DNA from: Bacteroidota bacterium
GTDB taxonomy: Bacteria > Bacteroidota > Bacteroidia > NS11-12g > UBA9320
Reading direction: 5' to 3'
NCBI GenBank assembly: GCA_947468275.1
Contig: CANIKO010000002.1
Location: 1-64,000 of the forward strand
Length of the DNA: 64,000 nt
Part shown: positions 1-64,000 of the stretch, piece by piece
How positions within the stretch are numbered: the first letter of the stretch is position 1
How the letters are laid out: the number at the start of each line of letters is the position of its first letter
Notes under the pieces: generated by a model
Databases searched by the model: none
Seen by the model: only the letters and a program-made list of their open reading frames with translations
Told to the model about the DNA's origin: nothing
Translations under genes and position numbers: made by a program

Positions 1-18
1 AAATATATAAATCACAAA

Positions 19-1842
19 ATGAAAAATTCTTCTAAAATCCAAAAAGTATCAAGTGTATTGTCAAAGGCAATATGGAGTGTTTCCTTAGTATTAACTTTAT
101 TGGTAAATGTGTCTGATGCGAATGCGGCGCCTAAAACCTGGAATGGAGGAACATCCACAGATTGGGCAACAGCAGCAAATTGGACCCCATCGGGTGTACC
201 CGCAAATGGAGATGATGTTACTATAGGAAATGTGAATACTAACTATTGGCCGGCATTAGCTAGTAATACGACTATTAATAGTTTAACTATTTTAGGTCGT
301 TCAAGCACGAGTAATACAAGAGGCGGAGATTTATCAATTACTACTGGTGTTACACTAACCATAACTGGTAATCTGTCAATGACAGGAGCTTCAGGTGGGT
401 CAAATTTTGGAAATACGCGTATCACTTGTAACGGAACTGCTTCTATTTCTGTTGGTGGAAGTTTAACCACTAACAATGGAGGTGTGTCAGGTGAGGATCC
501 TCAACTAATTCTAAATTCTGGTACTTTAGCAATTACAGGTAATCTTGCTTTTAGCACTAACACAACTTTTACTTGTGGTACAAGTACTGTAAAATTTAAT
601 GCTTCTTCAGGTACCCAAACGCTAAATGACGGTACGTCTGATAATTTCAATACTATTTCTAAAGAAGGAGAAGGAACACTTCAATTATCATCAAATATCC
701 CAATTGTCGGAAATTTAACCGTTACCGCAGGAACTTTAAATCTAGGTACTTTTACTGCCAATAGAACTGCTGCTGGTGGAACACTTACTGTTAGTGGAGC
801 ATTACAGATAGGGGGAGCAAGTAATTTTCCAACTAATTTTACTACAATAACTTTAGGAGGTACCGTTGAATACAACATGACTGGTGCTCAAACAATTGCT
901 AGCACTCCTACTTATTACAATTTAAAACTTTCGGGTAGCGGTGTAAAAACAATGACTAGTGTTAAGACTATCGGGAACGATTTTAATATAAGTGGTTCCT
1001 CTACAGCTGAAATTAGCTTTAGTGTGACCCATGATGTAAATATCTCAGGTACTGCTGTTATGACAGTGCTTTCCCCACAAACTATTGGACATGATCTTAA
1101 TATTGGAATTAATAGCAAGGCGATACAAAACACTGGTACTACTTTGGTTACTAATGGTTTGAGATTAAATACTGTAGGACAGAATAGTGGCACATGGGGT
1201 GGTACAGCCTCAGGTGCGACAAATAAAAACGCAACATATTTTGGTTCAGTAACTACTGGTATTTTTAGTTTTGCCACACCTTTACCCGTAAAATTAATCG
1301 CATTTAATGGCACCCGTGCTGCGGCCAGCAGCCAATTGAATTTTGTAACGGCTACGGAAATAAACAACGATAAATTTGAAATTGAACGCAGTATCAATGG
1401 TATTGATTTTATAAAAGTAGGCGAAGTAAAAGGAAGTGGCAATAGCACTCAATTGGTGAACTACACATTTACCGATCACAACTTGGCCAATTATGCCACT
1501 GTGGCTATTTACTACCGCATGAAGCAATTGGATTACAATGGTGATTTTGAATATTCAAATACCATCAAATTATCCTTGAACACCAGCACCGTGAAAACGA
1601 ATGCCGTGGTAAGTCCAAACCCGTTTACCAACGAATTGCAAGTGGTATTGCCCAATACCACTGCCGAGCACACCACTCTTAGCATTATGACCTTGTATGG
1701 TGCCCATGCAATGGACCTTAGCCCAGCCCTAGAAAACAGAGGAATTATAAGCATCAATACCGAGGCTTTAGCTGCCGGTGTTTACATGCTTTCTGTGAAC
1801 CAAGATGGAGTTATCACCACTAGTAAAATTATAAAGAACTAA
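19..1842 (+). CDS. T9SS type A sorting domain-containing surface protein
   Basis: Secreted or cell-surface protein exported by Sec and the type IX secretion system. Residues 1-36 form a signal peptide (basic start, hydrophobic core about 17-31, likely cleavage after DANA). The mature start contains TWNGGTSTDWATAANWTPSG, a block common at the head of repetitive beta-helix-like surface proteins. Residues about 60-420 are low-complexity and rich in G, T, S and N, with repeated 'LTITGNL'/'LNIGG'-like strands. The last 80 residues, from SPNPF to SKIIKN with a GVYMLSV core, are a type A sorting domain (seen). The cargo function is not recognisable; adhesion or matrix are guesses. Start is the first ATG. 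The upstream region is cut by the window edge. Confidence 0.85.
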   Translation: MKNSSKIQKVSSVLSKAIWSVSLVLTLLVNVSDANAAPKTWNGGTSTDWATAANWTPSGVPANGDDVTIGNVNTNYWPALASNTTINSLTILGRSSTSNTRGGDLSITTGVTLTITGNLSMTGASGGSNFGNTRITCNGTASISVGGSLTTNNGGVSGEDPQLILNSGTLAITGNLAFSTNTTFTCGTSTVKFNASSGTQTLNDGTSDNFNTISKEGEGTLQLSSNIPIVGNLTVTAGTLNLGTFTANRTAAGGTLTVSGALQIGGASNFPTNFTTITLGGTVEYNMTGAQTIASTPTYYNLKLSGSGVKTMTSVKTIGNDFNISGSSTAEISFSVTHDVNISGTAVMTVLSPQTIGHDLNIGINSKAIQNTGTTLVTNGLRLNTVGQNSGTWGGTASGATNKNATYFGSVTTGIFSFATPLPVKLIAFNGTRAAASSQLNFVTATEINNDKFEIERSINGIDFIKVGEVKGSGNSTQLVNYTFTDHNLANYATVAIYYRMKQLDYNGDFEYSNTIKLSLNTSTVKTNAVVSPNPFTNELQVVLPNTTAEHTTLSIMTLYGAHAMDLSPALENRGIISINTEALAAGVYMLSVNQDGVITTSKIIKN

Positions 1843-1881
1843 TTGATTCGACACTTATAATAAATACTTACTACTTGAAAA

Positions 1882-1909
1882 GGCCGGAACAACGTTTCCG
1901 GCTTTTTTT
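1882..1909 (+). terminator. Rho-independent terminator after the T9SS protein
   Basis: GCCGGAA and TTCCGGC form a 7-bp GC-rich stem around a 6-base loop, followed directly by a run of T. It lies about 40 bases after the stop codon and before the MoxR promoter. Confidence 0.8.
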
Positions 1910-1944
1910 GTTTTATCAAAAAACCTTGGCGGATTAAGCAAAAA

Positions 1945-1952
1945 TACCTTTG
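1945..1952 (+). promoter_or_regulatory. -7 box TACCTTTG of moxR-like gene
   Basis: A perfect Bacteroidota TAnnTTTG box, with a TTG 16 bases upstream (1926-1928) as a possible -33 element. It ends only 9 bases before the ATG at 1962, so the mRNA would be leaderless or nearly so. It also overlaps the TTG at 1950, which argues against that codon as the start. Confidence 0.6.
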
Positions 1953-1961
1953 TTTGAAAGT

Positions 1962-2972
1962 ATGATTGAACCATCAGAAAACGAATTAATAGAAGCGCAA
2001 AATAATCTACCTGACATACCTGCAGAAATACAAGAAATTGGCGAGGCAGTAGATCAAATAAAGGCGGAAATAGCCAAATTTATTATTGGTCAGGAGGAGC
2101 AAATAAATTATTTAATAGCCGGTTTATTTATCAAAGGACATATTTTGTTGGAAGGAGTTCCGGGAATAGCTAAAACGTATTTGGCTAAATTATTTTCGCA
2201 AACCATTGATTCTGGTTTTTCAAGAATACAGTTTACCCCCGATTTAATGCCCAGTGATATTATAGGCACCACTATTTTCAATCTTAAAACCTCAGAATTT
2301 ACCTTTAAAAAAGGGCCTGTTTTTTCAAATATTGTATTAATAGATGAGATAAACCGAGCCCCTGCCAAAACCCAGTCTGCACTTTTTGAAGTAATGCAAG
2401 AGCAGCAAATTACTTTGGATGGCAACACGTATGATATGGCCGAACCATTTATGGTATTGGGCACTCAAAACCCCATAGAACAGGAAGGAACCTATAAACT
2501 TCCGGAGGCCCAACTCGACCGATTTATTTATCGGATAAAAATGGGATACCCCTCTTTGGAAGATGAAATTTTGATTCTTCATCGCTTTAAAGATGATTTT
2601 GAACAGCGCATAATTTTAGATATAAAACCTGTGCTTAACGGGCAAAAGCTTGCCCATTATCGCCAGATTATTGAAACCATATTAATTAAGGATGAATTGG
2701 TAAGTTACATTGCCAAAATAGTGAACGAAACACGCCACCATCCAGATCTTTATTTAGGAGCCTCCACCCGTGCCTCTTTAGGTATTTTAAAAACCGCGAA
2801 AGCCTTGGCAGCCATGAATCGCCGAAATTTTGTAATTCCTGAAGATATACAACAAGCTACTTATCCGGTATTGAATCACCGTATAATTTTGACTCCCGAA
2901 CGGGAAATGGAAGGCCTTCAACCCGAAGATGTGATAAGAGACATGTTATCTCGCCTTGAAGTGCCTCGTTAA
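1962..2972 (+). CDS. MoxR family AAA+ ATPase
   Basis: MoxR ATPases are AAA+ chaperones that mature or activate partner proteins, typically with DUF58 and von Willebrand-type proteins encoded next door. Visible are Walker A (LEGVPGIAKT), Walker B with the MoxR signature (LIDEINRAPAKTQSALFEVM), a sensor region (LGTQNPIEQEGTYKLPEAQLDRF) and an AAA lid domain at the C-terminus. The start at ATG 1962 gives 336 residues; an upstream TTG at 1950 lies inside the promoter box. The stop codon overlaps the start of the DUF58 gene by one base (TAATG), implying translational coupling. Confidence 0.93.
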   Translation: MIEPSENELIEAQNNLPDIPAEIQEIGEAVDQIKAEIAKFIIGQEEQINYLIAGLFIKGHILLEGVPGIAKTYLAKLFSQTIDSGFSRIQFTPDLMPSDIIGTTIFNLKTSEFTFKKGPVFSNIVLIDEINRAPAKTQSALFEVMQEQQITLDGNTYDMAEPFMVLGTQNPIEQEGTYKLPEAQLDRFIYRIKMGYPSLEDEILILHRFKDDFEQRIILDIKPVLNGQKLAHYRQIIETILIKDELVSYIAKIVNETRHHPDLYLGASTRASLGILKTAKALAAMNRRNFVIPEDIQQATYPVLNHRIILTPEREMEGLQPEDVIRDMLSRLEVPR

Positions 2973-4309
2973 TGCTAGGTATATTTAAACATATTTTCCC
3001 ATCTGTTAAACTTTGGTATGGCTTTGCCATAGGTATTTTTATTTTTATTATTTCGTATAAATTACCGATTCTTCTTCCCTTGGGGCAACTCATAATAATG
3101 GCCAATTTGCTTTGGTTTGTAATTAGTGGCGTATTGCTTTTTTACAGTAAAAAATTGCTGACAGCCATCCGACAAACTCCCGAAATATTAAGTATGGGCG
3201 ATTCAAATACCATCCATATTCATTTAAAAAACAACTACCCTTTTAAAATAAATATTGAAATACTGGATGAAATACCCTTCCAATTTCAAATCAGGGATTT
3301 TTGTATTAAAACCACCTTAGCCCCCAGCGAAACGAAGAAAATAGATTATACCCTCACCCCAACCACACGGGGCGAATATTCGTTTGGAAATATCAATATT
3401 TTCGTCGCTTTCCAATTTTCATTTGCATTGAGGCGTTTTGAAATTAAGCAACCCGTATTGACAAAAGTGTATCCTTCCATTATCCAGATGAAACTCTTTC
3501 AGTTAAAAGTTTTAACCCGAATAAGCCGGTTGGAAGGGGCTAAAAAACTGAGACGATTAGGACAGAGTTATGAATTTGAACAAATAAAAAATTATTCTGA
3601 AGGGGATGATTTTAGGCATATTAACTGGAAAGCCACCAGCCGGGCGGCCGGGTCTTTAAAAATAAATCAGTTTGAGGATGAAAAATCGCAAGCGGTATAT
3701 AGCCTAATTGACAAAAGCCGGAATATGAAAATGCCATTTAATGGGCTCAGTTTGCTAGATTATGCGATAAATAGTTCATTGGTTATTTCCAATACGGCCC
3801 TTATTAAGAGCGACAAATCAGGACTGATTACGTTTGCCGAAAAAATAGAAACCGGAATAAAAGCAGAAAATAAGCCGGGGCATTTAGGAAAAATTTTAAA
3901 CGCCTTATATAATGAGAAACAAGGCCAATTTGAGGCCAACTATGAATTGCTATACCACTACATTAACCAAAATATAAAGCAGCGCAGCCTTTTGTTTTTG
4001 TACACAAATTTTGAAACCACCCACAATCTGCAACGCATTTTGCCATTGCTTCAAAAATTGAATAAACGGCATGTATTGGTTTTAATCCTGTTTCAAAATT
4101 CAGAGATTATGGAATGGAGTAAAAATCCTCCAACGACTATTGAAGAAATCTATAATCAAGTCATCGCTGAACGGTTTATTTTCCAAAAAACCCTTATTGC
4201 CCGGGAACTAAAATTGCATGGAATAAAAACCATTTTAACACTGCCCGAAGAGTTAACGGTAAATACAGTTAATAAATATTTAGAAATAAAGAGTTTGGGG
4301 TTGATATAA
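2972..4309 (+). CDS. DUF58 domain-containing membrane protein
   Basis: Usual operon partner of MoxR. Two transmembrane segments near the N-terminus (about residues 13-55) are followed by a beta-rich part and the DUF58 core (RRLGQSYEFEQIKNYSEGDD, then FRHINWKATSRAGSLKINQF-type residues), which leads into a vWA-like fold. The 445 residues fit the family. The exact role is unknown; MoxR-DUF58 pairs are linked to envelope or stress functions in other bacteria (family knowledge). It overlaps moxR by one base, so the two genes form an operon. Confidence 0.88.
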   Translation: MLGIFKHIFPSVKLWYGFAIGIFIFIISYKLPILLPLGQLIIMANLLWFVISGVLLFYSKKLLTAIRQTPEILSMGDSNTIHIHLKNNYPFKINIEILDEIPFQFQIRDFCIKTTLAPSETKKIDYTLTPTTRGEYSFGNINIFVAFQFSFALRRFEIKQPVLTKVYPSIIQMKLFQLKVLTRISRLEGAKKLRRLGQSYEFEQIKNYSEGDDFRHINWKATSRAAGSLKINQFEDEKSQAVYSLIDKSRNMKMPFNGLSLLDYAINSSLVISNTALIKSDKSGLITFAEKIETGIKAENKPGHLGKILNALYNEKQGQFEANYELLYHYINQNIKQRSLLFLYTNFETTHNLQRILPLLQKLNKRHVLVLILFQNSEIMEWSKNPPTTIEEIYNQVIAERFIFQKTLIARELKLHGIKTILTLPEELTVNTVNKYLEIKSLGLI

Positions 4310-4353
4310 AAATCACGCCCTTATGAGAGGTTTTGAGCCAAGGCGATTTTTAA
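4307..4353. terminator. Possible bidirectional terminator between convergent genes
   Basis: AAAAATCACGCC and GGCGATTTTT can pair with a small bulge around a loop of about 22 bases, between the converging DUF58 and phosphatase genes. The loop is long, so support is weak. Confidence 0.3.
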
Positions 4354-4371
4354 AGCGTTTATAAAGTTCCA

Positions 4372-5472
4372 TCACTTTTTAAAACCGAACAGTTTATACA
4401 TTTTATGAAATATCTCCGTATTTTCATAAATGCCAGTAAACGCGTCGGCACCAGGGCCAAACGCAAATACAGGAACCATTGTTCCGGTATGATCGCCGGT
4501 TGTAAATTTACCAAGCACTGTACCCTCCTTTATGGATCCTCCGTTTAAAGAAAACCCTCCGGTTTCATGGTCTGCGGTGACCACCACCAGTGTATTTCCG
4601 TCCTTTTCAGCCCAATCCAATACTTTGCCAATAGTGATATCAAAATCCACCATTTCGCGGGCTAAATAATCGGCATCGTTATCATGACCGCCCCAATCTA
4701 TCTGCGAGCCTTCCACCATCAAAAAGAATCCCTTTTTATTTTTGCTTAAAACATCAATGGCTTTTAATGAGGCTTTTTCGGAGTAATTGCCGCGTCCAGC
4801 TTTCATGGTTGGCAAATGATAGGCGTTAGTAAACGCATAAAATTTTGAAGCTTTTAATTGTGTAAAATCAACAGTGCTATCTGCTATTTCGTAGCCTTTA
4901 TTTCTTAAAGTATCCAAAAGATTATAACCGTCTTTTCGAGTATCAAAATAGTGCTGCCCTCCTCCTATTACTACATCCACATCTGTTTTAATATAATCAT
5001 AGGCTATGGCTTCATAGAGGTTTCTACTGGGTTGATGGGCTATATATGCGGCTGGGGTGGCATGGGTCATGGCACACGTTGCCACTAAACCAGTCGATAA
5101 TCCATTCGATTCAGCGAATTCAAGAATGGTGGGTTTTGATTTTTTTAAACTATCTACTCCAATGGCCCCGTTATAGGTTTTTTCACCCATAGAAAAAGCT
5201 GAGGCGCCAGCGGCACTATCGGTTATAAAATTATTAGAACTTTGAGTAATGCAAAATCCGATGCGTTTAAAACGAGCTAAATTTAAATCGCCCCCTCGAT
5301 ATACCATGCCGGCGCTAATTTGTGAAAGCCCCATGCCATCCCCAATTAAAAAAATGATATTTTTAGGCTTTGAAAGATTTTTTCCAGACTGGGCGGCAGA
5401 AAAATTCAGGAAAAGAAAAATCGAAATGAATAACGCTACTGGCGCTTGATAGTTAAGTTTATAGTTATTCAT
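4372..5472 (-). CDS. Alkaline phosphatase
   Basis: Periplasmic phosphomonoesterase of the alkaline phosphatase superfamily. A signal peptide covers about residues 1-27 (FLNFSAAQ). Metal and active-site motifs are present: LIGDGMG (about 42-48), TDSAAGASAFS with the presumed nucleophile Ser86, QIDWGGHDND, and TADHETGGFS near the C-terminus. At 366 residues it is shorter than E. coli PhoA, but compact forms are common in Bacteroidota. It is the last gene of a minus-strand run secA, SPOR-like protein, phosphatase, 10 bases after the SPOR-like gene. The link to secA is positional only. Confidence 0.92.
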   Translation of the reverse strand: MNNYKLNYQAPVALFISIFLFLNFSAAQSGKNLSKPKNIIFLIGDGMGLSQISAGMVYRGGDLNLARFKRIGFCITQSSNNFITDSAAGASAFSMGEKTYNGAIGVDSLKKSKPTILEFAESNGLSTGLVATCAMTHATPAAYIAHQPSRNLYEAIAYDYIKTDVDVVIGGGQHYFDTRKDGYNLLDTLRNKGYEIADSTVDFTQLKASKFYAFTNAYHLPTMKAGRGNYSEKASLKAIDVLSKNKKGFFLMVEGSQIDWGGHDNDADYLAREMVDFDITIGKVLDWAEKDGNTLVVVTADHETGGFSLNGGSIKEGTVLGKFTTGDHTGTMVPVFAFGPGADAFTGIYENTEIFHKMYKLFGFKK

Positions 5473-5482
5473 TGAAAATCAA

Positions 5483-5914
5483 TTATTCCTCATTTTCCTT
5501 TGGTCTATTTTTTATGTACCGCACTTTATCTCTCACAATAAATACGTTCTCAAAGCTTTTGGCCAGCAGTCGTTCCAAAGATTTGGCATCTGCTTCTTTA
5601 ATAAAATTACCCACTCTTACCTTGTAGTTCGGCGATTGATATACCACATACACTTCATTATAATATTCAGGATGCAGTTTAATAACTTTATCCTTCATAG
5701 CATAGGCTTTTTTTCTATCATTACTAAAAAACACCTGAACCCGATAGCCCTGAACTTGCAAAGTATCCGGCTTGGCATCAGCAGTTTTTTTACGTTCATA
5801 CCTAATTTTTACAACCTCATAAAGTTGTGAATCAGCTACAATTTCAACCTTGCCTTGTGAAAAGGAGGGGATAAACCAAAAACATAATAAACCGATTAAG
5901 ATTATTCTTTTCAT
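5483..5914 (-). CDS. SPOR domain-containing secreted protein
   Basis: Small exported protein of 143 residues. A signal peptide (about 1-19, cleaved near SFSQ) precedes a short linker and a SPOR-like domain (about 57-132), seen in GYRVQVFFSNDRKKA, the central YVVYQSPNYKVRVGNF and the closing FIVRDKV strand. SPOR domains bind denuded septal peptidoglycan, so a cell-envelope role is likely (family knowledge). It lies 19 bases downstream of secA and 10 bases before the phosphatase, so the three are probably co-transcribed. Confidence 0.82.
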   Translation of the reverse strand: MKRIILIGLLCFWFIPSFSQGKVEIVADSQLYEVVKIRYERKKTADAKPDTLQVQGYRVQVFFSNDRKKAYAMKDKVIKLHPEYYNEVYVVYQSPNYKVRVGNFIKEADAKSLERLLAKSFENVFIVRDKVRYIKNRPKENEE

Positions 5915-5933
5915 TGTTTGATTTTATGAATTG

Positions 5934-8900
5934 TTACGCCATATCCTTGCCATGGCATTTCTTATATTTTTGACCACTACCGCATGGGCATGGGTCATTT
6001 CTTCCTACTTTTGGTCCGGCTATTATTGGGTTTTGATGAACCGGCTGAGGCGCTGAACTATCCATGGCTTGTTGGTTTGGGTTAGTAGCCATTGCCACGT
6101 CATCTCTAGTGGTTTTCATGCGGCTCATGTCTGTTTTTTGTTTCAACTGGCGCGCTTCTTTCAGATCCTCTTCATCTCCATTGGGAATAAACCCTTTAAA
6201 AATCATAGAAAGAATTTCATTATTCAAAATTGAAATCATTTCACCAAATAAGTTAAACGATTCTTGTTTGTAAATTAATAACGGATCTTTTTGTTCTAAA
6301 TATGCAGTTGCCACCGCTTGTTTTAAATCATCCAGTTCACGTAAATGTTCTTTCCAATGATCGTCAATGCTGGCAAGTGTTACATATTTCTCAAAATTTC
6401 CAATTAATTCTCGTCCATCCGATTCGATAGTTTTATTGACATTTGCCACCACATTCAGGGTTTTTACGCCATCGGTAAAGGGAACAATGATATTTTCAAT
6501 TTGTCCGTTCTTTTCCATCTGCATACGCTTAAAAACTGACATAGCCGCTTGGCGAATGTGCATTGATTTTTCGTTGTAATGGTGATTTAATAAATCAAAT
6601 AAATTTTCAGATAATTCCTCATCCTTCATCTTATTAAAATCTTCTTCTGACACCTCTGGATCATAAGCCATATTGCGCAATACATCCATTTTAAAATCCT
6701 CAAAATTGGCTTCTTGTTTCATTTGAGCCACTTTTTCATGACTCCATTGGTATAACATGTTATTGATATCTACCGATAAACGATCCCCAAACAACGCATT
6801 TTTACGCAACGAATAAATGACAGTACGTTGTTTATTCATTACATCATCATACTCCAACAAACGTTTACGTGTTCCAAAGTTATTTTGTTCTACCTTTTTT
6901 TGAGACCGTTCTATGGTTTTAGAAATCATGGAATGTTGAATTACCTCCCCTTCTTTATAACCAAATCTATCCATTATTTTAGAAACTCTATCGCTTCCAA
7001 ATAATCGCATTAAATCGTCCTCTAAACTCACAAAAAACTGAGAACTTCCCGGATCTCCCTGACGACCTGCACGACCGCGTAACTGTCTGTCAACACGTCG
7101 GCTCTCATGGCGTTCGGTACCAATAATGGCTAATCCTCCCGCATCTTTTACCCCCGCCCCAAGTTTTATATCCGTTCCCCTACCCGCCATATTGGTGGCA
7201 ATGGTAACCGAAGATGCCTGTCCTGCCTCAGCCACAATATCGGCTTCACGCTGATGTTGTTTTGCGTTCAATACATTGTGTTTTATCTTGCGCATGGATA
7301 GCATTTTGCTCAATAATTCAGAAATTTCAACCGAAGTAGTACCCACCAACACTGGGCGGCCTTTTCCTGTTAAATCAACTATTTCATCAATGACTGCATT
7401 GTATTTTTCACGTTTGGTTTTATACACCAAATCTTGTTTGTCATCCCGTATAATTATTTTGTTAGCGGGAATAACTACCACATCTAACTTATAAATAGTC
7501 CAAAGTTCACCTGCTTCAGTTTCGGCTGTACCGGTCATACCTGCCAACTTATGATACATTCTGAAAAAGTTTTGAAGGGTAACGGTGGCAAACGTTTGAG
7601 TTGCATTTTCAACCTTAACATTCTCTTTGGCTTCAATAGCTTGATGCAATCCATCTGAATAACGACGGCCATCCAATACACGGCCTGTTTGTTCATCCAC
7701 AATCTTTATTTTCCCATCTTGAACAATATACTCAACGTCGATTTCAAAAAGTGTATAGGCTTTTAGCAATTGGTTGATGGAGTGAATACGCTCCGACTTT
7801 ATTGAAAACTCGCGCATCAATTCTTCTTTTTTGATGGATTTTTCGTTTTCGTCAGCCATTACTTTTTCAATTTCAGCTATTTCAGAACCTACATCGGGTA
7901 AAATAAAGAACTGTTTATCTTCGCCAGAAGATGTAATCAAGTCAATTCCTTTATCGGTTAGTTCAATACTATTATTTTTTTCATCAATAGTAAAATACAA
8001 TTCAGCATCGGCCTTCGGCATTTCGCGTTGTTGATCCTGTAAATGGTAACTTTCAGATTTGGTAAGAATTATTTTATTACCCGATTCACCCAAATATTTA
8101 ATCAATGCCTTATTTTTAGGAAGTCCTCTATGGCATCTCAAAAGGGCCAATCCTCCGCCTTTTTCGTCACCGGCTTCTATTAATCGTTTGGCTTCAGACA
8201 AAGCCGAGTTGACATACTTTTTTTGTGCATCAACAATTTTTTCAATCCGAGGTTTTAAGTTGGCAAATTCCTGAATATCCCCTTTTGGCACCGGACCTGA
8301 AATAATTAATGGGGTTCTGGCATCGTCAATCAATACCGAATCCACCTCATCCACCATTGCAAAATGATGTTTGCGTTGGACCAATTCCTCTGGGTCATGG
8401 CACATGTTATCCCTTAGATAATCAAAGCCAAATTCGTTATTGGTACCATAGGTTATATCGGCCATATAGGCTTTGCGCCTTTCCGGTGAATTGGGCTGAT
8501 GATAATCAATACAATCTACCGCAAGGCCATGAAATTTAAACAAGGGGCCATTCCATTCGCAGTCACGTCGGGCCAAATAATCGTTCACTGTTACTATATG
8601 AACACCTCTTCCTCCGATGGCATTTAAGTAAGCCGGCAAAGTTGAAACTAACGTTTTTCCTTCACCTGTAGCCATCTCCGATATTTTACCGGAATGTAAA
8701 ACCATACCCCCAATCAACTGCACATCATAATGGACCATGTTCCAGTTTACAGTAAGTCCTGCAGCATCCCATGAATTTTTATAAACGGCTTTATCTCCTC
8801 TTATTTCTACAAAATCTTCAGTGGTGGCGAGTTCTCTGTCGTTTTGGGTGGCACTAACAATAAGCTCCGGATTTTCAGAAAATCGGCGACTGGTTTCTTT

Positions 8901-9257
8901 TACCAAAGCAAAAGCTTCGGGCAATAGTTCTTTTAAAATTTCTTCAAGTATTTGGTCTTTATCTTTTTCAAGTTTATCTATTCTGTCATAAACTTCCTGT
9001 TTTTGAGAAATATCTTCCGATAATAAATGATCTCCTTCGTGTTTTAAAGCATTTATTTGTTGGTCGATATCGGATAAATAATCGGCAATGCGACTTTTAA
9101 ACTCAACGGTTTTATTTCTAAGTTCGTCATTACTAAGTGAGGCATAACTATCAAAATGCTTGTTTATTTCGGCTACTATTGGCCAAAGGTCTTTAACGTC
9201 TCGCTGCGATTTATTTCCAAAAAGGTTGGTAATGCTTTTTACTATTGATGCTATCAT
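5934..9257 (-). CDS. secA: Preprotein translocase subunit SecA
   Basis: ATPase motor that drives preproteins through SecYEG. Walker A is ATGEGKT (residues 196-202). The DEAD-type box reads [20 protein letters not shown], and the helicase part holds [13 protein letters not shown] and [13 protein letters not shown]. The C-terminal zinc-binding tail [17 protein letters not shown] has Cys1090, Cys1092, Cys1101 and His1102. At 1107 residues it has the long form typical of Bacteroidota, with extra charged segments (for example about 60-100 and around 330-420) compared with the roughly 900-residue E. coli protein. Start is ATG; no TAnnTTTG box was found just upstream. Confidence 0.98.
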
Positions 9258-9411
9258 GTGTGTTTTTAACTCAAATTTTGTTCCAAAAAATAATTTGGCA
9301 AATATCGTAGAAAGTTTGGAGTTCTTAGCGCAAAGTTGCAGGATTGTTGGGGTAATAATTGGATTAGAAGTGTCAAAAAGTCAAGCGGGGTGTATTTGTC
9401 CTCTTACCGTG

Positions 9412-9569
9412 GTAATTAGCATCCTTTAAATCTTGGTAATGACAGCAAAAGAGAACGAAAAGGTTTCGAAATTTTATTTCCGCAATGTCAGCCGACGTTT
9501 CGAGGTGTTTGCAGTGATGAATGTTTTTAACTTTGGTTTCGGTTGGTGGGACACCAACCGATAAAGAAA
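9412..9569. repeat. 158-bp direct repeat, copy 1
   Basis: Matches 9597-9754 at all but three positions by eye (mismatches in the gtaattagc, gccgacg and gcagtg segments). It ends in a perfect inverted repeat: CGGTTGGTG, loop GGA, CACCAACCG (9-bp stem). The copies are offset by 185 bp. It looks like a member of a dispersed intergenic element family, but only these two copies are in the window. Confidence 0.9.
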
Positions 9570-9596
9570 GTGTATTAATTCATCTCTTTTTCTGTT

Positions 9597-9754
9597 GTAA
9601 TCAGCATCCTTTAAATCTTGGTAATGACAGCAAAAGAGAACGAAAAGGTTTCGAAATTTTATTTCCGCAATGTCAGCCAACGTTTCGAGGTGTTTGCACT
9701 GATGAATGTTTTTAACTTTGGTTTCGGTTGGTGGGACACCAACCGATAAAGAAA
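9597..9754. repeat. 158-bp direct repeat, copy 2
   Basis: Second copy of the element at 9412-9569, same orientation, separated from it by 27 unrelated bases. It keeps the terminal 9-bp stem with GGA triloop. The near identity implies recent duplication or gene conversion. Confidence 0.9.
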
Positions 9755-9971
9755 CCTGAATTATGGAGACATATAAAAAACTCAGAACTTTATCAATTTG
9801 TCTTTTTATTTTTTTTGCAATCTCTCCTTTATTTGATGTTTTCTTCCCTCCCGAGTCTCTCTCCAAAACTACCTTCCCAGCCAATGTCTCGCCCCGTTAG
9901 GGATGTGAAGTGGCGGGCTGACTTGGCGGCTTTCTATAATAATTTAAATCGGCACAACTATAACCCATATT

Positions 9972-10229
9972 TTATTCGTAAATATCTTTGCGATGGCCTA
10001 GGGTTATAATTTCAATTATTAACTGTGTATCAAAAATATCATAAATGATACGATAGTTACCAACCCTTATACGATATCCCTTTCTGTCCTGAAGTTTTAT
10101 ATAACCGTGAGGCCGGGGATTTTCCTCTAATTTTTCAATGGCATCAATAATTGGCTCAGCTATTGGGTCCGGAAGTTTATCCAATTGCCTTTGGGCTTAA
10201 TTGGCTAAAATTACAAAGTACTTAGGCAT
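9972..10229 (-). pseudogene. RelE/ParE-family toxin interrupted by a stop codon
   Basis: Read from the ATG at 10229, the frame gives MPKYFVILAN, then TAA (10199-10197), then AQRQLDKLPDPIAEPIIDAI... to the end. The part after the stop is a clear RelE/ParE toxin: KLPDP helix, GYIKLQDRKGYRIRVGNYRI, YDIFD and ITLGHRKDIYE. The lost first ten residues are the expected first beta strand. The ATG overlaps the antitoxin stop by 8 bases, as in intact pairs. A restart at the TTG at 10184 would give a 70-residue protein without the first strand, probably inactive. A single substitution (for example AAA or GAA to TAA) would explain the break. Confidence 0.8.
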
Positions 10230-10428
10230 TTTTTTCTTTCCCGTTTTTTACATATTCAGAAAATAAAATTCTTTCTCCGGTATCATTTGCCTTGGCCTCA
10301 TCATACAATCGCACATCCTCAATGGCATCCAGCTCTTCCATAATACTTTCAAATTCCTTTGCCGAAAGCACAACCAATGATTTTTTACCTTTTGAATCTT
10401 TAATAAATTGTGGGTTTAGAGTAAGCAT
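10222..10428 (-). CDS. Type II antitoxin, Phd/YefM-like
   Basis: Antitoxin of 68 residues upstream of the broken RelE/ParE gene. The N-terminal half (MLTLNPQFIKDSKGKKSLVV, then LSAKEFESIMEELD) matches the DNA-binding, dimerising part of Phd/YefM proteins; the acidic C-terminal part (DVRLYDEAKANDTGER) would wrap the toxin. Gene order and the 8-base overlap are typical of the family. With the toxin damaged, it may now serve only as an autoregulator or as protection against related toxins (inference). Confidence 0.8.
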   Translation of the reverse strand: MLTLNPQFIKDSKGKKSLVVLSAKEFESIMEELDAIEDVRLYDEAKANDTGERILFSEYVKNGKEKNA

Positions 10429-10585
10429 ACCTTGTAATTATAAAATAGTGTTGCATAAATTTATATAATTAAATTGAAACTATTTCTTACCCATCCGCGA
10501 TTTAAAATCTTACCTCTATTTAGACAATAGTTATTATTTATATAAAGTTAATTTTCAAATCTCCAAATTTTCAAATTTTCAAATC

Positions 10586-10593
10586 TATTTTTG
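10586..10593 (+). promoter_or_regulatory. -7 box TATTTTTG of purD
   Basis: Perfect TAnnTTTG match ending seven bases before the purD ATG at 10601. A transcription start about seven bases after the box centre would fall at or just before the start codon, so the mRNA is probably leaderless. Confidence 0.55.
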
Positions 10594-10600
10594 CGGCACA

Positions 10601-11875
10601 ATGATGCGTATTTTAATTTTAGGGTCTGGCGGCCGCGAATGCACCTTTGCATGGAAACTGGCTCAGGAACTTCCCAAAGAAAATATTTTTATAACTCCAG
10701 GAAATGCTGGAACAGCAGTATACGGAACCAACTTAAATTTATCCATATTAGATTTTGAAGCCATTGGTAAATTTTGTACTGAGAATTCAATTGATACCTT
10801 ATTGCCCGGTGGTGAAGATTCGCTGGTGGCAGGCATCCAAAATTATTTTGAAAGCAACGAAAATTTAAAGCATATTTATGTTTTTGGCCCTGATAAAATT
10901 GGTGCTATGTTGGAAGGGAGTAAGGATTTTGCCAAAAAATTTATGGCCAAACACGGTATTCCTACCGCCAAATATCAATCATTTATAAAAGGGCAAGAAA
11001 AAGAAGCGAAAGCATTTTTAAAAACTATGAATCCGCCCTATGTTATTAAAGCCGATGGATTGGCCGCTGGAAAAGGGGTAGTGATACCTGAAACCTTGGC
11101 CGAGGCTGAAAATTGGGTGGTCGATATGTTGGTGAACGAGCAATTTGGACAAGCTAGCAGCACTATTGTTATCGAAGAATTTTTAACAGGAATAGAGGTT
11201 TCGTTTTTTGCCATTACGGATGGAAAAGATTATCTATTGATGCCTGAAGCCAAGGATTACAAGCGCATAGGCGAAAAAGATACTGGACCAAATACGGGCG
11301 GAATGGGCGCTGTTTCACCGGTTTCTTTTGTGGATGAAACTTTTAAAAACAAAGTGATAGAACAGGTTGTTAAACCAACAATGAGTGGATTGAAAAAAGA
11401 GGCTATAAATTATAGAGGTTTTGTATTTTTTGGGTTGATAAATGTGGAGGGTAATCCTTTTGTAATCGAATACAACTGCCGAATGGGCGACCCTGAAACC
11501 GAGGTGGTATTGCCCAGATTAAAAAACAGCTTGAGCGAAATAATAAATAAAGCAAAAAACGGAACCTTTTCAGAAATAGTTCCGAAATTGGATGAACGGT
11601 ATTGTACAACCGTAATGCTGGTGGCAGGTGGTTATCCCGGAGATTATGAAAAAGGAAAAACCATTGAAATTGGAACTGTAACTAACAGCATTGTTTTTCA
11701 TGCTGGAACAAAGATGAATGATGGTATATTACAATCCAACGGCGGCAGAGTGATAGCTGTTAGTTCGTTTGGTGAAACGATGAATGAAGCTTTGGATAAA
11801 AGTTATTCAAGCATTAAAAATATTAATTTTGAAGGAATGAATTACCGAAAGGATATTGGGAGAGACCTTTTGTAA
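10601..11875 (+). CDS. purD: Phosphoribosylamine--glycine ligase (GARS)
   Basis: Second step of de novo purine synthesis: ATP-dependent joining of phosphoribosylamine and glycine. It opens with the N-terminal GSGGRE loop. The ATP-grasp domain holds VIKADGLAAGKGVVIPE, FLTGIEVSFFAITDG, KRIGEKDTGPNTGGMGAVSP and the metal-binding YNCRMGDPETE. The C-terminal domain follows with VMLVAGGYPGDYEKGK. The 424 residues are normal for the family. Two tandem ATG codons are possible starts. It stands alone; the next gene downstream is a small membrane protein. Confidence 0.97.
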   Translation: MMRILILGSGGRECTFAWKLAQELPKENIFITPGNAGTAVYGTNLNLSILDFEAIGKFCTENSIDTLLPGGEDSLVAGIQNYFESNENLKHIYVFGPDKIGAMLEGSKDFAKKFMAKHGIPTAKYQSFIKGQEKEAKAFLKTMNPPYVIKADGLAAGKGVVIPETLAEAENWVVDMLVNEQFGQASSTIVIEEFLTGIEVSFFAITDGKDYLLMPEAKDYKRIGEKDTGPNTGGMGAVSPVSFVDETFKNKVIEQVVKPTMSGLKKEAINYRGFVFFGLINVEGNPFVIEYNCRMGDPETEVVLPRLKNSLSEIINKAKNGTFSEIVPKLDERYCTTVMLVAGGYPGDYEKGKTIEIGTVTNSIVFHAGTKMNDGILQSNGGRVIAVSSFGETMNEALDKSYSSIKNINFEGMNYRKDIGRDLL

Positions 11876-11918
11876 TGTCTAATGATAAACTTTTAGTTTT
11901 AAACTTTTAACTTAAAAA

Positions 11919-12077
11919 ATGGAAATATTAAATAAAATCTGGAGTTATATAACCTTCAAAAAAAACCCTGAAGCAAAGGGAAACTCGTATCTAAGAGCTA
12001 TGCATGGCATTAATAAGTTATCTATCGCCATGTTTCTTGTGGCCATTGTTATTTTAATTATTAAGTGTACTCGATAA
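11919..12077 (+). CDS. Small membrane protein, DUF6728-like
   Basis: A 52-residue reading frame beginning MEILNKIWSYITFKKNPEAK and ending in a single transmembrane helix (KLSIAMFLVAIVILIIK). The pattern of a WSYITFKKNP start, a central 'LRAMHGINK' and a C-terminal helix matches, from memory, the DUF6728 family found across Bacteroidota. It starts 43 bases after purD and stops 7 bases before the adenosyltransferase, fitting one transcript. Function unknown. Confidence 0.8.
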   Translation: MEILNKIWSYITFKKNPEAKGNSYLRAMHGINKLSIAMFLVAIVILIIKCTR

Positions 12078-12084
12078 GAATTAC

Positions 12085-12624
12085 ATGAAGATTTACACAA
12101 AAACGGGTGACAAAGGCGAAACTTCACTAATTGGCGGGGTAAGAGTAAAAAAATCGAACCTTAGAATTGAAGCCTATGGAACAGTTGATGAACTAAATTC
12201 CTGGATTGGAGTTCTTAGAAACATTGATGAAATCTCTAATCCTGAATTATTTCAAAAAATACAGGATATGCTTTTTACGATTGGTTCTCATTTGGCCTCT
12301 CATCCCGAGAAAGGCAGAATGAAACTTCCTGAAATTTTGGATTCGGATATTGATATATTAGAAAAAGACATCGACAGAATGGAGAATGATTTGCCTCCAT
12401 TAATGACTTTTATTTTACCTGGAAGTTCATTGCAAAACAGCTATTGCCACATAGCCCGAACCGTTTGCCGCCGTGCCGAACGCTGTGTGGTTGAGCTTTC
12501 GCTTAATGAAAAAGTAGAGGAAATTATTATAAAATATTTAAATCGACTTTCTGATCATTTATTTGTTTTATCGAGGTATATCACTCTAAAACAAAACGGA
12601 GAGGATATTCCTTGGAAACCTTAA
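12085..12624 (+). CDS. Cob(I)alamin adenosyltransferase, PduO type
   Basis: Transfers adenosyl from ATP to cob(I)alamin or its precursor, making coenzyme B12. The N-terminal KIYTKTGDKGETSLIGGVRV and AYGTVDELNSWIG motifs form the ATP site, and the C-terminal helices carry RTVCRRAERCVVEL and YLNRLSDHLFVLSRY. At 179 residues it has the usual family length. It starts seven bases after the DUF6728-like gene. No other cobalamin genes are nearby, so it may serve salvage. Confidence 0.93.
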   Translation: MKIYTKTGDKGETSLIGGVRVKKSNLRIEAYGTVDELNSWIGVLRNIDEISNPELFQKIQDMLFTIGSHLASHPEKGRMKLPEILDSDIDILEKDIDRMENDLPPLMTFILPGSSLQNSYCHIARTVCRRAERCVVELSLNEKVEEIIIKYLNRLSDHLFVLSRYITLKQNGEDIPWKP

Positions 12625-12629
12625 CACGA

Positions 12630-13355
12630 CTACTTACCTTGGCCTTGCTGCATATATTGAGCTATCCGCTCAAGGTACAATCGAGGAAAAGAAAACTCAG
12701 GGTAAATTTTTAAAGCTTTCTGAAAATAGGGAACGGCATTTTTTATGTGCTCTACATTTCCTGTTCTATCAGCTAATTCAGCTAAAATAGCACCTTTCAT
12801 ATTATAACACGCTGCTAATATTGGCACCGATTGACTTTCACCACTTGGCAACTGAACTACTATTTTTTTGGTAGTATCTGCCTTGGCAATCATAATATCC
12901 GCCAAACTATCCGCCTCATTATATTTTTCACTATCAAAACACATCCCGGCTATTTTATATAAGTAAGTATAATCTTGAGATGCAGCAAATAATGTATTAA
13001 AATTGATAATTGACTTTTCAATATTATTAAGTCTTCCGTTTCCTATACCCACCAATTCTAATAATTTTAAATTTTTAGGCTGCTTTAATAATACTTGCTC
13101 GCCTAATCTCACTCCACCTTCAAAGTTTCCCGAATGAATATAAATGCGAGCCAATGAGTCTTTCCACTCCAAATTTGCGGTATCATTCAATAATAAATTA
13201 TTATAAGCAAATGCCGCGGTAGCAAAGTCTTTATTTTTTAGTGCCTGAGCTAATAGTTTTTTTGAATTGTCAGCTTGTTTACAATTTGACAACAACAAAA
13301 CAAGAGTTAAAAAACTTCCCATTTTTTTCAAAAAGTTAAAATATTTTCTTTTCAT
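12630..13355 (-). CDS. TPR-repeat lipoprotein
   Basis: 241 residues. The signal peptide ends in a lipobox-like LLLSNC, so the mature protein is probably lipidated at Cys25. The rest is helical and fits tetratricopeptide repeats (about 34-70, 70-105, 127-155 and a C-terminal one, NAVPYFQKALKIYPEFSFPRLY). TPR lipoproteins usually act as scaffolds at the envelope; no specific partner is visible. It converges with the adenosyltransferase with only five bases between the stop codons. Confidence 0.8.
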   Translation of the reverse strand: MKRKYFNFLKKMGSFLTLVLLLSNCKQADNSKKLLAQALKNKDFATAAFAYNNLLLNDTANLEWKDSLARIYIHSGNFEGGVRLGEQVLLKQPKNLKLLELVGIGNGRLNNIEKSIINFNTLFAASQDYTYLYKIAGMCFDSEKYNEADSLADIMIAKADTTKKIVVQLPSGESQSVPILAACYNMKGAILAELADRTGNVEHIKNAVPYFQKALKIYPEFSFPRLYLERIAQYMQQGQGK

Positions 13356-13861
13356 TTTTACGTTAATATATATCTGAGCCTGCGAAAGTATTAAAGTTTT
13401 ATTGATAATTATTTTTAAAATAGGAGAACTACTTAATTATAACTTTAAAAAAAACATACCGCCAGATCCGGAGTAAAACAATTGCATTTAATAAAACTTA
13501 ATTTATACTTCCAAATCTGAAAGACAGAAATAGTTAATTCATTCATTTTCAAAAATATATTTAAAAATATCTGATATAAATCATAATTAAACTTCTATAC
13601 TTTCATACTCAAGATAATACCTTTGTATACCTATTAACCCCTATTATCGTGCGTGATGTGTTGTGTTGTCTTTTTAATTTTTTTCTCGAAAAAATATTCC
13701 TGAAATATTCAAATTATGTTAAGAAAATAAAGCCTTTTGTATTTACAATGGTTAAATATTTAAGGTTCGGGGTACATCCTTATTTTTTAAAAGACATAAT
13801 TAAGACAATTAATTTTAAGAATCCGGTAACATTATTTGACAAGAATTCATCTTATCATGCA
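13356..13861 (+). promoter_or_regulatory. Promoter region of the giant PKD protein, with an Fnr-like palindrome
   Basis: About 500 AT-rich bases with no supported gene. A TAnnTTTG box (TACCTTTG, 13618-13625) lies 236 bases before the chosen ATG. A palindrome TGATATAAATCA lies at 13572-13583, its centre 44 bases (about four helix turns) before the box centre. The spacing differs from the 33-34 and 55-56 bases seen at 53-63 kb, so a functional role is uncertain. An open frame runs from 13649 (GTG) into the gene but would put the signal peptide 70 residues inside the protein. Confidence 0.4.
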
Positions 13862-16800
13862 ATGACACTAACTAATTTCATTAAACCGATATTCATCATC
13901 GCTATTTTATTTATTTTTAATAAAAACAGTAAAGCACAATGCGGTGCGATTGAATTAGTTTCTGACAATTATACGTTATGTCAACCTGCACAATTCAAAT
14001 GGGTGTTAAAAAATGTTCCTTCTGGCTCATCGGTATTATGGGATTTTGGACACGGGAAGCAAAATGGCAATGATACCTTTTATGCCTTTATTGATAATCC
14101 AGGAAAAATTTCATTAATTATTAAAATTAATTTGCAGAACGGGGGATATTGCGAATTTAACAAAACTGATTTTGTAGAAGTTTATCCCGTTCCTATTCCT
14201 GTATTAAATATTTCCAGAAAACTATTATGTGATGGGGCTGATTCTGTCACCTTGACTGACCTAACTATGGGTTCAGTGAAGAGAACTTGGGCCACGGATG
14301 GTTTATATTATTACAACACACAGGCAAAATTTTACCATACCTACAAATCAGTGGGGATTAAAAAAATATCAATGGTAGTAGAAGATAACAAAGGTTGTAT
14401 TGGAATTAAAGAATTTGATACAGCAATTGTAATATACAACAAACCTGTAATTGATTTTTCAGCTGATATTACTTCCGGTTGCATAAATAATACTGTTAAA
14501 TTTATCCCAAAAATAAATACGTTTGGAATTTCGATAGATTCATTTATTTGGAATTTTCCAGGCGGACAACCATTTAAACAACTAAGTCAAAATCCTCTTA
14601 ATGTAAATTATTTTACTTCGGGTATTTTTTCACCTAGTTTGGAAATAAAAACTTCCAATGGCTGTGATTATAGGGTTATAAAACCCAACTTTCAGTCATA
14701 TGGAAATCCTGTAATTCTTTCATTAAAACTTTCGGATACATCTGTTTGCATTGGAAAAACAATTACCATAGAAAACCTAGATAAAACATTGCTTGGAACT
14801 TTAAATTGGACCATAAGCGGGACTTCTAATCTTATCCAGCCCGACAAATACACCAATTATGCAACCTATAATGCCATCGGAACATACGATGTATCCTTAA
14901 ATTATAATCATAACGGATGTTTAGCCTCACACAGTTTAATAAATGTGATTAGGGTAAAAGATGTAACTGCGGGTTTTGTTTCAACTGATAATTATCATTG
15001 TAAACTTCCTCACACCATTCACTTCACTAATCTCTCCAAATCATCAGACCCGGGAAGTATTTTTTATAACTGGGAAATTTTTGAAAATTCAACGTTGGTT
15101 CACTTTTCTAACTCGGTGAATGATTCGTTTAAATTAACTAATGCAGGGTTATTTTCTGTGACCCTAACAGCTACGCATTCTAATGGATGCATTGATAGTT
15201 TTTCTAGCAATCATTATATTTCAAATAAAAAAATAGCTCCTGAATTTGATGCTGCATTTAAGGTAGGTTGTGTTAACCAATCCATACAGTTTATTCAAAA
15301 AACTCCTGCAAGTTCTTATCAAGCATTAAATCACTATAAATGGATATTTTATGACAAAGACACTACTAATATTTTAGGATATTCTACCAACTCTAATCCT
15401 TCATTTTCTTATGCGGCTGCAGGAATTTATAAGGTAAAAATGATTGCAGATAACGGTGTAGGGTGCAAAGATTCCTTACAAAAAGATAATTTTATTGAAA
15501 TTGTTAAACCAATAATACATTTTGATTTAGTCCAAAATATTATTTGTAAAAATGATATTTTACATGCCATTGGCAACTCCTCTCCTTCCAATGCTAATTT
15601 CAGATATTTTTGGTATTTGAAGAACAAATTAGATGGCACGGAAATTTATAAGGAATCGGCCACATTTAATGAATTATTGAATAAAGCAGGACAATATGAT
15701 TTTAAATTTGTTCACCAAATAAATACGGGATGTCGCGATAGTATTGTTAATAATCAGCTATTAAATGCTAATGGTATAAATGCAGAAATGCATGTGGATA
15801 CCACAAATGGCTGTTTACCATTTACGGTAAAACCCAATATAAAAATCAGTGAAAATGTCCATTTTGGAAGTTTAAGTAACACCATTCTCTATAAATGGAC
15901 TGCTTCTCCTAATAGTGGAGTTACTATTAATTACGACACGACAAACCATCCAGAATATATTTTTACTACCGCAGGAGAATATCAAATTGAGTCTGAAATA
16001 GTAAATAGTTTAGCATGTTCTCAAAAAATAATTTCTAAAATTATTTATGCAGGGATAAAAGCTGATTTCACAATTTCTGATGCCACTGTTTGTTTCAACC
16101 AAACCATTCAATTAAAGAACAATTCATACTTAAAGCCATCAGGAATTCATTGGATTTTAAATTTAAATACTTTTTCTAATGACCCATTAGATAACTCCGA
16201 AATAAATGCTAAATTTCCTGTGGCAGGATTTCAAACCATCGGATTAGCAATTCATAAATTCAATACTTGTTTTGATACAATATATAAAACTATTCAATCT
16301 ATCGAAGTAAAAGCAGAGTTTGATGCTTTGCAAACTGTAATGAAATGTGCACCAGTTTACGCAAAGTTCATTTCACACTCGACCAATGCCGATTCCTTAA
16401 TTTGGAATTTTGGGGATGGAACTAAAATTTCATCCAGTGTCCCATTAGTAGGAAATATTTATAAGAAAAATACGGATTCAGAAAAAGGATATACAATATC
16501 ACTGATCGCAAAAAGTAAGGAAGGATGTAGTGATACTGTTACAAAACCAAACTACATGAAAATAATTGGGCCCGTGCCTGATTTCTCATTACAAAATTTT
16601 GTCGGATGCACTCCTTTAAATGTTAAAATCATCGACAAGAGTATTAATATATTCAAATATTATATTAGCTATGGAGATAACACTGCAAATGATAGCGTGG
16701 CAGGCAATCACACCTATACTATTTCTAATCCAAATTTAGACTTTGAAACGTATCTACCTAAATTATATTCTGTCGATATTTTGGGGTGTGTTGCGGCGTT

Positions 16801-18697
16801 TGAAAGTAAGGATACAATAGTGGTAAATGCCAACCCAAAGGCACGTTTTATATTAAACGACACTATAGTTTGTGCAAATGAGACCATCAAAATTATTAAT
16901 AAAACAGTGAATGTTACAAATTCCGATTTTTATATTTTTGATGGTTTAGGCAAAACCTTATTAAAATCGGATTCATTAAAACTGGATAAAAAAGGGAATT
17001 ATCAACTCAGCTTAATTGTTAAAAACTTCAGAAAATGCACGGACACAGCTATCTTAAAAATCAAGGTTAACCCTAATCCCATCGCAAATTTTATTTTAAC
17101 CGATACACTTTGTTTATTAAAACCTGTTAATTTTAAAAACCTCTCTACCTCTGAATTTCCTTTGATCGCATACAATTGGAAAATTAAAAATCCTTTAACC
17201 CCCGTTTTGTTTAATACTAATAATTGTAAACATAGTTTTAATAACATTGGAATTGCATCGGTAGTGCTCGCTATAACCGATCAAAATGGATGTCAAAGTA
17301 GTTTATTGCAAAACTTAAGTATTTCTGATCCAGCATCGATCCCCATTGAACCCCTTAAAATGGTGAGTGTAAATTTGGATAACTCGGTAAATATAGTTTC
17401 CTACCCTACAAATTATTACCGATACATAGTGAGTAACTTCTTTTTTAAAAATAATCTTATCTATACAAGTACCTCAAAATCTGAGATACAATTTAATAAC
17501 CTATTACCTGCAAATTATGATTCAATATGTATTGATAGGTCCATAAGCGATGTATGCGGATATGAAAGTTTAACTAGTAATAAACACTGCACTATTTTTT
17601 TAAAAGTTATAAGTAATAAGGCATTTACAAATCAACTTATTTGGACTCCTTATATTGGATGGCCTGCCATTACAAATTATTTGGTGTATCGCAAAAAACA
17701 AAATGACATTAATTATTCATTAATAAAAACCCTGCCTTCAAAAACATATATCTGGTTAGATTCAGGGCTATGTAATATTGAATATTCATATTACATAGTT
17801 GCCAATTACAATGACCTTTCATCCACAAGTAATACGTCTAAAAGTTCACCTCAATTTATTTATCCAACTACCTATTCCAATATTAATAATGTGTCTGTTC
17901 TTAATTCAAATGCCATACAAATTAGATGGGAGGCATCTTCCAATAGTATTTTTAATTATTACACATTATATCGCACATGTATTGAATCCTCAAAAACGAT
18001 TAGCATTAAATTACCATACAATTCATACATTGACAGTAAAGTAAGTACCGACCAACACACCTATTTATATAAATTAACAGAAACAGACCTTTGCGAGAAC
18101 AGCAGTGAGTCCTTTCGTAAAGGAAAATCAATTCTTTTGACGGGAACCTCTAATGATTATAAATCAAATCTGAATTGGAATACATATAAATCATGGAAAT
18201 CAGGAGTAAAAAGCTATTCCATACAAATTGAAAAAGACAACCAGTTTTCGACCATTTACAGCGCTACAAATTCAGATAGCATATTTCAACACTCTCAACA
18301 AAGTGAAATAATTCATGGACCGTATTGCTATAGAATTTTGGCAATTTCAGGCGATGGAATAGATTCAAGTTACTCAAATATCACATGTCTAATCTCACCA
18401 TCTACTCTTTATTTTGCAAATGCTTTTTCGCCTAATTCCGATGGCATTAACGATAAAATAGGAGCAAAATCATTATTTGTTTATAACCACACTGCTATCT
18501 TAGGACGAAATTTTAGTCTAAGAATTTATAATCTCTATGGTGAAATTGTATTTGAGAGTATTAATCTTGATGAAGAATGGGATGGAATGTATAAAGGCAA
18601 AATGGTTCAAGAAGGCGTTTACATTTACCATTTAAAAGCACTTGGAGCCGATTATCGCAGCTATTATATTAAAGGCTTAATTACTATAATTCGATAA
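13862..18697 (+). CDS. Giant PKD-domain protein with gliding-motility-type C-terminal domain
   Basis: Secreted adhesin-like protein of about 1611 residues. From ATG 13862 the signal peptide reads MTLTNFIKPIFIIAILFIFN and ends near KAQ. Many PKD-like beta-sandwich repeats follow, recognised by WDFGHG, WNFGDGTK and recurring 'NGC.D' turns, roughly one per 85-95 residues. A fibronectin-III-like stretch (about 1180-1500) precedes the C-terminus, where ANAFSPNSDGINDKIG, LRIYNLYGEIVFES, EWDGMYKGK and GVYIYHLKA mark the gliding-motility-associated (CHU_C, type B) sorting domain. Such proteins are T9SS substrates at the cell surface. The specific ligand cannot be read from sequence. Confidence 0.88.
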   Translation: MTLTNFIKPIFIIAILFIFNKNSKAQCGAIELVSDNYTLCQPAQFKWVLKNVPSGSSVLWDFGHGKQNGNDTFYAFIDNPGKISLIIKINLQNGGYCEFNKTDFVEVYPVPIPVLNISRKLLCDGADSVTLTDLTMGSVKRTWATDGLYYYNTQAKFYHTYKSVGIKKISMVVEDNKGCIGIKEFDTAIVIYNKPVIDFSADITSGCINNTVKFIPKINTFGISIDSFIWNFPGGQPFKQLSQNPLNVNYFTSGIFSPSLEIKTSNGCDYRVIKPNFQSYGNPVILSLKLSDTSVCIGKTITIENLDKTLLGTLNWTISGTSNLIQPDKYTNYATYNAIGTYDVSLNYNHNGCLASHSLINVIRVKDVTAGFVSTDNYHCKLPHTIHFTNLSKSSDPGSIFYNWEIFENSTLVHFSNSVNDSFKLTNAGLFSVTLTATHSNGCIDSFSSNHYISNKKIAPEFDAAFKVGCVNQSIQFIQKTPASSYQALNHYKWIFYDKDTTNILGYSTNSNPSFSYAAAGIYKVKMIADNGVGCKDSLQKDNFIEIVKPIIHFDLVQNIICKNDILHAIGNSSPSNANFRYFWYLKNKLDGTEIYKESATFNELLNKAGQYDFKFVHQINTGCRDSIVNNQLLNANGINAEMHVDTTNGCLPFTVKPNIKISENVHFGSLSNTILYKWTASPNSGVTINYDTTNHPEYIFTTAGEYQIESEIVNSLACSQKIISKIIYAGIKADFTISDATVCFNQTIQLKNNSYLKPSGIHWILNLNTFSNDPLDNSEINAKFPVAGFQTIGLAIHKFNTCFDTIYKTIQSIEVKAEFDALQTVMKCAPVYAKFISHSTNADSLIWNFGDGTKISSSVPLVGNIYKKNTDSEKGYTISLIAKSKEGCSDTVTKPNYMKIIGPVPDFSLQNFVGCTPLNVKIIDKSINIFKYYISYGDNTANDSVAGNHTYTISNPNLDFETYLPKLYSVDILGCVAAFESKDTIVVNANPKARFILNDTIVCANETIKIINKTVNVTNSDFYIFDGLGKTLLKSDSLKLDKKGNYQLSLIVKNFRKCTDTAILKIKVNPNPIANFILTDTLCLLKPVNFKNLSTSEFPLIAYNWKIKNPLTPVLFNTNNCKHSFNNIGIASVVLAITDQNGCQSSLLQNLSISDPASIPIEPLKMVSVNLDNSVNIVSYPTNYYRYIVSNFFFKNNLIYTSTSKSEIQFNNLLPANYDSICIDRSISDVCGYESLTSNKHCTIFLKVISNKAFTNQLIWTPYIGWPAITNYLVYRKKQNDINYSLIKTLPSKTYIWLDSGLCNIEYSYYIVANYNDLSSTSNTSKSSPQFIYPTTYSNINNVSVLNSNAIQIRWEASSNSIFNYYTLYRTCIESSKTISIKLPYNSYIDSKVSTDQHTYLYKLTETDLCENSSESFRKGKSILLTGTSNDYKSNLNWNTYKSWKSGVKSYSIQIEKDNQFSTIYSATNSDSIFQHSQQSEIIHGPYCYRILAISGDGIDSSYSNITCLISPSTLYFANAFSPNSDGINDKIGAKSLFVYNHTAILGRNFSLRIYNLYGEIVFESINLDEEWDGMYKGKMVQEGVYIYHLKALGADYRSYYIKGLITIIR

Positions 18698-18818
18698 TTT
18701 TAGACCAATTACTATTTGTTTTTCAAGTTTTTTATAGGATGAATAATTCGGATTATGAGAAGACCATAAAATCAAAAAACAGCTATAAAAAATCATAGCA
18801 ATATCTTTTTGGCAAAAG

Positions 18819-18826
18819 TATATTTG
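18819..18826 (+). promoter_or_regulatory. -7 box TATATTTG of ffh
   Basis: Perfect TAnnTTTG box only five bases before the ffh ATG at 18832. The expected transcription start coincides with the start codon, making this the clearest leaderless candidate in the window. Confidence 0.6.
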
Positions 18827-18831
18827 CGGCC

Positions 18832-20130
18832 ATGTTCGAAAATCTTAGCCTTCGATTAGAAAAAGCCATCAAAACCCTTAAAGGTCAAGGGAAAATTACT
18901 GAAATAAACGTTGCAGAAACCGTAAAAGAAATTCGCCGTGCATTATTAGATGCCGACGTAAGTTTTAAAATTGCTAAAGATTTTACCGCTGGTATAAAAG
19001 ACAAAGCACTTGGTCAAAATGTGTTGACCAGTATTTCACCTGGCCAATTAATGACCAAAATTGTGCACGATGAAATGGTTGAATTATTGGGGGGCAGTAA
19101 AACTGATATCAATATTAAAGGAAGTCCGGCAGTTATACTTATTGCAGGTTTGCAAGGTTCAGGTAAAACTACTTTCACCGGTAAACTTGCCCACCATTTA
19201 AAATCAAAAGGAAAAAGTCCATACATCATTGCATGCGACGTTTATCGCCCAGCGGCTATCGAGCAAATAAAAGTTTTAGGTCAATTAGTTGGAGTTCCTG
19301 TATATTTTGAAGACAACAATAAGGACCCACGACAAATTGCGACAAATGGAATAAAGCAAGCCAAAATTTTATCACATGACGTTGTTATCATTGATACCGC
19401 CGGCCGTTTGAGTATAGATGAGGAAATGATGAAGGAAATAGCCGAAATTAAAAGTGCGGTAAACCCTTCAGAAACCTTGTTTGTGGTAGATAGTATGACT
19501 GGGCAAGATGCTGTTAATACAGCAAAAGCCTTTAACGACCGATTAGATTTTGATGGAGTGGTACTTACAAAATTAGATGGTGATACAAGAGGTGGTGCGG
19601 CTTTATCAATCAAATCTGTTGTAAATAAACCGATCAAATTTGTAAGCATGGGCGAAAAGCCTGAGGCCCTAGATGTATTTTATCCAGATAGGATGGCAAG
19701 TCGCATTTTAGGCATGGGTGATATTGTATCCTTGGTTGAAAAAGCTCAGCTTACCTATAATGCAGAAGAAGCAGAACGCATGGACAAGCGTTTGCGCAAG
19801 AATGAATTTAATTTTGAAGATTTCATGAAACAGATCAGCCAAATTAAAAAAATGGGAAATCTTAAAGATCTTATGGGAATGATACCTGGCGTAGGTAAAG
19901 CCATGAAAGACGTTGATATATCTGATGATTCTTTTAAGCACATTGAAGCTATGATACAATCCATGACGATAAAAGAAAGGCAAAATCCAGAAATAATTGA
20001 TGGCAATCGCAAAAAAAGAATAGCCGCAGGAAGCGGTAATACCATTATTGAAGTTAATAAATTAATGAAGCAATACGAGGAAATGCGTAAAATGATAAAA
20101 TCAATGAACAAAATGCGGCCAAGCCGATAA
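18832..20130 (+). CDS. ffh: Signal recognition particle protein Ffh
   Basis: GTPase of the signal recognition particle, which targets membrane proteins to the translocon. The N domain (about 1-90) is followed by the G domain with GLQGSGKT (106-113), DVYRPAAIEQ, DTAGRLS and TKLDGDTRGGAAL. The Met-rich M domain (about 300-432) includes MGNLKDLMGMIPGVGKAM and GSGNTIIEVNKLMKQYEEM, which bind the signal peptide and 4.5S RNA. At 432 residues it is normal length. No 4.5S RNA gene was recognised nearby. Confidence 0.98.
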   Translation: MFENLSLRLEKAIKTLKGQGKITEINVAETVKEIRRALLDADVSFKIAKDFTAGIKDKALGQNVLTSISPGQLMTKIVHDEMVELLGGSKTDINIKGSPAVILIAGLQGSGKTTFTGKLAHHLKSKGKSPYIIACDVYRPAAIEQIKVLGQLVGVPVYFEDNNKDPRQIATNGIKQAKILSHDVVIIDTAGRLSIDEEMMKEIAEIKSAVNPSETLFVVDSMTGQDAVNTAKAFNDRLDFDGVVLTKLDGDTRGGAALSIKSVVNKPIKFVSMGEKPEALDVFYPDRMASRILGMGDIVSLVEKAQLTYNAEEAERMDKRLRKNEFNFEDFMKQISQIKKMGNLKDLMGMIPGVGKAMKDVDISDDSFKHIEAMIQSMTIKERQNPEIIDGNRKKRIAAGSGNTIIEVNKLMKQYEEMRKMIKSMNKMRPSR

Positions 20131-20211
20131 TTGAGCTTTATTCATAAATTTCTTTTTTTTTAATTATTCCATATATTTTTAAATAAAAGAGTTATATGTC
20201 CTTTTATACGT

Positions 20212-20219
20212 TACATTTG
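20212..20219 (+). promoter_or_regulatory. -7 box TACATTTG of the second PKD protein
   Basis: Perfect TAnnTTTG match 22 bases before the ATG at 20242. Confidence 0.5.
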
Positions 20220-20241
20220 AAAAAATATAATGGTATAAATC

Positions 20242-23200
20242 ATGAAAATCAATTACGTTCTTTCTAAAAAAAGTAGTCAACTATTTTTAAATCTAGCATT
20301 CATTTGCATTTCTTTTTTTGGGGTATCTCAAAAATCTTCAGCACAAACCAACATTGCTCTATCCGCCACTGCAACTCATTCGGGGGGTGGGTCAGGAGCC
20401 TACGGACCGGCGCTCTACAATGATGGAGTTGACAATGGGTATGGTTCCGGCATTTGGGGTTGGGTATCTACTAATGGGTATATTGATTTTACCTGGACAT
20501 CAGCCAAAAGTGTTAGTAAACTTGTCTTTTTGAAAGACGACCGCCCCATGATTACTTGTGATGTACAATATTGGAATGGAAGTTCTTTTGTTACAATTAC
20601 TAGCTATAATAGTTCAAAACTCTCAGATTCTATTACTTTCTCCCCAATTTCAACCACTATCTTAAGACTCAATAATGTGGCAGGTAGCAGTAATCCAAAT
20701 CATAGAGAAATAAAAATATTTGGTCCTTCAGCGGCAAAAGATGCCGGAATTTCATCTTTTTATAATCCGAACTCTAATTCTAACCCTTGCGGTAATACCT
20801 CAGAACCATTAATTGTAACTATTACTAATTATGGAACTACCGACATTGCTGCTAGCTCAAATATATCTGTTAAAGCTACTTTAACTGGATCGGGGTCAGG
20901 CACCTATACAAAGGTGTTTAACCGTGCCCTTAAATCAGGAGTATCCGATACGGTAGTAATGGGAAATTTAAACACTACCACAATGAGCGGCACTTTATAT
21001 CTTAAATCATGGGCAAGGTGGTCGGCTGATACCGTTTACAAAAACGATACGGCTAAAATGAATATGAGTATTAGCGGATCTCCTGCAGCCCCAAAGCCAA
21101 AAGATGTAATAAAATGTGGTCAAGGTTCAGTTCGTTTAAATGCAGGTGTACCTTCGAATACAAGTGCAATGTGGTATAATTCAAATACAAGTACAAATGT
21201 GCTTGCTATAGATTCAATTTACAATACACCTTTCTTGTATGTTGGAAGCACAACTTACTACGTTGAATCGGCTAGATTAGGTTCAACAAAAATGTTGACA
21301 ACGGGTATCCCAGCAAGTGCATATTGGTTTGGAAATATACAAAGTGGCAATATGTTTGATTTAAAAAACAATAAAACATTGGTTATAGATTCCTTATCTG
21401 TAAATGTAAATCACGTTAACGTTTTAAGTACAATTAATGTCTATGCAAAAACTGGAACGTATTCAGGCTACGAAACTAATTCAGCCGCATGGACACTTAT
21501 AAGAACAGTAAGTAGTATTCAGGCCAAAGGAATTGGCAAACCTACAACTTTTAGCATGGGAGGTTACACCATGCCTGCTGGCTCCTATGGTGTATATGTT
21601 CAAATTAGTGATGGTATAGTTTTTAATGCAGGGGCACTTAGTTTTTCAAATGGTGATATGTCATTAGTAGGTGGATGCGGAATAACAAATTCATTTGGTG
21701 GCATTGCCTCTCCTTATACTTGGTGTGGTAATATTTATTATCGTACATTGTGTTCAGGCCCAAGAGTAGCCGTAACGGCTACCGTAAAACCTAGCCCTTA
21801 TGGTGGTGCCTTTATAAAAGGAACCCCGTTTAATTCTCCTCAAGCCACCACCAGCGGAACATCTGCAAGCCCTGATATAGTAGCAGCAAAAGATGTATTA
21901 ACTTATGAAATAGCTCCTCCAAAAGGCTATACGAATTCTGGATACGGCTCTAAGTGGATAACCAGCGGTTTAACCTTAAGAACTAAAAGTGGTAGAGTAC
22001 TAAATCCTACGCCTTATTATTCTTATTCAGCCCCGAGTTCTACTAATGGAAAAATCACTTTTAATGCCGATTCACTATTAACAGATTCCACAATTATTAT
22101 GACTATCTCTTTAAGGGATTTAGGCCCTTGGTATTGCGACTCCACTTTGACTCGTTATATTTTTGTTGCCCCACGCCCAGTTACTGATTTTAAATTTAAT
22201 CAACCAGTATGTGATGGGGATGCCGTTTTATTCAATAATCTAAGTAAAATATCTTCCGGTTACTCAATGTTTAAATGGGATTTTAATACAGGAAACCCGG
22301 CTGATACCGCCGTTACTTCAGATGTAGTATTTACTTTTCCAACGTATGGTTCATATGACGTCTCCTTAAAGAGTACATCAATACCTTACGGCTATGTGAC
22401 AACAAAAACAATACAGGTAATTGTAACTGAAATTCCAAAAATCTCCTTTAAAGTTATTAATGCCTGTATGGGTGATAGTTTGAGCTTTGTTAATTCGACA
22501 TCAATTAGTGCAGGAACGATTGCTTATAAATGGGAATTTGGGGATGGAAAAACAAGCATTAAAAAAAGTCCAAAATACAAGTATGCCGCCGCGGGCGGAT
22601 ATATTGTTACACTTAGTGCTAACTCTAACGGATGCAGAAGCACGTTGAGCAAAAAAGCGAATCAATTTATTCGTCCTGTTGCTAACTTTACCATGAGTGG
22701 TAGTTGCAGTAATTCTGATATTACTTTTAATAACCTTACTACGATAGGCTTACAAGACAATTTTGGAAACCATTGGATCTTTGGTGACGGTGGAGTTAAT
22801 AATGAAGTTCATCCTACACATGTTTACACTTCATCGGGTGCTAAAACAATTAAATATATTGCTACAAGCCAATTTGGTTGCACCGATTCAATGATAAAGA
22901 CTATTAATATAGTGCCATCCCCTGAAGCCTCATTTACTAATGGACCAGTATGTAATATTAAACCAGTGGTATTTAACAATAGTAGTTACGAACCAGCTGG
23001 CGTTCTTACGAGTTATTCATGGGATTTTGGGGATGGTAGCAACATTTCAAATAATAAAAACCCTCAACATAATTATCCAAATTTGGGAACCCATTCAGTT
23101 AAGTTAATTGCAGCCGGAAATAACGGATGCAGTACTACTATCGAAAAAACGATAACTGTATTGCCACAACCAATTTCAGCTTTTGAAGCGTTGGATGCAT

Positions 23201-23928
23201 GTGCAGGGAATGATGTAATTTTTACAAACAAGACTAAAGGTAGCGGACTTATTAACTACAAATGGAAATTTGGGGATGGTGATAGTAGCTTAATATTTTC
23301 TCCAATTAAAAAATATAAAGGAACAATTACACAAACTTACAATGTAACTCTAACGGCCATAAATGTTGGGGGATGTGAAGATGTAACGACATTACCTGTA
23401 AATGTTAAGGAAGCCCCTATTTGCGGATTTACTGCTAAATCTTCAGGTACAGGTGGTTTTGAATATACTTTCACTCCAGCCAATACCAGTTATCCTTTCT
23501 ACCAATGGAGTTTTGAAGGTGGAGGAAGCAGCAACCTGCCAAGTCCAAAATTCATTTTCCAAACCGATGGAAAATACCGTGTAAGAGTATTTATGAAAAC
23601 TGTTGATGGTTGTGACTGTGTGGATTCAAGTCAATTTGTAACTGTATATCATCTAGGCGTAAAATCAGCTGATGCTGCAACGGGAATTTCGTTCTTCCCT
23701 AACCCTAACAACGGGATCTTCAATATACAGGTTTCAACTGTTTCACCTTCCGAAACCTTTACTCTTAATATTCTTGACATAATAGGAAGAGCAGTTGCTA
23801 CCAGTAATTTAGTGGGCAATAAAAATCACCCCCTATCGTATAGTGAACTTTCAAATGGTCTTTATACCATAGAAATAGTTAAACAGTCAGGTGAAAGAAT
23901 CACTGCTAAAATGAATATTATTAAGTAA
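20242..23928 (+). CDS. PKD-repeat surface protein with T9SS type A sorting domain
   Basis: 1228 residues. The signal peptide ends around KSSAQT (about 35). Next comes a discoidin-like (F5/8 type C-like) domain, about 36-165, with YIDFTWTSAKSVSKLVFL and HREIKIFG, which suggests carbohydrate binding. A CARDB-like stretch and Ig-like parts follow, then at least five PKD repeats (about 640-1110) marked by YKWEFGDGKTS, HWIFGDGG, YSWDFGDGSN and YKWKFGDGDS. The C-terminal 85 residues (FFPNPNNGIFNIQV through NGLYTIEIVKQSG) form a type A sorting domain. Its role is probably surface attachment or matrix. It has its own promoter and terminator. Confidence 0.9.
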   Translation: MKINYVLSKKSSQLFLNLAFICISFFGVSQKSSAQTNIALSATATHSGGGSGAYGPALYNDGVDNGYGSGIWGWVSTNGYIDFTWTSAKSVSKLVFLKDDRPMITCDVQYWNGSSFVTITSYNSSKLSDSITFSPISTTILRLNNVAGSSNPNHREIKIFGPSAAKDAGISSFYNPNSNSNPCGNTSEPLIVTITNYGTTDIAASSNISVKATLTGSGSGTYTKVFNRALKSGVSDTVVMGNLNTTTMSGTLYLKSWARWSADTVYKNDTAKMNMSISGSPAAPKPKDVIKCGQGSVRLNAGVPSNTSAMWYNSNTSTNVLAIDSIYNTPFLYVGSTTYYVESARLGSTKMLTTGIPASAYWFGNIQSGNMFDLKNNKTLVIDSLSVNVNHVNVLSTINVYAKTGTYSGYETNSAAWTLIRTVSSIQAKGIGKPTTFSMGGYTMPAGSYGVYVQISDGIVFNAGALSFSNGDMSLVGGCGITNSFGGIASPYTWCGNIYYRTLCSGPRVAVTATVKPSPYGGAFIKGTPFNSPQATTSGTSASPDIVAAKDVLTYEIAPPKGYTNSGYGSKWITSGLTLRTKSGRVLNPTPYYSYSAPSSTNGKITFNADSLLTDSTIIMTISLRDLGPWYCDSTLTRYIFVAPRPVTDFKFNQPVCDGDAVLFNNLSKISSGYSMFKWDFNTGNPADTAVTSDVVFTFPTYGSYDVSLKSTSIPYGYVTTKTIQVIVTEIPKISFKVINACMGDSLSFVNSTSISAGTIAYKWEFGDGKTSIKKSPKYKYAAAGGYIVTLSANSNGCRSTLSKKANQFIRPVANFTMSGSCSNSDITFNNLTTIGLQDNFGNHWIFGDGGVNNEVHPTHVYTSSGAKTIKYIATSQFGCTDSMIKTINIVPSPEASFTNGPVCNIKPVVFNNSSYEPAGVLTSYSWDFGDGSNISNNKNPQHNYPNLGTHSVKLIAAGNNGCSTTIEKTITVLPQPISAFEALDACAGNDVIFTNKTKGSGLINYKWKFGDGDSSLIFSPIKKYKGTITQTYNVTLTAINVGGCEDVTTLPVNVKEAPICGFTAKSSGTGGFEYTFTPANTSYPFYQWSFEGGGSSNLPSPKFIFQTDGKYRVRVFMKTVDGCDCVDSSQFVTVYHLGVKSADAATGISFFPNPNNGIFNIQVSTVSPSETFTLNILDIIGRAVATSNLVGNKNHPLSYSELSNGLYTIEIVKQSGERITAKMNIIK

Positions 23929-23951
23929 TATATTATTCTTTTAAATATATC

Positions 23952-23990
23952 AATAAAGGCCGGACTTTCATCCGGCCTTTATTATTTTTG
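23952..23990 (+). terminator. Terminator of the PKD protein, overlapping the pdxH promoter
   Basis: AAAGGCCGGA and TCCGGCCTTT pair around a CTTTCA loop; flanking A/T pairs extend the stem to 13 bp. The T-rich tail contains the TATTTTTG box of the next gene. Confidence 0.8.
23983..23990 (+). promoter_or_regulatory. -7 box TATTTTTG of pdxH
   Basis: Perfect TAnnTTTG box located inside the T-rich tail of the upstream terminator, 14 bases before the pdxH ATG. Confidence 0.5.
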
Positions 23991-24004
23991 TAACATCAAA
24001 AACT

Positions 24005-24634
24005 ATGTTATCTATTAAAAATTTAAGAGAAAACTACAGCAAAGGTCAGTTGCTTGAAAAAGATATTCCACCCCACCCTATAGACCTATTTGATGCCTGG
24101 TTTCAATTATCACTATCCTCCGGAGTAAAAGAACCCAATGCGATGGTTTTGGGTACAGTGGATAAGGATAATAAGCCTCGTTCAAGAGTGGTATTGTTAA
24201 AAGATTATTCAAAAAATGGATTTGTTTTTTATACTAATTATCTAAGTGACAAAGGCATTGAGATAGAAAATAACCCAAATATTTGTCTTAATTTTTTATG
24301 GTTAGAAATGGAAAAACAAGTGAGGATAGAAGGCATAGCCATTAAAGTTAGTGAACAAGAATCTATAGACTATTTTAATTCAAGGCCAGATGGTAGTAAG
24401 ATAGGTGCTATTATTAGTAACCAAAGTAAACCAATAGGTAGCCGTGAAGAATTAAACAAACGATTATCTACATTTGATATTACCAATCCTATTATTAGGC
24501 CGGAGCATTGGGGAGGGTATTTAATTAAACCTCATCTAATTGAGTTTTGGCAAGGCCGGGCTAACCGATTGCACGATAGAATTGAATATAAATTTTCAGA
24601 TGGCAATTGGGCTTACCAAAGACTTCAACCATAA
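24005..24634 (+). CDS. pdxH: Pyridoxamine 5'-phosphate oxidase
   Basis: FMN-dependent enzyme that makes pyridoxal 5'-phosphate in B6 synthesis and salvage. Family motifs are continuous: NAMVLGTVDKDNKPRSRVVL, GFVFYTNYLSDKG, QVRIEGIA, YFNSRPDGSKIGAIISNQSK, PEHWGGY and the closing EFWQGRANRLHDRIEY plus YQRLQP. At 209 residues it has the expected length. It is a single gene between two terminators. Confidence 0.97.
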   Translation: MLSIKNLRENYSKGQLLEKDIPPHPIDLFDAWFQLSLSSGVKEPNAMVLGTVDKDNKPRSRVVLLKDYSKNGFVFYTNYLSDKGIEIENNPNICLNFLWLEMEKQVRIEGIAIKVSEQESIDYFNSRPDGSKIGAIISNQSKPIGSREELNKRLSTFDITNPIIRPEHWGGYLIKPHLIEFWQGRANRLHDRIEYKFSDGNWAYQRLQP

Positions 24635-24660
24635 AAAAAGACCCATTAAGAGTCTTTTAA
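24633..24660. terminator. Bidirectional terminator between pdxH and THX gene
   Basis: AAAAGAC (24636-24642) and GTCTTTT (24652-24658) form a short stem with A/T runs on both sides, between convergent genes. Confidence 0.6.
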
Positions 24661-24681
24661 ATGCAAACTATAAATTTATGT

Positions 24682-24801
24682 TTACTTAGTTTCTTTCGCT
24701 GCTACGTTTTTTTTAGGCAAATTGGAAACCCGTGGACGGGTATTACCATAAGATCCCATGACTCTTTTACCTTTTGCTGATTTTTTATCGCCTTTTCCCA
24801 T
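24682..24801 (-). CDS. 30S ribosomal protein THX
   Basis: A 39-residue basic reading frame on the minus strand: it starts MGKGDKKSAKGKRVMGSYGN, continues TRPRVSNLPKK and ends AAKETK. The MGKGDKK...GSYGNTR core is the signature of the THX protein that binds the head of the 30S subunit (family knowledge). A CAAATTTA on the plus strand (24822-24829, TAAATTTG on the coding strand) gives a good -7 box 20 bases upstream of the start. Confidence 0.9.
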   Translation of the reverse strand: MGKGDKKSAKGKRVMGSYGNTRPRVSNLPKKNVAAKETK

Positions 24802-24821
24802 TGATATTTTTTTTAGTGCTG

Positions 24822-24829
24822 CAAATTTA
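24822..24829 (-). promoter_or_regulatory. -7 box TAAATTTG of the THX gene
   Basis: Perfect match to TAnnTTTG on the minus strand, 20 bases upstream of the THX ATG. Confidence 0.5.
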
Positions 24830-24863
24830 TCATTTTTTAGGTTTTAAAAAAAGGTTTTTTAAA

Positions 24864-26111
24864 TCAACTTTTCTCCTCCCAAACCATGCACAAATGCACG
24901 ATAGTTTCTACAGCTTTTTGCATGTCTTGCACCGACACCCATTCTAATTTAGAATGGAAAGCATGTTCGCCAGCAAAGATATTTGGACATGGAAGCCCCA
25001 TAAACGAAAGCCTTGAGCCATCGGTTCCTCCTCTTATACTTTCTGTTAATGGGGTTAATCCTGTGCGCTTAATGGCTTCCATAGCATAATCCACCACATG
25101 CGGATGCTTTACCAAGACTTCCTTCATGTTTCGGTATTGCTCAAAGGTTTCAAGATTATAGGATGAATTGGGGTAATTTAATAAAATATTGTCAGCTACT
25201 CTTCGTATCTCGTTGGCATTATCTAATAAAGTAGCATTATCAAAACCGCGGATAATAAATTTAACAACCGCTTCTTCAATATGCCCACTTATAGAAGTAG
25301 GATGTACAAAGCCCTGCTTTTTTTCTGTAGTCTCCGGCGAAAGTCGATCTTTGGGCAATGCTGAAACAATATCTGACGCAATTTTTATGGCACTCTCCAT
25401 TTTACCTTTGGCAAAGCCAGGATGAGTGGAAACTCCTTTAATTGTAAGCGCCGCTCCATCAGCACTAAAGGTTTCATCTTCAATATGGCCGGCAGATTCC
25501 CCGTCCATAGTGTATCCAAAATCAGCCCCTAATTTTTTAATATCTACGTTATCAACTCCGCGTCCTATTTCTTCATCTGGGGTAAAAAGGATGCGAATTT
25601 TCCCATGCTTTACTTCTGGATGTTGCATTAGATAAGCCACTGCATCCATAATTTCAGCTAATCCTGCTTTATTATCGGCTCCTAATAGTGTGGTGCCATC
25701 AGCCGTAATGATATCATTTCCAATTTGATTTTTTAGATCAGGATGGGCAATGGGGTCTAGTGAAATTGTGGAATCTTGTGGAAATTTAATAATTCCTCCG
25801 AAATAATTATTATGAACGATGGGTTTCACATCCTTGCCACTGCAATCGGGCGAGGTATCCATGTGCGAACAAAAGCATATTACCGGAATATTCTTGCTGG
25901 TATTGGCCTCAATGGTGGCATATACGTAACCATGTTCATCTAGGTGTGCATCGGCAATACCGATTGTTAAAAGCTCTTCAACCAATACTCTTCCAAGGTT
26001 TTTTTGCTTTTCGGTGGAAGGACAAGTTGGGGATTCAGGATCGGATTGGGTATCTATTTGAACGTATTTTAAAAATCGTTCACTCACTGAAAATTGGTAA
26101 TTATTAAACAT
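24864..26111 (-). CDS. pepT: Peptidase T
   Basis: Zinc-dependent M20B aminotripeptidase that releases N-terminal residues from tripeptides in the cytoplasm. Visible are VQIDTQSDPESPTCPSTEKQ at the N-terminus, the metal-binding SHMDTSPDCSG, the bridging-Asp region GADNKAG, the catalytic Glu pair in TPDEEIGRGVD, and IRGGTDGSRLSFMGLPCPNI and HSKLEWVSV near the C-terminus. The 415 residues match the family. It is three bases downstream of msrA, so the two are co-transcribed. Confidence 0.96.
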   Translation of the reverse strand: MFNNYQFSVSERFLKYVQIDTQSDPESPTCPSTEKQKNLGRVLVEELLTIGIADAHLDEHGYVYATIEANTSKNIPVICFCSHMDTSPDCSGKDVKPIVHNNYFGGIIKFPQDSTISLDPIAHPDLKNQIGNDIITADGTTLLGADNKAGLAEIMDAVAYLMQHPEVKHGKIRILFTPDEEIGRGVDNVDIKKLGADFGYTMDGESAGHIEDETFSADGAALTIKGVSTHPGFAKGKMESAIKIASDIVSALPKDRLSPETTEKKQGFVHPTSISGHIEEAVVKFIIRGFDNATLLDNANEIRRVADNILLNYPNSSYNLETFEQYRNMKEVLVKHPHVVDYAMEAIKRTGLTPLTESIRGGTDGSRLSFMGLPCPNIFAGEHAFHSKLEWVSVQDMQKAVETIVHLCMVWEEKS

Positions 26112-26114
26112 GTT

Positions 26115-26768
26115 TTACTTCAATTTACTTTTAAATGCTTTTCTAAATTTATCTAACTTGGGGCGAATAATATAAACACAATAGGTTTGGTCGGCATTGT
26201 TTTTATAATAGTCTTGGTGGTAGTCTTCAGCTTTGTAAAATGCCGTCATTGGTGCAATTTGAGTAACAACTGGTTTAGCAAATGCCTTTTCTTCATTTAG
26301 CTTATTTTTATAAAACTCCGCTTCTTCCTTTTGCTGCAGGTTGTGATAGAAAACAGCACTTCGATATTGCGGCCCAACATCATTACCTTGCTTATCATGA
26401 CTTGTGGGGTCATGTATTTCCCAAAACACTTCTAGTAATTCTTTAAAAGTGGTAATTGCAGGATCATAAATTAATTGAGTAACCTCTACATGACCCGTTT
26501 TGCCACTACAAATTTCATCATAAGTAGGGTTTTCTTTAAAACCACCAGCATAGCCAGATTTTACACTTTTGACACCTTGTACTTCCTGAAAAATTGCTTC
26601 CACACACCAAAAACAGCCGGCACCAAAAGTGGCCGTGTCCCATTTTGTTGAATCCATTATCTCCATTGTTTTTATTTTCTTTTCTACTTTTGATTTAACC
26701 TTAGGTTTGCTTATACAGCCAATAGTAAATACAATCAGGGTTAGCGGTACTACTATAAATGTTTTCAT
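26115..26768 (-). CDS. msrA: Peptide-methionine (S)-S-oxide reductase, lipoprotein form
   Basis: Repairs oxidised methionine in proteins. The active-site motif GCFWCVEAIFQEVQGV is intact and is followed by SGYAGG, GHVEVTQLIYDP, FWEIHDPTSHDKQGNDVGPQ YRS and EDYHQDYY. The ATG at 26768 starts a peptide MKTFIVVPLTLIVFTIGC with a lipobox, so the enzyme is probably anchored in the envelope rather than cytosolic. A longer ATG-started frame 33 bases upstream (26801) overlaps the -7 box and is less likely. It leads the msrA-pepT operon. Confidence 0.95.
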   Translation of the reverse strand: MKTFIVVPLTLIVFTIGCISKPKVKSKVEKKIKTMEIMDSTKWDTATFGAGCFWCVEAIFQEVQGVKSVKSGYAGGFKENPTYDEICSGKTGHVEVTQLIYDPAITTFKELLEVFWEIHDPTSHDKQGNDVGPQYRSAVFYHNLQQKEEAEFYKNKLNEEKAFAKPVVTQIAPMTAFYKAEDYHQDYYKNNADQTYCVYIIRPKLDKFRKAFKSKLK

Positions 26769-26798
26769 ATAATTAATATTTATTTTTGAATTATCCTT

Positions 26799-26806
26799 CA
26801 AAAGTA
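26799..26806 (-). promoter_or_regulatory. -7 box TACTTTTG of msrA-pepT
   Basis: CAAAAGTA on the plus strand, a perfect TAnnTTTG on the minus strand, 30 bases upstream of the msrA ATG at 26768. It overlaps an upstream ATG (26801) and so supports the shorter start. Confidence 0.5.
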
Positions 26807-26879
26807 ACCCTTCAAACTTGGTATATCATATGTAATTTATGTCTATTTTTAGTCAATTGTCATATGTAATATCCATTTT

Positions 26880-26913
26880 TATTTGAAATGTCCATCGATG
26901 GACATTTCAAATA
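26880..26913. repeat. 34-bp perfect palindrome over the stop codon of the GT9 gene
   Basis: 17-bp arms with no spacer, centred between 26896 and 26897 (arm begins TATTTGAAATGTCCATC). The stop codon of the glycosyltransferase lies inside one arm. No T-run follows on the minus strand, so it is not a standard terminator. Two copies of TCATATGTAAT lie beside it (26826-26836 and 26860-26870). It could be a transcript-end hairpin or a protein-binding site. Confidence 0.6.
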
Positions 26914-27935
26914 GTTAATATCTGAGAAATGTTTTGTTCCACCTCCATTAATGATGCTAAATTGATACACGGATTTTCAGGGCGAACACAATGGATTTGA
27001 TCGCAAGGGTTACAATCTAAAATATGATGAACCACTCTTGATTTTTCACCAATAGGATAGAAAATACCTGGCACACCTGGACCATAGATTCCAACCAATG
27101 GAGTACCCATAACCGCAGCAATGTGCAAAGGACCACTTTCATTGCCTACAAACAATTTTGCTCGTTGAACTAACGATGCAAAATGCAATAACGAAAAATT
27201 TCGGGTACAAATGAAAGCCTCTATTTTTGAAAGTTCTATAATTTGGTTAATTACAGATTCGTCTTCTTCCGTTCCGGCAAATACTATTTGAAGTTTATAT
27301 TTTTCTTTTAAAATTTTTATAAGACTTGCAAAATTCTCAACCGGCCATTGTCTCAGTATTCTCCTTGCGCCGCAATGAATTACCGCGAAATTTTGAATCT
27401 TTTTCTCTACAATAAATTCGTCGACAAATGCTTTAGAATTTTCATTGCAATTTATTTTAGGAACTGAAGGCGTTGTTCCTTTAGGCAACAAGGATTCAAT
27501 AACCTCAAAATTTGTAATCAGTTCGTGCTTTTGGCCACCATTTAATTTATTATTAAGCCGCGTTGTGCCTCTGTCTAGTCGTTTGTAAGGCATTTTGCTA
27601 AGGGCATACTTTAAAGTACCCCAATTTCCTCTTAATTCGACTATTAAATCAAATTTACTATTAGCAGGAATTTCATGAATAATGCTTGAAATGGCAGGGT
27701 TAAACTGAACCAGGGGTTTTACAAATGATTTGCAAAGCAAAGTAATTGGAACCTCTGAATATTGATTCTTTAAATGTTCAAAAACAGGAATCGCATAAAC
27801 CATATCCCCAATTTCATCCCATTTAATAACCAGAATAGATTGAATTGGTTTTTTAGACTGAATACAATTAATGACCCAGCTCACCAAAGCTGAAATTAGA
27901 AAGTAAAATTGTTCTTTATTAAATTTTAAAGGCAT
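26907..27935 (-). CDS. Glycosyltransferase family 9 (heptosyltransferase-like)
   Basis: GT9 enzymes add heptose or other sugars to the lipopolysaccharide core. The N-terminal domain begins ILVIKWDEIGDMVYAIPVF, the usual GD.V start of the family. The C-terminal nucleotide-sugar domain has FAVIHCGARRILRQWPVENF, FVGNESGPLHIAAVMGTPLV and IYGPGVPGIFYPIG. The 342 residues fit. The conserved DCNPCDQIHC near the end is Cys-rich. It follows the cyclase gene after 31 bases, so they are probably one transcript; the acceptor is unknown. Confidence 0.9.
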   Translation of the reverse strand: MPLKFNKEQFYFLISALVSWVINCIQSKKPIQSILVIKWDEIGDMVYAIPVFEHLKNQYSEVPITLLCKSFVKPLVQFNPAISSIIHEIPANSKFDLIVELRGNWGTLKYALSKMPYKRLDRGTTRLNNKLNGGQKHELITNFEVIESLLPKGTTPSVPKINCNENSKAFVDEFIVEKKIQNFAVIHCGARRILRQWPVENFASLIKILKEKYKLQIVFAGTEEDESVINQIIELSKIEAFICTRNFSLLHFASLVQRAKLFVGNESGPLHIAAVMGTPLVGIYGPGVPGIFYPIGEKSRVVHHILDCNPCDQIHCVRPENPCINLASLMEVEQNISQILTI

Positions 27936-27966
27936 TTAGTTTTACTGAAAGAATTATAACTTATAC

Positions 27967-28716
27967 TTACTTCTCTAATCTATAAAGCAAAGGCCTGCTT
28001 GGGCTGGCATCCGACTGAAACGAAGCAATTTGAATATCGAGCAGATACAATCCATCTTCAATAGAATCATTAACGTATATTAACTCAGTAATAGTTGCAT
28101 CCATTCTTGGCGATTCCGGAACTCCAAAAAAAGCTTTATGAGCCAATAATTTTCCACCATCATCTTCTCTATCTACCGACGGAATATCGCAAAGCAAATG
28201 TTTTATTCCCTGTTCTTTTAAATATTGCAAAGCTTGAGGAGAAAAATAAGCAGGATTTTCTCCTGAATAATCTACTGTTTTTTTTGAATCCGAATTGGGA
28301 AGGGTTCTTATAATTATGGCTTCCAACCCATTTTCACCTTCTAGTGACGGCAAATGTTTTAAATTTATTACCAAGTCCTCCCCTACTATTTCATGGTTTA
28401 CGGTAATTAATTTAGCTACCATTATCCCTTGTGGCAATGCCTCAGTTATAGATTGTTGTTCTGCTGTAATATGCCCAATACACTCTGTATGAGTGCCATT
28501 ACCATGAGGTGTAAAATGTATTACATCCACATTGCAAGCTCCGCCTTGTGCCACATTACCAATAAAATCCCCGGATTGATAGGGCTTAAATATTGGGCGG
28601 TCTGTATAAAAACAATTGGTTCCTAATCCATCATGCCTCACTCCCAATGAAATATCTAAAGGGTATAAAGTATTAAAACCATATAAAATTCCGTTGTAGT
28701 TAAAAGATAGTTGCAT
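27967..28716 (-). CDS. Cyclase family protein (kynurenine formamidase-like fold)
   Basis: Metal-dependent hydrolase of the cyclase family. The metal-binding signature HGNGTHTECIGH (about residues 72-83) is present, followed by AIIIRTLPNSDSKKT and the C-terminal VDREDDGG...LAHKAFFG segment. The 249 residues are in the family range. Substrates vary (N-formylkynurenine, isatin, cyclic amides), so none is assigned. It is first gene of a two-gene unit with the GT9 enzyme. Confidence 0.85.
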   Translation of the reverse strand: MQLSFNYNGILYGFNTLYPLDISLGVRHDGLGTNCFYTDRPIFKPYQSGDFIGNVAQGGACNVDVIHFTPHGNGTHTECIGHITAEQQSITEALPQGIMVAKLITVNHEIVGEDLVINLKHLPSLEGENGLEAIIIRTLPNSDSKKTVDYSGENPAYFSPQALQYLKEQGIKHLLCDIPSVDREDDGGKLLAHKAFFGVPESPRMDATITELIYVNDSIEDGLYLLDIQIASFQSDASPSRPLLYRLEK

Positions 28717-28871
28717 AACTGCTTTTGGTTGGTAAAATTACCATTTTTTATAAAAGAAATTTCTACAAATATTTACACGTGCAGGGCGTTTAAGCTTTTT
28801 TTTAAAATTAAAAACGAAAAGAAAAAGATATCCATTACACATAACTACACAATGGTAAAATAATAAAAAGT

Positions 28872-28879
28872 TATTTTTG
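28872..28879 (+). promoter_or_regulatory. -7 box TATTTTTG of the histidine kinase
   Basis: Perfect TAnnTTTG ending nine bases before the ATG at 28889. It overlaps the TTG at 28877, which therefore cannot be the start codon of this transcript. Confidence 0.6.
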
Positions 28880-28888
28880 AAACACCCA

Positions 28889-30061
28889 ATGAACTCCTAC
28901 CGTTTTAACCGGATTATAAAACCTGTGCTCCTTTCACTAGCTATATTAATTGGTATTCTATCACTTTGGTATACCAACAACTTAGCTAAAAAGATGGAAA
29001 AGGAAGAAAAATTAAAAATCAAAACTTGGGCCAAAGCCACAGCACTATTGGCATCGAGTGATTTTTCTGTAGATCTTACCTTCCTTTTAGAAATAGTGAG
29101 TCAAAACACGACGATCCCAGTAATACTAACCGATGAAAGTGAAAACGTTACTAGTTGGCGAAATCTAGATTCAGCCAAAGCAGCCCGAAATAATGATTAT
29201 ATCATTAAATCGTTAGAAAAAATGAAATCAGCACACGAGCCAATTGTGCTTAATTATTATGAAGGACAAAAGGTTAAGGTTTTTTATTTAGACTCAGAAA
29301 TACTAACCCGTTTGAAATATTATCCGTTCGTTCAACTCATTATAATTTCATTTTTTTTAATAATTAGTTATCTGGCTTTTAGCTATTCACGACGGTCAGA
29401 GCAAAATCTCGTATGGGTAGGAATGAGTAAAGAAACTGCACATCAGTTAGGAACTCCTCTATCATCACTCATGGCATGGATCGAAATAAGTAGAGATGAG
29501 CCCGGTAGTAATAAGGAATTGCTGAATGAAATGGAAAAGGATGTGAACCGCCTAGAAATAATAACTGAACGATTTTCAAAAATTGGCTCTGACCCAAAAC
29601 TTGAACCTTTGGATATTGTTAAAGAACTTGAAACATCCATTAATTACCTTAAAGATAGAACTTCGAAATTAGTCGTGTTTACAGTTAAAAACCATTTATC
29701 AAAACCTGTCCTTATAAATATGAACCCTTATCTATTTGCATGGGCCATTGAAAATCTTACTAAAAATGCAATTGACGCGATGGAAGGGGTTGGCTTCATA
29801 ACATTTAGTATTGAACAAAAGGGTCACAATTTAATTATTGACATTGCAGATACCGGAAAAGGTGTTCCAGCCAATCGATTCAAATCTATTTTCAAACCGG
29901 GTTTTACTACCAAAAAAAGAGGTTGGGGCTTAGGGCTTTCATTTGTAAAACGCATTATCGAAAATTACCACAAAGGCCATATTATGGTTAAAGAATCAGC
30001 GCACAACAAGGGAACTACATTCAGGATTACTCTTAAAGCAGAGGAAAATATTAAGCCTTAA
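28889..30061 (+). CDS. Sensor histidine kinase
   Basis: Membrane-bound two-component sensor of 390 residues. Transmembrane helices at about 11-30 and 148-170 bracket a short periplasmic sensor region. The dimerisation helix holds the phospho-acceptor His in MSKETAHQLGTPLSSLMAW. The ATPase part has the N box LTKNAIDAMEG, the G1 box DIADTGKGVP, the F box FKPGFTTKKRG and the G2 box WGLGLSFVKRI. No response regulator gene lies beside it, so it is an orphan kinase here. The promoter box sets the start at 28889. Confidence 0.92.
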   Translation: MNSYRFNRIIKPVLLSLAILIGILSLWYTNNLAKKMEKEEKLKIKTWAKATALLASSDFSVDLTFLLEIVSQNTTIPVILTDESENVTSWRNLDSAKAARNNDYIIKSLEKMKSAHEPIVLNYYEGQKVKVFYLDSEILTRLKYYPFVQLIIISFFLIISYLAFSYSRRSEQNLVWVGMSKETAHQLGTPLSSLMAWIEISRDEPGSNKELLNEMEKDVNRLEIITERFSKIGSDPKLEPLDIVKELETSINYLKDRTSKLVVFTVKNHLSKPVLINMNPYLFAWAIENLTKNAIDAMEGVGFITFSIEQKGHNLIIDIADTGKGVPANRFKSIFKPGFTTKKRGWGLGLSFVKRIIENYHKGHIMVKESAHNKGTTFRITLKAEENIKP

Positions 30062-30677
30062 AAACTCTTCAATTAGAGGGCTTTGCCCTCTATAACTCCT
30101 AGTTACTTTTTTTATTCACTTGTTTATGTTTGTTTTTAAAGGTGTTCATGAATCTACGGTGTCTTGGCAAAAAAAGTAACCAAAAAACCCAAGTCAGAAA
30201 AATGCTTCCTCCCACATTCTGGGTCGCGGCTCGCATTTGGCTTATGAGTATGTTTATTTTTTTAATTAAGGCATTTGCTAACCTCGTTCCTCGGTTTCTG
30301 ACAGGCCACCAAACGACTGCAAACTGACAAAGTTTTATTTAGCAGAAAAAGTTTCTGGTTAAGGTGCGTTGGGATGCCAAAAATACGGGCGTGGGTAAGA
30401 AGGTGCGGAGGGAGTATATTTTTGGCTTGAAATGCCGAAGCATTCGCGAACACCATTGAAAATTAGCATAAACGGGTGAGCAATTTTTTGCCTTCTTTTT
30501 TTGTCAAGCAAAAAAGAAGGTCAGGGTTATAGGAGCTGACAGCCCCTAATGCAAGTAAACACTTTTTTAAAATACTTTTTGAAATTCAACTAAATAGTTA
30601 TCAAAAAACTGATGACTATCATTACAAAATTCAAGAACTTTTTAACGAACTTCGTTGTGTCTTAGTAAAAAGTCATT
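30062..30677. repeat. Non-coding stretch resembling a dispersed Bacteroidota repeat
   Basis: 616 bases without a supported gene. It begins with a triloop hairpin (TAGAGGGC, TTT, GCCCTCTA at 30074-30092). The central part, about 30150-30480, has a base composition richer in GC than its flanks. It ends with an 11-bp inverted repeat (CCTTCTTTTTT at 30491-30501 against AAAAAAGAAGG at 30510-30520). Blocks such as AAAAAAAGTAACCAAAAAAC and the GACAGGCCACCAAACGACTG region look like a repeat family met in related genomes (recognition from memory). Confidence 0.5.
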
Positions 30678-31466
30678 TTGAAGAAATTACAAGAAAGAAA
30701 ATTTTATAAACCTTTGGTTGATTTGCTTACCCAAGTTGGTGAAATAGCATCTTTTGCGTGGCGTTTTTTTAAACTTATTTTTAAACGAAAATTTGAATTC
30801 TCAGAATTTTTAAGGCAGTGTTATTATATTGGATATAAATCGTTAGGGCTTGTTGGAATTACAGCATTAATCATTGGATTAGTAATTACAATCCAATCAC
30901 GTCCTACACTTGTTGAGTTTGGCGCAGAGGCCTGGCTTCCCAAGATGGTTTCTGTATCTCTAATTCGTGAAATAGTTCCAGTAATTACAGCTTTAATTTG
31001 TGCAGGAAAAATCGGTTCGAGTATTGGTGCTGAGTTAGGTTCAATGAAAGTAACGGAGCAAATTGACGCCATGGAAGTATCGGGTACAAATCCCTTTAAA
31101 TATTTAGTAGTTACCCGTGTTTTGGCTGCCACACTAATGATTCCAATTTTAACTGTTTTAGCAGACACTATCTCCTTATACGGTGCTTATCTCGGCACAA
31201 ATATTCGGGGGGTAGTTAGTTGGAATTTATTTTGGAATCAGGTTTTTGACACCTTAGTTTATGCCGATATAGTTCCCTCGCTAATAAAAACCTATTTCTT
31301 TGGTTTTGCCATTGGAGTAATTGGTTGTTATAAAGGTTATAACTCTGAAAAAGGAACTGAAGGGGTCGGTTTATCTGCCAATTCTGCCGTAGTTCTTTCA
31401 TCGCTTCTTGTTTTTATTTTAGATTTAATTGCTGTACAAATTACTGATTTGTTGGGGTATACATAA
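30678..31466 (+). CDS. MlaE-family ABC transporter permease
   Basis: Membrane subunit of an MCE-type lipid transporter that moves phospholipids between inner and outer membranes. About five to six hydrophobic helices are visible (for example GLVGITALIIGLVITIQS and ISLYGAYLG). Family motifs include REIVPVITALICAGKIGSSI, GAELGSMKVTEQIDAMEVSG and the C-terminal VGLSANSAVVLSSLLVFILD. The start is TTG 30678: a TAA in frame lies 12 bases upstream and no ATG occurs until residue 90. Three bases separate it from the ATPase gene. Confidence 0.92.
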   Translation: MKKLQERKFYKPLVDLLTQVGEIASFAWRFFKLIFKRKFEFSEFLRQCYYIGYKSLGLVGITALIIGLVITIQSRPTLVEFGAEAWLPKMVSVSLIREIVPVITALICAGKIGSSIGAELGSMKVTEQIDAMEVSGTNPFKYLVVTRVLAATLMIPILTVLADTISLYGAYLGTNIRGVVSWNLFWNQVFDTLVYADIVPSLIKTYFFGFAIGVIGCYKGYNSEKGTEGVGLSANSAVVLSSLLVFILDLIAVQITDLLGYT

Positions 31467-31468
31467 TT

Positions 31469-32242
31469 ATGGAAAAAACTGAGGCTACTTCCAAATTCTC
31501 AAACACATTTCAGAAAGATTCTGTAATTCAAATCCGAAATGTATACAAATCATTTGGGGAAAATGAAGTGTTAAAAAATCTCAACTTTGACTTATACAGT
31601 GGTGAAAATGTAGTGGTATTAGGAAAATCAGGCTCAGGTAAATCAGTACTTATAAAGTGTATCATCGGTTTAATTACGCCTGATGAAGGAACCATTAATG
31701 TTTTGGGTCATGATATTTTGAACCTTGAAGATTCTGAAATGGATACTATGAGAGCCAAAATAGGATTTTTATTTCAAAGCAATGCACTTTACGATTCGAT
31801 GACCGTTCGTGAAAATTTAATTTTCCCTTTGAGAAGACATAAAACCGAAATTACCAAAGAGGAAGTAAATGAATTGGTAATGGAGGCACTCACTAATGTT
31901 GGCCTAGCTGAAACTATAAATATGATGCCTATAGAGCTTTCAGGAGGTATGCGAAAACGAATTGCTTTGGCCCGAACTTTAATACTTAAACCTGAAATTA
32001 TCTTATACGATGAACCCACCACTGGGCTTGATCCAATTACAGGCAAAGAAATCAGCCACCTTATGCTTGAAATTCAGGATAAATACAACACATCTTCCAT
32101 CATCATTTCGCACGATATTAATTGTGTAAAAATTGTAGCCAACCGAATTGTGATGCTTATCGACGGAACATGTTATGCCGAAGGAACCTATAACGAATTG
32201 ATTAAATCGAGTGATAAAAAAGTTAAACAATTTTTCGAGTAA
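31469..32242 (+). CDS. MlaF-family ABC transporter ATP-binding protein
   Basis: ATPase of the same lipid transporter. Walker A is LGKSGSGKSVLIK, followed by a Q loop (FLFQSNALYDSMTVRENL), the signature LSGGMRKRIALARTL, Walker B IILYDEPTTGLDP and the switch His in IIISHDINCV. The 257 residues are normal. It sits second in a permease, ATPase, MlaD operon with gaps of two and three bases. Confidence 0.95.
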   Translation: MEKTEATSKFSNTFQKDSVIQIRNVYKSFGENEVLKNLNFDLYSGENVVVLGKSGSGKSVLIKCIIGLITPDEGTINVLGHDILNLEDSEMDTMRAKIGFLFQSNALYDSMTVRENLIFPLRRHKTEITKEEVNELVMEALTNVGLAETINMMPIELSGGMRKRIALARTLILKPEIILYDEPTTGLDPITGKEISHLMLEIQDKYNTSSIIISHDINCVKIVANRIVMLIDGTCYAEGTYNELIKSSDKKVKQFFE

Positions 32243-32245
32243 ATT

Positions 32246-33208
32246 ATGGTAGATAAGACAAGAAGAAATGTAAGTCTTGGTATTTTTGTAATATTAGGTA
32301 CCGTGTTTTTAATAGCATCCATGTATTTAGTAGGCTCCAAACAAAATCTGTTTGGTTCCAATTTTAGAATCAGTGCACAATTTCAAGATGTTAACGGATT
32401 AATGAAGGGTAATAATGTGCGTTTTTCAGGCATTGATATTGGAACGGTAGAAAGTGTTGAAATTTTCAATGATTCATTGATAACTGTAGTAATGGTGATA
32501 CAAAAAAACATTCAACCCCATATCAAAAAGAATTCAATAGCTAGCATTGGAACCGATGGACTAATGGGTAATAAAATTATCAATATAAATTCGGCAAGGA
32601 AACCATCGAAAAGTGTGCAAGATGGGGATATAATTGATACACGACAACCTCTTGAAACAGATGAAATGATTAGAACCTTGAAAACGACGAATGATAATGT
32701 AAAGGTAATTACTGACGACTTAAAAAAAATCACCCAAAAACTAAATAGCAGCAATTCACTTTGGAATTTACTCAATGATTCAGAGATGACGAATGGTATC
32801 AAAAGTGCAGTCGTTAGCATTAAACTTGCAGGCAATCGCACGGCACTATTAACTGGCGATTTAAGCTCAATAATTAAAGATATAAAATCAGGCAAAGGTT
32901 CGATTGGTTCACTTTTAATGGACACATCATTTTCATCTAAAATTGACCAAACCATTGTTACAGTAAATGCCGTGAGTGATAAGCTTGCTATAATTACAGG
33001 CGATTTCCAATCGATATCTGAAAAAATAAAACGAGGGGATGGTGCCATAGGCACGCTGCTTATGGATACAAGTTTTGTCACTAATCTTAACCAATCGCTT
33101 TATAATATTAAAGATGGCACCAAAGGCTTTAATGACAACATGGAAGCACTAAAACACTCGTTTCCGCTCAAACGTTATTTCAAAAAACAAGCGGCAATAA
33201 AAAAATAA
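32246..33208 (+). CDS. MlaD/MCE family lipid-transport protein
   Basis: Periplasmic substrate-handling subunit. One N-terminal transmembrane anchor (LGIFVILGTVFLIASMYLVG) precedes a single MCE domain (about 40-120: QFQDVNGLMKGNNVRFSGID and GTVESVEIFNDS). The long C-terminal part (about 140-310) is helical with repeated 'GDGAIGTLLMDTSF'-type segments (two copies: GSIGSLLMDTSF, GAIGTLLMDTSF). MCE proteins form hexameric rings or tunnels for lipids (family knowledge). It is the last gene of the operon. Confidence 0.9.
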   Translation: MVDKTRRNVSLGIFVILGTVFLIASMYLVGSKQNLFGSNFRISAQFQDVNGLMKGNNVRFSGIDIGTVESVEIFNDSLITVVMVIQKNIQPHIKKNSIASIGTDGLMGNKIININSARKPSKSVQDGDIIDTRQPLETDEMIRTLKTTNDNVKVITDDLKKITQKLNSSNSLWNLLNDSEMTNGIKSAVVSIKLAGNRTALLTGDLSSIIKDIKSGKGSIGSLLMDTSFSSKIDQTIVTVNAVSDKLAIITGDFQSISEKIKRGDGAIGTLLMDTSFVTNLNQSLYNIKDGTKGFNDNMEALKHSFPLKRYFKKQAAIKK

Positions 33209-33239
33209 TTCAAAAATAGTAATGATAAAAAAGTAACAT

Positions 33240-33247
33240 TAGTTTTG
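33240..33247 (+). promoter_or_regulatory. -7 box TAGTTTTG upstream of the ATP-grasp gene
   Basis: Perfect TAnnTTTG match in the 95-base gap after the MlaD gene, 56 bases before the ATG at 33304. It suggests the ATP-grasp/LysE pair has its own promoter. Confidence 0.45.
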
Positions 33248-33303
33248 AAGGCCTCTGAGAATTTATATTTTTATAAAAAATATTGCCAATCAGGACAAAA
33301 TTA

Positions 33304-34353
33304 ATGAAGGGAATAATTAATAAAATTTTTAATTGGGAAACCTGGCCATTTAAAGCAATATACGCTCCATTAACACTGGTTTGGCTTTGGTATACAATTA
33401 AATCTAGATCCATATGGTTTTTTACTTCAAGCAACCCAAAAATAACTTTTGGTGGAATGGACGGGGAACCAAAAATGGAAATGTATAATTTATTGCCGAT
33501 TGATTTATACCCCTACACGTTTTTTGTACAACCTAACCAAGATTTTAAAACAGTTTTGGTAAATCTTCAAAAAAGTAATATTAAATATCCTTTCATTGTG
33601 AAACCCGATGTGGCAAAACAAGGGGTTTTATTCAGAAAAATTGAAAGTGAAAGTGAGTTGCATCATTACCATACCAATGTCCCAATGGACTATATTATTC
33701 AAGAAATGGTTAATTATCCAATGGAAGTAAGCGTTTTTTATATTCGTCACCCAAAAGAAACTAATGGAACCATAACAGGATTTTTACACAAAATACCATT
33801 ACAAATAGTAGGTGATGGAATACATACATTACACCAATTGGTAATGCAGCACCCAAAAGGATATAAATATAAAACCCAATTACAAATAAAGCATCAGGAG
33901 AATTGGGATAAAGTAATTAACAAAGGTAAAAAATACATGTTAAGTTATGCCGCCAACCACAATCGTGGTGCTCATTTTATTGATTTAAAAGATCATATTG
34001 ATGAAAAACTAATATGTATTTTCGATAAAATAAGTCTTGAAATAAATGATTTTTTTTATGGCCGTTATGATATTATGTGTACAAATATTGAAGATTTAAA
34101 AAATGGAAAAAATTATAAAATTCTTGAATATAATGGATGTGGTGCTGAACCGAATCACTTTTATGACACAGGATACTCTTTGTTGGGTGCTTACAAAGAA
34201 ATATTAAAACACTGGAAAGCGTTATATGAAATTTGTAAATACAATCGGCAACAAGGCATTGCGCCCTGGCCATTTATTAAAGGTCGAAAATTTTTGAAAC
34301 AAGCTGAAGCCAATTTTCTAATTTTAAAAGCCATTGATTCTAAATTGGTTTAA
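33304..34353 (+). CDS. ATP-grasp domain protein of unknown substrate
   Basis: Probable ATP-dependent carboxylate-amine ligase. The ATP-grasp features are PFIVKPDVAKQGVLFRKIES (nucleotide-binding strand and loop), YIIQEMVNYPMEVSVFYIRH, the GDGIHTLHQLV segment also seen in D-Ala-D-Ala ligase-like and cyanophycin-synthetase-like enzymes, and the metal-binding ILEYNGCGAEPNHFYD near the C-terminus. The N-terminal 50 residues include one hydrophobic stretch. The ATG at 33304 gives 349 residues; TTG 33283 is an alternative start. It is 12 bases upstream of a LysE exporter, so the product may be exported (inference). Confidence 0.75.
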   Translation: MKGIINKIFNWETWPFKAIYAPLTLVWLWYTIKSRSIWFFTSSNPKITFGGMDGEPKMEMYNLLPIDLYPYTFFVQPNQDFKTVLVNLQKSNIKYPFIVKPDVAKQGVLFRKIESESELHHYHTNVPMDYIIQEMVNYPMEVSVFYIRHPKETNGTITGFLHKIPLQIVGDGIHTLHQLVMQHPKGYKYKTQLQIKHQENWDKVINKGKKYMLSYAANHNRGAHFIDLKDHIDEKLICIFDKISLEINDFFYGRYDIMCTNIEDLKNGKNYKILEYNGCGAEPNHFYDTGYSLLGAYKEILKHWKALYEICKYNRQQGIAPWPFIKGRKFLKQAEANFLILKAIDSKLV

Positions 34354-34365
34354 CCATTTATTTAT

Positions 34366-35037
34366 ATGCCAAAAGTAATTCGCGTGTTTTTTTGGGGAAT
34401 TTTAATCAGTTTTTTAGGCAGCTTGCCCCTGGGAACCTTAAATATTGCTGCTATGCAAATAGGTATTCAGGAAAGTATAAACAATGCCTTATTTTTTGCA
34501 TTAGGATCCTTAACGGTAGAAATGATTTATGTTAGGATTTCATTAATTGGTATCGATTGGGTTAGAAGGCAGAAAAAGCTATTAAAAATAATGGAGTGGA
34601 TAACACTTTCCATCATCATTGCATTGGCAGCTGGCAGTTTCATTGCAGCAACAAGAAATGGAGAACATGCAAAAAACATTATGCTTAATAATACCATGCA
34701 CCGATTTTTGCTCGGTATGTTTATGTGTGCTATTAATCCAGTTCAAATTCCATTCTGGTTCGGATGGAGTACTATTTTATTTACAAAGGGGGTTTTGGAA
34801 CCAAATAAAAATCAATACAACTTTTACATAGTTGGAATTGGAATTGGAACATTATTGGGTAATTGTGTATTTATATTCGGTGGCAAATGGATGGTGCAAC
34901 GAATTGCCAATAGCGAACACTATTTAAATTGGGTAATCGGTGGAATTTTTGCAATTACTGCCGTTATACAATTAGTAAAAATAATGTTGCATAAGGATGC
35001 TGTTACTAAATTTGGAGAAGAGCAGGAGGTGCAATAA
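34366..35037 (+). CDS. LysE family translocator
   Basis: Inner-membrane exporter of amino acids or similar small molecules, 223 residues. The N-terminal GILISFLGSLPLGTLNIAAM matches the family start (small-residue helix with P.GP-like turn), and about six hydrophobic helices follow. It is coupled closely to the ATP-grasp gene, which suggests that it exports that enzyme's product. The substrate is unknown. Confidence 0.82.
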   Translation: MPKVIRVFFWGILISFLGSLPLGTLNIAAMQIGIQESINNALFFALGSLTVEMIYVRISLIGIDWVRRQKKLLKIMEWITLSIIIALAAGSFIAATRNGEHAKNIMLNNTMHRFLLGMFMCAINPVQIPFWFGWSTILFTKGVLEPNKNQYNFYIVGIGIGTLLGNCVFIFGGKWMVQRIANSEHYLNWVIGGIFAITAVIQLVKIMLHKDAVTKFGEEQEVQ

Positions 35038-35053
35038 AATAATGCTAATATCC

Positions 35054-35078
35054 GATTGGAAGGATTACCCTTCCAATC
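35054..35078. terminator. Hairpin between LysE and dipeptidase genes
   Basis: GATTGGAAGG (35054-35063) and CCTTCCAATC (35069-35078) form a 10-bp stem with a 5-base loop. The right arm overlaps the stop codon of the minus-strand dipeptidase. No strong T-run follows, so it may act as a bidirectional 3'-end hairpin. Confidence 0.5.
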
Positions 35079-36441
35079 ACTTCATCATCTCTGCAAAATA
35101 TTTATAAAAATAAGGGATGGTTTCAATGCCTTTATAGTAATTGAACAAACCATAATGCTCATTGGGTGAATGAATGGCATCACTATCCAAACCGAAACCC
35201 ATCAATACGGTTTTTACGCCTAATTCTTTTTCAAACAATGCTACTATAGGAATACTTCCTCCGCCAAAGGTTGGTATAGGCGCTTTACCATAAGTGGCTT
35301 CAATGGCTTTAGAAGCCGCTTTAAAAGCTATAGAATCTGTGGGGGTGATGGCCGCTTCGCCTCCATGATGCGGAGTTACTTTCACTTTCACTCCTTTTGG
35401 AGCTATTGAAATAAAATAATCAGAGAATAATTTGGTAATGGCTGCTGATTTTTGGTTTGGAATTAAACGCATCGATATTTTAGCATAGGCTTTTGATGGT
35501 AATACGGTTTTTGCTCCTTCACCAATATAGCCCCCCCAAATTCCATTCACTTCAAATGTTGGGCGAATACCGGTTCTTTCAAGTGTTGTATATCCCTTCT
35601 CTCCCATCACATCTTCGATTTCTAAATCCTTTGTATAATTTTCTAAGATGAAAGGAGCTGAATTTAAGGCTTTTCTATCTGCTTCACTTATCACATTTAC
35701 ATCATCATAAAATCCAGGAATGGTAATATGACGATTTTCATCATGCATGCTTGCGATCATGGTGCAAAGTATATTTATCGGATTAGCTACTGCCCCGCCA
35801 TAAACTCCTGAATGCAAATCACGATTAGGGCCAGTAACTTCTACTTCTACATAGCTTAAACCTCGCAGTCCCACATCAATTGAGGGAATATCATTGGCTA
35901 TCATTCCCGTGTCAGAAATTAATATAACATCGGCTTTCAATTTTTCTTTGTTAGTTACCACATAAATCCCCAAATTAGTACTTCCCACTTCCTCTTCACC
36001 TTCAATCATAAACTTAACATTACATGCCAATGAATTTGTTTGCATCATAGTTTCAAATGCCTTTAAATGCATATACATTTGGCCTTTGTCATCGCAAGCA
36101 CCTCGAGCGTAAATTTTACCATCTCTCACCGTGGGCTCAAATGCCGGGGTTGTCCAAAGTTCATCGGGGACGGAAGGTTGTACATCATAATGTCCGTAGA
36201 CCAAAACGGTGGGTAAACTTGGGTCAAAAATTTTATCGCCATACACAATTGGGTTTCCGGCGGTTTCTTCTAGCACCACATTTTCAGCTCCGGCAGCTAT
36301 CATTTTATCCCTTACATATTCGGCTGTTTTCCTTAAATCTCCCAAAAATGCCTTATCAGCACTTATACTCGGAATACGCAAAATTTCAAATAATTCACTT
36401 AAAAAACGGTCTTTGTTTTGGGCTATATACTGGCTTTGCAT
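35077..36441 (-). CDS. M20 family dipeptidase
   Basis: Zinc-dependent dipeptidase (M20, carnosinase/CPG2-like), 454 residues. Metal and catalytic motifs: VLVYGHYDVQPSVPDELW, YARGACDDKGQMYMHLKAFE, MIEGEEEVGS, ISDTGMI and the closing GFGLDSDAIHSPNEHYGLFN. A dimerisation domain lies between (LHSGVYGGAVANPINILC). It is a single gene with its own hairpin end and probably acts on peptides in the cytoplasm. Confidence 0.93.
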   Translation of the reverse strand: MQSQYIAQNKDRFLSELFEILRIPSISADKAFLGDLRKTAEYVRDKMIAAGAENVVLEETAGNPIVYGDKIFDPSLPTVLVYGHYDVQPSVPDELWTTPAFEPTVRDGKIYARGACDDKGQMYMHLKAFETMMQTNSLACNVKFMIEGEEEVGSTNLGIYVVTNKEKLKADVILISDTGMIANDIPSIDVGLRGLSYVEVEVTGPNRDLHSGVYGGAVANPINILCTMIASMHDENRHITIPGFYDDVNVISEADRKALNSAPFILENYTKDLEIEDVMGEKGYTTLERTGIRPTFEVNGIWGGYIGEGAKTVLPSKAYAKISMRLIPNQKSAAITKLFSDYFISIAPKGVKVKVTPHHGGEAAITPTDSIAFKAASKAIEATYGKAPIPTFGGGSIPIVALFEKELGVKTVLMGFGLDSDAIHSPNEHYGLFNYYKGIETIPYFYKYFAEMMK

Positions 36442-36552
36442 GGTTATTTTTTTTGGCTTACGAAAGTAATTATTTTTTTAAGTACAGTGTACAGAGATTT
36501 TGAGTATAAAGATATTAGATTGCTATATATTGAATCAATGCCATTAACTTTT

Positions 36553-36676
36553 TTAAAAAAAATCCGAAGGATTTCAATGTTTATAGTAAAAAATATAGGT
36601 AATGCTATTCGACCCCTTCGGGGTCGAACAAATAACTTTTTATTATTTCTATAAACATTCGACCTTTTCAAGGTCT
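36553..36676. repeat. Cluster of three triloop mini-hairpins
   Basis: In the 323-base gap 36442-36764 three short palindromes follow each other: AAATCC-GAA-GGATTT (36560-36574), TTCGACCCC-TTC-GGGGTCGAA (36608-36628) and GACCTT-TTC-AAGGTC (36661-36675). All have three-base loops TTC or its complement GAA. No ORF spans them. They look like a decayed or minimal mobile repeat of the kind scattered in Bacteroidota genomes (inference). Confidence 0.55.
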
Positions 36677-36715
36677 AATTAATCTTAAGTTAATGACATT
36701 GGATTTTGCCCTAAT

Positions 36716-36747
36716 AAAAAAGCCCAAACTTTAATTTGGGCTTTTAA
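36716..36747 (-). terminator. Terminator of the 36.8-kb lipoprotein gene
   Basis: AAAAGCCCAAA and TTTGGGCTTTT form an 11-bp stem around a 6-base loop; on the minus strand the stem is followed by T-rich sequence, 18 bases after the stop codon. Confidence 0.75.
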
Positions 36748-36764
36748 ATTATTATGGTTTCTGA

Positions 36765-37133
36765 TTATTGTTTGTAAAATACCAATCCAAACTTATCCCC
36801 CCTATTTCTCATTTTCAATTCAGTTTCGGTACAATATTCTGCATACCAAACAGTTTTACCTGAAGTAGAAGGTATATCAACTTCCATACTGTCTGAATTG
36901 TTTAACCACATCCAAGTACCATCTTCCGTTTTGCCATCTGGTAAATATAATTTGTTGTCACTACCAAAATAAAAACCATATTGAAATTGTTGAGGTAAAT
37001 TTGTTTTCCAGTACTTACCAGTAATTAAGCTTTTGTTCAATTTTTTTGCAGGTTCTGGGTCATTAGTATCTTTACAGTTTACCAATACTAAGGATAAAGC
37101 CAACGGGGTAATTGCGATTAGTTTTTTACTCAT
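36765..37133 (-). CDS. Small putative lipoprotein, function unknown
   Basis: 122 residues. The signal peptide ends in VLVNC (Cys20), a plausible lipobox, followed by an acidic KDTNDPEP tether. The mature part (ITGKYWKTNLPQQF, DGTWMWLNNSDSMEVDIP, MRNRGDKFGLVFY) has the alternation of short strands seen in lipocalin-like small Bacteroidota lipoproteins. No specific function is recognised. It is the last of a set of small exported proteins between 36.7 and 38.5 kb. Confidence 0.65.
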   Translation of the reverse strand: MSKKLIAITPLALSLVLVNCKDTNDPEPAKKLNKSLITGKYWKTNLPQQFQYGFYFGSDNKLYLPDGKTEDGTWMWLNNSDSMEVDIPSTSGKTVWYAEYCTETELKMRNRGDKFGLVFYKQ

Positions 37134-37357
37134 AATTATTTTTTCTATTAAGCTACGAGCTACTTTTTTTTTTAATAAACAAGCGAACGTTCAAACTTTT
37201 TTATAAAAGTTAAACTCATTGGCTATTTATTCCGTCAGATAAATCTGACGGCAATAGATTTACAACACTATCCATTGCCATTTGCTTTAGCAAACGGAAC
37301 AATAAAAAAAACGAATGAACCAAATCATTCGCTTTTTTTTAAAGGTTTTTATATAGC
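37134..37357. repeat. Intergenic hairpins and terminator
   Basis: Holds a perfect 8-bp inverted repeat CCGTCAGA-TAAA-TCTGACGG (37232-37251) and a second small hairpin TTTGC-TTTA-GCAAA (37281-37294). The terminator of the downstream TPR gene follows and is listed separately. Confidence 0.5.
37302..37340 (-). terminator. Terminator of the TPR protein gene
   Basis: CGAATGA (37312-37318) and TCATTCG (37325-37331) form a 7-bp stem; on the minus strand it is followed by eight T residues, shortly after the stop at 37358. Confidence 0.75.
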
Positions 37358-37915
37358 CTAGTTACAATTAGCTGCTATAAATGAATCCGCCATTTTTAAT
37401 CCATAGTTACTGGCTTTTTTCATACTTTCGCAAGCCTTATCATATTTTTTAAGGTAATAATACGCTACCCCAATATTGACCCAAGATTGGGCATAATCTT
37501 CTTGTTTAGCTAATGCCTTTTCATACCATTTTATGGCTTCTTTATATTCATTACCTATAGCATATATTACGCCAACATTATTGTAGTAAATAGGTTTTGG
37601 GGAAATAGTGATGCATGCTTTATAATCTTTAATGGCTCCTTTAATATCTTTGGTTTTTTCTTTGATTAAAGCACGTTTAAAAAGGTATTCTTCAGAGTTT
37701 GGAGTGGCTTTAATAGCTTTATTTATGAATACTAAGGCAGAATCAAATTTTTGAGTTTTGTATAAAAAATCTGCCCGTTCATACATCATTTTTCCAAGGT
37801 CGGCGGCCTGCGCAAAACCGGCGTTCCCAATTAGAAATAGTGCTGTTACTACTATTAATTTTTTACTCACTAATATTTTTATTTTTTTAGAGAATTCGTG
37901 AATCTTCGATTTCAT
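37358..37915 (-). CDS. Secreted tetratricopeptide-repeat protein
   Basis: 185 residues from the ATG at 37915; a longer frame from 37981 would bury the signal peptide. A hydrophobic segment (LIVVTALFLIGNAGFAQA) is a likely signal peptide. Three to four TPR units follow: ERADFLYKTQKFDSALVFIN, YLFKRALIKEKTKDIKGAIK, NNVGVIYAIGNEYKEAIKWY and WVNIGVAYYYLKKYDKACES. It probably acts as a periplasmic or outer-membrane scaffold; the partner is unknown. Confidence 0.75.
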   Translation of the reverse strand: MKSKIHEFSKKIKILVSKKLIVVTALFLIGNAGFAQAADLGKMMYERADFLYKTQKFDSALVFINKAIKATPNSEEYLFKRALIKEKTKDIKGAIKDYKACITISPKPIYYNNVGVIYAIGNEYKEAIKWYEKALAKQEDYAQSWVNIGVAYYYLKKYDKACESMKKASNYGLKMADSFIAANCN

Positions 37916-38016
37916 GTTTTGGTTATTTTTTGTTTTTGCTATAATTGTTCTTTTTATTGTACTAAAAACCCCGGCATTCACCAGGGTTTTTGCAATATTT
38001 TTATGAATTTCTGAGG

Positions 38017-38496
38017 CTAGTACAAATACCAGTTATAATAAGTGCTATAAACTTCTAATTCATAAGTTTGGTAGCTGCAATACTTAGATAAGGGACCCCA
38101 AGTAGTTTTGCTTCCATCACTAAATTCAGCTACGGCATACAAGGACGTAGTTCCATTAGCTACACTTACTTGGCCATTGCCCCAAGGAGAAATGTACCCT
38201 TCTAGTGAACCATCCACATAGCAATACACATAATACTCGGTATGGTTGTCAAATAGTGCGGTACATCCGGCACCTCCTCTAGCACCCTTTTCACCCGATT
38301 GAACTGATTTCGACACCTGACCATCCCCATTTTTACGCGATGAAACAGAAATGTTTGGATCCGCTCCTCTTGAGCCTTTTTCAATTTTCGAAACATCACC
38401 GGCACCACCATCTTTGGTTTTTGTTTGGGCTGAGGCTGAGTAGCTTAGGCCACATACTAAAAATCCTACTGTTAAAATTTGATTGAATTTTTTCAT
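38017..38496 (-). CDS. Small secreted protein, function unknown
   Basis: 159 residues from ATG 38496, which starts a signal peptide MKKFNQILTVGFLVCGLSYS ending at SAQ. A longer frame starting at 38568 is rejected because the -7 box lies at 38539-38546, downstream of it. After a charged, Gly-rich linker comes a Tyr-rich domain (DNHTEYYVYCYVDGSLEGYI, WGPLSKYCSYQTYELEVYST) with three Cys. No family was recognised. Confidence 0.6.
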   Translation of the reverse strand: MKKFNQILTVGFLVCGLSYSASAQTKTKDGGAGDVSKIEKGSRGADPNISVSSRKNGDGQVSKSVQSGEKGARGGAGCTALFDNHTEYYVYCYVDGSLEGYISPWGNGQVSVANGTTSLYAVAEFSDGSKTTWGPLSKYCSYQTYELEVYSTYYNWYLY

Positions 38497-38538
38497 AATT
38501 GTTTGTTTGGTTGTTAAATTACAGCTATAGATATTATT

Positions 38539-38546
38539 CAAATTTA
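38539..38546 (-). promoter_or_regulatory. -7 box TAAATTTG of the small secreted protein gene
   Basis: CAAATTTA on the plus strand; a perfect TAnnTTTG on the minus strand, 42 bases upstream of ATG 38496. Confidence 0.45.
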
Positions 38547-38662
38547 AAAGGTAAATTTTAAATTTCATATTTTTTAAAAGTTTAATATCATTTTTTATTT
38601 AAGTTACTGATTTCCAATAATAAAAAAATTATAAAAATTTTCCGTAAACTCTAATTATTAAA

Positions 38663-39511
38663 TTAAAAACCGCCTATTGCCAACCCTACACACACTGTAT
38701 TGACATCAGGCCCCTTGCTTTGTTTAAACGCAGATTCAGGATAATAACGAGCATAAAAGTTAATGCCTTCATATCCCAAATAGAGTGAATAACCAATTCT
38801 AAACTCTGAAAGATTGAAGTCGCCATTGGTTTTTTTCTTTTGATCTCCGCCTTGATCCCACTTTTGTTTAGTATGGCTATTTAACAAATAACCAAACTGT
38901 GGTCCAGCTGCAATCTGAAAAGCATCCCCTTTTTTATTTTCTTTAAATTTATATTTTATCAAAAGCGGAATGGTAAGGTATGTAGACACAAGCTTGTTCT
39001 TTTTATAATCAATAGTGGTATTCAATGTGTATTTCAATGAATCGGCATCTTTTATTAAATCTACATTATCTCTAAACCTATAATTATTCCAATCAATCCC
39101 CGCACCATATACAAAATAAAGTTGCTGTGGAACTAGACTAATGGATTGCTGATAAATTTTAAGATTAAAATTACACCCTTTCCCATTTTGCAACTCCAAT
39201 CCTTTATATGGTTCCGGCATATCAAGGGTGCCATTGTTGGCTAAAAAATTGAAACCCAAATCAAAATTGAACCAATCTCTGCCATTATTCTTTGTTTCGT
39301 CATCCGTGTCATAAATCCTTCTGGCATAGGTTTTTTTCTTCGTTTTTTTAACCGTTTTATCAGATTTACCTTTCGTATCAATAGTTATTTTCATTTTTTT
39401 ACCATCAATAACCATTGGGGGTTTTACGTCTGTTGAATCTTTTGTTTGAGCAGTGATGACATTGGTGAGCAACAATGCAAAAAATGTTGTGTAAAATGGT
39501 AGCGTTTTCAT
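38663..39511 (-). CDS. Outer-membrane beta-barrel protein
   Basis: 282 residues with a signal peptide (about 1-21, LTNVITAQ). A Lys-rich linker (about 45-70) precedes a series of amphipathic strands (WFNFDLGFNFLANNG, LYFVYGAGIDWNNYRF, LVSTYLTIPLLIKYKF, FQIAAGPQFGYLLNSHTKQK) ending in VCVGLAIGGF, typical of the PorT-like/OMP_b-brl families. It is 17 bases downstream of the anti-sigma gene and third in the sigma/anti-sigma operon, so it may be the target or a sensor of that system (inference). Confidence 0.8.
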   Translation of the reverse strand: MKTLPFYTTFFALLLTNVITAQTKDSTDVKPPMVIDGKKMKITIDTKGKSDKTVKKTKKKTYARRIYDTDDETKNNGRDWFNFDLGFNFLANNGTLDMPEPYKGLELQNGKGCNFNLKIYQQSISLVPQQLYFVYGAGIDWNNYRFRDNVDLIKDADSLKYTLNTTIDYKKNKLVSTYLTIPLLIKYKFKENKKGDAFQIAAGPQFGYLLNSHTKQKWDQGGDQKKKTNGDFNLSEFRIGYSLYLGYEGINFYARYYPESAFKQSKGPDVNTVCVGLAIGGF

Positions 39512-39528
39512 TGATTTATTTTAAATTT

Positions 39529-40344
39529 TTATTTTATTTCTATTAATGCATTGGCGTAAATAATTTCGCCTTTTAGTTCAAAACCAATATTTCTTTCCCT
39601 TAATTTAGGAGTAATTTTAAGGTGAAGGTTTGGTATATCATTCCAATATTCATTAGCAATTGACTTTATTATTTCGGCCCGTGTCAATAAATTCAGAAAT
39701 TTATTGGGTTCTTTATATGTTGGGGATTCAATTTGCAAAGGATAAGAATGGAGCACTTCATTTGAACCTACATAAAATGCAATACTTTCATTAATCAATG
39801 GTTTAATCTGAATTATATCATGTAAATAAGGAGAGCTAATATTTGTATCCACAGTCGCCTCAACTATAGCTAACAAATAAGTGTTATGCTTAGAGGAGAC
39901 ATTTTTATTGCCTACAATTACCCTTAGATGATCCTTATCATTTTGCTTTCCTATAATTTTAATTTCAGTTGGTATTTTCAGGATTATTAAATCCGGTTTT
40001 GCAGCTTTGTTTAATAAGTTATGAGTTATTCTTGGATAATTAGTAGATGAATAATACCACCAACCAATTATACCAAAGAAGAAAAGGGTAGCGGCTATCT
40101 TTAGTGCAGGACTTAAAAAAATAAATATTCGATTATTGTCCTCCGGCTTTAATAAGCTTTGCTTATTAGGCATCGTTAATTCATTATCAGGAATTGCAAT
40201 CGTTTGCTGTATTAGTGTCCATTCAGACCTATAAAAAGCATCTTTATTAATTTGCTCAAGTAAGTATTTTACTTCGGATTCATTTAAATTGCCTTCCAAC
40301 AATTCGAACATTAAAAACTCGTAATTCTCTTTATTCAAAATCAT
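39529..40344 (-). CDS. Putative anti-sigma factor, membrane protein
   Basis: 271 residues from the ATG at 40344, whose ATGA overlaps the sigma gene's stop; a longer frame from 40371 is less likely. The cytosolic N-terminal part (NYEFLMFELLEGNLNESEVK, QINKDAFYRSEWTLIQQ) looks like an anti-sigma domain. One transmembrane helix (ALKIAATLFFFGIIGWWYYS, about 85-104) follows, then a periplasmic domain of about 165 residues with no known family. Placement right after an ECF sigma factor supports the role. Confidence 0.75.
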   Translation of the reverse strand: MILNKENYEFLMFELLEGNLNESEVKYLLEQINKDAFYRSEWTLIQQTIAIPDNELTMPNKQSLLKPEDNNRIFIFLSPALKIAATLFFFGIIGWWYYSSTNYPRITHNLLNKAAKPDLIILKIPTEIKIIGKQNDKDHLRVIVGNKNVSSKHNTYLLAIVEATVDTNISSPYLHDIIQIKPLINESIAFYVGSNEVLHSYPLQIESPTYKEPNKFLNLLTRAEIIKSIANEYWNDIPNLHLKITPKLRERNIGFELKGEIIYANALIEIK

Positions 40345-40829
40345 AACAAAACCTCCATTTTCCCTATGCACTCTTTTAAAAATTGTCTCGCTCTAAATAT
40401 ATTTATCTTTACCTGAGCTACTGTCATTCCGGTTATTTCACTTATAGATTTATAGTCATACCCTTCATAATCCCTCAATATAATAACCGTTTTTTGATTT
40501 TCAGGCAGCTTATTAACCAATTTATCTACTAGGGCTTTTATACCAGTATAATTTACAGTTGTAGAAGTATATTTATCCTTATTAATAATTTCCATACCTG
40601 TAAATTTCTTTTTAGCCCTTATAGCATCTATCATTTCTCGGTAAGCTATGGTAAAAATATATCCCTTTGCTTTTTCAAAAATTACATCGTCCAATCGTAT
40701 CCAAACTTTTTCAAATGTATTTTGAACTATATTTTTTGCCTCATCACTATCCCTCAAATTCTTCAGAATAAATCTAAAAACTCCGTCGGCATATTCCTTT
40801 ACACATTGATTGTATTGGGATGGGGTCAT
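40341..40829 (-). CDS. ECF RNA polymerase sigma factor
   Basis: Sigma-70 family, 162 residues. Region 2 includes SDEAKNIVQNTFEKVWIRLD and AKGYIFTIAYREMIDAIRAK (promoter -10 contacts). Region 4 includes LVNKLPENQKTVIILRDYEG and YKSISEITGMTVAQVKINIF, a helix-turn-helix for the -35 element. It heads the operon sigma, anti-sigma, beta-barrel, a common envelope-signalling arrangement in Bacteroidota. Confidence 0.9.
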   Translation of the reverse strand: MTPSQYNQCVKEYADGVFRFILKNLRDSDEAKNIVQNTFEKVWIRLDDVIFEKAKGYIFTIAYREMIDAIRAKKKFTGMEIINKDKYTSTTVNYTGIKALVDKLVNKLPENQKTVIILRDYEGYDYKSISEITGMTVAQVKINIFRARQFLKECIGKMEVLL

Positions 40830-41008
40830 TAACTATAGTATTACTTATTTAAACACAGATTTGTTACAATTTATTTTCATCAAATTATTTTCATTAGGCT
40901 AACCCCTGAAATTCAATTAAAATAATTAAATAAACCCCCTCAAAAACTTGGTAAAAATAAAGTAAAAATATTTTTCAAATCATTGTTGACTTTAGCGGAA
41001 TAAAATAT

Positions 41009-41016
41009 TAGTTTTG
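41009..41016 (+). promoter_or_regulatory. Promoter of tRNA-Lys
   Basis: TAGTTTTG matches TAnnTTTG, with TTGAC about 20 bases upstream (TTG at 40986-40988). It lies 14 bases before the mature tRNA 5' end. Confidence 0.6.
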
Positions 41017-41030
41017 CCCCACTTTTAAAC

Positions 41031-41103
41031 GATTCCGTAGCTCAGCTGGTAGAGCATTACACTTTTAATGTAGTGGTCCTGGGTTCGAATCCCAGCGGGA
41101 TCA
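41031..41103 (+). tRNA. tRNA-Lys (anticodon TTT)
   Basis: 73 bases fold as a standard tRNA. The acceptor stem is GATTCCG with CGGGATC (one G-T pair) and discriminator A at 41103. The anticodon loop is CTTTTAA, giving anticodon TTT, and the T arm reads CTGGGTTCGAATCCCAG. The 3' CCA is not encoded. Lysine fits the U33-TTT-A37 context. Confidence 0.97.
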
Positions 41104-41117
41104 CGAAAACAACACCT

Positions 41118-41156
41118 AAAACCCTGTAAATTAACACTTTACAGGGTTTTTTTATG
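41118..41156 (+). terminator. Terminator after tRNA-Lys
   Basis: AAAACCCTGTAAA (41118-41130) and TTTACAGGGTTTT (41138-41150) pair over 13 bp around a 7-base loop, followed by more T. Confidence 0.85.
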
Positions 41157-41388
41157 ACTGTGGGAAACTTATGGGAAACATTTAAGAATTCTCTGATTAA
41201 ATCCTAATTCTAACCAACTTGTATTTTCACCTTAGTAAATACGCGGGTTTTGGTTTACTAACACTTACAATTTGAACAAATATTTATAAAGGGAGGTGTT
41301 TCCATTTCAAAGAGATGATCAAAAAAGATTCCACCTGATCATATTATTGTGCAGCCATTAGCTACATAATAACAAAGTACCATATACT

Positions 41389-41501
41389 GCACTTTATGGT
41401 AAATAAATCGCTTTATTCTGCTAAATTAACCTAATAGTGCTTTTTAATGCTCTTTATGATGTATTTTTAATAAATTTTTATATATTTGCATAAAAAAGAG
41501 C
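41389..41501 (+). promoter_or_regulatory. hip operon promoter and candidate operators
   Basis: TATATTTG (41481-41488) is a perfect -7 box, 19 bases before the HipB ATG. GCACTTTATG (41389-41398) and GCTCTTTATG (41449-41458) are direct copies of GCnCTTTATG 60 bases apart, and an inverted, three-base-longer version CATAAAAAAGAGC (41489-41501) lies just after the -7 box. Autorepression by the HTH protein through these repeats is inferred. Confidence 0.45.
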
Positions 41502-41507
41502 TATATA

Positions 41508-41726
41508 ATGCACTTAGAGACATTGATTAAAACCATAAAAGAACGGCGGGAAATGTTGAAGGTTACCCAGGAAGCACTGGCCGGATACTCGGGCGTTGGG
41601 TTGCGAACATTGAAGCAGTTTGAAAGCGGCAAGGGGAACCCTACCCTACTAACATTGAACAAACTGGCGGACATCTTAGGCATGGAAATTTGTTTGCAAC
41701 TTAAAAAGACACCCCTTAATCCATGA
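41508..41726 (+). CDS. HipB-like helix-turn-helix protein
   Basis: 72 residues, almost entirely an XRE/HipB helix-turn-helix (IKERREMLKVTQEALAGYSG, then VGLRTLKQFESGKGNPTLLT and LNKLADILGMEICL). It would bind operators in its own promoter region and repress the operon. Its stop overlaps the next start by four bases (ATGA). First gene of a three-gene HipB/HipS/HipT-like unit. Confidence 0.88.
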   Translation: MHLETLIKTIKERREMLKVTQEALAGYSGVGLRTLKQFESGKGNPTLLTLNKLADILGMEICLQLKKTPLNP

Positions 41727-42055
41727 GAAGCGCGAAAATTTTGTATAAAGGAGATGAGGCCGGTGAATTGATCCAATCGGATGATGGATCATTTACCTAT
41801 AAATATAATGATTCGTGGCTGTCGGATTATTCAAAACCTGCAATTAGCCTTACTTTGCCTAAATCCCGGCAAGAATATCGTTCAAACTACCTGTTCCCGT
41901 TTTTCTATAATATGTTGCCTGAAGGCTCAAACAAACAAGTGGTTTGCCGCATGATGCGGATTGATGAAGAAGATTATTTCGGATTGCTGATGACTACAGC
42001 GAAATACGATACAATTGGAGCAGTAAGGGTTATTAAAATTGAACCGAAAGTATGA
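41723..42055 (+). CDS. HipA N-terminal domain protein (HipS-like)
   Basis: 110 residues corresponding only to the N-terminal subdomain of HipA (AKILYKGDEAGELIQSDDGS, YKYNDSWL, PAISLTLPKSRQEY, and FFYNMLPEGSNKQVV). In classical HipA this is fused to the kinase; here it is a separate gene. In the E. coli HipBST system the equivalent small protein HipS is the antitoxin (family knowledge). It overlaps both neighbours by ATGA. Confidence 0.88.
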   Translation: MRSAKILYKGDEAGELIQSDDGSFTYKYNDSWLSDYSKPAISLTLPKSRQEYRSNYLFPFFYNMLPEGSNKQVVCRMMRIDEEDYFGLLMTTAKYDTIGAVRVIKIEPKV

Positions 42056-43035
42056 GTTTACCTGAAATAAAATACTGTCCAGGAACATTGGCCGCCGGAA
42101 ATGATACCTATAGCAAAACCGCCCTTAACAGAATGTTTAACGGCAGAAAAGTACTGCATATCCTCCCCTATGATTCTCCAGCAAGCAATGAAACTACGGA
42201 TGAGCTGTTTTTAGAAAATCGGAAAAACATTTCAATTTCCGGTGTACAGGAAAAATTTTCAGTTTTATTAGATAAAAACCGTCTTCGTTTAATTAACGAA
42301 GGAGAAAACGGAACCTATATCTTAAAACCAATACCCAATGTTGCAAAAAATGCAGATCAGATGCCCGCCAACGAACATCTGACTATGCAAATTGCACGGC
42401 AGGTTTATGGTATTGAAACGGCGGAAAATGCAATGATTTTTTTTAAGAATGGTGCCCCTGCCTATATAACCAAACGATTTGATGTAAAAGAAGACGGAAG
42501 TAAATGGGCACAAGACGATTTTGCCTCATTGGCAGGCAAAATACCACAAACATATGGTACGCATTATAAATATACCGGGAACTATTTAGAGTTATTTGAC
42601 ATTATGAAAGCTCATTTACCAGCCTATACACTTGAAGCTCCCAAACTTTTCAAGCTTATTCTTTTTAACTACTTGTTTTCAAATGGAGATGCCCATTTAA
42701 AAAACTTTTCTTTGCTGGAAACTCCTATGGGAGATTATAGATTAAGTCCTGCTTATGATTTGTTAAACAGCCGGATACACATTGAAGATTCGGATTTTGC
42801 TTTGGATGGAGGTCTTTTACCAAAAAAATTAGCAAACGGAAATATTAAGGTACAGTTTACCATACTTGCTGAACAAGCAGGAATAAGCAGGTTGCCAGTG
42901 AATGATATTTTTCAATCGTTAACTTCAAAAAGTGATAAGGTAATGGAGATGATTGATGCTTCCTTCTTAAATGATCGGTCAAAACGGAATTATTTACAGG
43001 CTTATCAAACGCGGCTAAAGAAAATAACACCTTGA
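42052..43035 (+). CDS. HipA-family Ser/Thr kinase toxin (HipT-like)
   Basis: 327 residues with the HipA kinase core but without the N-terminal subdomain. The Gly-rich loop region reads ISISGVQEKFSVLL; its Ser-Ile-Ser resembles the regulatory autophosphorylated Ser pair of HipT. Further motifs: TYILKPIPN (ATP-binding Lys), ANEHLTMQIARQ, AYITKRFD, catalytic FSNGDAHLKNFSLL and metal-binding YRLSPAYDLLNS. HipA-type toxins phosphorylate aminoacyl-tRNA synthetases (family knowledge). All key residues appear intact, so the toxin is probably active. Confidence 0.9.
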   Translation: MSLPEIKYCPGTLAAGNDTYSKTALNRMFNGRKVLHILPYDSPASNETTDELFLENRKNISISGVQEKFSVLLDKNRLRLINEGENGTYILKPIPNVAKNADQMPANEHLTMQIARQVYGIETAENAMIFFKNGAPAYITKRFDVKEDGSKWAQDDFASLAGKIPQTYGTHYKYTGNYLELFDIMKAHLPAYTLEAPKLFKLILFNYLFSNGDAHLKNFSLLETPMGDYRLSPAYDLLNSRIHIEDSDFALDGGLLPKKLANGNIKVQFTILAEQAGISRLPVNDIFQSLTSKSDKVMEMIDASFLNDRSKRNYLQAYQTRLKKITP

Positions 43036-43269
43036 TTTTTCTTATTTTTGACGACATAAATCTTTAAAAAGCCATATTCCAAGGCTTTTCAGTGTATCTT
43101 GCACTAGAGGGGTGTGCCCATGATTTCATTTTAATGACAGGGGTGTAAATCGTCAGCATAAAGTGGACTAAAATTAGTGAAATATTAATAATATTTCTTT
43201 AGCTATGAATTAATCTTAAACACTCCCTAACAAAAAGTCCACTATGGTTTAAAGACATAAATCTTGACG

Positions 43270-44118
43270 CTACTTTGGGTTAATTTTCATATGTCCTTTG
43301 AGGTTAATCCTCCATCCTAAAATTAAACCAAAACTGCCAAATGGCAATTTTTGTTTTAATTTTATACTCGGTTTTGAGTCTGAGGGCTGATTGTTTGAAT
43401 TATAGGTATAACTGTCAACAAATTCAATTTCCTTTTCGTTTGTTGTCAAATCTACCAATCCATCAACACCGTTATAACTATAGTCTGTTATTTTTCCTTT
43501 AGTTGGCGCATAGGATAAATTAACCATATTAAGTTCACCGTAAAACGACATTTTATCATTCATTTTATAAATAGCACCAACACCCGACGATAATCCCAAT
43601 GCTATTCCTCCATTTAATTTCATTTTCATAATACCTACCCCCGCATTATTATATATTTCTTTATACATTATAGAGCCGGAGCCTATTATTAATCCAAATT
43701 TAGCATAAGGATTAATTTTTTCAAAACCAGAGGCAATGACAATAGTTGGATTAATTCTTAACATTTTTGAAGATAAAGTATAATCACTTGTTCCATCTAA
43801 ATCTGCAACTTTCGCTTTTGACTTCCCCCCTATCAGGTAGGAAACCCCTAATTCTGTGCCTATGTTTTTATTAATCATATATCCAAAAGTCCCCCCTATA
43901 TTTAGTCCTTTTCCTAATGATACATTAACTTGCTCATTGGTATTTATAATATTGCCACTTGTAGAATTATAAAAATTAAAAAAATGTAAATTTTGCGAAC
44001 TCATACGAAAGCCATAGCCGACATTAATATTTACATAGGCTCGCTGAGCAAAAAGAGTATTTGAAAACAAACTGATTACAAATACAATTAACGACATTTT
44101 AAAATAACTTTTTTTCAT
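43270..44118 (-). CDS. Outer-membrane beta-barrel protein
   Basis: 282 residues. The signal peptide ends near NTLFAQ (about 25). Strands follow with the OMP_b-brl pattern: AYVNINVGYGFRMSSQNLHF, LNIGGTFGYMINKNIGTELG, INPYAKFGLIIGSGSIMY, LALGLSSGVGAIYKMND, and a terminal GSFGLILGWRINLK close to the C-terminus. No specific ligand or function is visible. The 234 bases after the hip operon separate it from HipT. Confidence 0.78.
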   Translation of the reverse strand: MKKSYFKMSLIVFVISLFSNTLFAQRAYVNINVGYGFRMSSQNLHFFNFYNSTSGNIINTNEQVNVSLGKGLNIGGTFGYMINKNIGTELGVSYLIGGKSKAKVADLDGTSDYTLSSKMLRINPTIVIASGFEKINPYAKFGLIIGSGSIMYKEIYNNAGVGIMKMKLNGGIALGLSSGVGAIYKMNDKMSFYGELNMVNLSYAPTKGKITDYSYNGVDGLVDLTTNEKEIEFVDSYTYNSNNQPSDSKPSIKLKQKLPFGSFGLILGWRINLKGHMKINPK

Positions 44119-44170
44119 GATTTATGAATTTAAGGGGTTCTTTCTTGTTTGGCTTTTTAATATCGCCCCG

Positions 44171-44204
44171 TTTTTTAAAGTGGGTTCTGGACTCCACTTT
44201 TTTT
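44171..44204 (+). terminator. Terminator-like hairpin upstream of the beta-barrel gene
   Basis: AAAGTGG (44177-44183) and CCACTTT (44194-44200) pair across a 10-base loop and are followed by T residues on the plus strand. No plus-strand gene ends here, so its role is unclear. Confidence 0.35.
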
Positions 44205-44311
44205 AATGTCATTATAATAGATGGCAATCCCTTCCAGTTTTGCTAAAAATTAGTGGTCTTTATTCTTGCCCTTATTTCATCCGCAGCCGTTCTATTTTCA
44301 AAATAATTTTT

Positions 44312-44914
44312 TCATCTAAAATCTATCCCCACAGAAGCCGAATTAAAAATACCGTTCACTTTAATATCAAGCACTTTAGCGGCTCCTCTATTTCTTAACT
44401 GGAGTATTTCAAAACTACCATTGGCATCAAATTCAGTGGAATTATTCACGCTTTTTTCAAAAAGTTCGATAACCTTTTTAATCGCTTCCTTTCCTAACTC
44501 AAAATCCATTTTGGTAGGGGTATTCAAAATAAAAATAGTAGCCCTAGGATTTGCAAACCGATATATATACCGCTGAGCATAAATTTTATGCAGACCAAAC
44601 ATATTTATTAAGTCACGTATATCAAAAATATTTATTTCGTGTAGAGAGTTCATTTTCAAGTCTACTGACGGACAAAATGCGTCTTTACAATATTCTCTGA
44701 GTTTAGTAATAGTTAACGGGCGAAAAACCATGGACGCCATATTTTTTTTAGCTTCATTTATAAATACCTTTAAATTTTCATTGTCAATATAAGTTTCAAC
44801 CATTGCACGAAACGAAGCGAAAGATTCGATATTAATAAAGTTCTCTTCGCTGCCATAGGTTAAGGGTTCTTTCGCAGTATTAAATGTGCAATTTGCATTT
44901 ATTGACATGTTCAT
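44312..44914 (-). CDS. Hypothetical protein
   Basis: 200 residues, not recognised. No signal peptide or transmembrane helix is evident. Composition is mixed alpha/beta: ENFINIESFASFRAMVETYI, LTITKLREYCKDAFCPSVDL, GLHKIYAQRYIYRFANPRAT, then strand-like ATIFILNTP. Starts at residues 1 or 3 are both possible. The neighbours give no functional hint. Base composition is like that of its surroundings. Confidence 0.55.
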   Translation of the reverse strand: MNMSINANCTFNTAKEPLTYGSEENFINIESFASFRAMVETYIDNENLKVFINEAKKNMASMVFRPLTITKLREYCKDAFCPSVDLKMNSLHEINIFDIRDLINMFGLHKIYAQRYIYRFANPRATIFILNTPTKMDFELGKEAIKKVIELFEKSVNNSTEFDANGSFEILQLRNRGAAKVLDIKVNGIFNSASVGIDFR

Positions 44915-45196
44915 TAGTAGATTGTGATTTTTTAAAAAGTATGAAATATATTACAGCCATACCGAGTGATCTTAAAGCATCAAACCTAAATAAGTTATTG
45001 CCACTATATAATAGCTTTTAACGGTGATTTTACGTAACTGTAAACGGGGATAAAACTCATATCCTATTAAAATTATTTCATAAGAAATCACTGAATTCAG
45101 TGACCCTAAATAGCCGTTTTCAGTAAATACCTTATCCTTGTAATAGTGTTATTTTTGAGGGGTATTATAAATGACCTTGATAGTTACTAACTTGAA

Positions 45197-45829
45197 ATGA
45201 AAAATTACACTTTATATATCGTTGATAATCATAAAATGTTTTGTGAAGGATTAAAAAACATTCTTCACAAACGCGCTGACATTCATAATATTAAATTATT
45301 TTATAATGGCCAGTCTGTTTTAAAAGCATTAGAATTAGAACAACCTAACCTCATTCTTGGCGATATTTCAATGCAGGAAATGAATGGCATAGAACTTCTG
45401 AAAATTGTAAAATCAAAGTTTCCTCTTATAAAATATATTTTAATTAGCACGTTTAATTCTACAGGGTATGTTAAAGATGTAATGAAAGAAGGTGCCAACG
45501 GTTATATTACCAAGGACTCCGAGTCAACAGAGATAATTGAAGCCATTAAAATGGTAATGGATGGGAATATTTATATCTCACCCTCATTATCAGGAAAGTT
45601 ATTCAAAACAGAATATATATTAACGAAATTAACGAAAAGAGAAATTGAGGTGTTAGAAAAAATCTCATTGGGTTTTACTAGCCAGCAGATTTCTGAAAAA
45701 TTATTTATCAGTTTTCATACGGTTGAGTCGCATCGCAAAAGTCTTTTAGCTAAAACGGAATGCCAAAATTCAGTTGAATTAAGTATATGGGGAATAGAAA
45801 ATGGTATTATTCAACGGGGTAGCCACTAA
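45197..45829 (+). CDS. NarL/LuxR-type response regulator
   Basis: 210 residues. The receiver domain (1-120) has YIVDNHKMFCEG, the phospho-accepting Asp in LILGDISMQEMNG, the Thr/Ser switch ILISTFNS and the Lys in YITKDSES. The LuxR-type helix-turn-helix at the C-terminus reads LTKREIEVLEKISLGFTSQQ and ISFHTVESHRKSLLAKTEC. It is followed by a membrane protein and a matching HisKA_3 kinase (46518-47261), so the three genes probably form one signalling unit. Confidence 0.92.
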   Translation: MKNYTLYIVDNHKMFCEGLKNILHKRADIHNIKLFYNGQSVLKALELEQPNLILGDISMQEMNGIELLKIVKSKFPLIKYILISTFNSTGYVKDVMKEGANGYITKDSESTEIIEAIKMVMDGNIYISPSLSGKLFKTEYILTKLTKREIEVLEKISLGFTSQQISEKLFISFHTVESHRKSLLAKTECQNSVELSIWGIENGIIQRGSH

Positions 45830-45906
45830 ACTTAAAAATAATTGGCTTTAATAATTTACAGTAGAGTAGTTTTAGGTTAACTTGTGCAAGTTTTATTATC
45901 AATAAA

Positions 45907-46539
45907 GTGTCCCCTTATTCCGCCATATATTTTTCATTTGTTTTGTTGCCGCTGATCATCGGGCTGTTTTACGTTGATAAGAAGAACAAACTTCCATTGT
46001 ATTTTTTAGGTTTCATAAGTTTTACCGTTTTATTTGAAATCATAACTGCTGTTATTGGAGCCAATGGCATTAATAACTACTTTATGTTCACGCTATTTCT
46101 AATTTGTGATTTTCTTTTTTTTATTTGGTACTATAAAAAACACATTCTGTATGCTCCATGGTTTCGATACCTAAATATTTTTATGCTGCTTTTAATTACA
46201 TATGATATTATTAATTCAAGTATAACGCGAAATCCATTATACCCTGAATTGTATTTCATTACCGCTCTTTTTCTGTATTTTATTATTCAAAATTTATATT
46301 GTTTACTGTCACTTTCTGATGATTTGTACTTTCTGAATAATCCTATTTTTTGGATATCATCAGGACGATTGTTCTATTATATTTGTGTCTTTTCTGTTTT
46401 TATGTGCAAGTTTCATTATCCTACATTTTCGAATGTTGAAGTATTGTCTAAATTGTTTTTGATTATTAATGCCCTAGGAAATATAGTCTGTTATATAATG
46501 TTTAGTGTTAGTTTTTTATGCAAGAAAATACGGATTTAA
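45907..46539 (+). CDS. Multi-pass membrane protein of unknown function
   Basis: 210 residues with about six hydrophobic helices (for example YFSFVLLPLIIGLFYV, LYFLGFISFTVLFEII, NYFMFTLFLICDFLFFIWYY). The GTG start at 45907 is needed to keep the first helix intact; no ATG is available before residue 60. It overlaps the kinase gene by 22 bases and may be the sensory partner of the kinase, whose own sensor is only one helix (inference). Confidence 0.7.
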   Translation: MSPYSAIYFSFVLLPLIIGLFYVDKKNKLPLYFLGFISFTVLFEIITAVIGANGINNYFMFTLFLICDFLFFIWYYKKHILYAPWFRYLNIFMLLLITYDIINSSITRNPLYPELYFITALFLYFIIQNLYCLLSLSDDLYFLNNPIFWISSGRLFYYICVFSVFMCKFHYPTFSNVEVLSKLFLIINALGNIVCYIMFSVSFLCKKIRI

Positions 46540-47261
46540 TTTTATATTTAATTTTAAGCTGCTCGATTATTCTTCTCATTTTTGGAGTATTCCTTGTTGT
46601 GTTTTTTATAAAATACAACAAAAATTTAGTTAAAAAAAATAACGAAGCCCTTGATAATCTAATCTTGGGTCAAAAAAGTGAACGGGCCAGATTTGCCAGA
46701 GATTTACATGACGGATTATCTCCAGACTTAGCGTCCATTATTTTTTTGATAGATGAAAATGAACTTAACGATCCTGGAGCTATCGAAATTCAACACCAAA
46801 TAAAACTAAGATTAAGAAATGCCATACAATCCATTAGGAGAATATCAAATGACTTACAGCCTGAAATATTAAATAATTATGGGTTAGTCTATTCCATCAA
46901 AAAATGGATACAAGAAAATTCGGAATCTGGCATTCAAATTAATTTTAACAATAATTTGAATGAATACAGGCTGAACGGCGATGCCGAATTACACCTGTAT
47001 AAAATCACTCAAGAACTAATTCATAATACTCAAAAGCACAGTCAGGCCAATGCAGTCAATCTAAGTTTAAATTATTGCCCAAAAAATAATCGCATGGATT
47101 ATTCCTATTCAGATAATGGGATAGGGTTTGATACTCATAAAAAAATGGAAGGAACAGGTATGAAAAATATTGAGGTTCGGGTTGCATTAATTAATGGCGT
47201 AACGAGTATAGATGGGGCCAATGGCTTTAAATTTAGGATAGTGGCGAATACCCTGCAATGA
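46518..47261 (+). CDS. NarX-type sensor histidine kinase (HisKA_3)
   Basis: 247 residues: one N-terminal transmembrane helix (LILSCSIILLIFGVFLVVFF), a short linker, a HisKA_3 dimerisation domain with the phospho-acceptor His in RFARDLHDGLSPDLASI, and an ATPase domain with LIHNTQKHSQANAVNL (N box), SDNGIGFD (G1) and GTGMKNIEVRVALI (G2). The ATP lid is short, as in the family. It is the natural partner of the regulator at 45197. The absence of a sensor domain suggests that the overlapping membrane protein supplies it. Confidence 0.9.
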   Translation: MQENTDLILYLILSCSIILLIFGVFLVVFFIKYNKNLVKKNNEALDNLILGQKSERARFARDLHDGLSPDLASIIFLIDENELNDPGAIEIQHQIKLRLRNAIQSIRRISNDLQPEILNNYGLVYSIKKWIQENSESGIQINFNNNLNEYRLNGDAELHLYKITQELIHNTQKHSQANAVNLSLNYCPKNNRMDYSYSDNGIGFDTHKKMEGTGMKNIEVRVALINGVTSIDGANGFKFRIVANTLQ

Positions 47262-47468
47262 CAGGTTAACCACCAAGCTTACCATACTTCCTGCCATTCT
47301 ATATCCTTATTTAATATACAGTGATAGATATTGCAATGAGCTGGCTACCTTTCAATAATCAACCGGCTGTTCATTATTGCGTAGAGCATATACATTTGAA
47401 AAATCCTATTGAAAGTTTCACTGATTAAGCATTATAATTTCGCTTAGGATAACAAAACAAACACAAAA

Positions 47469-47510
47469 AAAACCTTGCAATTCAATACTTGCAAGGGTTT
47501 TTTATTTTTC
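47469..47510. terminator. Bidirectional terminator between kinase and ppsA
   Basis: CCTTGCAA (47473-47480) and TTGCAAGG (47489-47496) pair around an 8-base loop, with T-runs on both strands, between convergent genes. Confidence 0.8.
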
Positions 47511-47520
47511 ATTAAAAAAT

Positions 47521-49935
47521 TTATAGGGCACGAGTTAAACTCTTTTCGGAACTAGTAATATTTTCAATACCTTTTAAAAGCGCATCGGGATTAAAAGAAA
47601 TACTATCTATACCGCATTCTACCAAAAATTTAGCAAACTCTGGATAATCGCTTGGAGCTTGGCCGCATAATCCAATTTTAATTCCGGATAATTTTGCTTT
47701 TTCAATGGCCATGCGGATGAGTTTCATGACTGAAGTATCAAAAGGACTAAAAATTTCACTCAGCAAGGAGGAATCTCTATCCGCTCCCAATGTTAACTGG
47801 GTTAAATCATTTGAACCGATTGAAAATCCATCGAAATGTTTTGCAAATTCTTCAGCATCTAAGGCATTGCTCGGAATTTCAACCATCATATAGAGTTGCA
47901 ATGAATTTTCGCCCCGTTTCAGTCCTTGTTCAGCCATTATATGGCTTACTTTAATGGCCTCAGCTACCGTTCTGCAAAATGGGATCATCAATTTTACATT
48001 TATAAATCCCATTTCTTCCCGAACCAATTTCATTGCTTTGCATTCCATTTCAAATCCCTCTCGGTACAATGGATGATAATAGCGTGAAGCGCCTCTGAAT
48101 CCAATCATAGGATTTTCTTCCGTTGGTTCAAACTGCTTACCACCCATAAGGTTGGCATATTCGTTAGATTTAAAATCACTCATTCTAACAATTACATCTT
48201 TAGGGTAAAAGGCTGCGGCAATTTTTGAAGTTTCCTCAGCCAAACGATGAATGAAATAATCTTTTTTATCAGGATAAGCATGGGTTAATTTTTCGATGTC
48301 CTCCTTTGTCTTAAGGTCGGTTAATTTATCAAAATGATGCAGCGCCATTGGATGAATACCAATGGCATTATTTATGATAAATTCCATGCGCATCAACCCC
48401 ACCCCATCATTTGGCAAAAATGAATATTTAAACGCCTGATCAGGATGACCCAAAATAAGCATAACCTTGGTCTTGGGCATTTTAATTTTACTTATGTCTG
48501 TTATTTTTTCTTGCCAATTGAGTTTTCCATTATATACAAAGCCAGTTTCACCTTCAGCTGCTGAAACTGTAATTATCTGCCCATCGTTTATAGCGGTAGT
48601 AGCATTGCCCGCTCCAACTATTGCTATTGCTCCCACCTCCCGGGCCACAATAGCCGCATGTGAAGTTCTTCCTCCTTGGTTAGTAATAATAGCTGTAGCT
48701 TTTTTTAAGACCGGATCCCAATCTGGGTCGGTTCGCTCAGTCACCAATATATCGCCTTCATTCAGTTTTGAAATTTCAGAAGGAGAATAAAGCAATCTGG
48801 CCTTACCTGAGGCAATGCGATTTCCTAATCCTACACCTTTACAAAGCACTTTTCCCTTTCCCATTAAGGAATATTCCTTAAAAACCATTTTATTAAGTTT
48901 TCGGTGCACTGTTTCGGGTCGGGCCTGAACAATAAACAATCCTCCTGTTTCGCCATCTTTTGCCCATTCTATGTCCATGTGACATTTGTAGTGTTCCTGA
49001 ATTTTGCAAGCCCAATCTGCCAAATAAATCACTTCCTTATCATTCAATACAAATTGATTTTGTTTTTCAATTGGGGTATCCAGATTTAGGATGGCATCCT
49101 CCGGTTTCACTATTTCTCCTCCACTTTTTGAAGAATAAATCATCGTTTTATTTTTACTGCCTAACGTATGAGAAATTATTGGTTGAATAGATTGACCTAT
49201 AAATGGTTTGAAAACCAAAAACTCATCCGTATTAATATTTCCCTGCACCACATTTTCACCCAAACCCCAAGCCGCGGAAACTAACACTACATTTTGAAAA
49301 CCCGAATCGGGATCGAGGGTAAACATAACACCCGAACTTGCCAAATCGGAACGCACCATTACTTGAACCCCAATGGATAAAGAAACTTTCATATGGTCAA
49401 AACCATTATCAATTCTATACTTTATAGCCCTATCTGTAAATAAGGAGGCATAACAGCGTTGACAAGCCTTTATTAAATTATCCTCACCATTCACATTTAA
49501 AAAGGTTTCTTGCTGACCGGCAAAACTGGCATTTGGCAAATCTTCAGCAGTGGCGCTGCTTCGCACCGCTAATGAAATGGTATTCCCGGCACGATCTTTT
49601 AAGTTTTTATAGGCCTCTAAAATCCCTTTTTTAAGTGGTTCAGGAAATGCAGAATCGAGTAATAGTTTGCGGGATAAAGCGCCAATATCTGACAAATTAT
49701 TAAAGCTTTTTGTATCCAGTTGTAAAAGTAAATTAGTGAGTTCCGGTACAATTTTATTAAAATTCAAAAATTCCCAATACCCGTTAGCTGTTACTGCAAA
49801 CCCATCAGGAATAGCGATTCCTTTTGATGAAAGTGAGCTATACATTTCACCAAGTGATGCATTTTTTCCTCCAACAGATGTAATATCATCGATACGGATT
49901 TCTATAAAGTTTTTTGTAAAATTGATTTTATTCAT
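47521..49935 (-). CDS. ppsA: Phosphoenolpyruvate synthase
   Basis: Converts pyruvate, ATP and water to phosphoenolpyruvate, AMP and phosphate for gluconeogenesis. The N-terminal nucleotide-binding domain holds SLAVRSSATAEDLPNASFAG. The swivelling His domain (about 380-450) has NQGGRTSHAAIVAREVGAIA with the phospho-His. The C-terminal TIM barrel has GLMRMEFIINN, ENPMIGFRGASRYY, IGSNDLTQLTLGADRD and GLCGQAPSDYP. The 804 residues fit. It follows the glycosyltransferase fusion after three bases, so it is third in an operon started by GH130. Confidence 0.96.
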   Translation of the reverse strand: MNKINFTKNFIEIRIDDITSVGGKNASLGEMYSSLSSKGIAIPDGFAVTANGYWEFLNFNKIVPELTNLLLQLDTKSFNNLSDIGALSRKLLLDSAFPEPLKKGILEAYKNLKDRAGNTISLAVRSSATAEDLPNASFAGQQETFLNVNGEDNLIKACQRCYASLFTDRAIKYRIDNGFDHMKVSLSIGVQVMVRSDLASSGVMFTLDPDSGFQNVVLVSAAWGLGENVVQGNINTDEFLVFKPFIGQSIQPIISHTLGSKNKTMIYSSKSGGEIVKPEDAILNLDTPIEKQNQFVLNDKEVIYLADWACKIQEHYKCHMDIEWAKDGETGGLFIVQARPETVHRKLNKMVFKEYSLMGKGKVLCKGVGLGNRIASGKARLLYSPSEISKLNEGDILVTERTDPDWDPVLKKATAIITNQGGRTSHAAIVAREVGAIAIVGAGNATTAINDGQIITVSAAEGETGFVYNGKLNWQEKITDISKIKMPKTKVMLILGHPDQAFKYSFLPNDGVGLMRMEFIINNAIGIHPMALHHFDKLTDLKTKEDIEKLTHAYPDKKDYFIHRLAEETSKIAAAFYPKDVIVRMSDFKSNEYANLMGGKQFEPTEENPMIGFRGASRYYHPLYREGFEMECKAMKLVREEMGFINVKLMIPFCRTVAEAIKVSHIMAEQGLKRGENSLQLYMMVEIPSNALDAEEFAKHFDGFSIGSNDLTQLTLGADRDSSLLSEIFSPFDTSVMKLIRMAIEKAKLSGIKIGLCGQAPSDYPEFAKFLVECGIDSISFNPDALLKGIENITSSEKSLTRAL

Positions 49936-49938
49936 TTT

Positions 49939-52236
49939 TCAACTAATACGATTTACCTCAATTTTGCTATATTGTGAATCCATTGGAGCCATCAAATATT
50001 CCTCTTTTATTACGAATTCTTCAACCCTATATTTTTCCATCGTTAATCGCGCCAATAAATAGCATATTGTCGACTCTGCTCCTTGATTAAGATTCACATT
50101 ATGCTCTTCCAACCCATCCTGGCAGCCACCAGTTACCGGATTATAAATAATTTGTTGTAAATGATTATTTCCATGAAACCAACTAAATGCCGTTTCCATT
50201 TTTATTTTATAATCATAAATTCTAAAAACGGAATAAAATAAATCAAGTGATATAATAGTGTACGCAACATCAATGGGCTGTTCACCAAAAGCATTGTTTT
50301 CTAAGCCTTTGGAATGCCACCCTCTATTTGAAATAACTTTTATATTGGTTGGAGTAAAAATCATTGAAAGAAGAAAGTCGAAGGTTGATTTTGCAGTATT
50401 TTTATAAACTAAATTTCCTGTTTCAAGATAAGCATATAACAAAGCTTCTGGAATTACACTGTTGGCATAAGTAAGGTAATTTTCGAACCATTCCCAATTT
50501 GAGTCGCGAGATTTTTTATATTTCAATACCAATTCATCGGCCAATTCTTTAATTAAAAAATTAATTCCATCGCTTTTTTTAACTAGGTTAAAAAAATACA
50601 AGCCCTTTAATGCAAATGACATAGCCCGCGGTGATTCAAGTTTTGTGATATGCGGTAGTGACTTTACCAATAACTCCTCCGCCATAATTAGTAAATATTC
50701 GCTATAAAGACTCTTGTGCAAGACAAATTCACCAAGTGCCCATATGGTTCTTCCCATGGAATCTTCAAGGTTTACATATTTATTTTTTTCATGAAAATTG
50801 CCATACGGGTCTACGTAGTTTAAAAATTTACCGTTGGGTTGTTGAGCAAATTTTATAAAGTTAAGATACACTTCAATCAATCTTAAATCAACTGCATCCT
50901 CCGTTAATTCATAATGCTTTGTGAGTGCTATTAGGGCACGGGCATTATCGTCTAAGGTGTAGCCTGAATTTAAGTCAGGAGTGCCAATTTCAGAAAACTG
51001 TATAATTCCATCCTGTGAAGTCAGTTTTTTAATATGATCAAGCGAAATTTCAGGTATAGAATATTTCAATGGATGTTTAGTTTGGCTTAAATTTCGAAAT
51101 AAATTTGCATGTGCAATTGCGGAATTTTGCCATGACGTAGGACTTATTTTTTGTAGGGCTTTCAAACTCATGAGTTTCCTTCTATCTGGATCGGATAGTA
51201 AATCGATCACCCCCTCTGCGAGTTGCTCTGAATTTTGAAAATCAAAAATTATTCCGGCATCATCATTCAGCATTTCCTTAGCGTGAGGAATAGGTGTTGA
51301 AATTACCGGGCAAGAACAACTCATGGCATATGAAAATGTTCCGCTAACGGCCTGATTTTGATCTTTAGAAGTAAAAAGATAAATATCGGTAAGTTGTAAA
51401 TATTCCAATAAATCGGCTAATGACAAATAACTATTAACAAACCTTACATGATCATGAATTCCCAGTTCTAAAACTTTTGCTTCTAAAAATGAGCGATATT
51501 TTTCTCCTTCTTGTTTCACTATTTCAGGATGGGTTCGACCGAGAATTAAATATACCACATTTGGAAATAATTTTATAATGGAGGGCATTGCGTCAAGAGC
51601 GGTTTCAATACTTTTTCCTGAACTTAATAAACCAAAAGTGGAAAGAATACTTTTTCCCCGAAGGTGATATCGGCACTTAATATTATTTTCATCCGATGCA
51701 CTAACCAAATGCGTTCCGTGATGAATAACTGAAATTTTTTGAGATGAAACTTTATACTCTGATTCTAAGATCATTTGAGAGTTTTCAGTCATCACTACAA
51801 TTGATTGTGCAAGATTGCTAATGGCATTTATTAAGGTCTTTCGTTTATCATCCGGTTGAGGAATTACAGTATGAAAAGCAACAATAACGGGTTTAAGAAG
51901 TGCGTTAAGAAAACAAAGGACGTCTTCACCATATTCGCCGGCAAATAAACCAAACTCATGTTGGATAAACACTATAGTAATTGCTTCATCATTATTGATT
52001 TTTTTAGCCAATTCACTATAATGTGAGCGATTGGAAGTATTCATAATATACTTTACTTCCTGTGTGTATTTTCTTAGTATTGGCTTATTTTCAAGGGCGC
52101 ATACTTTCATTGAAAATGATGAGCCAAATTTATCTTGAATTGCAATCATCAAATCTTGCGTATACGTTGCTATCCCGCATTCTCGTGGGGGAAAAGTGCT
52201 TACAAATAAAATTTCATTTTTTGATTCCTGATTCAT
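49939..52236 (-). CDS. GT4 glycosyltransferase fused to an alpha/alpha-barrel-like domain
   Basis: 765 residues in two parts. The N-terminal half (about 1-385) is a GT-B fold glycosyltransferase: FVSTFPPRECGIATYTQDLM, VIHHGTHLVS, LSTFGLLSSGKSIETALDAM and TSKDQNQAVSGTFSYAMSCS in place of the usual acceptor region. The C-terminal half (about 400-760) is helical and repetitive (SGYTLDDNARALIALTKHYE, LGEFVLHKSLYS, EPLSYANSVIPEAL-like), resembling (alpha/alpha) barrels of sugar-processing enzymes. It overlaps GH130 by four bases (ATGA). The likely job is synthesis or remodelling of an oligosaccharide; the sugar is not known. Confidence 0.82.
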   Translation of the reverse strand: MNQESKNEILFVSTFPPRECGIATYTQDLMIAIQDKFGSSFSMKVCALENKPILRKYTQEVKYIMNTSNRSHYSELAKKINNDEAITIVFIQHEFGLFAGEYGEDVLCFLNALLKPVIVAFHTVIPQPDDKRKTLINAISNLAQSIVVMTENSQMILESEYKVSSQKISVIHHGTHLVSASDENNIKCRYHLRGKSILSTFGLLSSGKSIETALDAMPSIIKLFPNVVYLILGRTHPEIVKQEGEKYRSFLEAKVLELGIHDHVRFVNSYLSLADLLEYLQLTDIYLFTSKDQNQAVSGTFSYAMSCSCPVISTPIPHAKEMLNDDAGIIFDFQNSEQLAEGVIDLLSDPDRRKLMSLKALQKISPTSWQNSAIAHANLFRNLSQTKHPLKYSIPEISLDHIKKLTSQDGIIQFSEIGTPDLNSGYTLDDNARALIALTKHYELTEDAVDLRLIEVYLNFIKFAQQPNGKFLNYVDPYGNFHEKNKYVNLEDSMGRTIWALGEFVLHKSLYSEYLLIMAEELLVKSLPHITKLESPRAMSFALKGLYFFNLVKKSDGINFLIKELADELVLKYKKSRDSNWEWFENYLTYANSVIPEALLYAYLETGNLVYKNTAKSTFDFLLSMIFTPTNIKVISNRGWHSKGLENNAFGEQPIDVAYTIISLDLFYSVFRIYDYKIKMETAFSWFHGNNHLQQIIYNPVTGGCQDGLEEHNVNLNQGAESTICYLLARLTMEKYRVEEFVIKEEYLMAPMDSQYSKIEVNRIS

Positions 52237-53270
52237 GAATTTGATTTAATTATTTCGTTAATTAATTCTTCTACACTCAACGATGCCGTTCCGATGCACC
52301 TATCCGCCGCCCCATAATAGATATATAACCTATCGCCTTTTAAAACAGTGGCTGTAGGAAAAACCACATTATTAACTATTCCAAATTTTTCCCAATCGTA
52401 TTCAGGCGAAAAAAGCGGATATTTCAACCGCCCAATTTCTTTTGTTGGATCATTTAAATCAAGCAATGCGGCGGCGGCATGGTATATATAACCATGATGG
52501 GTATCTTCCACAGCATGATAAATCATGAGCCATCCTAATTGGGTCTCAATAGGTGGACACCCCCCACCCATATAACTTGCTTCAAAAGGATATTTACTTT
52601 CTAAAACGGTAAAATCTTTAATATTAAATAAATACTCAGTCCAAAACTGATGCGTCAAATCTTCTATTTTAGAGTAATACACTATTTGAATATCTGGATA
52701 AATGCGATGAAGAAAAGCAAACTTGCCATTGATTTTTCTTGGAAAAAAAACTACGTCTTTGTCCCAAAGTAAAAGTCGATGGGTGGCTTCAACACCAATG
52801 CGCTTGTATATAAGGTTAACAAATCGCAAATATTTATCATTCACACCTTCGCAGCACTCAATACAATGATGAAATTCCTTATAGGTCATTTGCGGGGTAA
52901 TTACCCCCTGCCGTGCAAAGGTTTTAAGGTCTGTGGATGTAGCCAAAGCTCCCAATGCATTACTTCCGTCGTAGGCCGTATAAGTCATCATATACGTACC
53001 TTCAATCTTTACCAAACGTGGATCCTCAATTCCCATAGATTCATATTTTTCGTGAGGGATCATAATGGGTTTAATATTTCTATTGACAACTTCGGTCGGT
53101 GACTTTAACTCACAATATCCAATAGAAGAATAGTTGTCATTACTTGTTGCTCGGTATAACATGTGAATTTTACCATCAGATTCAATGCACGCCGGATTAA
53201 AAACGCCGTGATTTTCAAATTTGTAATCTGTGGGTTCAAGAAGAATTCCTTCTTTTTTTATTTCTATCAT
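52233..53270 (-). CDS. Glycoside hydrolase family 130 protein
   Basis: Five-bladed beta-propeller enzyme. GH130 members phosphorolyse beta-mannosides or related glycans. Motifs: NHGVFNPACIESDGKIHMLY, YESMGIEDPRLVKIEGTYMM (the catalytic ED-P region), AYDGSNALGALATSTDLKTF, EASYMGGGCPPIETQLGW and YYGAADRCIGTASLS. The 345 residues fit. It heads the operon with the GT4 fusion and ppsA, 27 bases downstream of an activator-type promoter. Phosphorolysis next to PEP synthase hints at carbohydrate recycling under energy stress (inference). Confidence 0.9.
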   Translation of the reverse strand: MIEIKKEGILLEPTDYKFENHGVFNPACIESDGKIHMLYRATSNDNYSSIGYCELKSPTEVVNRNIKPIMIPHEKYESMGIEDPRLVKIEGTYMMTYTAYDGSNALGALATSTDLKTFARQGVITPQMTYKEFHHCIECCEGVNDKYLRFVNLIYKRIGVEATHRLLLWDKDVVFFPRKINGKFAFLHRIYPDIQIVYYSKIEDLTHQFWTEYLFNIKDFTVLESKYPFEASYMGGGCPPIETQLGWLMIYHAVEDTHHGYIYHAAAALLDLNDPTKEIGRLKYPLFSPEYDWEKFGIVNNVVFPTATVLKGDRLYIYYGAADRCIGTASLSVEELINEIIKSNS

Positions 53271-53296
53271 TATTGGTTATTACCTAAAATAGGGGT

Positions 53297-53339
53297 CAAA
53301 GGTATTTTAGCAATAAACTATTCATAATGATTTGAATCA
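53297..53339 (-). promoter_or_regulatory. Fnr-like site and -7 box of the GH130-GT4-ppsA operon
   Basis: On the minus strand the -7 box is TACCTTTG (plus strand CAAAGGTA, 53297-53304). The palindrome TGATTTGAATCA lies at 53328-53339; its centre is 33 bases upstream of the box centre, equal to about -40 from the expected start site. No -33 TTG is visible, which fits activator-dependent transcription. Confidence 0.6.
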
Positions 53340-53417
53340 CTATAAGGTATGACACTTATCAAATAATCAACTATTTATCCATTTAATTCAAAATAAATGA
53401 GCAGGTGCCATTAATTT

Positions 53418-54311
53418 TCACTGAAAATAAATGGAATCGCGTTTTGCCTGTCTTTCCAAAATGAGTGGAATATTTTTTTGAACCTCTGACTTGATTGTTT
53501 CAGGGGTGACGGTTATGGCTTTATTATTTTTGGCCAATAAAAACCATGGTTTGCGCTGCCCAAATGGATATTTACCAAATATAATTACCGGTGTACCATA
53601 TGCTTCGATTTCGATTGTACTTAAAAGCTTCCATTGGTCGGTCCAATTGAATAGCCAAAAAGCATCCTTTTCAAGTAATCGTATGCATGCATGCGATGCC
53701 GGATAACCGGGCAAATCAAATTCATGCATGGAAACTCCTTGTAAATTATCTAAATTAAAATACCAATCCATTATCCATTCAGGATCAATTGTACTAACGG
53801 TTCTCTCTGATTTCCAATTGGCGAATAAAAGTCCAGTTGGGGTTGGAGTGGATTGCTTCCCCATACTCACAGGCCCCCATCTTAAGAGTACGCCATTTTT
53901 ATAAACTGCAAAAGCTTGAATCGAATAGGAGTAAAAAATAATCTTATTCACGCGTTTTAAAAGAGGAATACTGTCAGGAAAAGGGGAATACATTTTCAAA
54001 TCACTCACAAAAGTATCAGGAAAAACAAGGGTATCTTGCCTTAATAAATGTCTTTTATCCACCCTATTGATGGCAAAAAGCAAACGCAGTGAATCGTCAG
54101 ACGTAATAGAGCTTAGCCAGATAATAGTTTCCTTATTTACTGGTACAAGGTGATATTTTATTAAAACTTTTGGTTCCCTATTTAGAGTTGATACTAATCC
54201 TTCGGAAGTTTGATTCATTGAAATTGCTGTAGGATGAGGCTTCCCATTACACTTAATCATTAATAGTGCAATTATCAATATTAGCAGAGATTTAAAATTA
54301 ATAGAATTCAC
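53418..54311 (-). CDS. L,D-transpeptidase family protein, putative lipoprotein
   Basis: YkuD-domain enzyme that cross-links peptidoglycan (3-3 bonds) or anchors proteins. The active-site region reads SMHEFDLPGYPASHACIRLL with the catalytic Cys in the SHACIR variant of the usual SHGC.R/N; QAFAVYKNGVLLRWGPVSMG begins the domain. An N-terminal hydrophobic stretch ending MIKC may be a lipidation signal. The GTG at 54311 is preferred as start because the TTG at 54344 lies inside the upstream terminator. A C-terminal helix tail follows. It lies between Hsp20 and the GH130 operon. Confidence 0.82.
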   Translation of the reverse strand: MNSINFKSLLILIIALLMIKCNGKPHPTAISMNQTSEGLVSTLNREPKVLIKYHLVPVNKETIIWLSSITSDDSLRLLFAINRVDKRHLLRQDTLVFPDTFVSDLKMYSPFPDSIPLLKRVNKIIFYSYSIQAFAVYKNGVLLRWGPVSMGKQSTPTPTGLLFANWKSERTVSTIDPEWIMDWYFNLDNLQGVSMHEFDLPGYPASHACIRLLEKDAFWLFNWTDQWKLLSTIEIEAYGTPVIIFGKYPFGQRKPWFLLAKNNKAITVTPETIKSEVQKNIPLILERQAKRDSIYFQ

Positions 54312-54342
54312 TTTTAAAATTAAATAAATCCGCGCAACTTTC

Positions 54343-54378
54343 AAAAAAAATCCTGCTACAATGAGCAGGATTTTTTTT
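54343..54378 (-). terminator. Terminator of hsp20
   Basis: TCCTGCT (54351-54357) and AGCAGGA (54364-54370), extended by eight A-T pairs, give a 15-bp stem with a 6-base loop. The T-run follows on the minus strand, about 40 bases after the Hsp20 stop. Confidence 0.85.
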
Positions 54379-54419
54379 GAAAAAACAATTATTGCAAATC
54401 ACTTTTTAAGTATTTGTAA

Positions 54420-54911
54420 TTATGATATTTTAATCTGTTTGGCAGGTTTATGTGCAATAATTTCCTTTTTGGGAATGGCAAGTCGTAGAACTCCGTGTTC
54501 ATACTTTGCGTCAATTTTATCGGGAAGGCAATTGTCGGGAAGTCGGAGTGAACGGCTAAAGCTGTTGTAAGAATACTCTTTACGAGTATAATTCTCTTTT
54601 TCTTCCTTTGTTTCTTCCTTTTTTTCAGCGCTAATGGTTAAAATACCATTTTCTACTTCAACCTTAAAATCTTTTTTTTCCAAACCCGGAGCGGCCATGT
54701 CAATCTTAAAATCCTTAGTATTTTCAAGGATGTTTACTGAAGGTACATTGGGAACAAGATTTAAATCAAAAAAATCACCGTTCATATCCCAAACACTTGG
54801 ACTAAAAAAACTACTGGTGTCAAGAAGGTCATTTGCCAATGAAGGCAATAAACTTCTTTTTGCTAATGCCGATAATGCTGTCATTTTGTTATTTATTATT
54901 GGGTGAAACAT
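54420..54911 (-). CDS. Small heat-shock protein, Hsp20/alpha-crystallin family
   Basis: ATP-independent chaperone that holds unfolding proteins. 163 residues: a variable N-terminal part, then the alpha-crystallin domain (about 55-150) with VNILENTKDFKIDMAAPGLE, KKDFKVEVENGILTISAEKK, YSYNSFSRSLRLPDNCLPDK and the conserved IDAKYEHGVLRLAIPKK (A-x-x-x-n-G-v-L). Starts at residue 1 (54911) or at Met10 (54884) are both possible; the promoter allows either. A promoter with two or three Fnr-like sites is shared with the divergent coiled-coil gene. Confidence 0.95.
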   Translation of the reverse strand: MFHPIINNKMTALSALAKRSLLPSLANDLLDTSSFFSPSVWDMNGDFFDLNLVPNVPSVNILENTKDFKIDMAAPGLEKKDFKVEVENGILTISAEKKEETKEEKENYTRKEYSYNSFSRSLRLPDNCLPDKIDAKYEHGVLRLAIPKKEIIAHKPAKQIKIS

Positions 54912-54927
54912 AAATTAATTAACAGTT

Positions 54928-54993
54928 CAAAGTTAGAGGTGAACCAATGCTCAAAGCGATGATTTAACTCACAGAAACAAGTGATTGAAATCA
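54928..54993 (-). promoter_or_regulatory. hsp20 promoter with Fnr-like sites
   Basis: -7 box TAACTTTG on the minus strand (CAAAGTTA, 54928-54935). A perfect palindrome TGATTGAAATCA (54982-54993) is centred 56 bases from the box; an imperfect one, TGATTTAACTCA (54960-54971), is centred 34 bases from it. The two positions equal about -63 and -41. Confidence 0.55.
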
Positions 54994-55005
54994 ATAGTTT
55001 TTTTT

Positions 55006-55070
55006 TGATATAAATCATCTGTAATAATGACAGGCATCATATAAATAAATCACACAAAACACCAACTTTG
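55006..55070 (+). promoter_or_regulatory. Fnr-like site and promoter of the coiled-coil protein gene
   Basis: TGATATAAATCA (55006-55017) is centred 55 bases before a near-consensus -7 box CAACTTTG (55063-55070; only the first base deviates). That equals about -62 from the expected start, the class I position. The ATG is at 55094. Confidence 0.5.
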
Positions 55071-55093
55071 AAGAAGCAAATTAAAAACAAATT

Positions 55094-55708
55094 ATGGAAG
55101 CAACTAAAGCCAGCGTTATTGACAAAATAATTGACGGATTAAAAAAAGCAGCTAATGAATTAGAAGAATTTCAATTGCAGTTTTCTTTGGGCAAGGCTGA
55201 AACAAAGGATGTGTATGAAAAAGTAAAAAAAGAGTTTAATGGTTATTTACACGAGGCTAAACTACACCTTGATTCAGCTAAAGATTTGGCCAAAGAAAAA
55301 TCACAACAACTGCAGGCCGCATTTGAAACCCTTCAACTGCAACTTGCCCTCGGAAAAGCAGATACAAAGGATATTTTTGATGATCAGATGAAACGAATTA
55401 CCATGGCGCTCAACGAACTAGAAACCTTAATCCGCAGAAATGAAACAGCCGACGAGTATTTCACTAAACTTGAACTTGAAATTGAAAAGTTTAAAATTAA
55501 ACTCGACATTTTAAAACTTCGGTATAAGCTAAATAAAATGGATGCTGCCAATGAGTTTGAAATAAAGAAAGAAGAATTTATGAAGAAACTTTCGGGCATA
55601 AAAGACCGGTTTGAAAAAAAAGAAAAGGTAGCTGAAAATAAATGGGAACATTTAAAAAGTGATATTACAGAAGCCTATTCAGCAATGAAAAAGGTATTTG
55701 TAAAATAA
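55094..55708 (+). CDS. Coiled-coil protein, putative stress-induced
   Basis: 204 residues, almost entirely charged amphipathic helix. Two segments look like duplicates: LEEFQLQFSLGKAETKDVYE and FETLQLQLALGKADTKDIFD, each followed by a Lys/Glu-rich helix, and a third weaker one (FKIKLDILKLRYKLNKMDAA). No signal peptide or catalytic motif. Function unknown. Divergent from hsp20, with Fnr-like sites between, so probably part of the same stress response. Confidence 0.7.
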   Translation: MEATKASVIDKIIDGLKKAANELEEFQLQFSLGKAETKDVYEKVKKEFNGYLHEAKLHLDSAKDLAKEKSQQLQAAFETLQLQLALGKADTKDIFDDQMKRITMALNELETLIRRNETADEYFTKLELEIEKFKIKLDILKLRYKLNKMDAANEFEIKKEEFMKKLSGIKDRFEKKEKVAENKWEHLKSDITEAYSAMKKVFVK

Positions 55709-55732
55709 ATTTTCATTAAGTGTTAATTAGGT

Positions 55733-55772
55733 AACCGTTTGGAAAATCAATATTTTTCAAACGGTTTTTTTT
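55733..55772 (+). terminator. Terminator between the coiled-coil and UbiB-like genes
   Basis: AACCGTTTG (55733-55741) and CAAACGGTT (55758-55766) form a 9-bp stem, extended after one mismatch, followed by eight T. It closes the plus-strand transcript; the minus-strand UbiB-like gene ends at 55788. Confidence 0.8.
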
Positions 55773-55787
55773 AAACAAATGGTCCAG

Positions 55788-57509
55788 CTAATCACTCCAT
55801 CCTTGCCACTCATCATGGTCACCTTTTTTAAGGTCTCTCAAAATATTAAACGCTGTTATTCCAGCTATAATTAATCCAATAATACCCATGGTGGAAGTAT
55901 GACCCCAAAGTGGTGTAACGTTATGGATAATCATTAAACTGGAACCTACAATTAATGCAGCCACTATTACTGCGGAAATAACTTGTTTGCTAATGCGATT
56001 GATGGTATGCACGAGGGGGTCAATGCCTTTATGACGCAAATCCACTTTTACTTCGCCATCATTAATTCTGCGTATCGCATTTTTAAGGTCACGAGGAAAT
56101 TCTTCCATATACATTCCCATTTCATAAATTGAATTTAATATCCGTTTGGTAAATTGCACAGGATCATACTGTCGGGCTATTGAACGTATCAAATAGGGTC
56201 TTACTAATTTTGCCAAATCAATATCAGGGTCTAACTGCATAAGCACACCTTCAATAATTACCATGGAGCGAGCAAGCAGAAAGAAATGAGTTGGAACCTT
56301 TATGCCATGCAATACAATAATATCTTTCAGCTGGAGCAAAATGGTACTCATTTCATTTTTATGAATTGTTTCGACAGAAAAATTTTGAACAAATTCATTC
56401 AAATCGGTTTCTAATTCTCTGAAATTTTTGATTACCGGATTATCAGATAATTGCTGAATAGCACGAATTATTTTTCTTACATCTTTGGCATTAACAGCTA
56501 AAAAAATATTACCCAATTGTTGAATATCTTTTTTCATTATACTGCCCATCATGCCATAATCTAAATAGCAGATTACATTATTGGGTAAAATGAAAAGATT
56601 TCCGGGATGAGGATCGGCATGAAAAAATCCATAGTTAAAAATTTGTTTAATATAGGATATGGCAAATCTTTTGGCGATTAATTTCCTGTCAAGGCCTGCC
56701 TTATCCAATTTATCAATATCTGATATTTTTATTCCATCAATATATTCAAGGGCAAGAATTTTAGAAGTAGTAAATTCTTTGTAAACGATGGGTGAATGAA
56801 TAAATCCCTTATCGGTTTCATCGGTCAAAAAATTATTATGAAACCGCTGAATATTGATGGATTCGTGAATAAAATCAAGTTCCTTAGTTATGCTATCTTC
56901 AAAATTTTTAACCAAACCCACCGGGTCAAAACTTCTGACAGAGGGAATTCGTTTACTAAATATTTCGGCAACATAAAGCATTACCTTAATATCCGATTCA
57001 ATCACTTCTTTAATGCCCGGCCGTTGTATTTTTAAAACTACTTTTTCACCAGTTTTAAGTACCGCGCGATGCACTTGCGCCATGGATGCCGAGGCAAAGG
57101 CTTCAAGCTCAAAAGATTCAAACAATTCACTCGTTTTTTTACCCAATTCCTGCTCTAAAACCTGCTCAGTTATTTTTCCTGCAACCGGTGGCACCCCATC
57201 TTGTAATTTTTCGAGTTCTATTATCAAATCTAATGGGAGTAAATCGGAGCGGTTACTTAATAGCTGACCGAACTTGACAAAAGTCGGACCAAGTTCTTCA
57301 CAAACCAATCTCATTTTTTCCCACTTGGTTAAGTGAATTGAATGTTCTAAAGTTCGCTTTGGAATAAGTTTTTTCAAAAATGAAAACCGTTTCTTTTCTT
57401 CCATATACGACACCAAATCCTCAAAGCCATAATGAAGCATGACTTGCATTATTTGGTTATATCGCCTTAGGTAATGGTATTTACCATCAAGATAGGAAAG
57501 CAGCCCCAT
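55788..57509 (-). CDS. AarF/UbiB/ABC1 family kinase-like protein
   Basis: Atypical protein-kinase-like ATPase, linked in other bacteria to ubiquinone or lipid metabolism. The family motif LGPTFVKFGQLLSNRSDLLP (about 74-93) is followed by the Ala-rich loop FASASMAQVHRAVL, the ATP-binding Lys in KVVLKIQRPG, catalytic HADPHPGNLF and DFG-equivalent YLDYGMMG. Two hydrophobic helices close the C-terminus (VISAVIVAALIVGSSLMII and IGLIIAGITAFNIL). 573 residues. Its start overlaps the stop of the phasin-like gene by one base. Confidence 0.92.
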   Translation of the reverse strand: MGLLSYLDGKYHYLRRYNQIMQVMLHYGFEDLVSYMEEKKRFSFLKKLIPKRTLEHSIHLTKWEKMRLVCEELGPTFVKFGQLLSNRSDLLPLDLIIELEKLQDGVPPVAGKITEQVLEQELGKKTSELFESFELEAFASASMAQVHRAVLKTGEKVVLKIQRPGIKEVIESDIKVMLYVAEIFSKRIPSVRSFDPVGLVKNFEDSITKELDFIHESINIQRFHNNFLTDETDKGFIHSPIVYKEFTTSKILALEYIDGIKISDIDKLDKAGLDRKLIAKRFAISYIKQIFNYGFFHADPHPGNLFILPNNVICYLDYGMMGSIMKKDIQQLGNIFLAVNAKDVRKIIRAIQQLSDNPVIKNFRELETDLNEFVQNFSVETIHKNEMSTILLQLKDIIVLHGIKVPTHFFLLARSMVIIEGVLMQLDPDIDLAKLVRPYLIRSIARQYDPVQFTKRILNSIYEMGMYMEEFPRDLKNAIRRINDGEVKVDLRHKGIDPLVHTINRISKQVISAVIVAALIVGSSLMIIHNVTPLWGHTSTMGIIGLIIAGITAFNILRDLKKGDHDEWQGWSD

Positions 57510-57886
57510 TATTTATTTTTCGTTTCTAAATCCGAAATCTTTGATTCAATTATTGATATTTTCATTTCTAAAGATTCTATTTTATCTGAAAGAATTTGCA
57601 AATCATCAGAATGTGCTAGATGCATTTTTTTATAAACGGAAACGGCCACCTCTTCCATTTTTTTTTCAAACTCTTCCTTGGCTTGCTGAGCCTTTTGCAT
57701 AACTTTTTGAATAAGACTTTCATCACCTTCTTCCTCTCCTTCCGAAAATCCATCCATAAAATCATCTAGTTTCTGTTTACCCTTTTTGGTTATTTCAGTG
57801 ACGTTTTTCATAAATTGTTCATCCTTGGATAATATGTAAAGATTTGTGGATAGAGTTAAAAGTTCTACTAAAGTTTTTGCTCTCAT
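57509..57886 (-). CDS. Phasin-like coiled-coil protein
   Basis: 125 residues from ATG 57886. The promoter box at 57905-57912 puts transcription start near 57901, so a longer frame starting at 57907 is unlikely. The protein is a helical coiled coil (VELLTLSTNLYILSKDEQFM, then QKVMQKAQQAKEEFEKKMEE and ILSDKIESLEMKISIIESK), similar to phasins and PHA-regulator-type proteins that often sit beside ABC1 kinases. No polyester synthase is nearby, so the phasin label is structural. It overlaps the UbiB-like gene by one base. Confidence 0.7.
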   Translation of the reverse strand: MRAKTLVELLTLSTNLYILSKDEQFMKNVTEITKKGKQKLDDFMDGFSEGEEEGDESLIQKVMQKAQQAKEEFEKKMEEVAVSVYKKMHLAHSDDLQILSDKIESLEMKISIIESKISDLETKNK

Positions 57887-57904
57887 GGTTAATGTTTTAA
57901 AGGA

Positions 57905-57947
57905 CAAAATTGCAAAAATTTAGTTAAAAGTTAGATGATACAAATCA
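57905..57947 (-). promoter_or_regulatory. Fnr-like site and -7 box of the phasin-UbiB operon
   Basis: Minus strand -7 box CAATTTTG (plus CAAAATTG, 57905-57912; first base differs from consensus). The palindrome TGATACAAATCA (57936-57947) is centred exactly 33 bases upstream. A second site belonging to the divergent promoter is centred 66 bases upstream. Confidence 0.5.
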
Positions 57948-57968
57948 CTTCCGAAGTATAAAAAATCA

Positions 57969-58011
57969 TGATGAATATCACATATAAATGGGACAAACAG
58001 GAATAGCTTTG
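57969..58011 (+). promoter_or_regulatory. Fnr-like site and -7 box of the CBS-Na/Pi operon
   Basis: TGATGAATATCA (57969-57980) is centred exactly 33 bases before the centre of the perfect box TAGCTTTG (58004-58011). The ATG lies 14 bases after the box. The neighbouring site at 57936-57947 is centred 66 bases upstream of the same box. Confidence 0.6.
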
Positions 58012-58025
58012 TAAAAAATAAGGTT

Positions 58026-58430
58026 ATGAATATTAACACTCCCATTTCTGAGATTATGACCAAACATGTGGTATCTGTAAACTCTTCACAAAAATTGGTT
58101 GATGTGAAACATATTTTTGAAAAAAAAGAATTTCATCACCATATTCCAGTTGTAGATGATGGAAAATTAATTGGAATAATTAGTTTAATAGATTTTATGT
58201 ATGCTATTAAAAATGCTTCTTTGGATGATGATGAAGCGGTTTATACCACTCAACTAGTAAGGGAAATTATGCATAAAAAACCAATTACTAAATCATCAAC
58301 TTCTACATTGAAAGAAATTGCTGAAGAATTAGCAAAAGGCGAAGTGCACGCCATCGTTATTGCTGATAATGAATCGCTTAAAGGAATTGTTTCCACTGCC
58401 GATGTAATTCGTTTCTTTTTATCTAACTAA
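58026..58430 (+). CDS. CBS domain protein
   Basis: 134 residues forming one pair of CBS motifs (a Bateman module) that binds adenine nucleotides and senses energy state. CBS1: ISEIMTKHVVSVNSSQKLVD to HHIPVVDDGKLIGIISLIDF. CBS2: VREIMHKKPITKSSTSTLKE to HAIVIADNESLKGIVSTADV. No other domain. It starts 14 bases after its promoter box and four bases before the Na/Pi transporter gene, so they form an operon. Such stand-alone CBS proteins are common in hypoxia and stress clusters. Confidence 0.93.
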   Translation: MNINTPISEIMTKHVVSVNSSQKLVDVKHIFEKKEFHHHIPVVDDGKLIGIISLIDFMYAIKNASLDDDEAVYTTQLVREIMHKKPITKSSTSTLKEIAEELAKGEVHAIVIADNESLKGIVSTADVIRFFLSN

Positions 58431-58433
58431 ATT

Positions 58434-60122
58434 TTGTCGCTTACTAACTTTTGGCAACTATTGGCGGGGCTTTCCATTTTTCTATTTGGGATGTACCAAC
58501 TAGAAATTGCTTTGAAACAGCTCGCAGGAAGAACCTTTAAACTTTTCTTAAGAAAACATACGGAAAATAAGTTAAGTGCCATTTTTAGCGGAACCATTGT
58601 TACAGCAGTATTACAAAGTAGTTCGGTGGTTACATTTATGGTATTAAGTTTTGTAGGTGCCGGAGTAATAAATATGCGAAATGCTTTGGCAGTAGTGTTA
58701 GGATCTAACTTAGGAACCACCTTGGGTAGTTGGGTGGTTGCTATGCTAGGTTTCAAATTAGATATTGAAAAATTTGCACTTCCAATAATAGCCGTATCAG
58801 GCATTGGACTCATTGTCTTTGTCAATCGAAAAAAACTTTTCCAGGTATCCAATTTTCTTCTGGGTTTTGGATTATTGTTTCTTGGACTAAATTATATGAA
58901 GAAAAGTATGGAGTCATTATTTACAAATCTCGACTTTACACCTTACTTGCATTTAAATTTATTGAGTTTTGTATTAATAGGTTTTGTTATTACCGCCATT
59001 ATTCAGTCAAGTTCGGCTACAATGGTGATTACATTAACTACTCTCAATGCAGGTGCCATACCCTTCAATTTTGCTGTGGCTATTATAATTGGGTCTGAAC
59101 TTGGTACCTCCATAAAAACTTTGGTGGGTTCAATTGGAGGGATTTCCGCCAAAAGACGCGTGGCTTTGGGAAACATTATTTTTAATTTCGTAATCACAGT
59201 TTTTGCGTTTGCTTTTATGACACCTATAATAAGTTTGATTCAAAAAACAATTGAAATAAAAGATCCACTTATTGGGTTGGTGCTATTTCAAACAATCATT
59301 AACTTAATAGGTATTATTTTATTTTTCCCATTCCTAAAAAAATTCAGTGATTTCCTAGAAAATAGATTTAAAAATAATCAAAAAACAGCCACATTCTACA
59401 TTCAAAATATTAGTCCTAAAATGCCGGAAATAGCAGTTGAAGTGCTAGAAAAAGAAACGCTATTATTTATACAACGGGTTATCAGTATCAACATGGAAGC
59501 TTTTCATGTAGTTGGAATAGAGTTAAAATATGATATAGAAATAAATGATCTGTTTAATAAAAATATAAGCAAGTTAATTACCTACAATGAAAAATATGAT
59601 GATGTAAAACATGCTGAAGGCGAGATACTTTCACTTTATACTAAAATGAACGAGGTGGAAATTGAAAAGGAAGATTTTATAAGACTCAACCAATTAGTTG
59701 CATCTGTAAGAAATGCGATGTATAGCGCCAAAGGTATCAAAGATGTGCGACATGATAGAAAAGAGCTAAGTGAATCGGCCATTGATATTAAATATAATTA
59801 TTACAAGTTTTTACAATCTCAATTACATGATTTCTACAATACTCTCAATGAACTTTTATCTTATAAAGAAGCGACAACTTGTTTTGAAGAATTAATAAGG
59901 TTGATGGGACAAATTCAAAAGGATTATGAAAATAGGTTGAATAATATTTACCAACTTTCAGCCAAAAACACCCTCGAAGAATACGACGTTTCAACATTAT
60001 TAAATGTAAATCGCGAGGTGTATTCCTCTTGCAAAGCTTTAATTTATTCGCTTAAAGATTATCTTCTAGACACTATACATGCCGAAGATTTTGAAAGCGT
60101 TCCAGTTTCTGTAATAAAGTAG
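58434..60122 (+). CDS. Na/Pi cotransporter family protein with PhoU-like tail
   Basis: 562 residues. Two inverted membrane repeats carry the QSSS signature: VLQSSSVVTFMVLSFVGAG (about 63-81) and IIQSSSATMVITLTTLNAG (about 188-206); about nine hydrophobic helices. The C-terminal 220 residues (about 335-562) are helical and PhoU-like. Starts at TTG 58434, which overlaps nothing but is the first in-frame start after the CBS stop. Probably imports phosphate with sodium; regulation by the CBS partner is possible (inference). Confidence 0.9.
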   Translation: MSLTNFWQLLAGLSIFLFGMYQLEIALKQLAGRTFKLFLRKHTENKLSAIFSGTIVTAVLQSSSVVTFMVLSFVGAGVINMRNALAVVLGSNLGTTLGSWVVAMLGFKLDIEKFALPIIAVSGIGLIVFVNRKKLFQVSNFLLGFGLLFLGLNYMKKSMESLFTNLDFTPYLHLNLLSFVLIGFVITAIIQSSSATMVITLTTLNAGAIPFNFAVAIIIGSELGTSIKTLVGSIGGISAKRRVALGNIIFNFVITVFAFAFMTPIISLIQKTIEIKDPLIGLVLFQTIINLIGIILFFPFLKKFSDFLENRFKNNQKTATFYIQNISPKMPEIAVEVLEKETLLFIQRVISINMEAFHVVGIELKYDIEINDLFNKNISKLITYNEKYDDVKHAEGEILSLYTKMNEVEIEKEDFIRLNQLVASVRNAMYSAKGIKDVRHDRKELSESAIDIKYNYYKFLQSQLHDFYNTLNELLSYKEATTCFEELIRLMGQIQKDYENRLNNIYQLSAKNTLEEYDVSTLLNVNREVYSSCKALIYSLKDYLLDTIHAEDFESVPVSVIK

Positions 60123-60608
60123 ATTAGAATTGCATTAATTATTAAGGGTATAAGTTTCATTTTAATATTGCTTTCTTGAGTCTAGAGTTTATGGATATGA
60201 ACTACCATTAGGGGCCCCGAAATATGTTTGGACATAATATTTGTCCAACTTGATTTCCAAATTTATTCAGGAAATTTCAGATGATAAGTATCTATCGAAA
60301 AAACAGCAGGTCTATTTTTTTTATAAAAGATTCAAGGCCATGAAGCGGATATATATGAATCTTATTTTTTTAAACGTCCACTTTTATTTTTAATATAAAT
60401 GGATGCGATACAGCTTACTGTTTTGAGTTTTTATCTTAAAACTTATGAGCCGAATCTTCGAAACTTTTATCTGAGGGCGTCAATACTTCTAACACTTTAT
60501 AAATAATGATGGTTTAACCTAATTTAGATAGATAGATTATGAATTAAATGTAAAAACGAGCGTTCATACATCAAAATGAACGCTCGTATTCCTTTTAATT
60601 ATTCTAAG
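60123..60608. other. Non-coding stretch after the Na/Pi gene
   Basis: 486 bases, AT-rich, with stop codons in all frames and no supported gene. It contains a 7-bp inverted repeat TTGGACA-TAATATT-TGTCCAA (60228-60248) and, at the end, the BON terminator. Nothing else is recognised. Confidence 0.6.
60552..60591 (-). terminator. Terminator of the BON protein gene
   Basis: ACGAGCGTTCAT (60556-60567) and ATGAACGCTCGT (60576-60587) form a perfect 12-bp stem with an 8-base loop, followed by a short T-run on the minus strand. Confidence 0.8.
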
Positions 60609-61283
60609 TTAGTATGCTGCGGCTAAAGCTCCGATTTCAATATCTAAATTATTTTCTACACGACTAACACCCGGTGCAAGCCATGCGGCATGTTCGGCAT
60701 CTTTCTTTTCAGCAAAGGAACGCACCTTACCTTTTAATACTACTTTATTTCCTAAAACTTCTATTTTTATTCTATCGGCATCAATGGATGCACTGCGATG
60801 AAACGCGGCACTTATTTTACGTCCAATATCTGTTGCAGCAATGGTTGGAACAATTTTAATGTTATTAATAATACCTCTAACACCAAATAGGTTTTCAATA
60901 GAGTTTTTTACCGCATTCTTTTGAAATTCCCATTCAACTGAACCTTCAAGTGTTACCCAACCATTTTCCACTTTCATTTTAATTTTATCTTCCTGTACCG
61001 AACTGTGCCATTTTAAAGCATTCAACACAGCCTGAGCAATTTCGGTGTCATTTCGAAGTCCTAATGCTGAAATTTTCACTTCGATGTCTTCGGCCACCGC
61101 TTTAACCCCTTCAACTTTTTTGGTTGAATTTTCTGCTTCAATCTTTTTTGCATAGGTGTCAACCATTCCTGATAGGGTAACAATACCATTTTTTACAGCT
61201 ACTCCAATTTCACTGGATTTAAGTAATGGCGACCACAGAAGTTCTTCCATCACATCTCTTTGAATTTCTAAATCTGTTTTCAT
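60609..61283 (-). CDS. Triple-BON-domain protein, OsmY-like
   Basis: 224 residues built of three BON domains of about 70 residues each. Each ends in the same pattern: GIVTLSGMVDTYAKKIEAEN, GWVTLEGSVEWEFQKNAVKN and NKVVLKGKVRSFAEKKDAEH, with hydrophobic 'V.GV..V.N.I' closing strands. BON domains bind phospholipids or membranes and are found in osmotic and stress proteins (family knowledge). No signal peptide is visible, so it may be cytosolic. A single gene with an Fnr-like site at the class II position. Confidence 0.9.
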   Translation of the reverse strand: MKTDLEIQRDVMEELLWSPLLKSSEIGVAVKNGIVTLSGMVDTYAKKIEAENSTKKVEGVKAVAEDIEVKISALGLRNDTEIAQAVLNALKWHSSVQEDKIKMKVENGWVTLEGSVEWEFQKNAVKNSIENLFGVRGIINNIKIVPTIAATDIGRKISAAFHRSASIDADRIKIEVLGNKVVLKGKVRSFAEKKDAEHAAWLAPGVSRVENNLDIEIGALAAAY

Positions 61284-61322
61284 TGTTTAAATATTAAGAT
61301 AAATACAAGATAATTAACAATT

Positions 61323-61366
61323 CAAAATTATTGTGATAAATAACAAGGCATCAATGATTAAAATCA
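61323..61366 (-). promoter_or_regulatory. Fnr-like site and -7 box of the BON gene
   Basis: Minus-strand box TAATTTTG (CAAAATTA, 61323-61330) is perfect. The palindrome TGATTAAAATCA (61355-61366) is centred 34 bases upstream. The same palindrome lies 55 bases before the box of the divergent DUF6629-like gene. Confidence 0.6.
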
Positions 61367-61376
61367 AAATTATAAG

Positions 61377-61419
61377 TGATTTTCAATACACATTCCAACT
61401 AATTATAGTCCTTGCTTTG
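61377..61419 (+). promoter_or_regulatory. Promoter of the DUF6629-like gene
   Basis: The -7 box is TTGCTTTG (61412-61419; second base differs). The shared palindrome at 61355-61366 is centred exactly 55 bases upstream (class I position). A half site TGAT at 61377-61380 (imperfect TGATTTTCAATA, centre 33 bases from the box) may add a weaker class II contact. Confidence 0.4.
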
Positions 61420-61437
61420 TATTAATTAAAAAAATAT

Positions 61438-62121
61438 ATGTGTTTTTCATCAAGTGCAAGTTTCTCTACCGGAGCCATATTAGGAGTTGCAGGCTTGTTA
61501 ACAATTACCAAGGTTAAAAACTCAGATCAGTATATATTTGCTTCCATTCCCTTGTTTTTTTCCATTCAGCAATTCTCTGAAGGGTTGGTTTGGCTTTCAC
61601 TTACCAAGTCCAATTTTGCAATTTGGGAATCAATGGCTACAAATATTTTTTTAATTTTTGCTCAGGTGGTTTGGCCAATATGGGTGCCACTTTCGATCTA
61701 TTTATTGGAAAAAGATAAATTTAGAAAAAAAATTCTAGTTTATATTTTAGCAATGGGCTCATTACTTTCACTTTACCTCACATATTGCCTATTATTCTTT
61801 CCGGTTAAGGCTGAAATAATTTCGTTACACATTCATTATAAATTGGACTTCCCGCCAGCTATAATGCACATTACCCCTATTTTTTACTTTATCCCTACAG
61901 TTATTTCCCCTTTATTATCAAGTAATAAGAGAGTACCATTACTAGGATTAACAATAATGGCCTCCTATTTTTTTACACTGCTTTTTTATACAAATTATGT
62001 AATTTCTGTTTGGTGTTTTTTTTCAGCAATAATTAGCGCAATTGTGTATTATATTATTATGGAGATGAATAGTTTAAAAATTTCTGAAAAAGAAAAATTG
62101 GTTATTAGAAGTATAGATTAA
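61438..62121 (+). CDS. Membrane protein, DUF6629-like
   Basis: 227 residues with about seven hydrophobic helices. The start MCFSSSASFSTGAILGVAGL matches, from memory, the MCFSA.ASF... head of DUF6629 proteins. Further motifs: FFSIQQFSEGLVWLSLT, QVVWPIWVPLSIYLLE and SVWCFFSAIISAIVYYII. Function unknown. It may be controlled by the Fnr-like site shared with the BON gene. Confidence 0.7.
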   Translation: MCFSSSASFSTGAILGVAGLLTITKVKNSDQYIFASIPLFFSIQQFSEGLVWLSLTKSNFAIWESMATNIFLIFAQVVWPIWVPLSIYLLEKDKFRKKILVYILAMGSLLSLYLTYCLLFFPVKAEIISLHIHYKLDFPPAIMHITPIFYFIPTVISPLLSSNKRVPLLGLTIMASYFFTLLFYTNYVISVWCFFSAIISAIVYYIIMEMNSLKISEKEKLVIRSID

Positions 62122-62129
62122 ATAATATG

Positions 62130-62495
62130 TCAAATACATAAACAGCGCTTGATCTCGTCAAGCAACACCTCATCATGAAAAGGCTTTTGAATATATCCTT
62201 TTGCCCCCATGTTTAATCCATTTTCGATATCCTTCCTTTCTGTACTTGCTGTAAAAAAAATAAAAGGAATTTTTGATGTAACAGAATCAGTCTTTAGTTC
62301 GCCCAACACTTGATACCCATCAGCCTCAGGCATCATAATATCACTCAAAATAATATCAGGTAAAATATCTTTGGCCATAGAAAGACCAATTTTTCCATTG
62401 GCAGCGATTACAACATTATACCCTTCTAGTTCTAATATCTCAGAGGTGTTTTCACGAATATCATGATTATCTTCAATAAGTAAGACTGTTTTCAT
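62130..62495 (-). CDS. CheY-like response regulator receiver
   Basis: 121 residues, a single receiver domain. Acidic pocket LLIEDNHDIRENT, phospho-accepting Asp in IILSDIMMPEADGYQVL, switch FIFFTASTE and conserved Lys in YIQKPFHD. No output domain, so it must signal to another protein. It converges with the DUF6629-like gene. A TATTTTTG box lies on its coding strand at 62535-62542. No kinase gene is adjacent. Confidence 0.92.
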   Translation of the reverse strand: MKTVLLIEDNHDIRENTSEILELEGYNVVIAANGKIGLSMAKDILPDIILSDIMMPEADGYQVLGELKTDSVTSKIPFIFFTASTERKDIENGLNMGAKGYIQKPFHDEVLLDEIKRCLCI

Positions 62496-62534
62496 TTAAT
62501 TGAATTTAAGAATTGCCAAATAATAAATTTAAGT

Positions 62535-62542
62535 CAAAAATA
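62535..62542 (-). promoter_or_regulatory. -7 box TATTTTTG of the receiver gene
   Basis: CAAAAATA on the plus strand; perfect TAnnTTTG on the minus strand, about 40 bases upstream of the ATG. No Fnr-like palindrome at a matching distance. Confidence 0.4.
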
Positions 62543-62668
62543 AAGGTTAGAAAGATTACAACCAATATTTTTTTAATCACAATACTTTCACACTTTAGCT
62601 TAAAAATCGGCCTCATTATTTATATATTGGGATAATTAAAAATTGCAAAAATACTTCTGACAAGTTAA

Positions 62669-62733
62669 TGATTTAAATCATCTTATTTTTTGATTAGAGT
62701 CAAGGATTAAACCATTTCTATTGAATAATTTTG
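62669..62733 (+). promoter_or_regulatory. Fnr-like site and -7 box of the universal stress protein genes
   Basis: TGATTTAAATCA (62669-62680) extends to a perfect 14-base palindrome with flanking A and T. Its centre is exactly 55 bases before the centre of the perfect box TAATTTTG (62726-62733). The predicted start site is near 62736 and the ATG at 62761. Confidence 0.6.
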
Positions 62734-62760
62734 ACTTGGATTTCTGTTATATTTTTTGTC

Positions 62761-63612
62761 ATGAATACAATTTTAGTACCTACCGATTTTTCCAAAAATG
62801 CGAAAAACGCATTGGATTATGCAATTGTTTTAGCTAAAAAAGAAAGTGCAAAAATAATTTTGGTGCATGCCTTTCATGTTTTATATATTACTCCCGATTT
62901 GCCAGTTGAATTTTTAGCTGATGAAATAGATATTGTTGAAACAACAGCCAACAAACAACTTAAGGTCTTATCTGAAAAAGTAAAATCAGAAAATTTAGAA
63001 TGTGAAATTATTAATAAACAAGATTTTATCCTGGATTTAATTCTTGATGTTACTAAAATAAAAAAACCAAATCTTATTGTAATGGGCACCAAGGGTGCAA
63101 GCGGACTTGAAGAAGTATTTATGGGTAGTAATACGGCAAAAATTATTGAAAAAACAAAATGTCCGGTAATTGCAGTTCCAAAAAAATCAAAATTTAAGCC
63201 CATAAAAAATATTACGTATGCAACCAATTATTTATCGAGTGATATTGATGCACTAAAAAAATTGATTGAGATAGCAAAATTATTTAATGCTAAAATCACC
63301 TTGGTTCATTTTACTGATAAGGATAATATTCAAAAGGAGGAAGAAGTGCATCTAAATAAATTTATTACAAAAATTAGAAATAAAATCAAATATGATCAAT
63401 TAGAATTTAAACTTCTCACTGGTAAACATTTTTTAGAAGAACTTGACGATTATATCAAAAAAGACACAACAGATTTGCTCTCCATGTCAACTCATTATCG
63501 CAATATCTATGACAAACTTTTTGGCACGAGTTACACTAAAAAATTGGCCTATCACACCTCTGTACCACTTTTGGCATTTCACTACAAAAAAGAATCCATG
63601 GTTTTTATTTGA
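62761..63612 (+). CDS. Universal stress protein, two UspA domains
   Basis: 283 residues. Domain 1 (1-140) opens ILVPTDFSKNAKNALDYAIV and ends with the ATP-binding pattern IVMGTKGASGLEEVFMGSNT plus CPVIAVP. Domain 2 (about 150-283) repeats the fold but lacks a complete GxxG(9x)G motif, so it probably does not bind ATP. Start is ATG 62761; an upstream TTG at 62731 lies within the promoter. It is followed after eight bases by a second USP gene. Confidence 0.95.
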   Translation: MNTILVPTDFSKNAKNALDYAIVLAKKESAKIILVHAFHVLYITPDLPVEFLADEIDIVETTANKQLKVLSEKVKSENLECEIINKQDFILDLILDVTKIKKPNLIVMGTKGASGLEEVFMGSNTAKIIEKTKCPVIAVPKKSKFKPIKNITYATNYLSSDIDALKKLIEIAKLFNAKITLVHFTDKDNIQKEEEVHLNKFITKIRNKIKYDQLEFKLLTGKHFLEELDDYIKKDTTDLLSMSTHYRNIYDKLFGTSYTKKLAYHTSVPLLAFHYKKESMVFI

Positions 63613-63620
63613 ATACTATT

Positions 63621-64000
63621 ATGAGGAAAAAACTTAAAATATTGTTGGCAACTGATTATTCAGAAGCTGCAGTGAATGCCGAACACTACGCCATTAAATT
63701 TGCCTTGGATACAAATGCAGAGTTAAGGCTGATTCATGTTTACCAGATTCCACTGATTTACACGCCAACTAAACCAATAGAGTATGTTAAATCAAGGGAT
63801 GATTTTAAAAAATTAGAATTACAAATTCTCCAACTTCATCTCGACGAACTTTTCAAAGCATTAAACCTTAAAAAAGATGAATTAATTTGCGATTGTACCG
63901 TAAGTGAGGGAATTGCAGGAAAGGTAATCATAGAGGAGGCTAAGGAATGGATTCCTGATTTTATTGTTTTAGGCACACATGGAGTAAGTATATTAAAAAA
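63621..64000 (+). CDS. Universal stress protein, partial (cut by window end)
   Basis: Starts ATG 63621 with MRKKLKILLATDYSEAAVNA and continues in frame to the window edge, which falls just inside the ATP-binding loop (DFIVLGTHGVSILKK). At least 126 residues are visible. A typical UspA N-terminal domain. Second gene of the USP pair, in the same orientation and probably the same transcript. Confidence 0.9.
   Translation, partial: MRKKLKILLATDYSEAAVNAEHYAIKFALDTNAELRLIHVYQIPLIYTPTKPIEYVKSRDDFKKLELQILQLHLDELFKALNLKKDELICDCTVSEGIAGKVIIEEAKEWIPDFIVLGTHGVSILK

Follow-up and report, generated by a model that had tools for sequence, protein, structure and literature searches.

How are two divergent gene pairs, a phasin-like gene followed by a UbiB-type kinase-like gene on one strand and a CBS-domain gene followed by a Na/Pi symporter gene on the other, controlled from the short interval that separates them? 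In the window, by which we mean the whole 64,000-nucleotide stretch of DNA that was analysed, the ATG of the phasin-like gene (57886, minus strand) and that of the CBS gene (58026, plus strand) are separated by a gap of 139 bases holding two palindromes and two outward-facing boxes (Table 1). Both palindromes read TGAT-N4-ATCA, the two-fold symmetric pattern of CRP/FNR-type sites, and are taken here as predicted sites. The centre of site 1 (57941.5) lies 33 bases from that of the minus-strand box (57908.5), the centre of site 2 (57974.5) lies 33 bases from that of the plus-strand box (58007.5), and the two sites are themselves 33 bases apart; site 2 forms a site-N23-box unit with 0 mismatches. 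The original prediction had described a mirror-image promoter with two activator sites at 33 and 66 bases from the boxes, and all of its sites, boxes and 33-base centre distances are found where it placed them. The two values of 66 are also correct, but each is a sum of two 33s and adds no independent evidence, so that a reading of 33 and 66 as separate observations is rejected. The phasin-like gene probably begins at ATG 57886, since the TTG at 57907 chosen by the ORF finder overlaps the minus-strand box and the orthologues begin with M[RK][AT][KR]T.

Table 1. Predicted promoter elements and genes of the divergent region, sister modules in the window, and candidate regulators.
Feature	Position	Strand	Remarks
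Site 1 TGATACAAATCA	57936-57947		Predicted centre -41.5 relative to the minus-strand phasin-UbiB unit (proximal site) and -74.5 relative to the plus-strand unit (distal site)
Site 2 TGATGAATATCA	57969-57980		Predicted centre -41.5 relative to the plus-strand CBS unit (proximal site); distal site of the minus-strand unit
-7 box TAGCTTTG	58004-58011	+	TAnnTTTG, 0 mismatches; predicted transcription start 58016, leader 10 bases
-7 box CAATTTTG	complement of 57905-57912	-	1 mismatch to TAnnTTTG; predicted transcription start 57900, leader 14 bases
Phasin-like protein MRAKTLVELL...	57509-57886	-	PF05597, E 1.8e-4, under the curated cut-off
UbiB/ABC1-type kinase-like protein	55788-57509	-	Gene 2 of the minus-strand unit; PF03109; best model UbiB, under its cut-off
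Two-CBS-domain protein	58026-58430	+	Gene 1 of the plus-strand unit; PF00571, 2 stretches
Na/Pi symporter	58434-60122	+	Gene 2 of the plus-strand unit; NF037997, above cut-off
Sister module upstream of GH130 gene	53297-53361	-	Box TACCTTTG; sites at 53328 and 53350, spacing 22
Sister divergent region, Hsp20 (-) / 204-aa gene (+)	54928-55070		Sites 54960 (one mismatch), 54982, 55006, 55028
Hsp20-side box TAACTTTG	54928-54935	-	34 from site 54960; read by eye
204-aa-gene-side box CAACTTTG	55063-55070	+	One mismatch; 33 from site 55028
Sister site upstream of BON-domain gene	61323-61366	-	Box TAATTTTG 24 bases away
Sister module upstream of universal stress protein gene	62669-62733	+	Sites 62669 and 62691 (22 apart); box TAATTTTG at 62726-62733
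Candidate regulator, receiver-cNMP-HTH_Crp fusion	C2:76006-77070		18 kb from the promoter; behind/beside a PAS histidine kinase; helix SPESVSR
Second receiver-CRP fusion and its own PAS histidine kinase	C12:64162-65220 and C12:65233-66414 (L031)		Helix TATETVIR
FNR-like protein with four N-terminal cysteines	C7:86967-87680		C-x2-C-x5-C-x4-C; helix EQISR
FNR-like genes of fusion-free genomes	L162-L165, L167, L168, L176, L177, L182		Helix GTATET-x-IR; mostly four N-terminal cysteines

The meaning of the 33-base distance depends on where transcription starts. In Flavobacterium psychrophilum the sigma-A box TAnnTTTG is placed at -12 to -5 (PMC9723704); transferred from that different species, this position gives starts at 58016 and 57900, proximal sites at -41.5 and distal sites at -74.5. 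By this arithmetic on a borrowed start position, each proximal site is predicted to be centred at the class II position of CRP and FNR. The fixed site-to-box distance that characterizes class II promoters is found on both sides, at 33 bases centre to centre. Inspection by eye around 57978-57990 on the plus strand and 57926-57940 on the minus strand revealed no good TTTG upstream core element at -33. A scan of promoters with a sigma-70 model, which is the wrong promoter type here, returned 6 matches against 4.6 expected.

The arrangement is more frequent than shuffled or reversed sequence would predict. In the window, TGATNNNNATCA occurs 13 times against a mean of 1.86 in 100 shuffles, and 8 of the 13 occurrences fall between 53 and 63 kb. 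The complete mirror, defined as two sites no more than 60 bases apart, each with an outward box (at most one mismatch) exactly 33 bases away, is present once in the window and in none of 1,000 dinucleotide shuffles, which reproduce the composition of the whole window rather than that of this AT-rich gap. Across the genome, site-N23-TAnnTTTG with at most one mismatch gives 23 matches, the reversed pattern only 1. When the gap was left free between 8 and 38 bases in 15 genomes, a gap of 23 accounted for 22 of 87 matches and the runner-up, 24, for 7, whereas the reversed pattern yielded 15 matches summed over all gaps.

Promoters of CBS orthologues show which of the three distances is maintained. 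We compared 12 such promoters, 11 of them distinct (L143 and L151 have an identical promoter, counted once); of 16 CBS homologue rows, 3 entered the orthologue set, whereas the 13 others, which are more distant (32-40% identity) and include one from this genome, did not. A divergent phasin-like gene is recognized at 10 of the 11 distinct promoters, G122 having another protein on the divergent side. Both sites are intact in 7 of the 11; an intact second site is absent from the other four, among which G122, G199 and G276 show one site and G151 a weak second site at 31. In the seven intact promoters the site-to-site spacing is 33 in this window, 31 in the same genus, 22 in the same family, 32 in another family (G452) and 31 in G202, G233 and G263, which belong to one further family. 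In contrast, a search that tolerated shifts of up to two bases found every one of the 14 site-to-box distances of these promoters to be 33 or 32, the boxes having no more than one mismatch; among the minus-strand boxes of the six other intact promoters, one is at 32 and the others are at 33. The site-to-box distance is kept, whereas the sites stand roughly two or three helix turns apart, at differing spacings.

These comparisons separate the parts of the original prediction. The two putative activator-type sites, both TGAT-N4-ATCA, are intact in the same 7 of 11 promoters, and there each direction keeps its own site and box. The exact 33/33/33 symmetry is given up by a spacing of 31 within the genus and 22 within the family, at an unchanged site-to-box distance of 33, and the relatives' spacings rule out an exact 33-base rule between sites. 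The loss of spacing in relatives that had been named as grounds for refutation is thus seen for the pair of sites and not for site and box, so that the latter distance appears to be the hard constraint and the third 33 a coincidence within a looser phase rule. Multiples of 11 bases, read as helix turns, survive in that looser form, as a phase of about two or three turns in 157 of 165 listed modules (see below), and not as an exact 33 between sites. Among the distant CBS homologues (32-40% identity), only 4 of 13 have a single site-N23-box upstream. The homologue that belongs to this genome (32% identity), its second CBS-domain gene, is preceded by a perfect site-N23-box unit (G000:C1:205262-205304, L002).

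The pair of sites is part of a widespread module. A search for box-N23-site-gap-site with gaps of 0-30 bases (site spacings of 12-42) gave 25 matches in 21 of the 108 genomes of the order and none for the reversed control in the same 108; in the class, 108 of 395 genomes contained matches and the reversed control again had none in 395. The class matches listed comprise 150 rows from 83 of the 108 matching genomes and represent 142 distinct places. Addition of 15 rows from the order search (14 genomes), after 10 order rows already in the class listing had been dropped, gives 165 rows, in which each of 8 perfect mirrors is counted twice, once per strand. Among these listed rows the site spacing is 22 in 122, 23 in 18 and 21 in 2 (142 at 21-23), 31-35 in 15 and elsewhere in 8. 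Widening the gap to 31-61 bases (spacings of 44-70) yielded just 24 matches, from 20 of the 395 genomes, and 9 of the 24 had spacings of 44-46. Such a distribution suggests that the usual position of a second dimer would be two turns away, with three turns as a minor mode, to which the promoter of the window would belong. Of the 55 distinct pairs in loci L048-L102, the subset used for this count, 7 are accompanied by an opposite box that is no more than one base off the mirror position and has at most one mismatch, and 48 lack one; at the exact mirror offset such a box is found in 6 of 55 pairs, against 0-4 at other offsets. Since 48 of 55 pairs have no opposite box, the second site seems to be part of the same single promoter. 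The mirror promoter would then be a one-promoter module with a box at both ends, in a count that might miss a weak opposite box. We found no description of this module or of its regulon in the open-access literature searched.

Eight mirrors with perfect boxes are present among the class matches listed, with a spacing of 22 in six, 32 in one and 34 in one. ORFs flank all eight on both sides, the left ORF of L104 being doubtful as it overlaps the sites. The mirror with spacing 32 (L109) is the same phasin/CBS promoter in another family. Genes flanking other mirrors encode DnaJ (opposite a unit whose second gene encodes a universal stress protein), a baeRF protein, DUF892 followed by an Hsp20-like gene (by eye), a ferredoxin facing a 2-oxoacid oxidoreductase, and a metal ATPase. 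No Pfam family was matched by the proteins on both sides of L106 and L110 or by the phasin-like protein of L109. A four-site array with spacings of 22, 23 and 22 and perfect boxes at both ends was also seen (G418:C43:142949-143089, L111), near ORFs that resemble a metal ATPase and a histidine kinase by eye.

Sister modules occur elsewhere in the window and genome. The region between the Hsp20 gene and the 204-aa gene carries a phased array of four sites, spaced 22, 24 and 22. A mirror was considered at 62669/62691 and rejected: on the minus side, the sequence at 33 has 2 mismatches to the box and an exact box is found only at gap 15, so that the plus side alone is claimed. The universal stress protein there is listed from 62731; its probable start is 62761. 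In 18 of the 23 genome-wide site-box matches an ORF of at least 70 codons, which need not be a gene in every case, starts no more than 60 bases from the box. The products of these ORFs include two CBS proteins, GH130, a universal stress protein, one protein that resembles erythromycin esterase and another that has two CxxCH motifs and looks, by eye, like a dihaem cytochrome. A perfect site-box unit at G000:C9:47536-47578 (L029) precedes a tryptophanase-like gene (by eye), with a nitric-oxide-reductase-like gene behind it. The idea that one site at C9:47567 serves both directions was discarded, as no ORF was seen in the plus direction. The neighbourhood of Hsp20, universal stress proteins, BON, L,D-transpeptidase, erythromycin-esterase-like and baeRF proteins makes a stress or low-oxygen regulon likely.

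Which protein might bind these sites? The genome encodes four CRP/FNR-type regulators, two of which are fusions of receiver, cNMP_binding and HTH_Crp_2 domains, located on contigs C2 and C12. Their different recognition helices suggest two paralogous systems. The C2 fusion has the CRP fold with HTH_Crp_2 and an E-x-x-S-R helix, and scores 87.6 bits with the NCBIfam Fnr model, whose cut-off is 228; N-terminal cysteines for an iron-sulphur cluster are absent from it, a receiver domain standing in their place. An E-x-x-S-R helix is the FNR-type reading of TTGAT. The C2 fusion is our first choice of regulator for this promoter, as a candidate by neighbourhood only, given four CRP/FNR-type regulators in the genome.

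Within the class, receiver-CRP fusions are found in 198 of 395 genomes, and are carried by 79 of the 108 motif genomes against 119 of the 287 others (Fisher p 2e-8, uncorrected for kinship). For genomes with a fusion, 100 motif places were listed, and at least 38 of them, spread over 24 of 48 genomes, have a listed fusion gene no further than 20 kb away, where a rough estimate gives an expectation of about 1%. Conversely, 119 genomes have a fusion but no pair match, and 29 of the 108 motif genomes have no fusion at E 1e-40, which excludes the receiver-CRP protein as the sole class-wide regulator of the module; the matches listed for these genomes at E 1e-6 extend over just one of the two parts, receiver or CRP. 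Of the 23 places listed for fusion-free motif genomes, 9 have an FNR-like gene at a distance of at most 20 kb, and these nine neighbours share the helix GTATET-x-IR, also found in one fusion subtype; eight of the nine have four cysteines within their first 40 residues. Recognition helices, read fully or partly for 26 of 30 fusion loci, with 3 of 30 FNR-like loci giving no match, follow E-x-x-[SI]-R. A common helix and a common module combined with differing sensor parts point to FNR-type regulators with alternative sensors acting on one promoter module.

Taken together, these data make it probable that the region is a bidirectional, activator-dependent promoter under a CRP/FNR-type regulator, with joint class II activation in both directions and help from a phased distal dimer. 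The sequence itself displays the sites and boxes with their distances and conservation, the phase rule and the clustering with regulator genes; from these we infer the binding, activation rather than repression, the regulator and the signal. Regulator dimers would bind both palindromes; the dimer at -41.5 of its own direction could stand in for the -33 element, which is poorly defined, and make contact with RNA polymerase, as at class II promoters, while the other dimer, on the same DNA face two to three turns upstream, may add a class I contact or a dimer-dimer contact. As 22 bases is about the length covered by one CRP-family dimer, neighbouring dimers at that spacing would abut. With a dimer at each palindrome activating its own direction, one signal would induce phasin-UbiB and CBS-Na/Pi together, and the same regulon in the window may include the Hsp20, universal stress protein, BON protein and GH130 genes.

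Several other readings have to be weighed. Single TGATNNNNATCA palindromes do arise by chance in AT-rich DNA (130 in the genome, 62 for the reversed pattern), but the likelihood that the region is no more than this is negligible considering the empty set of 1,000 shuffled windows, the conservation of the sites in other families and the failure of the reversed pair module to appear in 395 genomes. Two class II promoters standing back to back and working independently, with no role for the distance between sites, would agree with a site-to-box distance that is the best kept of all and with spacings that vary from 22 to 33 in orthologous promoters; the phase of two or three turns in 157 of 165 listed modules speaks against such independence, as do the 48 of 55 pairs without an opposite box, where second sites occur without a visible second promoter, and we regard this arrangement as quite improbable. 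It is very improbable that the second dimer represses or switches direction, making the region a choice switch instead of a site of joint activation. There is a precedent in E. coli, where certain promoters can be down-regulated by FNR dimers bound upstream, but the same pair, with its proximal site 33 from the box, recurs in those 48 of 55 cases where there is no opposite box, which argues indirectly against it.

The same layout might instead be bound by the FNR-like protein of C7, which has four N-terminal cysteines, rather than by a receiver-CRP fusion, so that the protein itself would sense the signal. Its C-x2-C-x5-C-x4-C motif and EQISR helix fit this proposal, as do the cysteine-bearing FNR-like genes near 9 of 23 listed places in fusion-free genomes. 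However, contig C7 carries none of the four listed pairs of this genome (three share a contig with one fusion, the fourth with the other fusion) and none of the 23 site-box matches, and the C7 helix is unlike those of the FNR-like neighbours in fusion-free genomes. We therefore consider C7 an unlikely regulator, and retain joint activation by a CRP/FNR-type protein, with the C2 fusion as first candidate, as the preferred reading.

A broader proposal, about evenly poised between acceptance and doubt, is that throughout Bacteroidota one FNR-type family drives stress and low-oxygen genes by a fixed module, consisting of a class II site at -41.5 and a second dimer that abuts it two turns (22 bases) upstream or stands three turns (31-35) upstream, with mirrors arising from a box added at the other end; the sensor would be exchangeable, either a cysteine cluster or a phosphorylated receiver with a partner kinase, on nearly the same helix, GTATET-x-IR. 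If this is true, an FNR has been turned into a two-component regulator, and the region may exemplify an FNR-like activator whose sensor was replaced while its promoters stayed the same. The module also offers a precise rule for the position of an activator relative to the TAnnTTTG box and a searchable signature for a probable stress regulon. A study of Flavobacterium johnsoniae was unable to identify the -33 motif of Bacteroidota promoters in that species (PMC7366714), so that such a rule bears on how activators engage these promoters.

Comparison with known systems places the module among several familiar types. E. coli class II CRP/FNR promoters of the galP1 type likewise have a palindromic TGA-N6-TCA centred at -41.5, here counted from a predicted start, but the core promoter in the present case is the Bacteroidota TAnnTTTG box. 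FNR/FixK regulons, whose site core is TGAT-N4-ATCA, share this core and the E-x-x-S-R recognition helix with our module, whereas the neighbouring regulator of this lineage is fused to a receiver domain and adjoins a histidine kinase. The E. coli FNR consensus is TTGAT-N4-ATCAA; its core TGAT-N4-ATCA is present at both sites of the window promoter, and its outer T...A is absent from both, each site having A as its left and C as its right neighbour. In the DosR dormancy regulon of mycobacteria, a two-component regulator brings together universal stress, Hsp20-type and CBS genes, a likeness in regulator type and gene content; DosR has a NarL/FixJ-type HTH and the candidate here HTH_Crp_2. The tandem (class III) CRP promoter of Vibrio tfoX has one site at -41.5 and a second 43 bases upstream that act together, and that report places the best synergy of such promoters at a second site some 40 or 50 bases upstream (PMC4595672). 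Here, a second site that lies 22 bases upstream as a rule, or 31-35, makes the 22-base arrangement a distinct variant of the tandem promoter.
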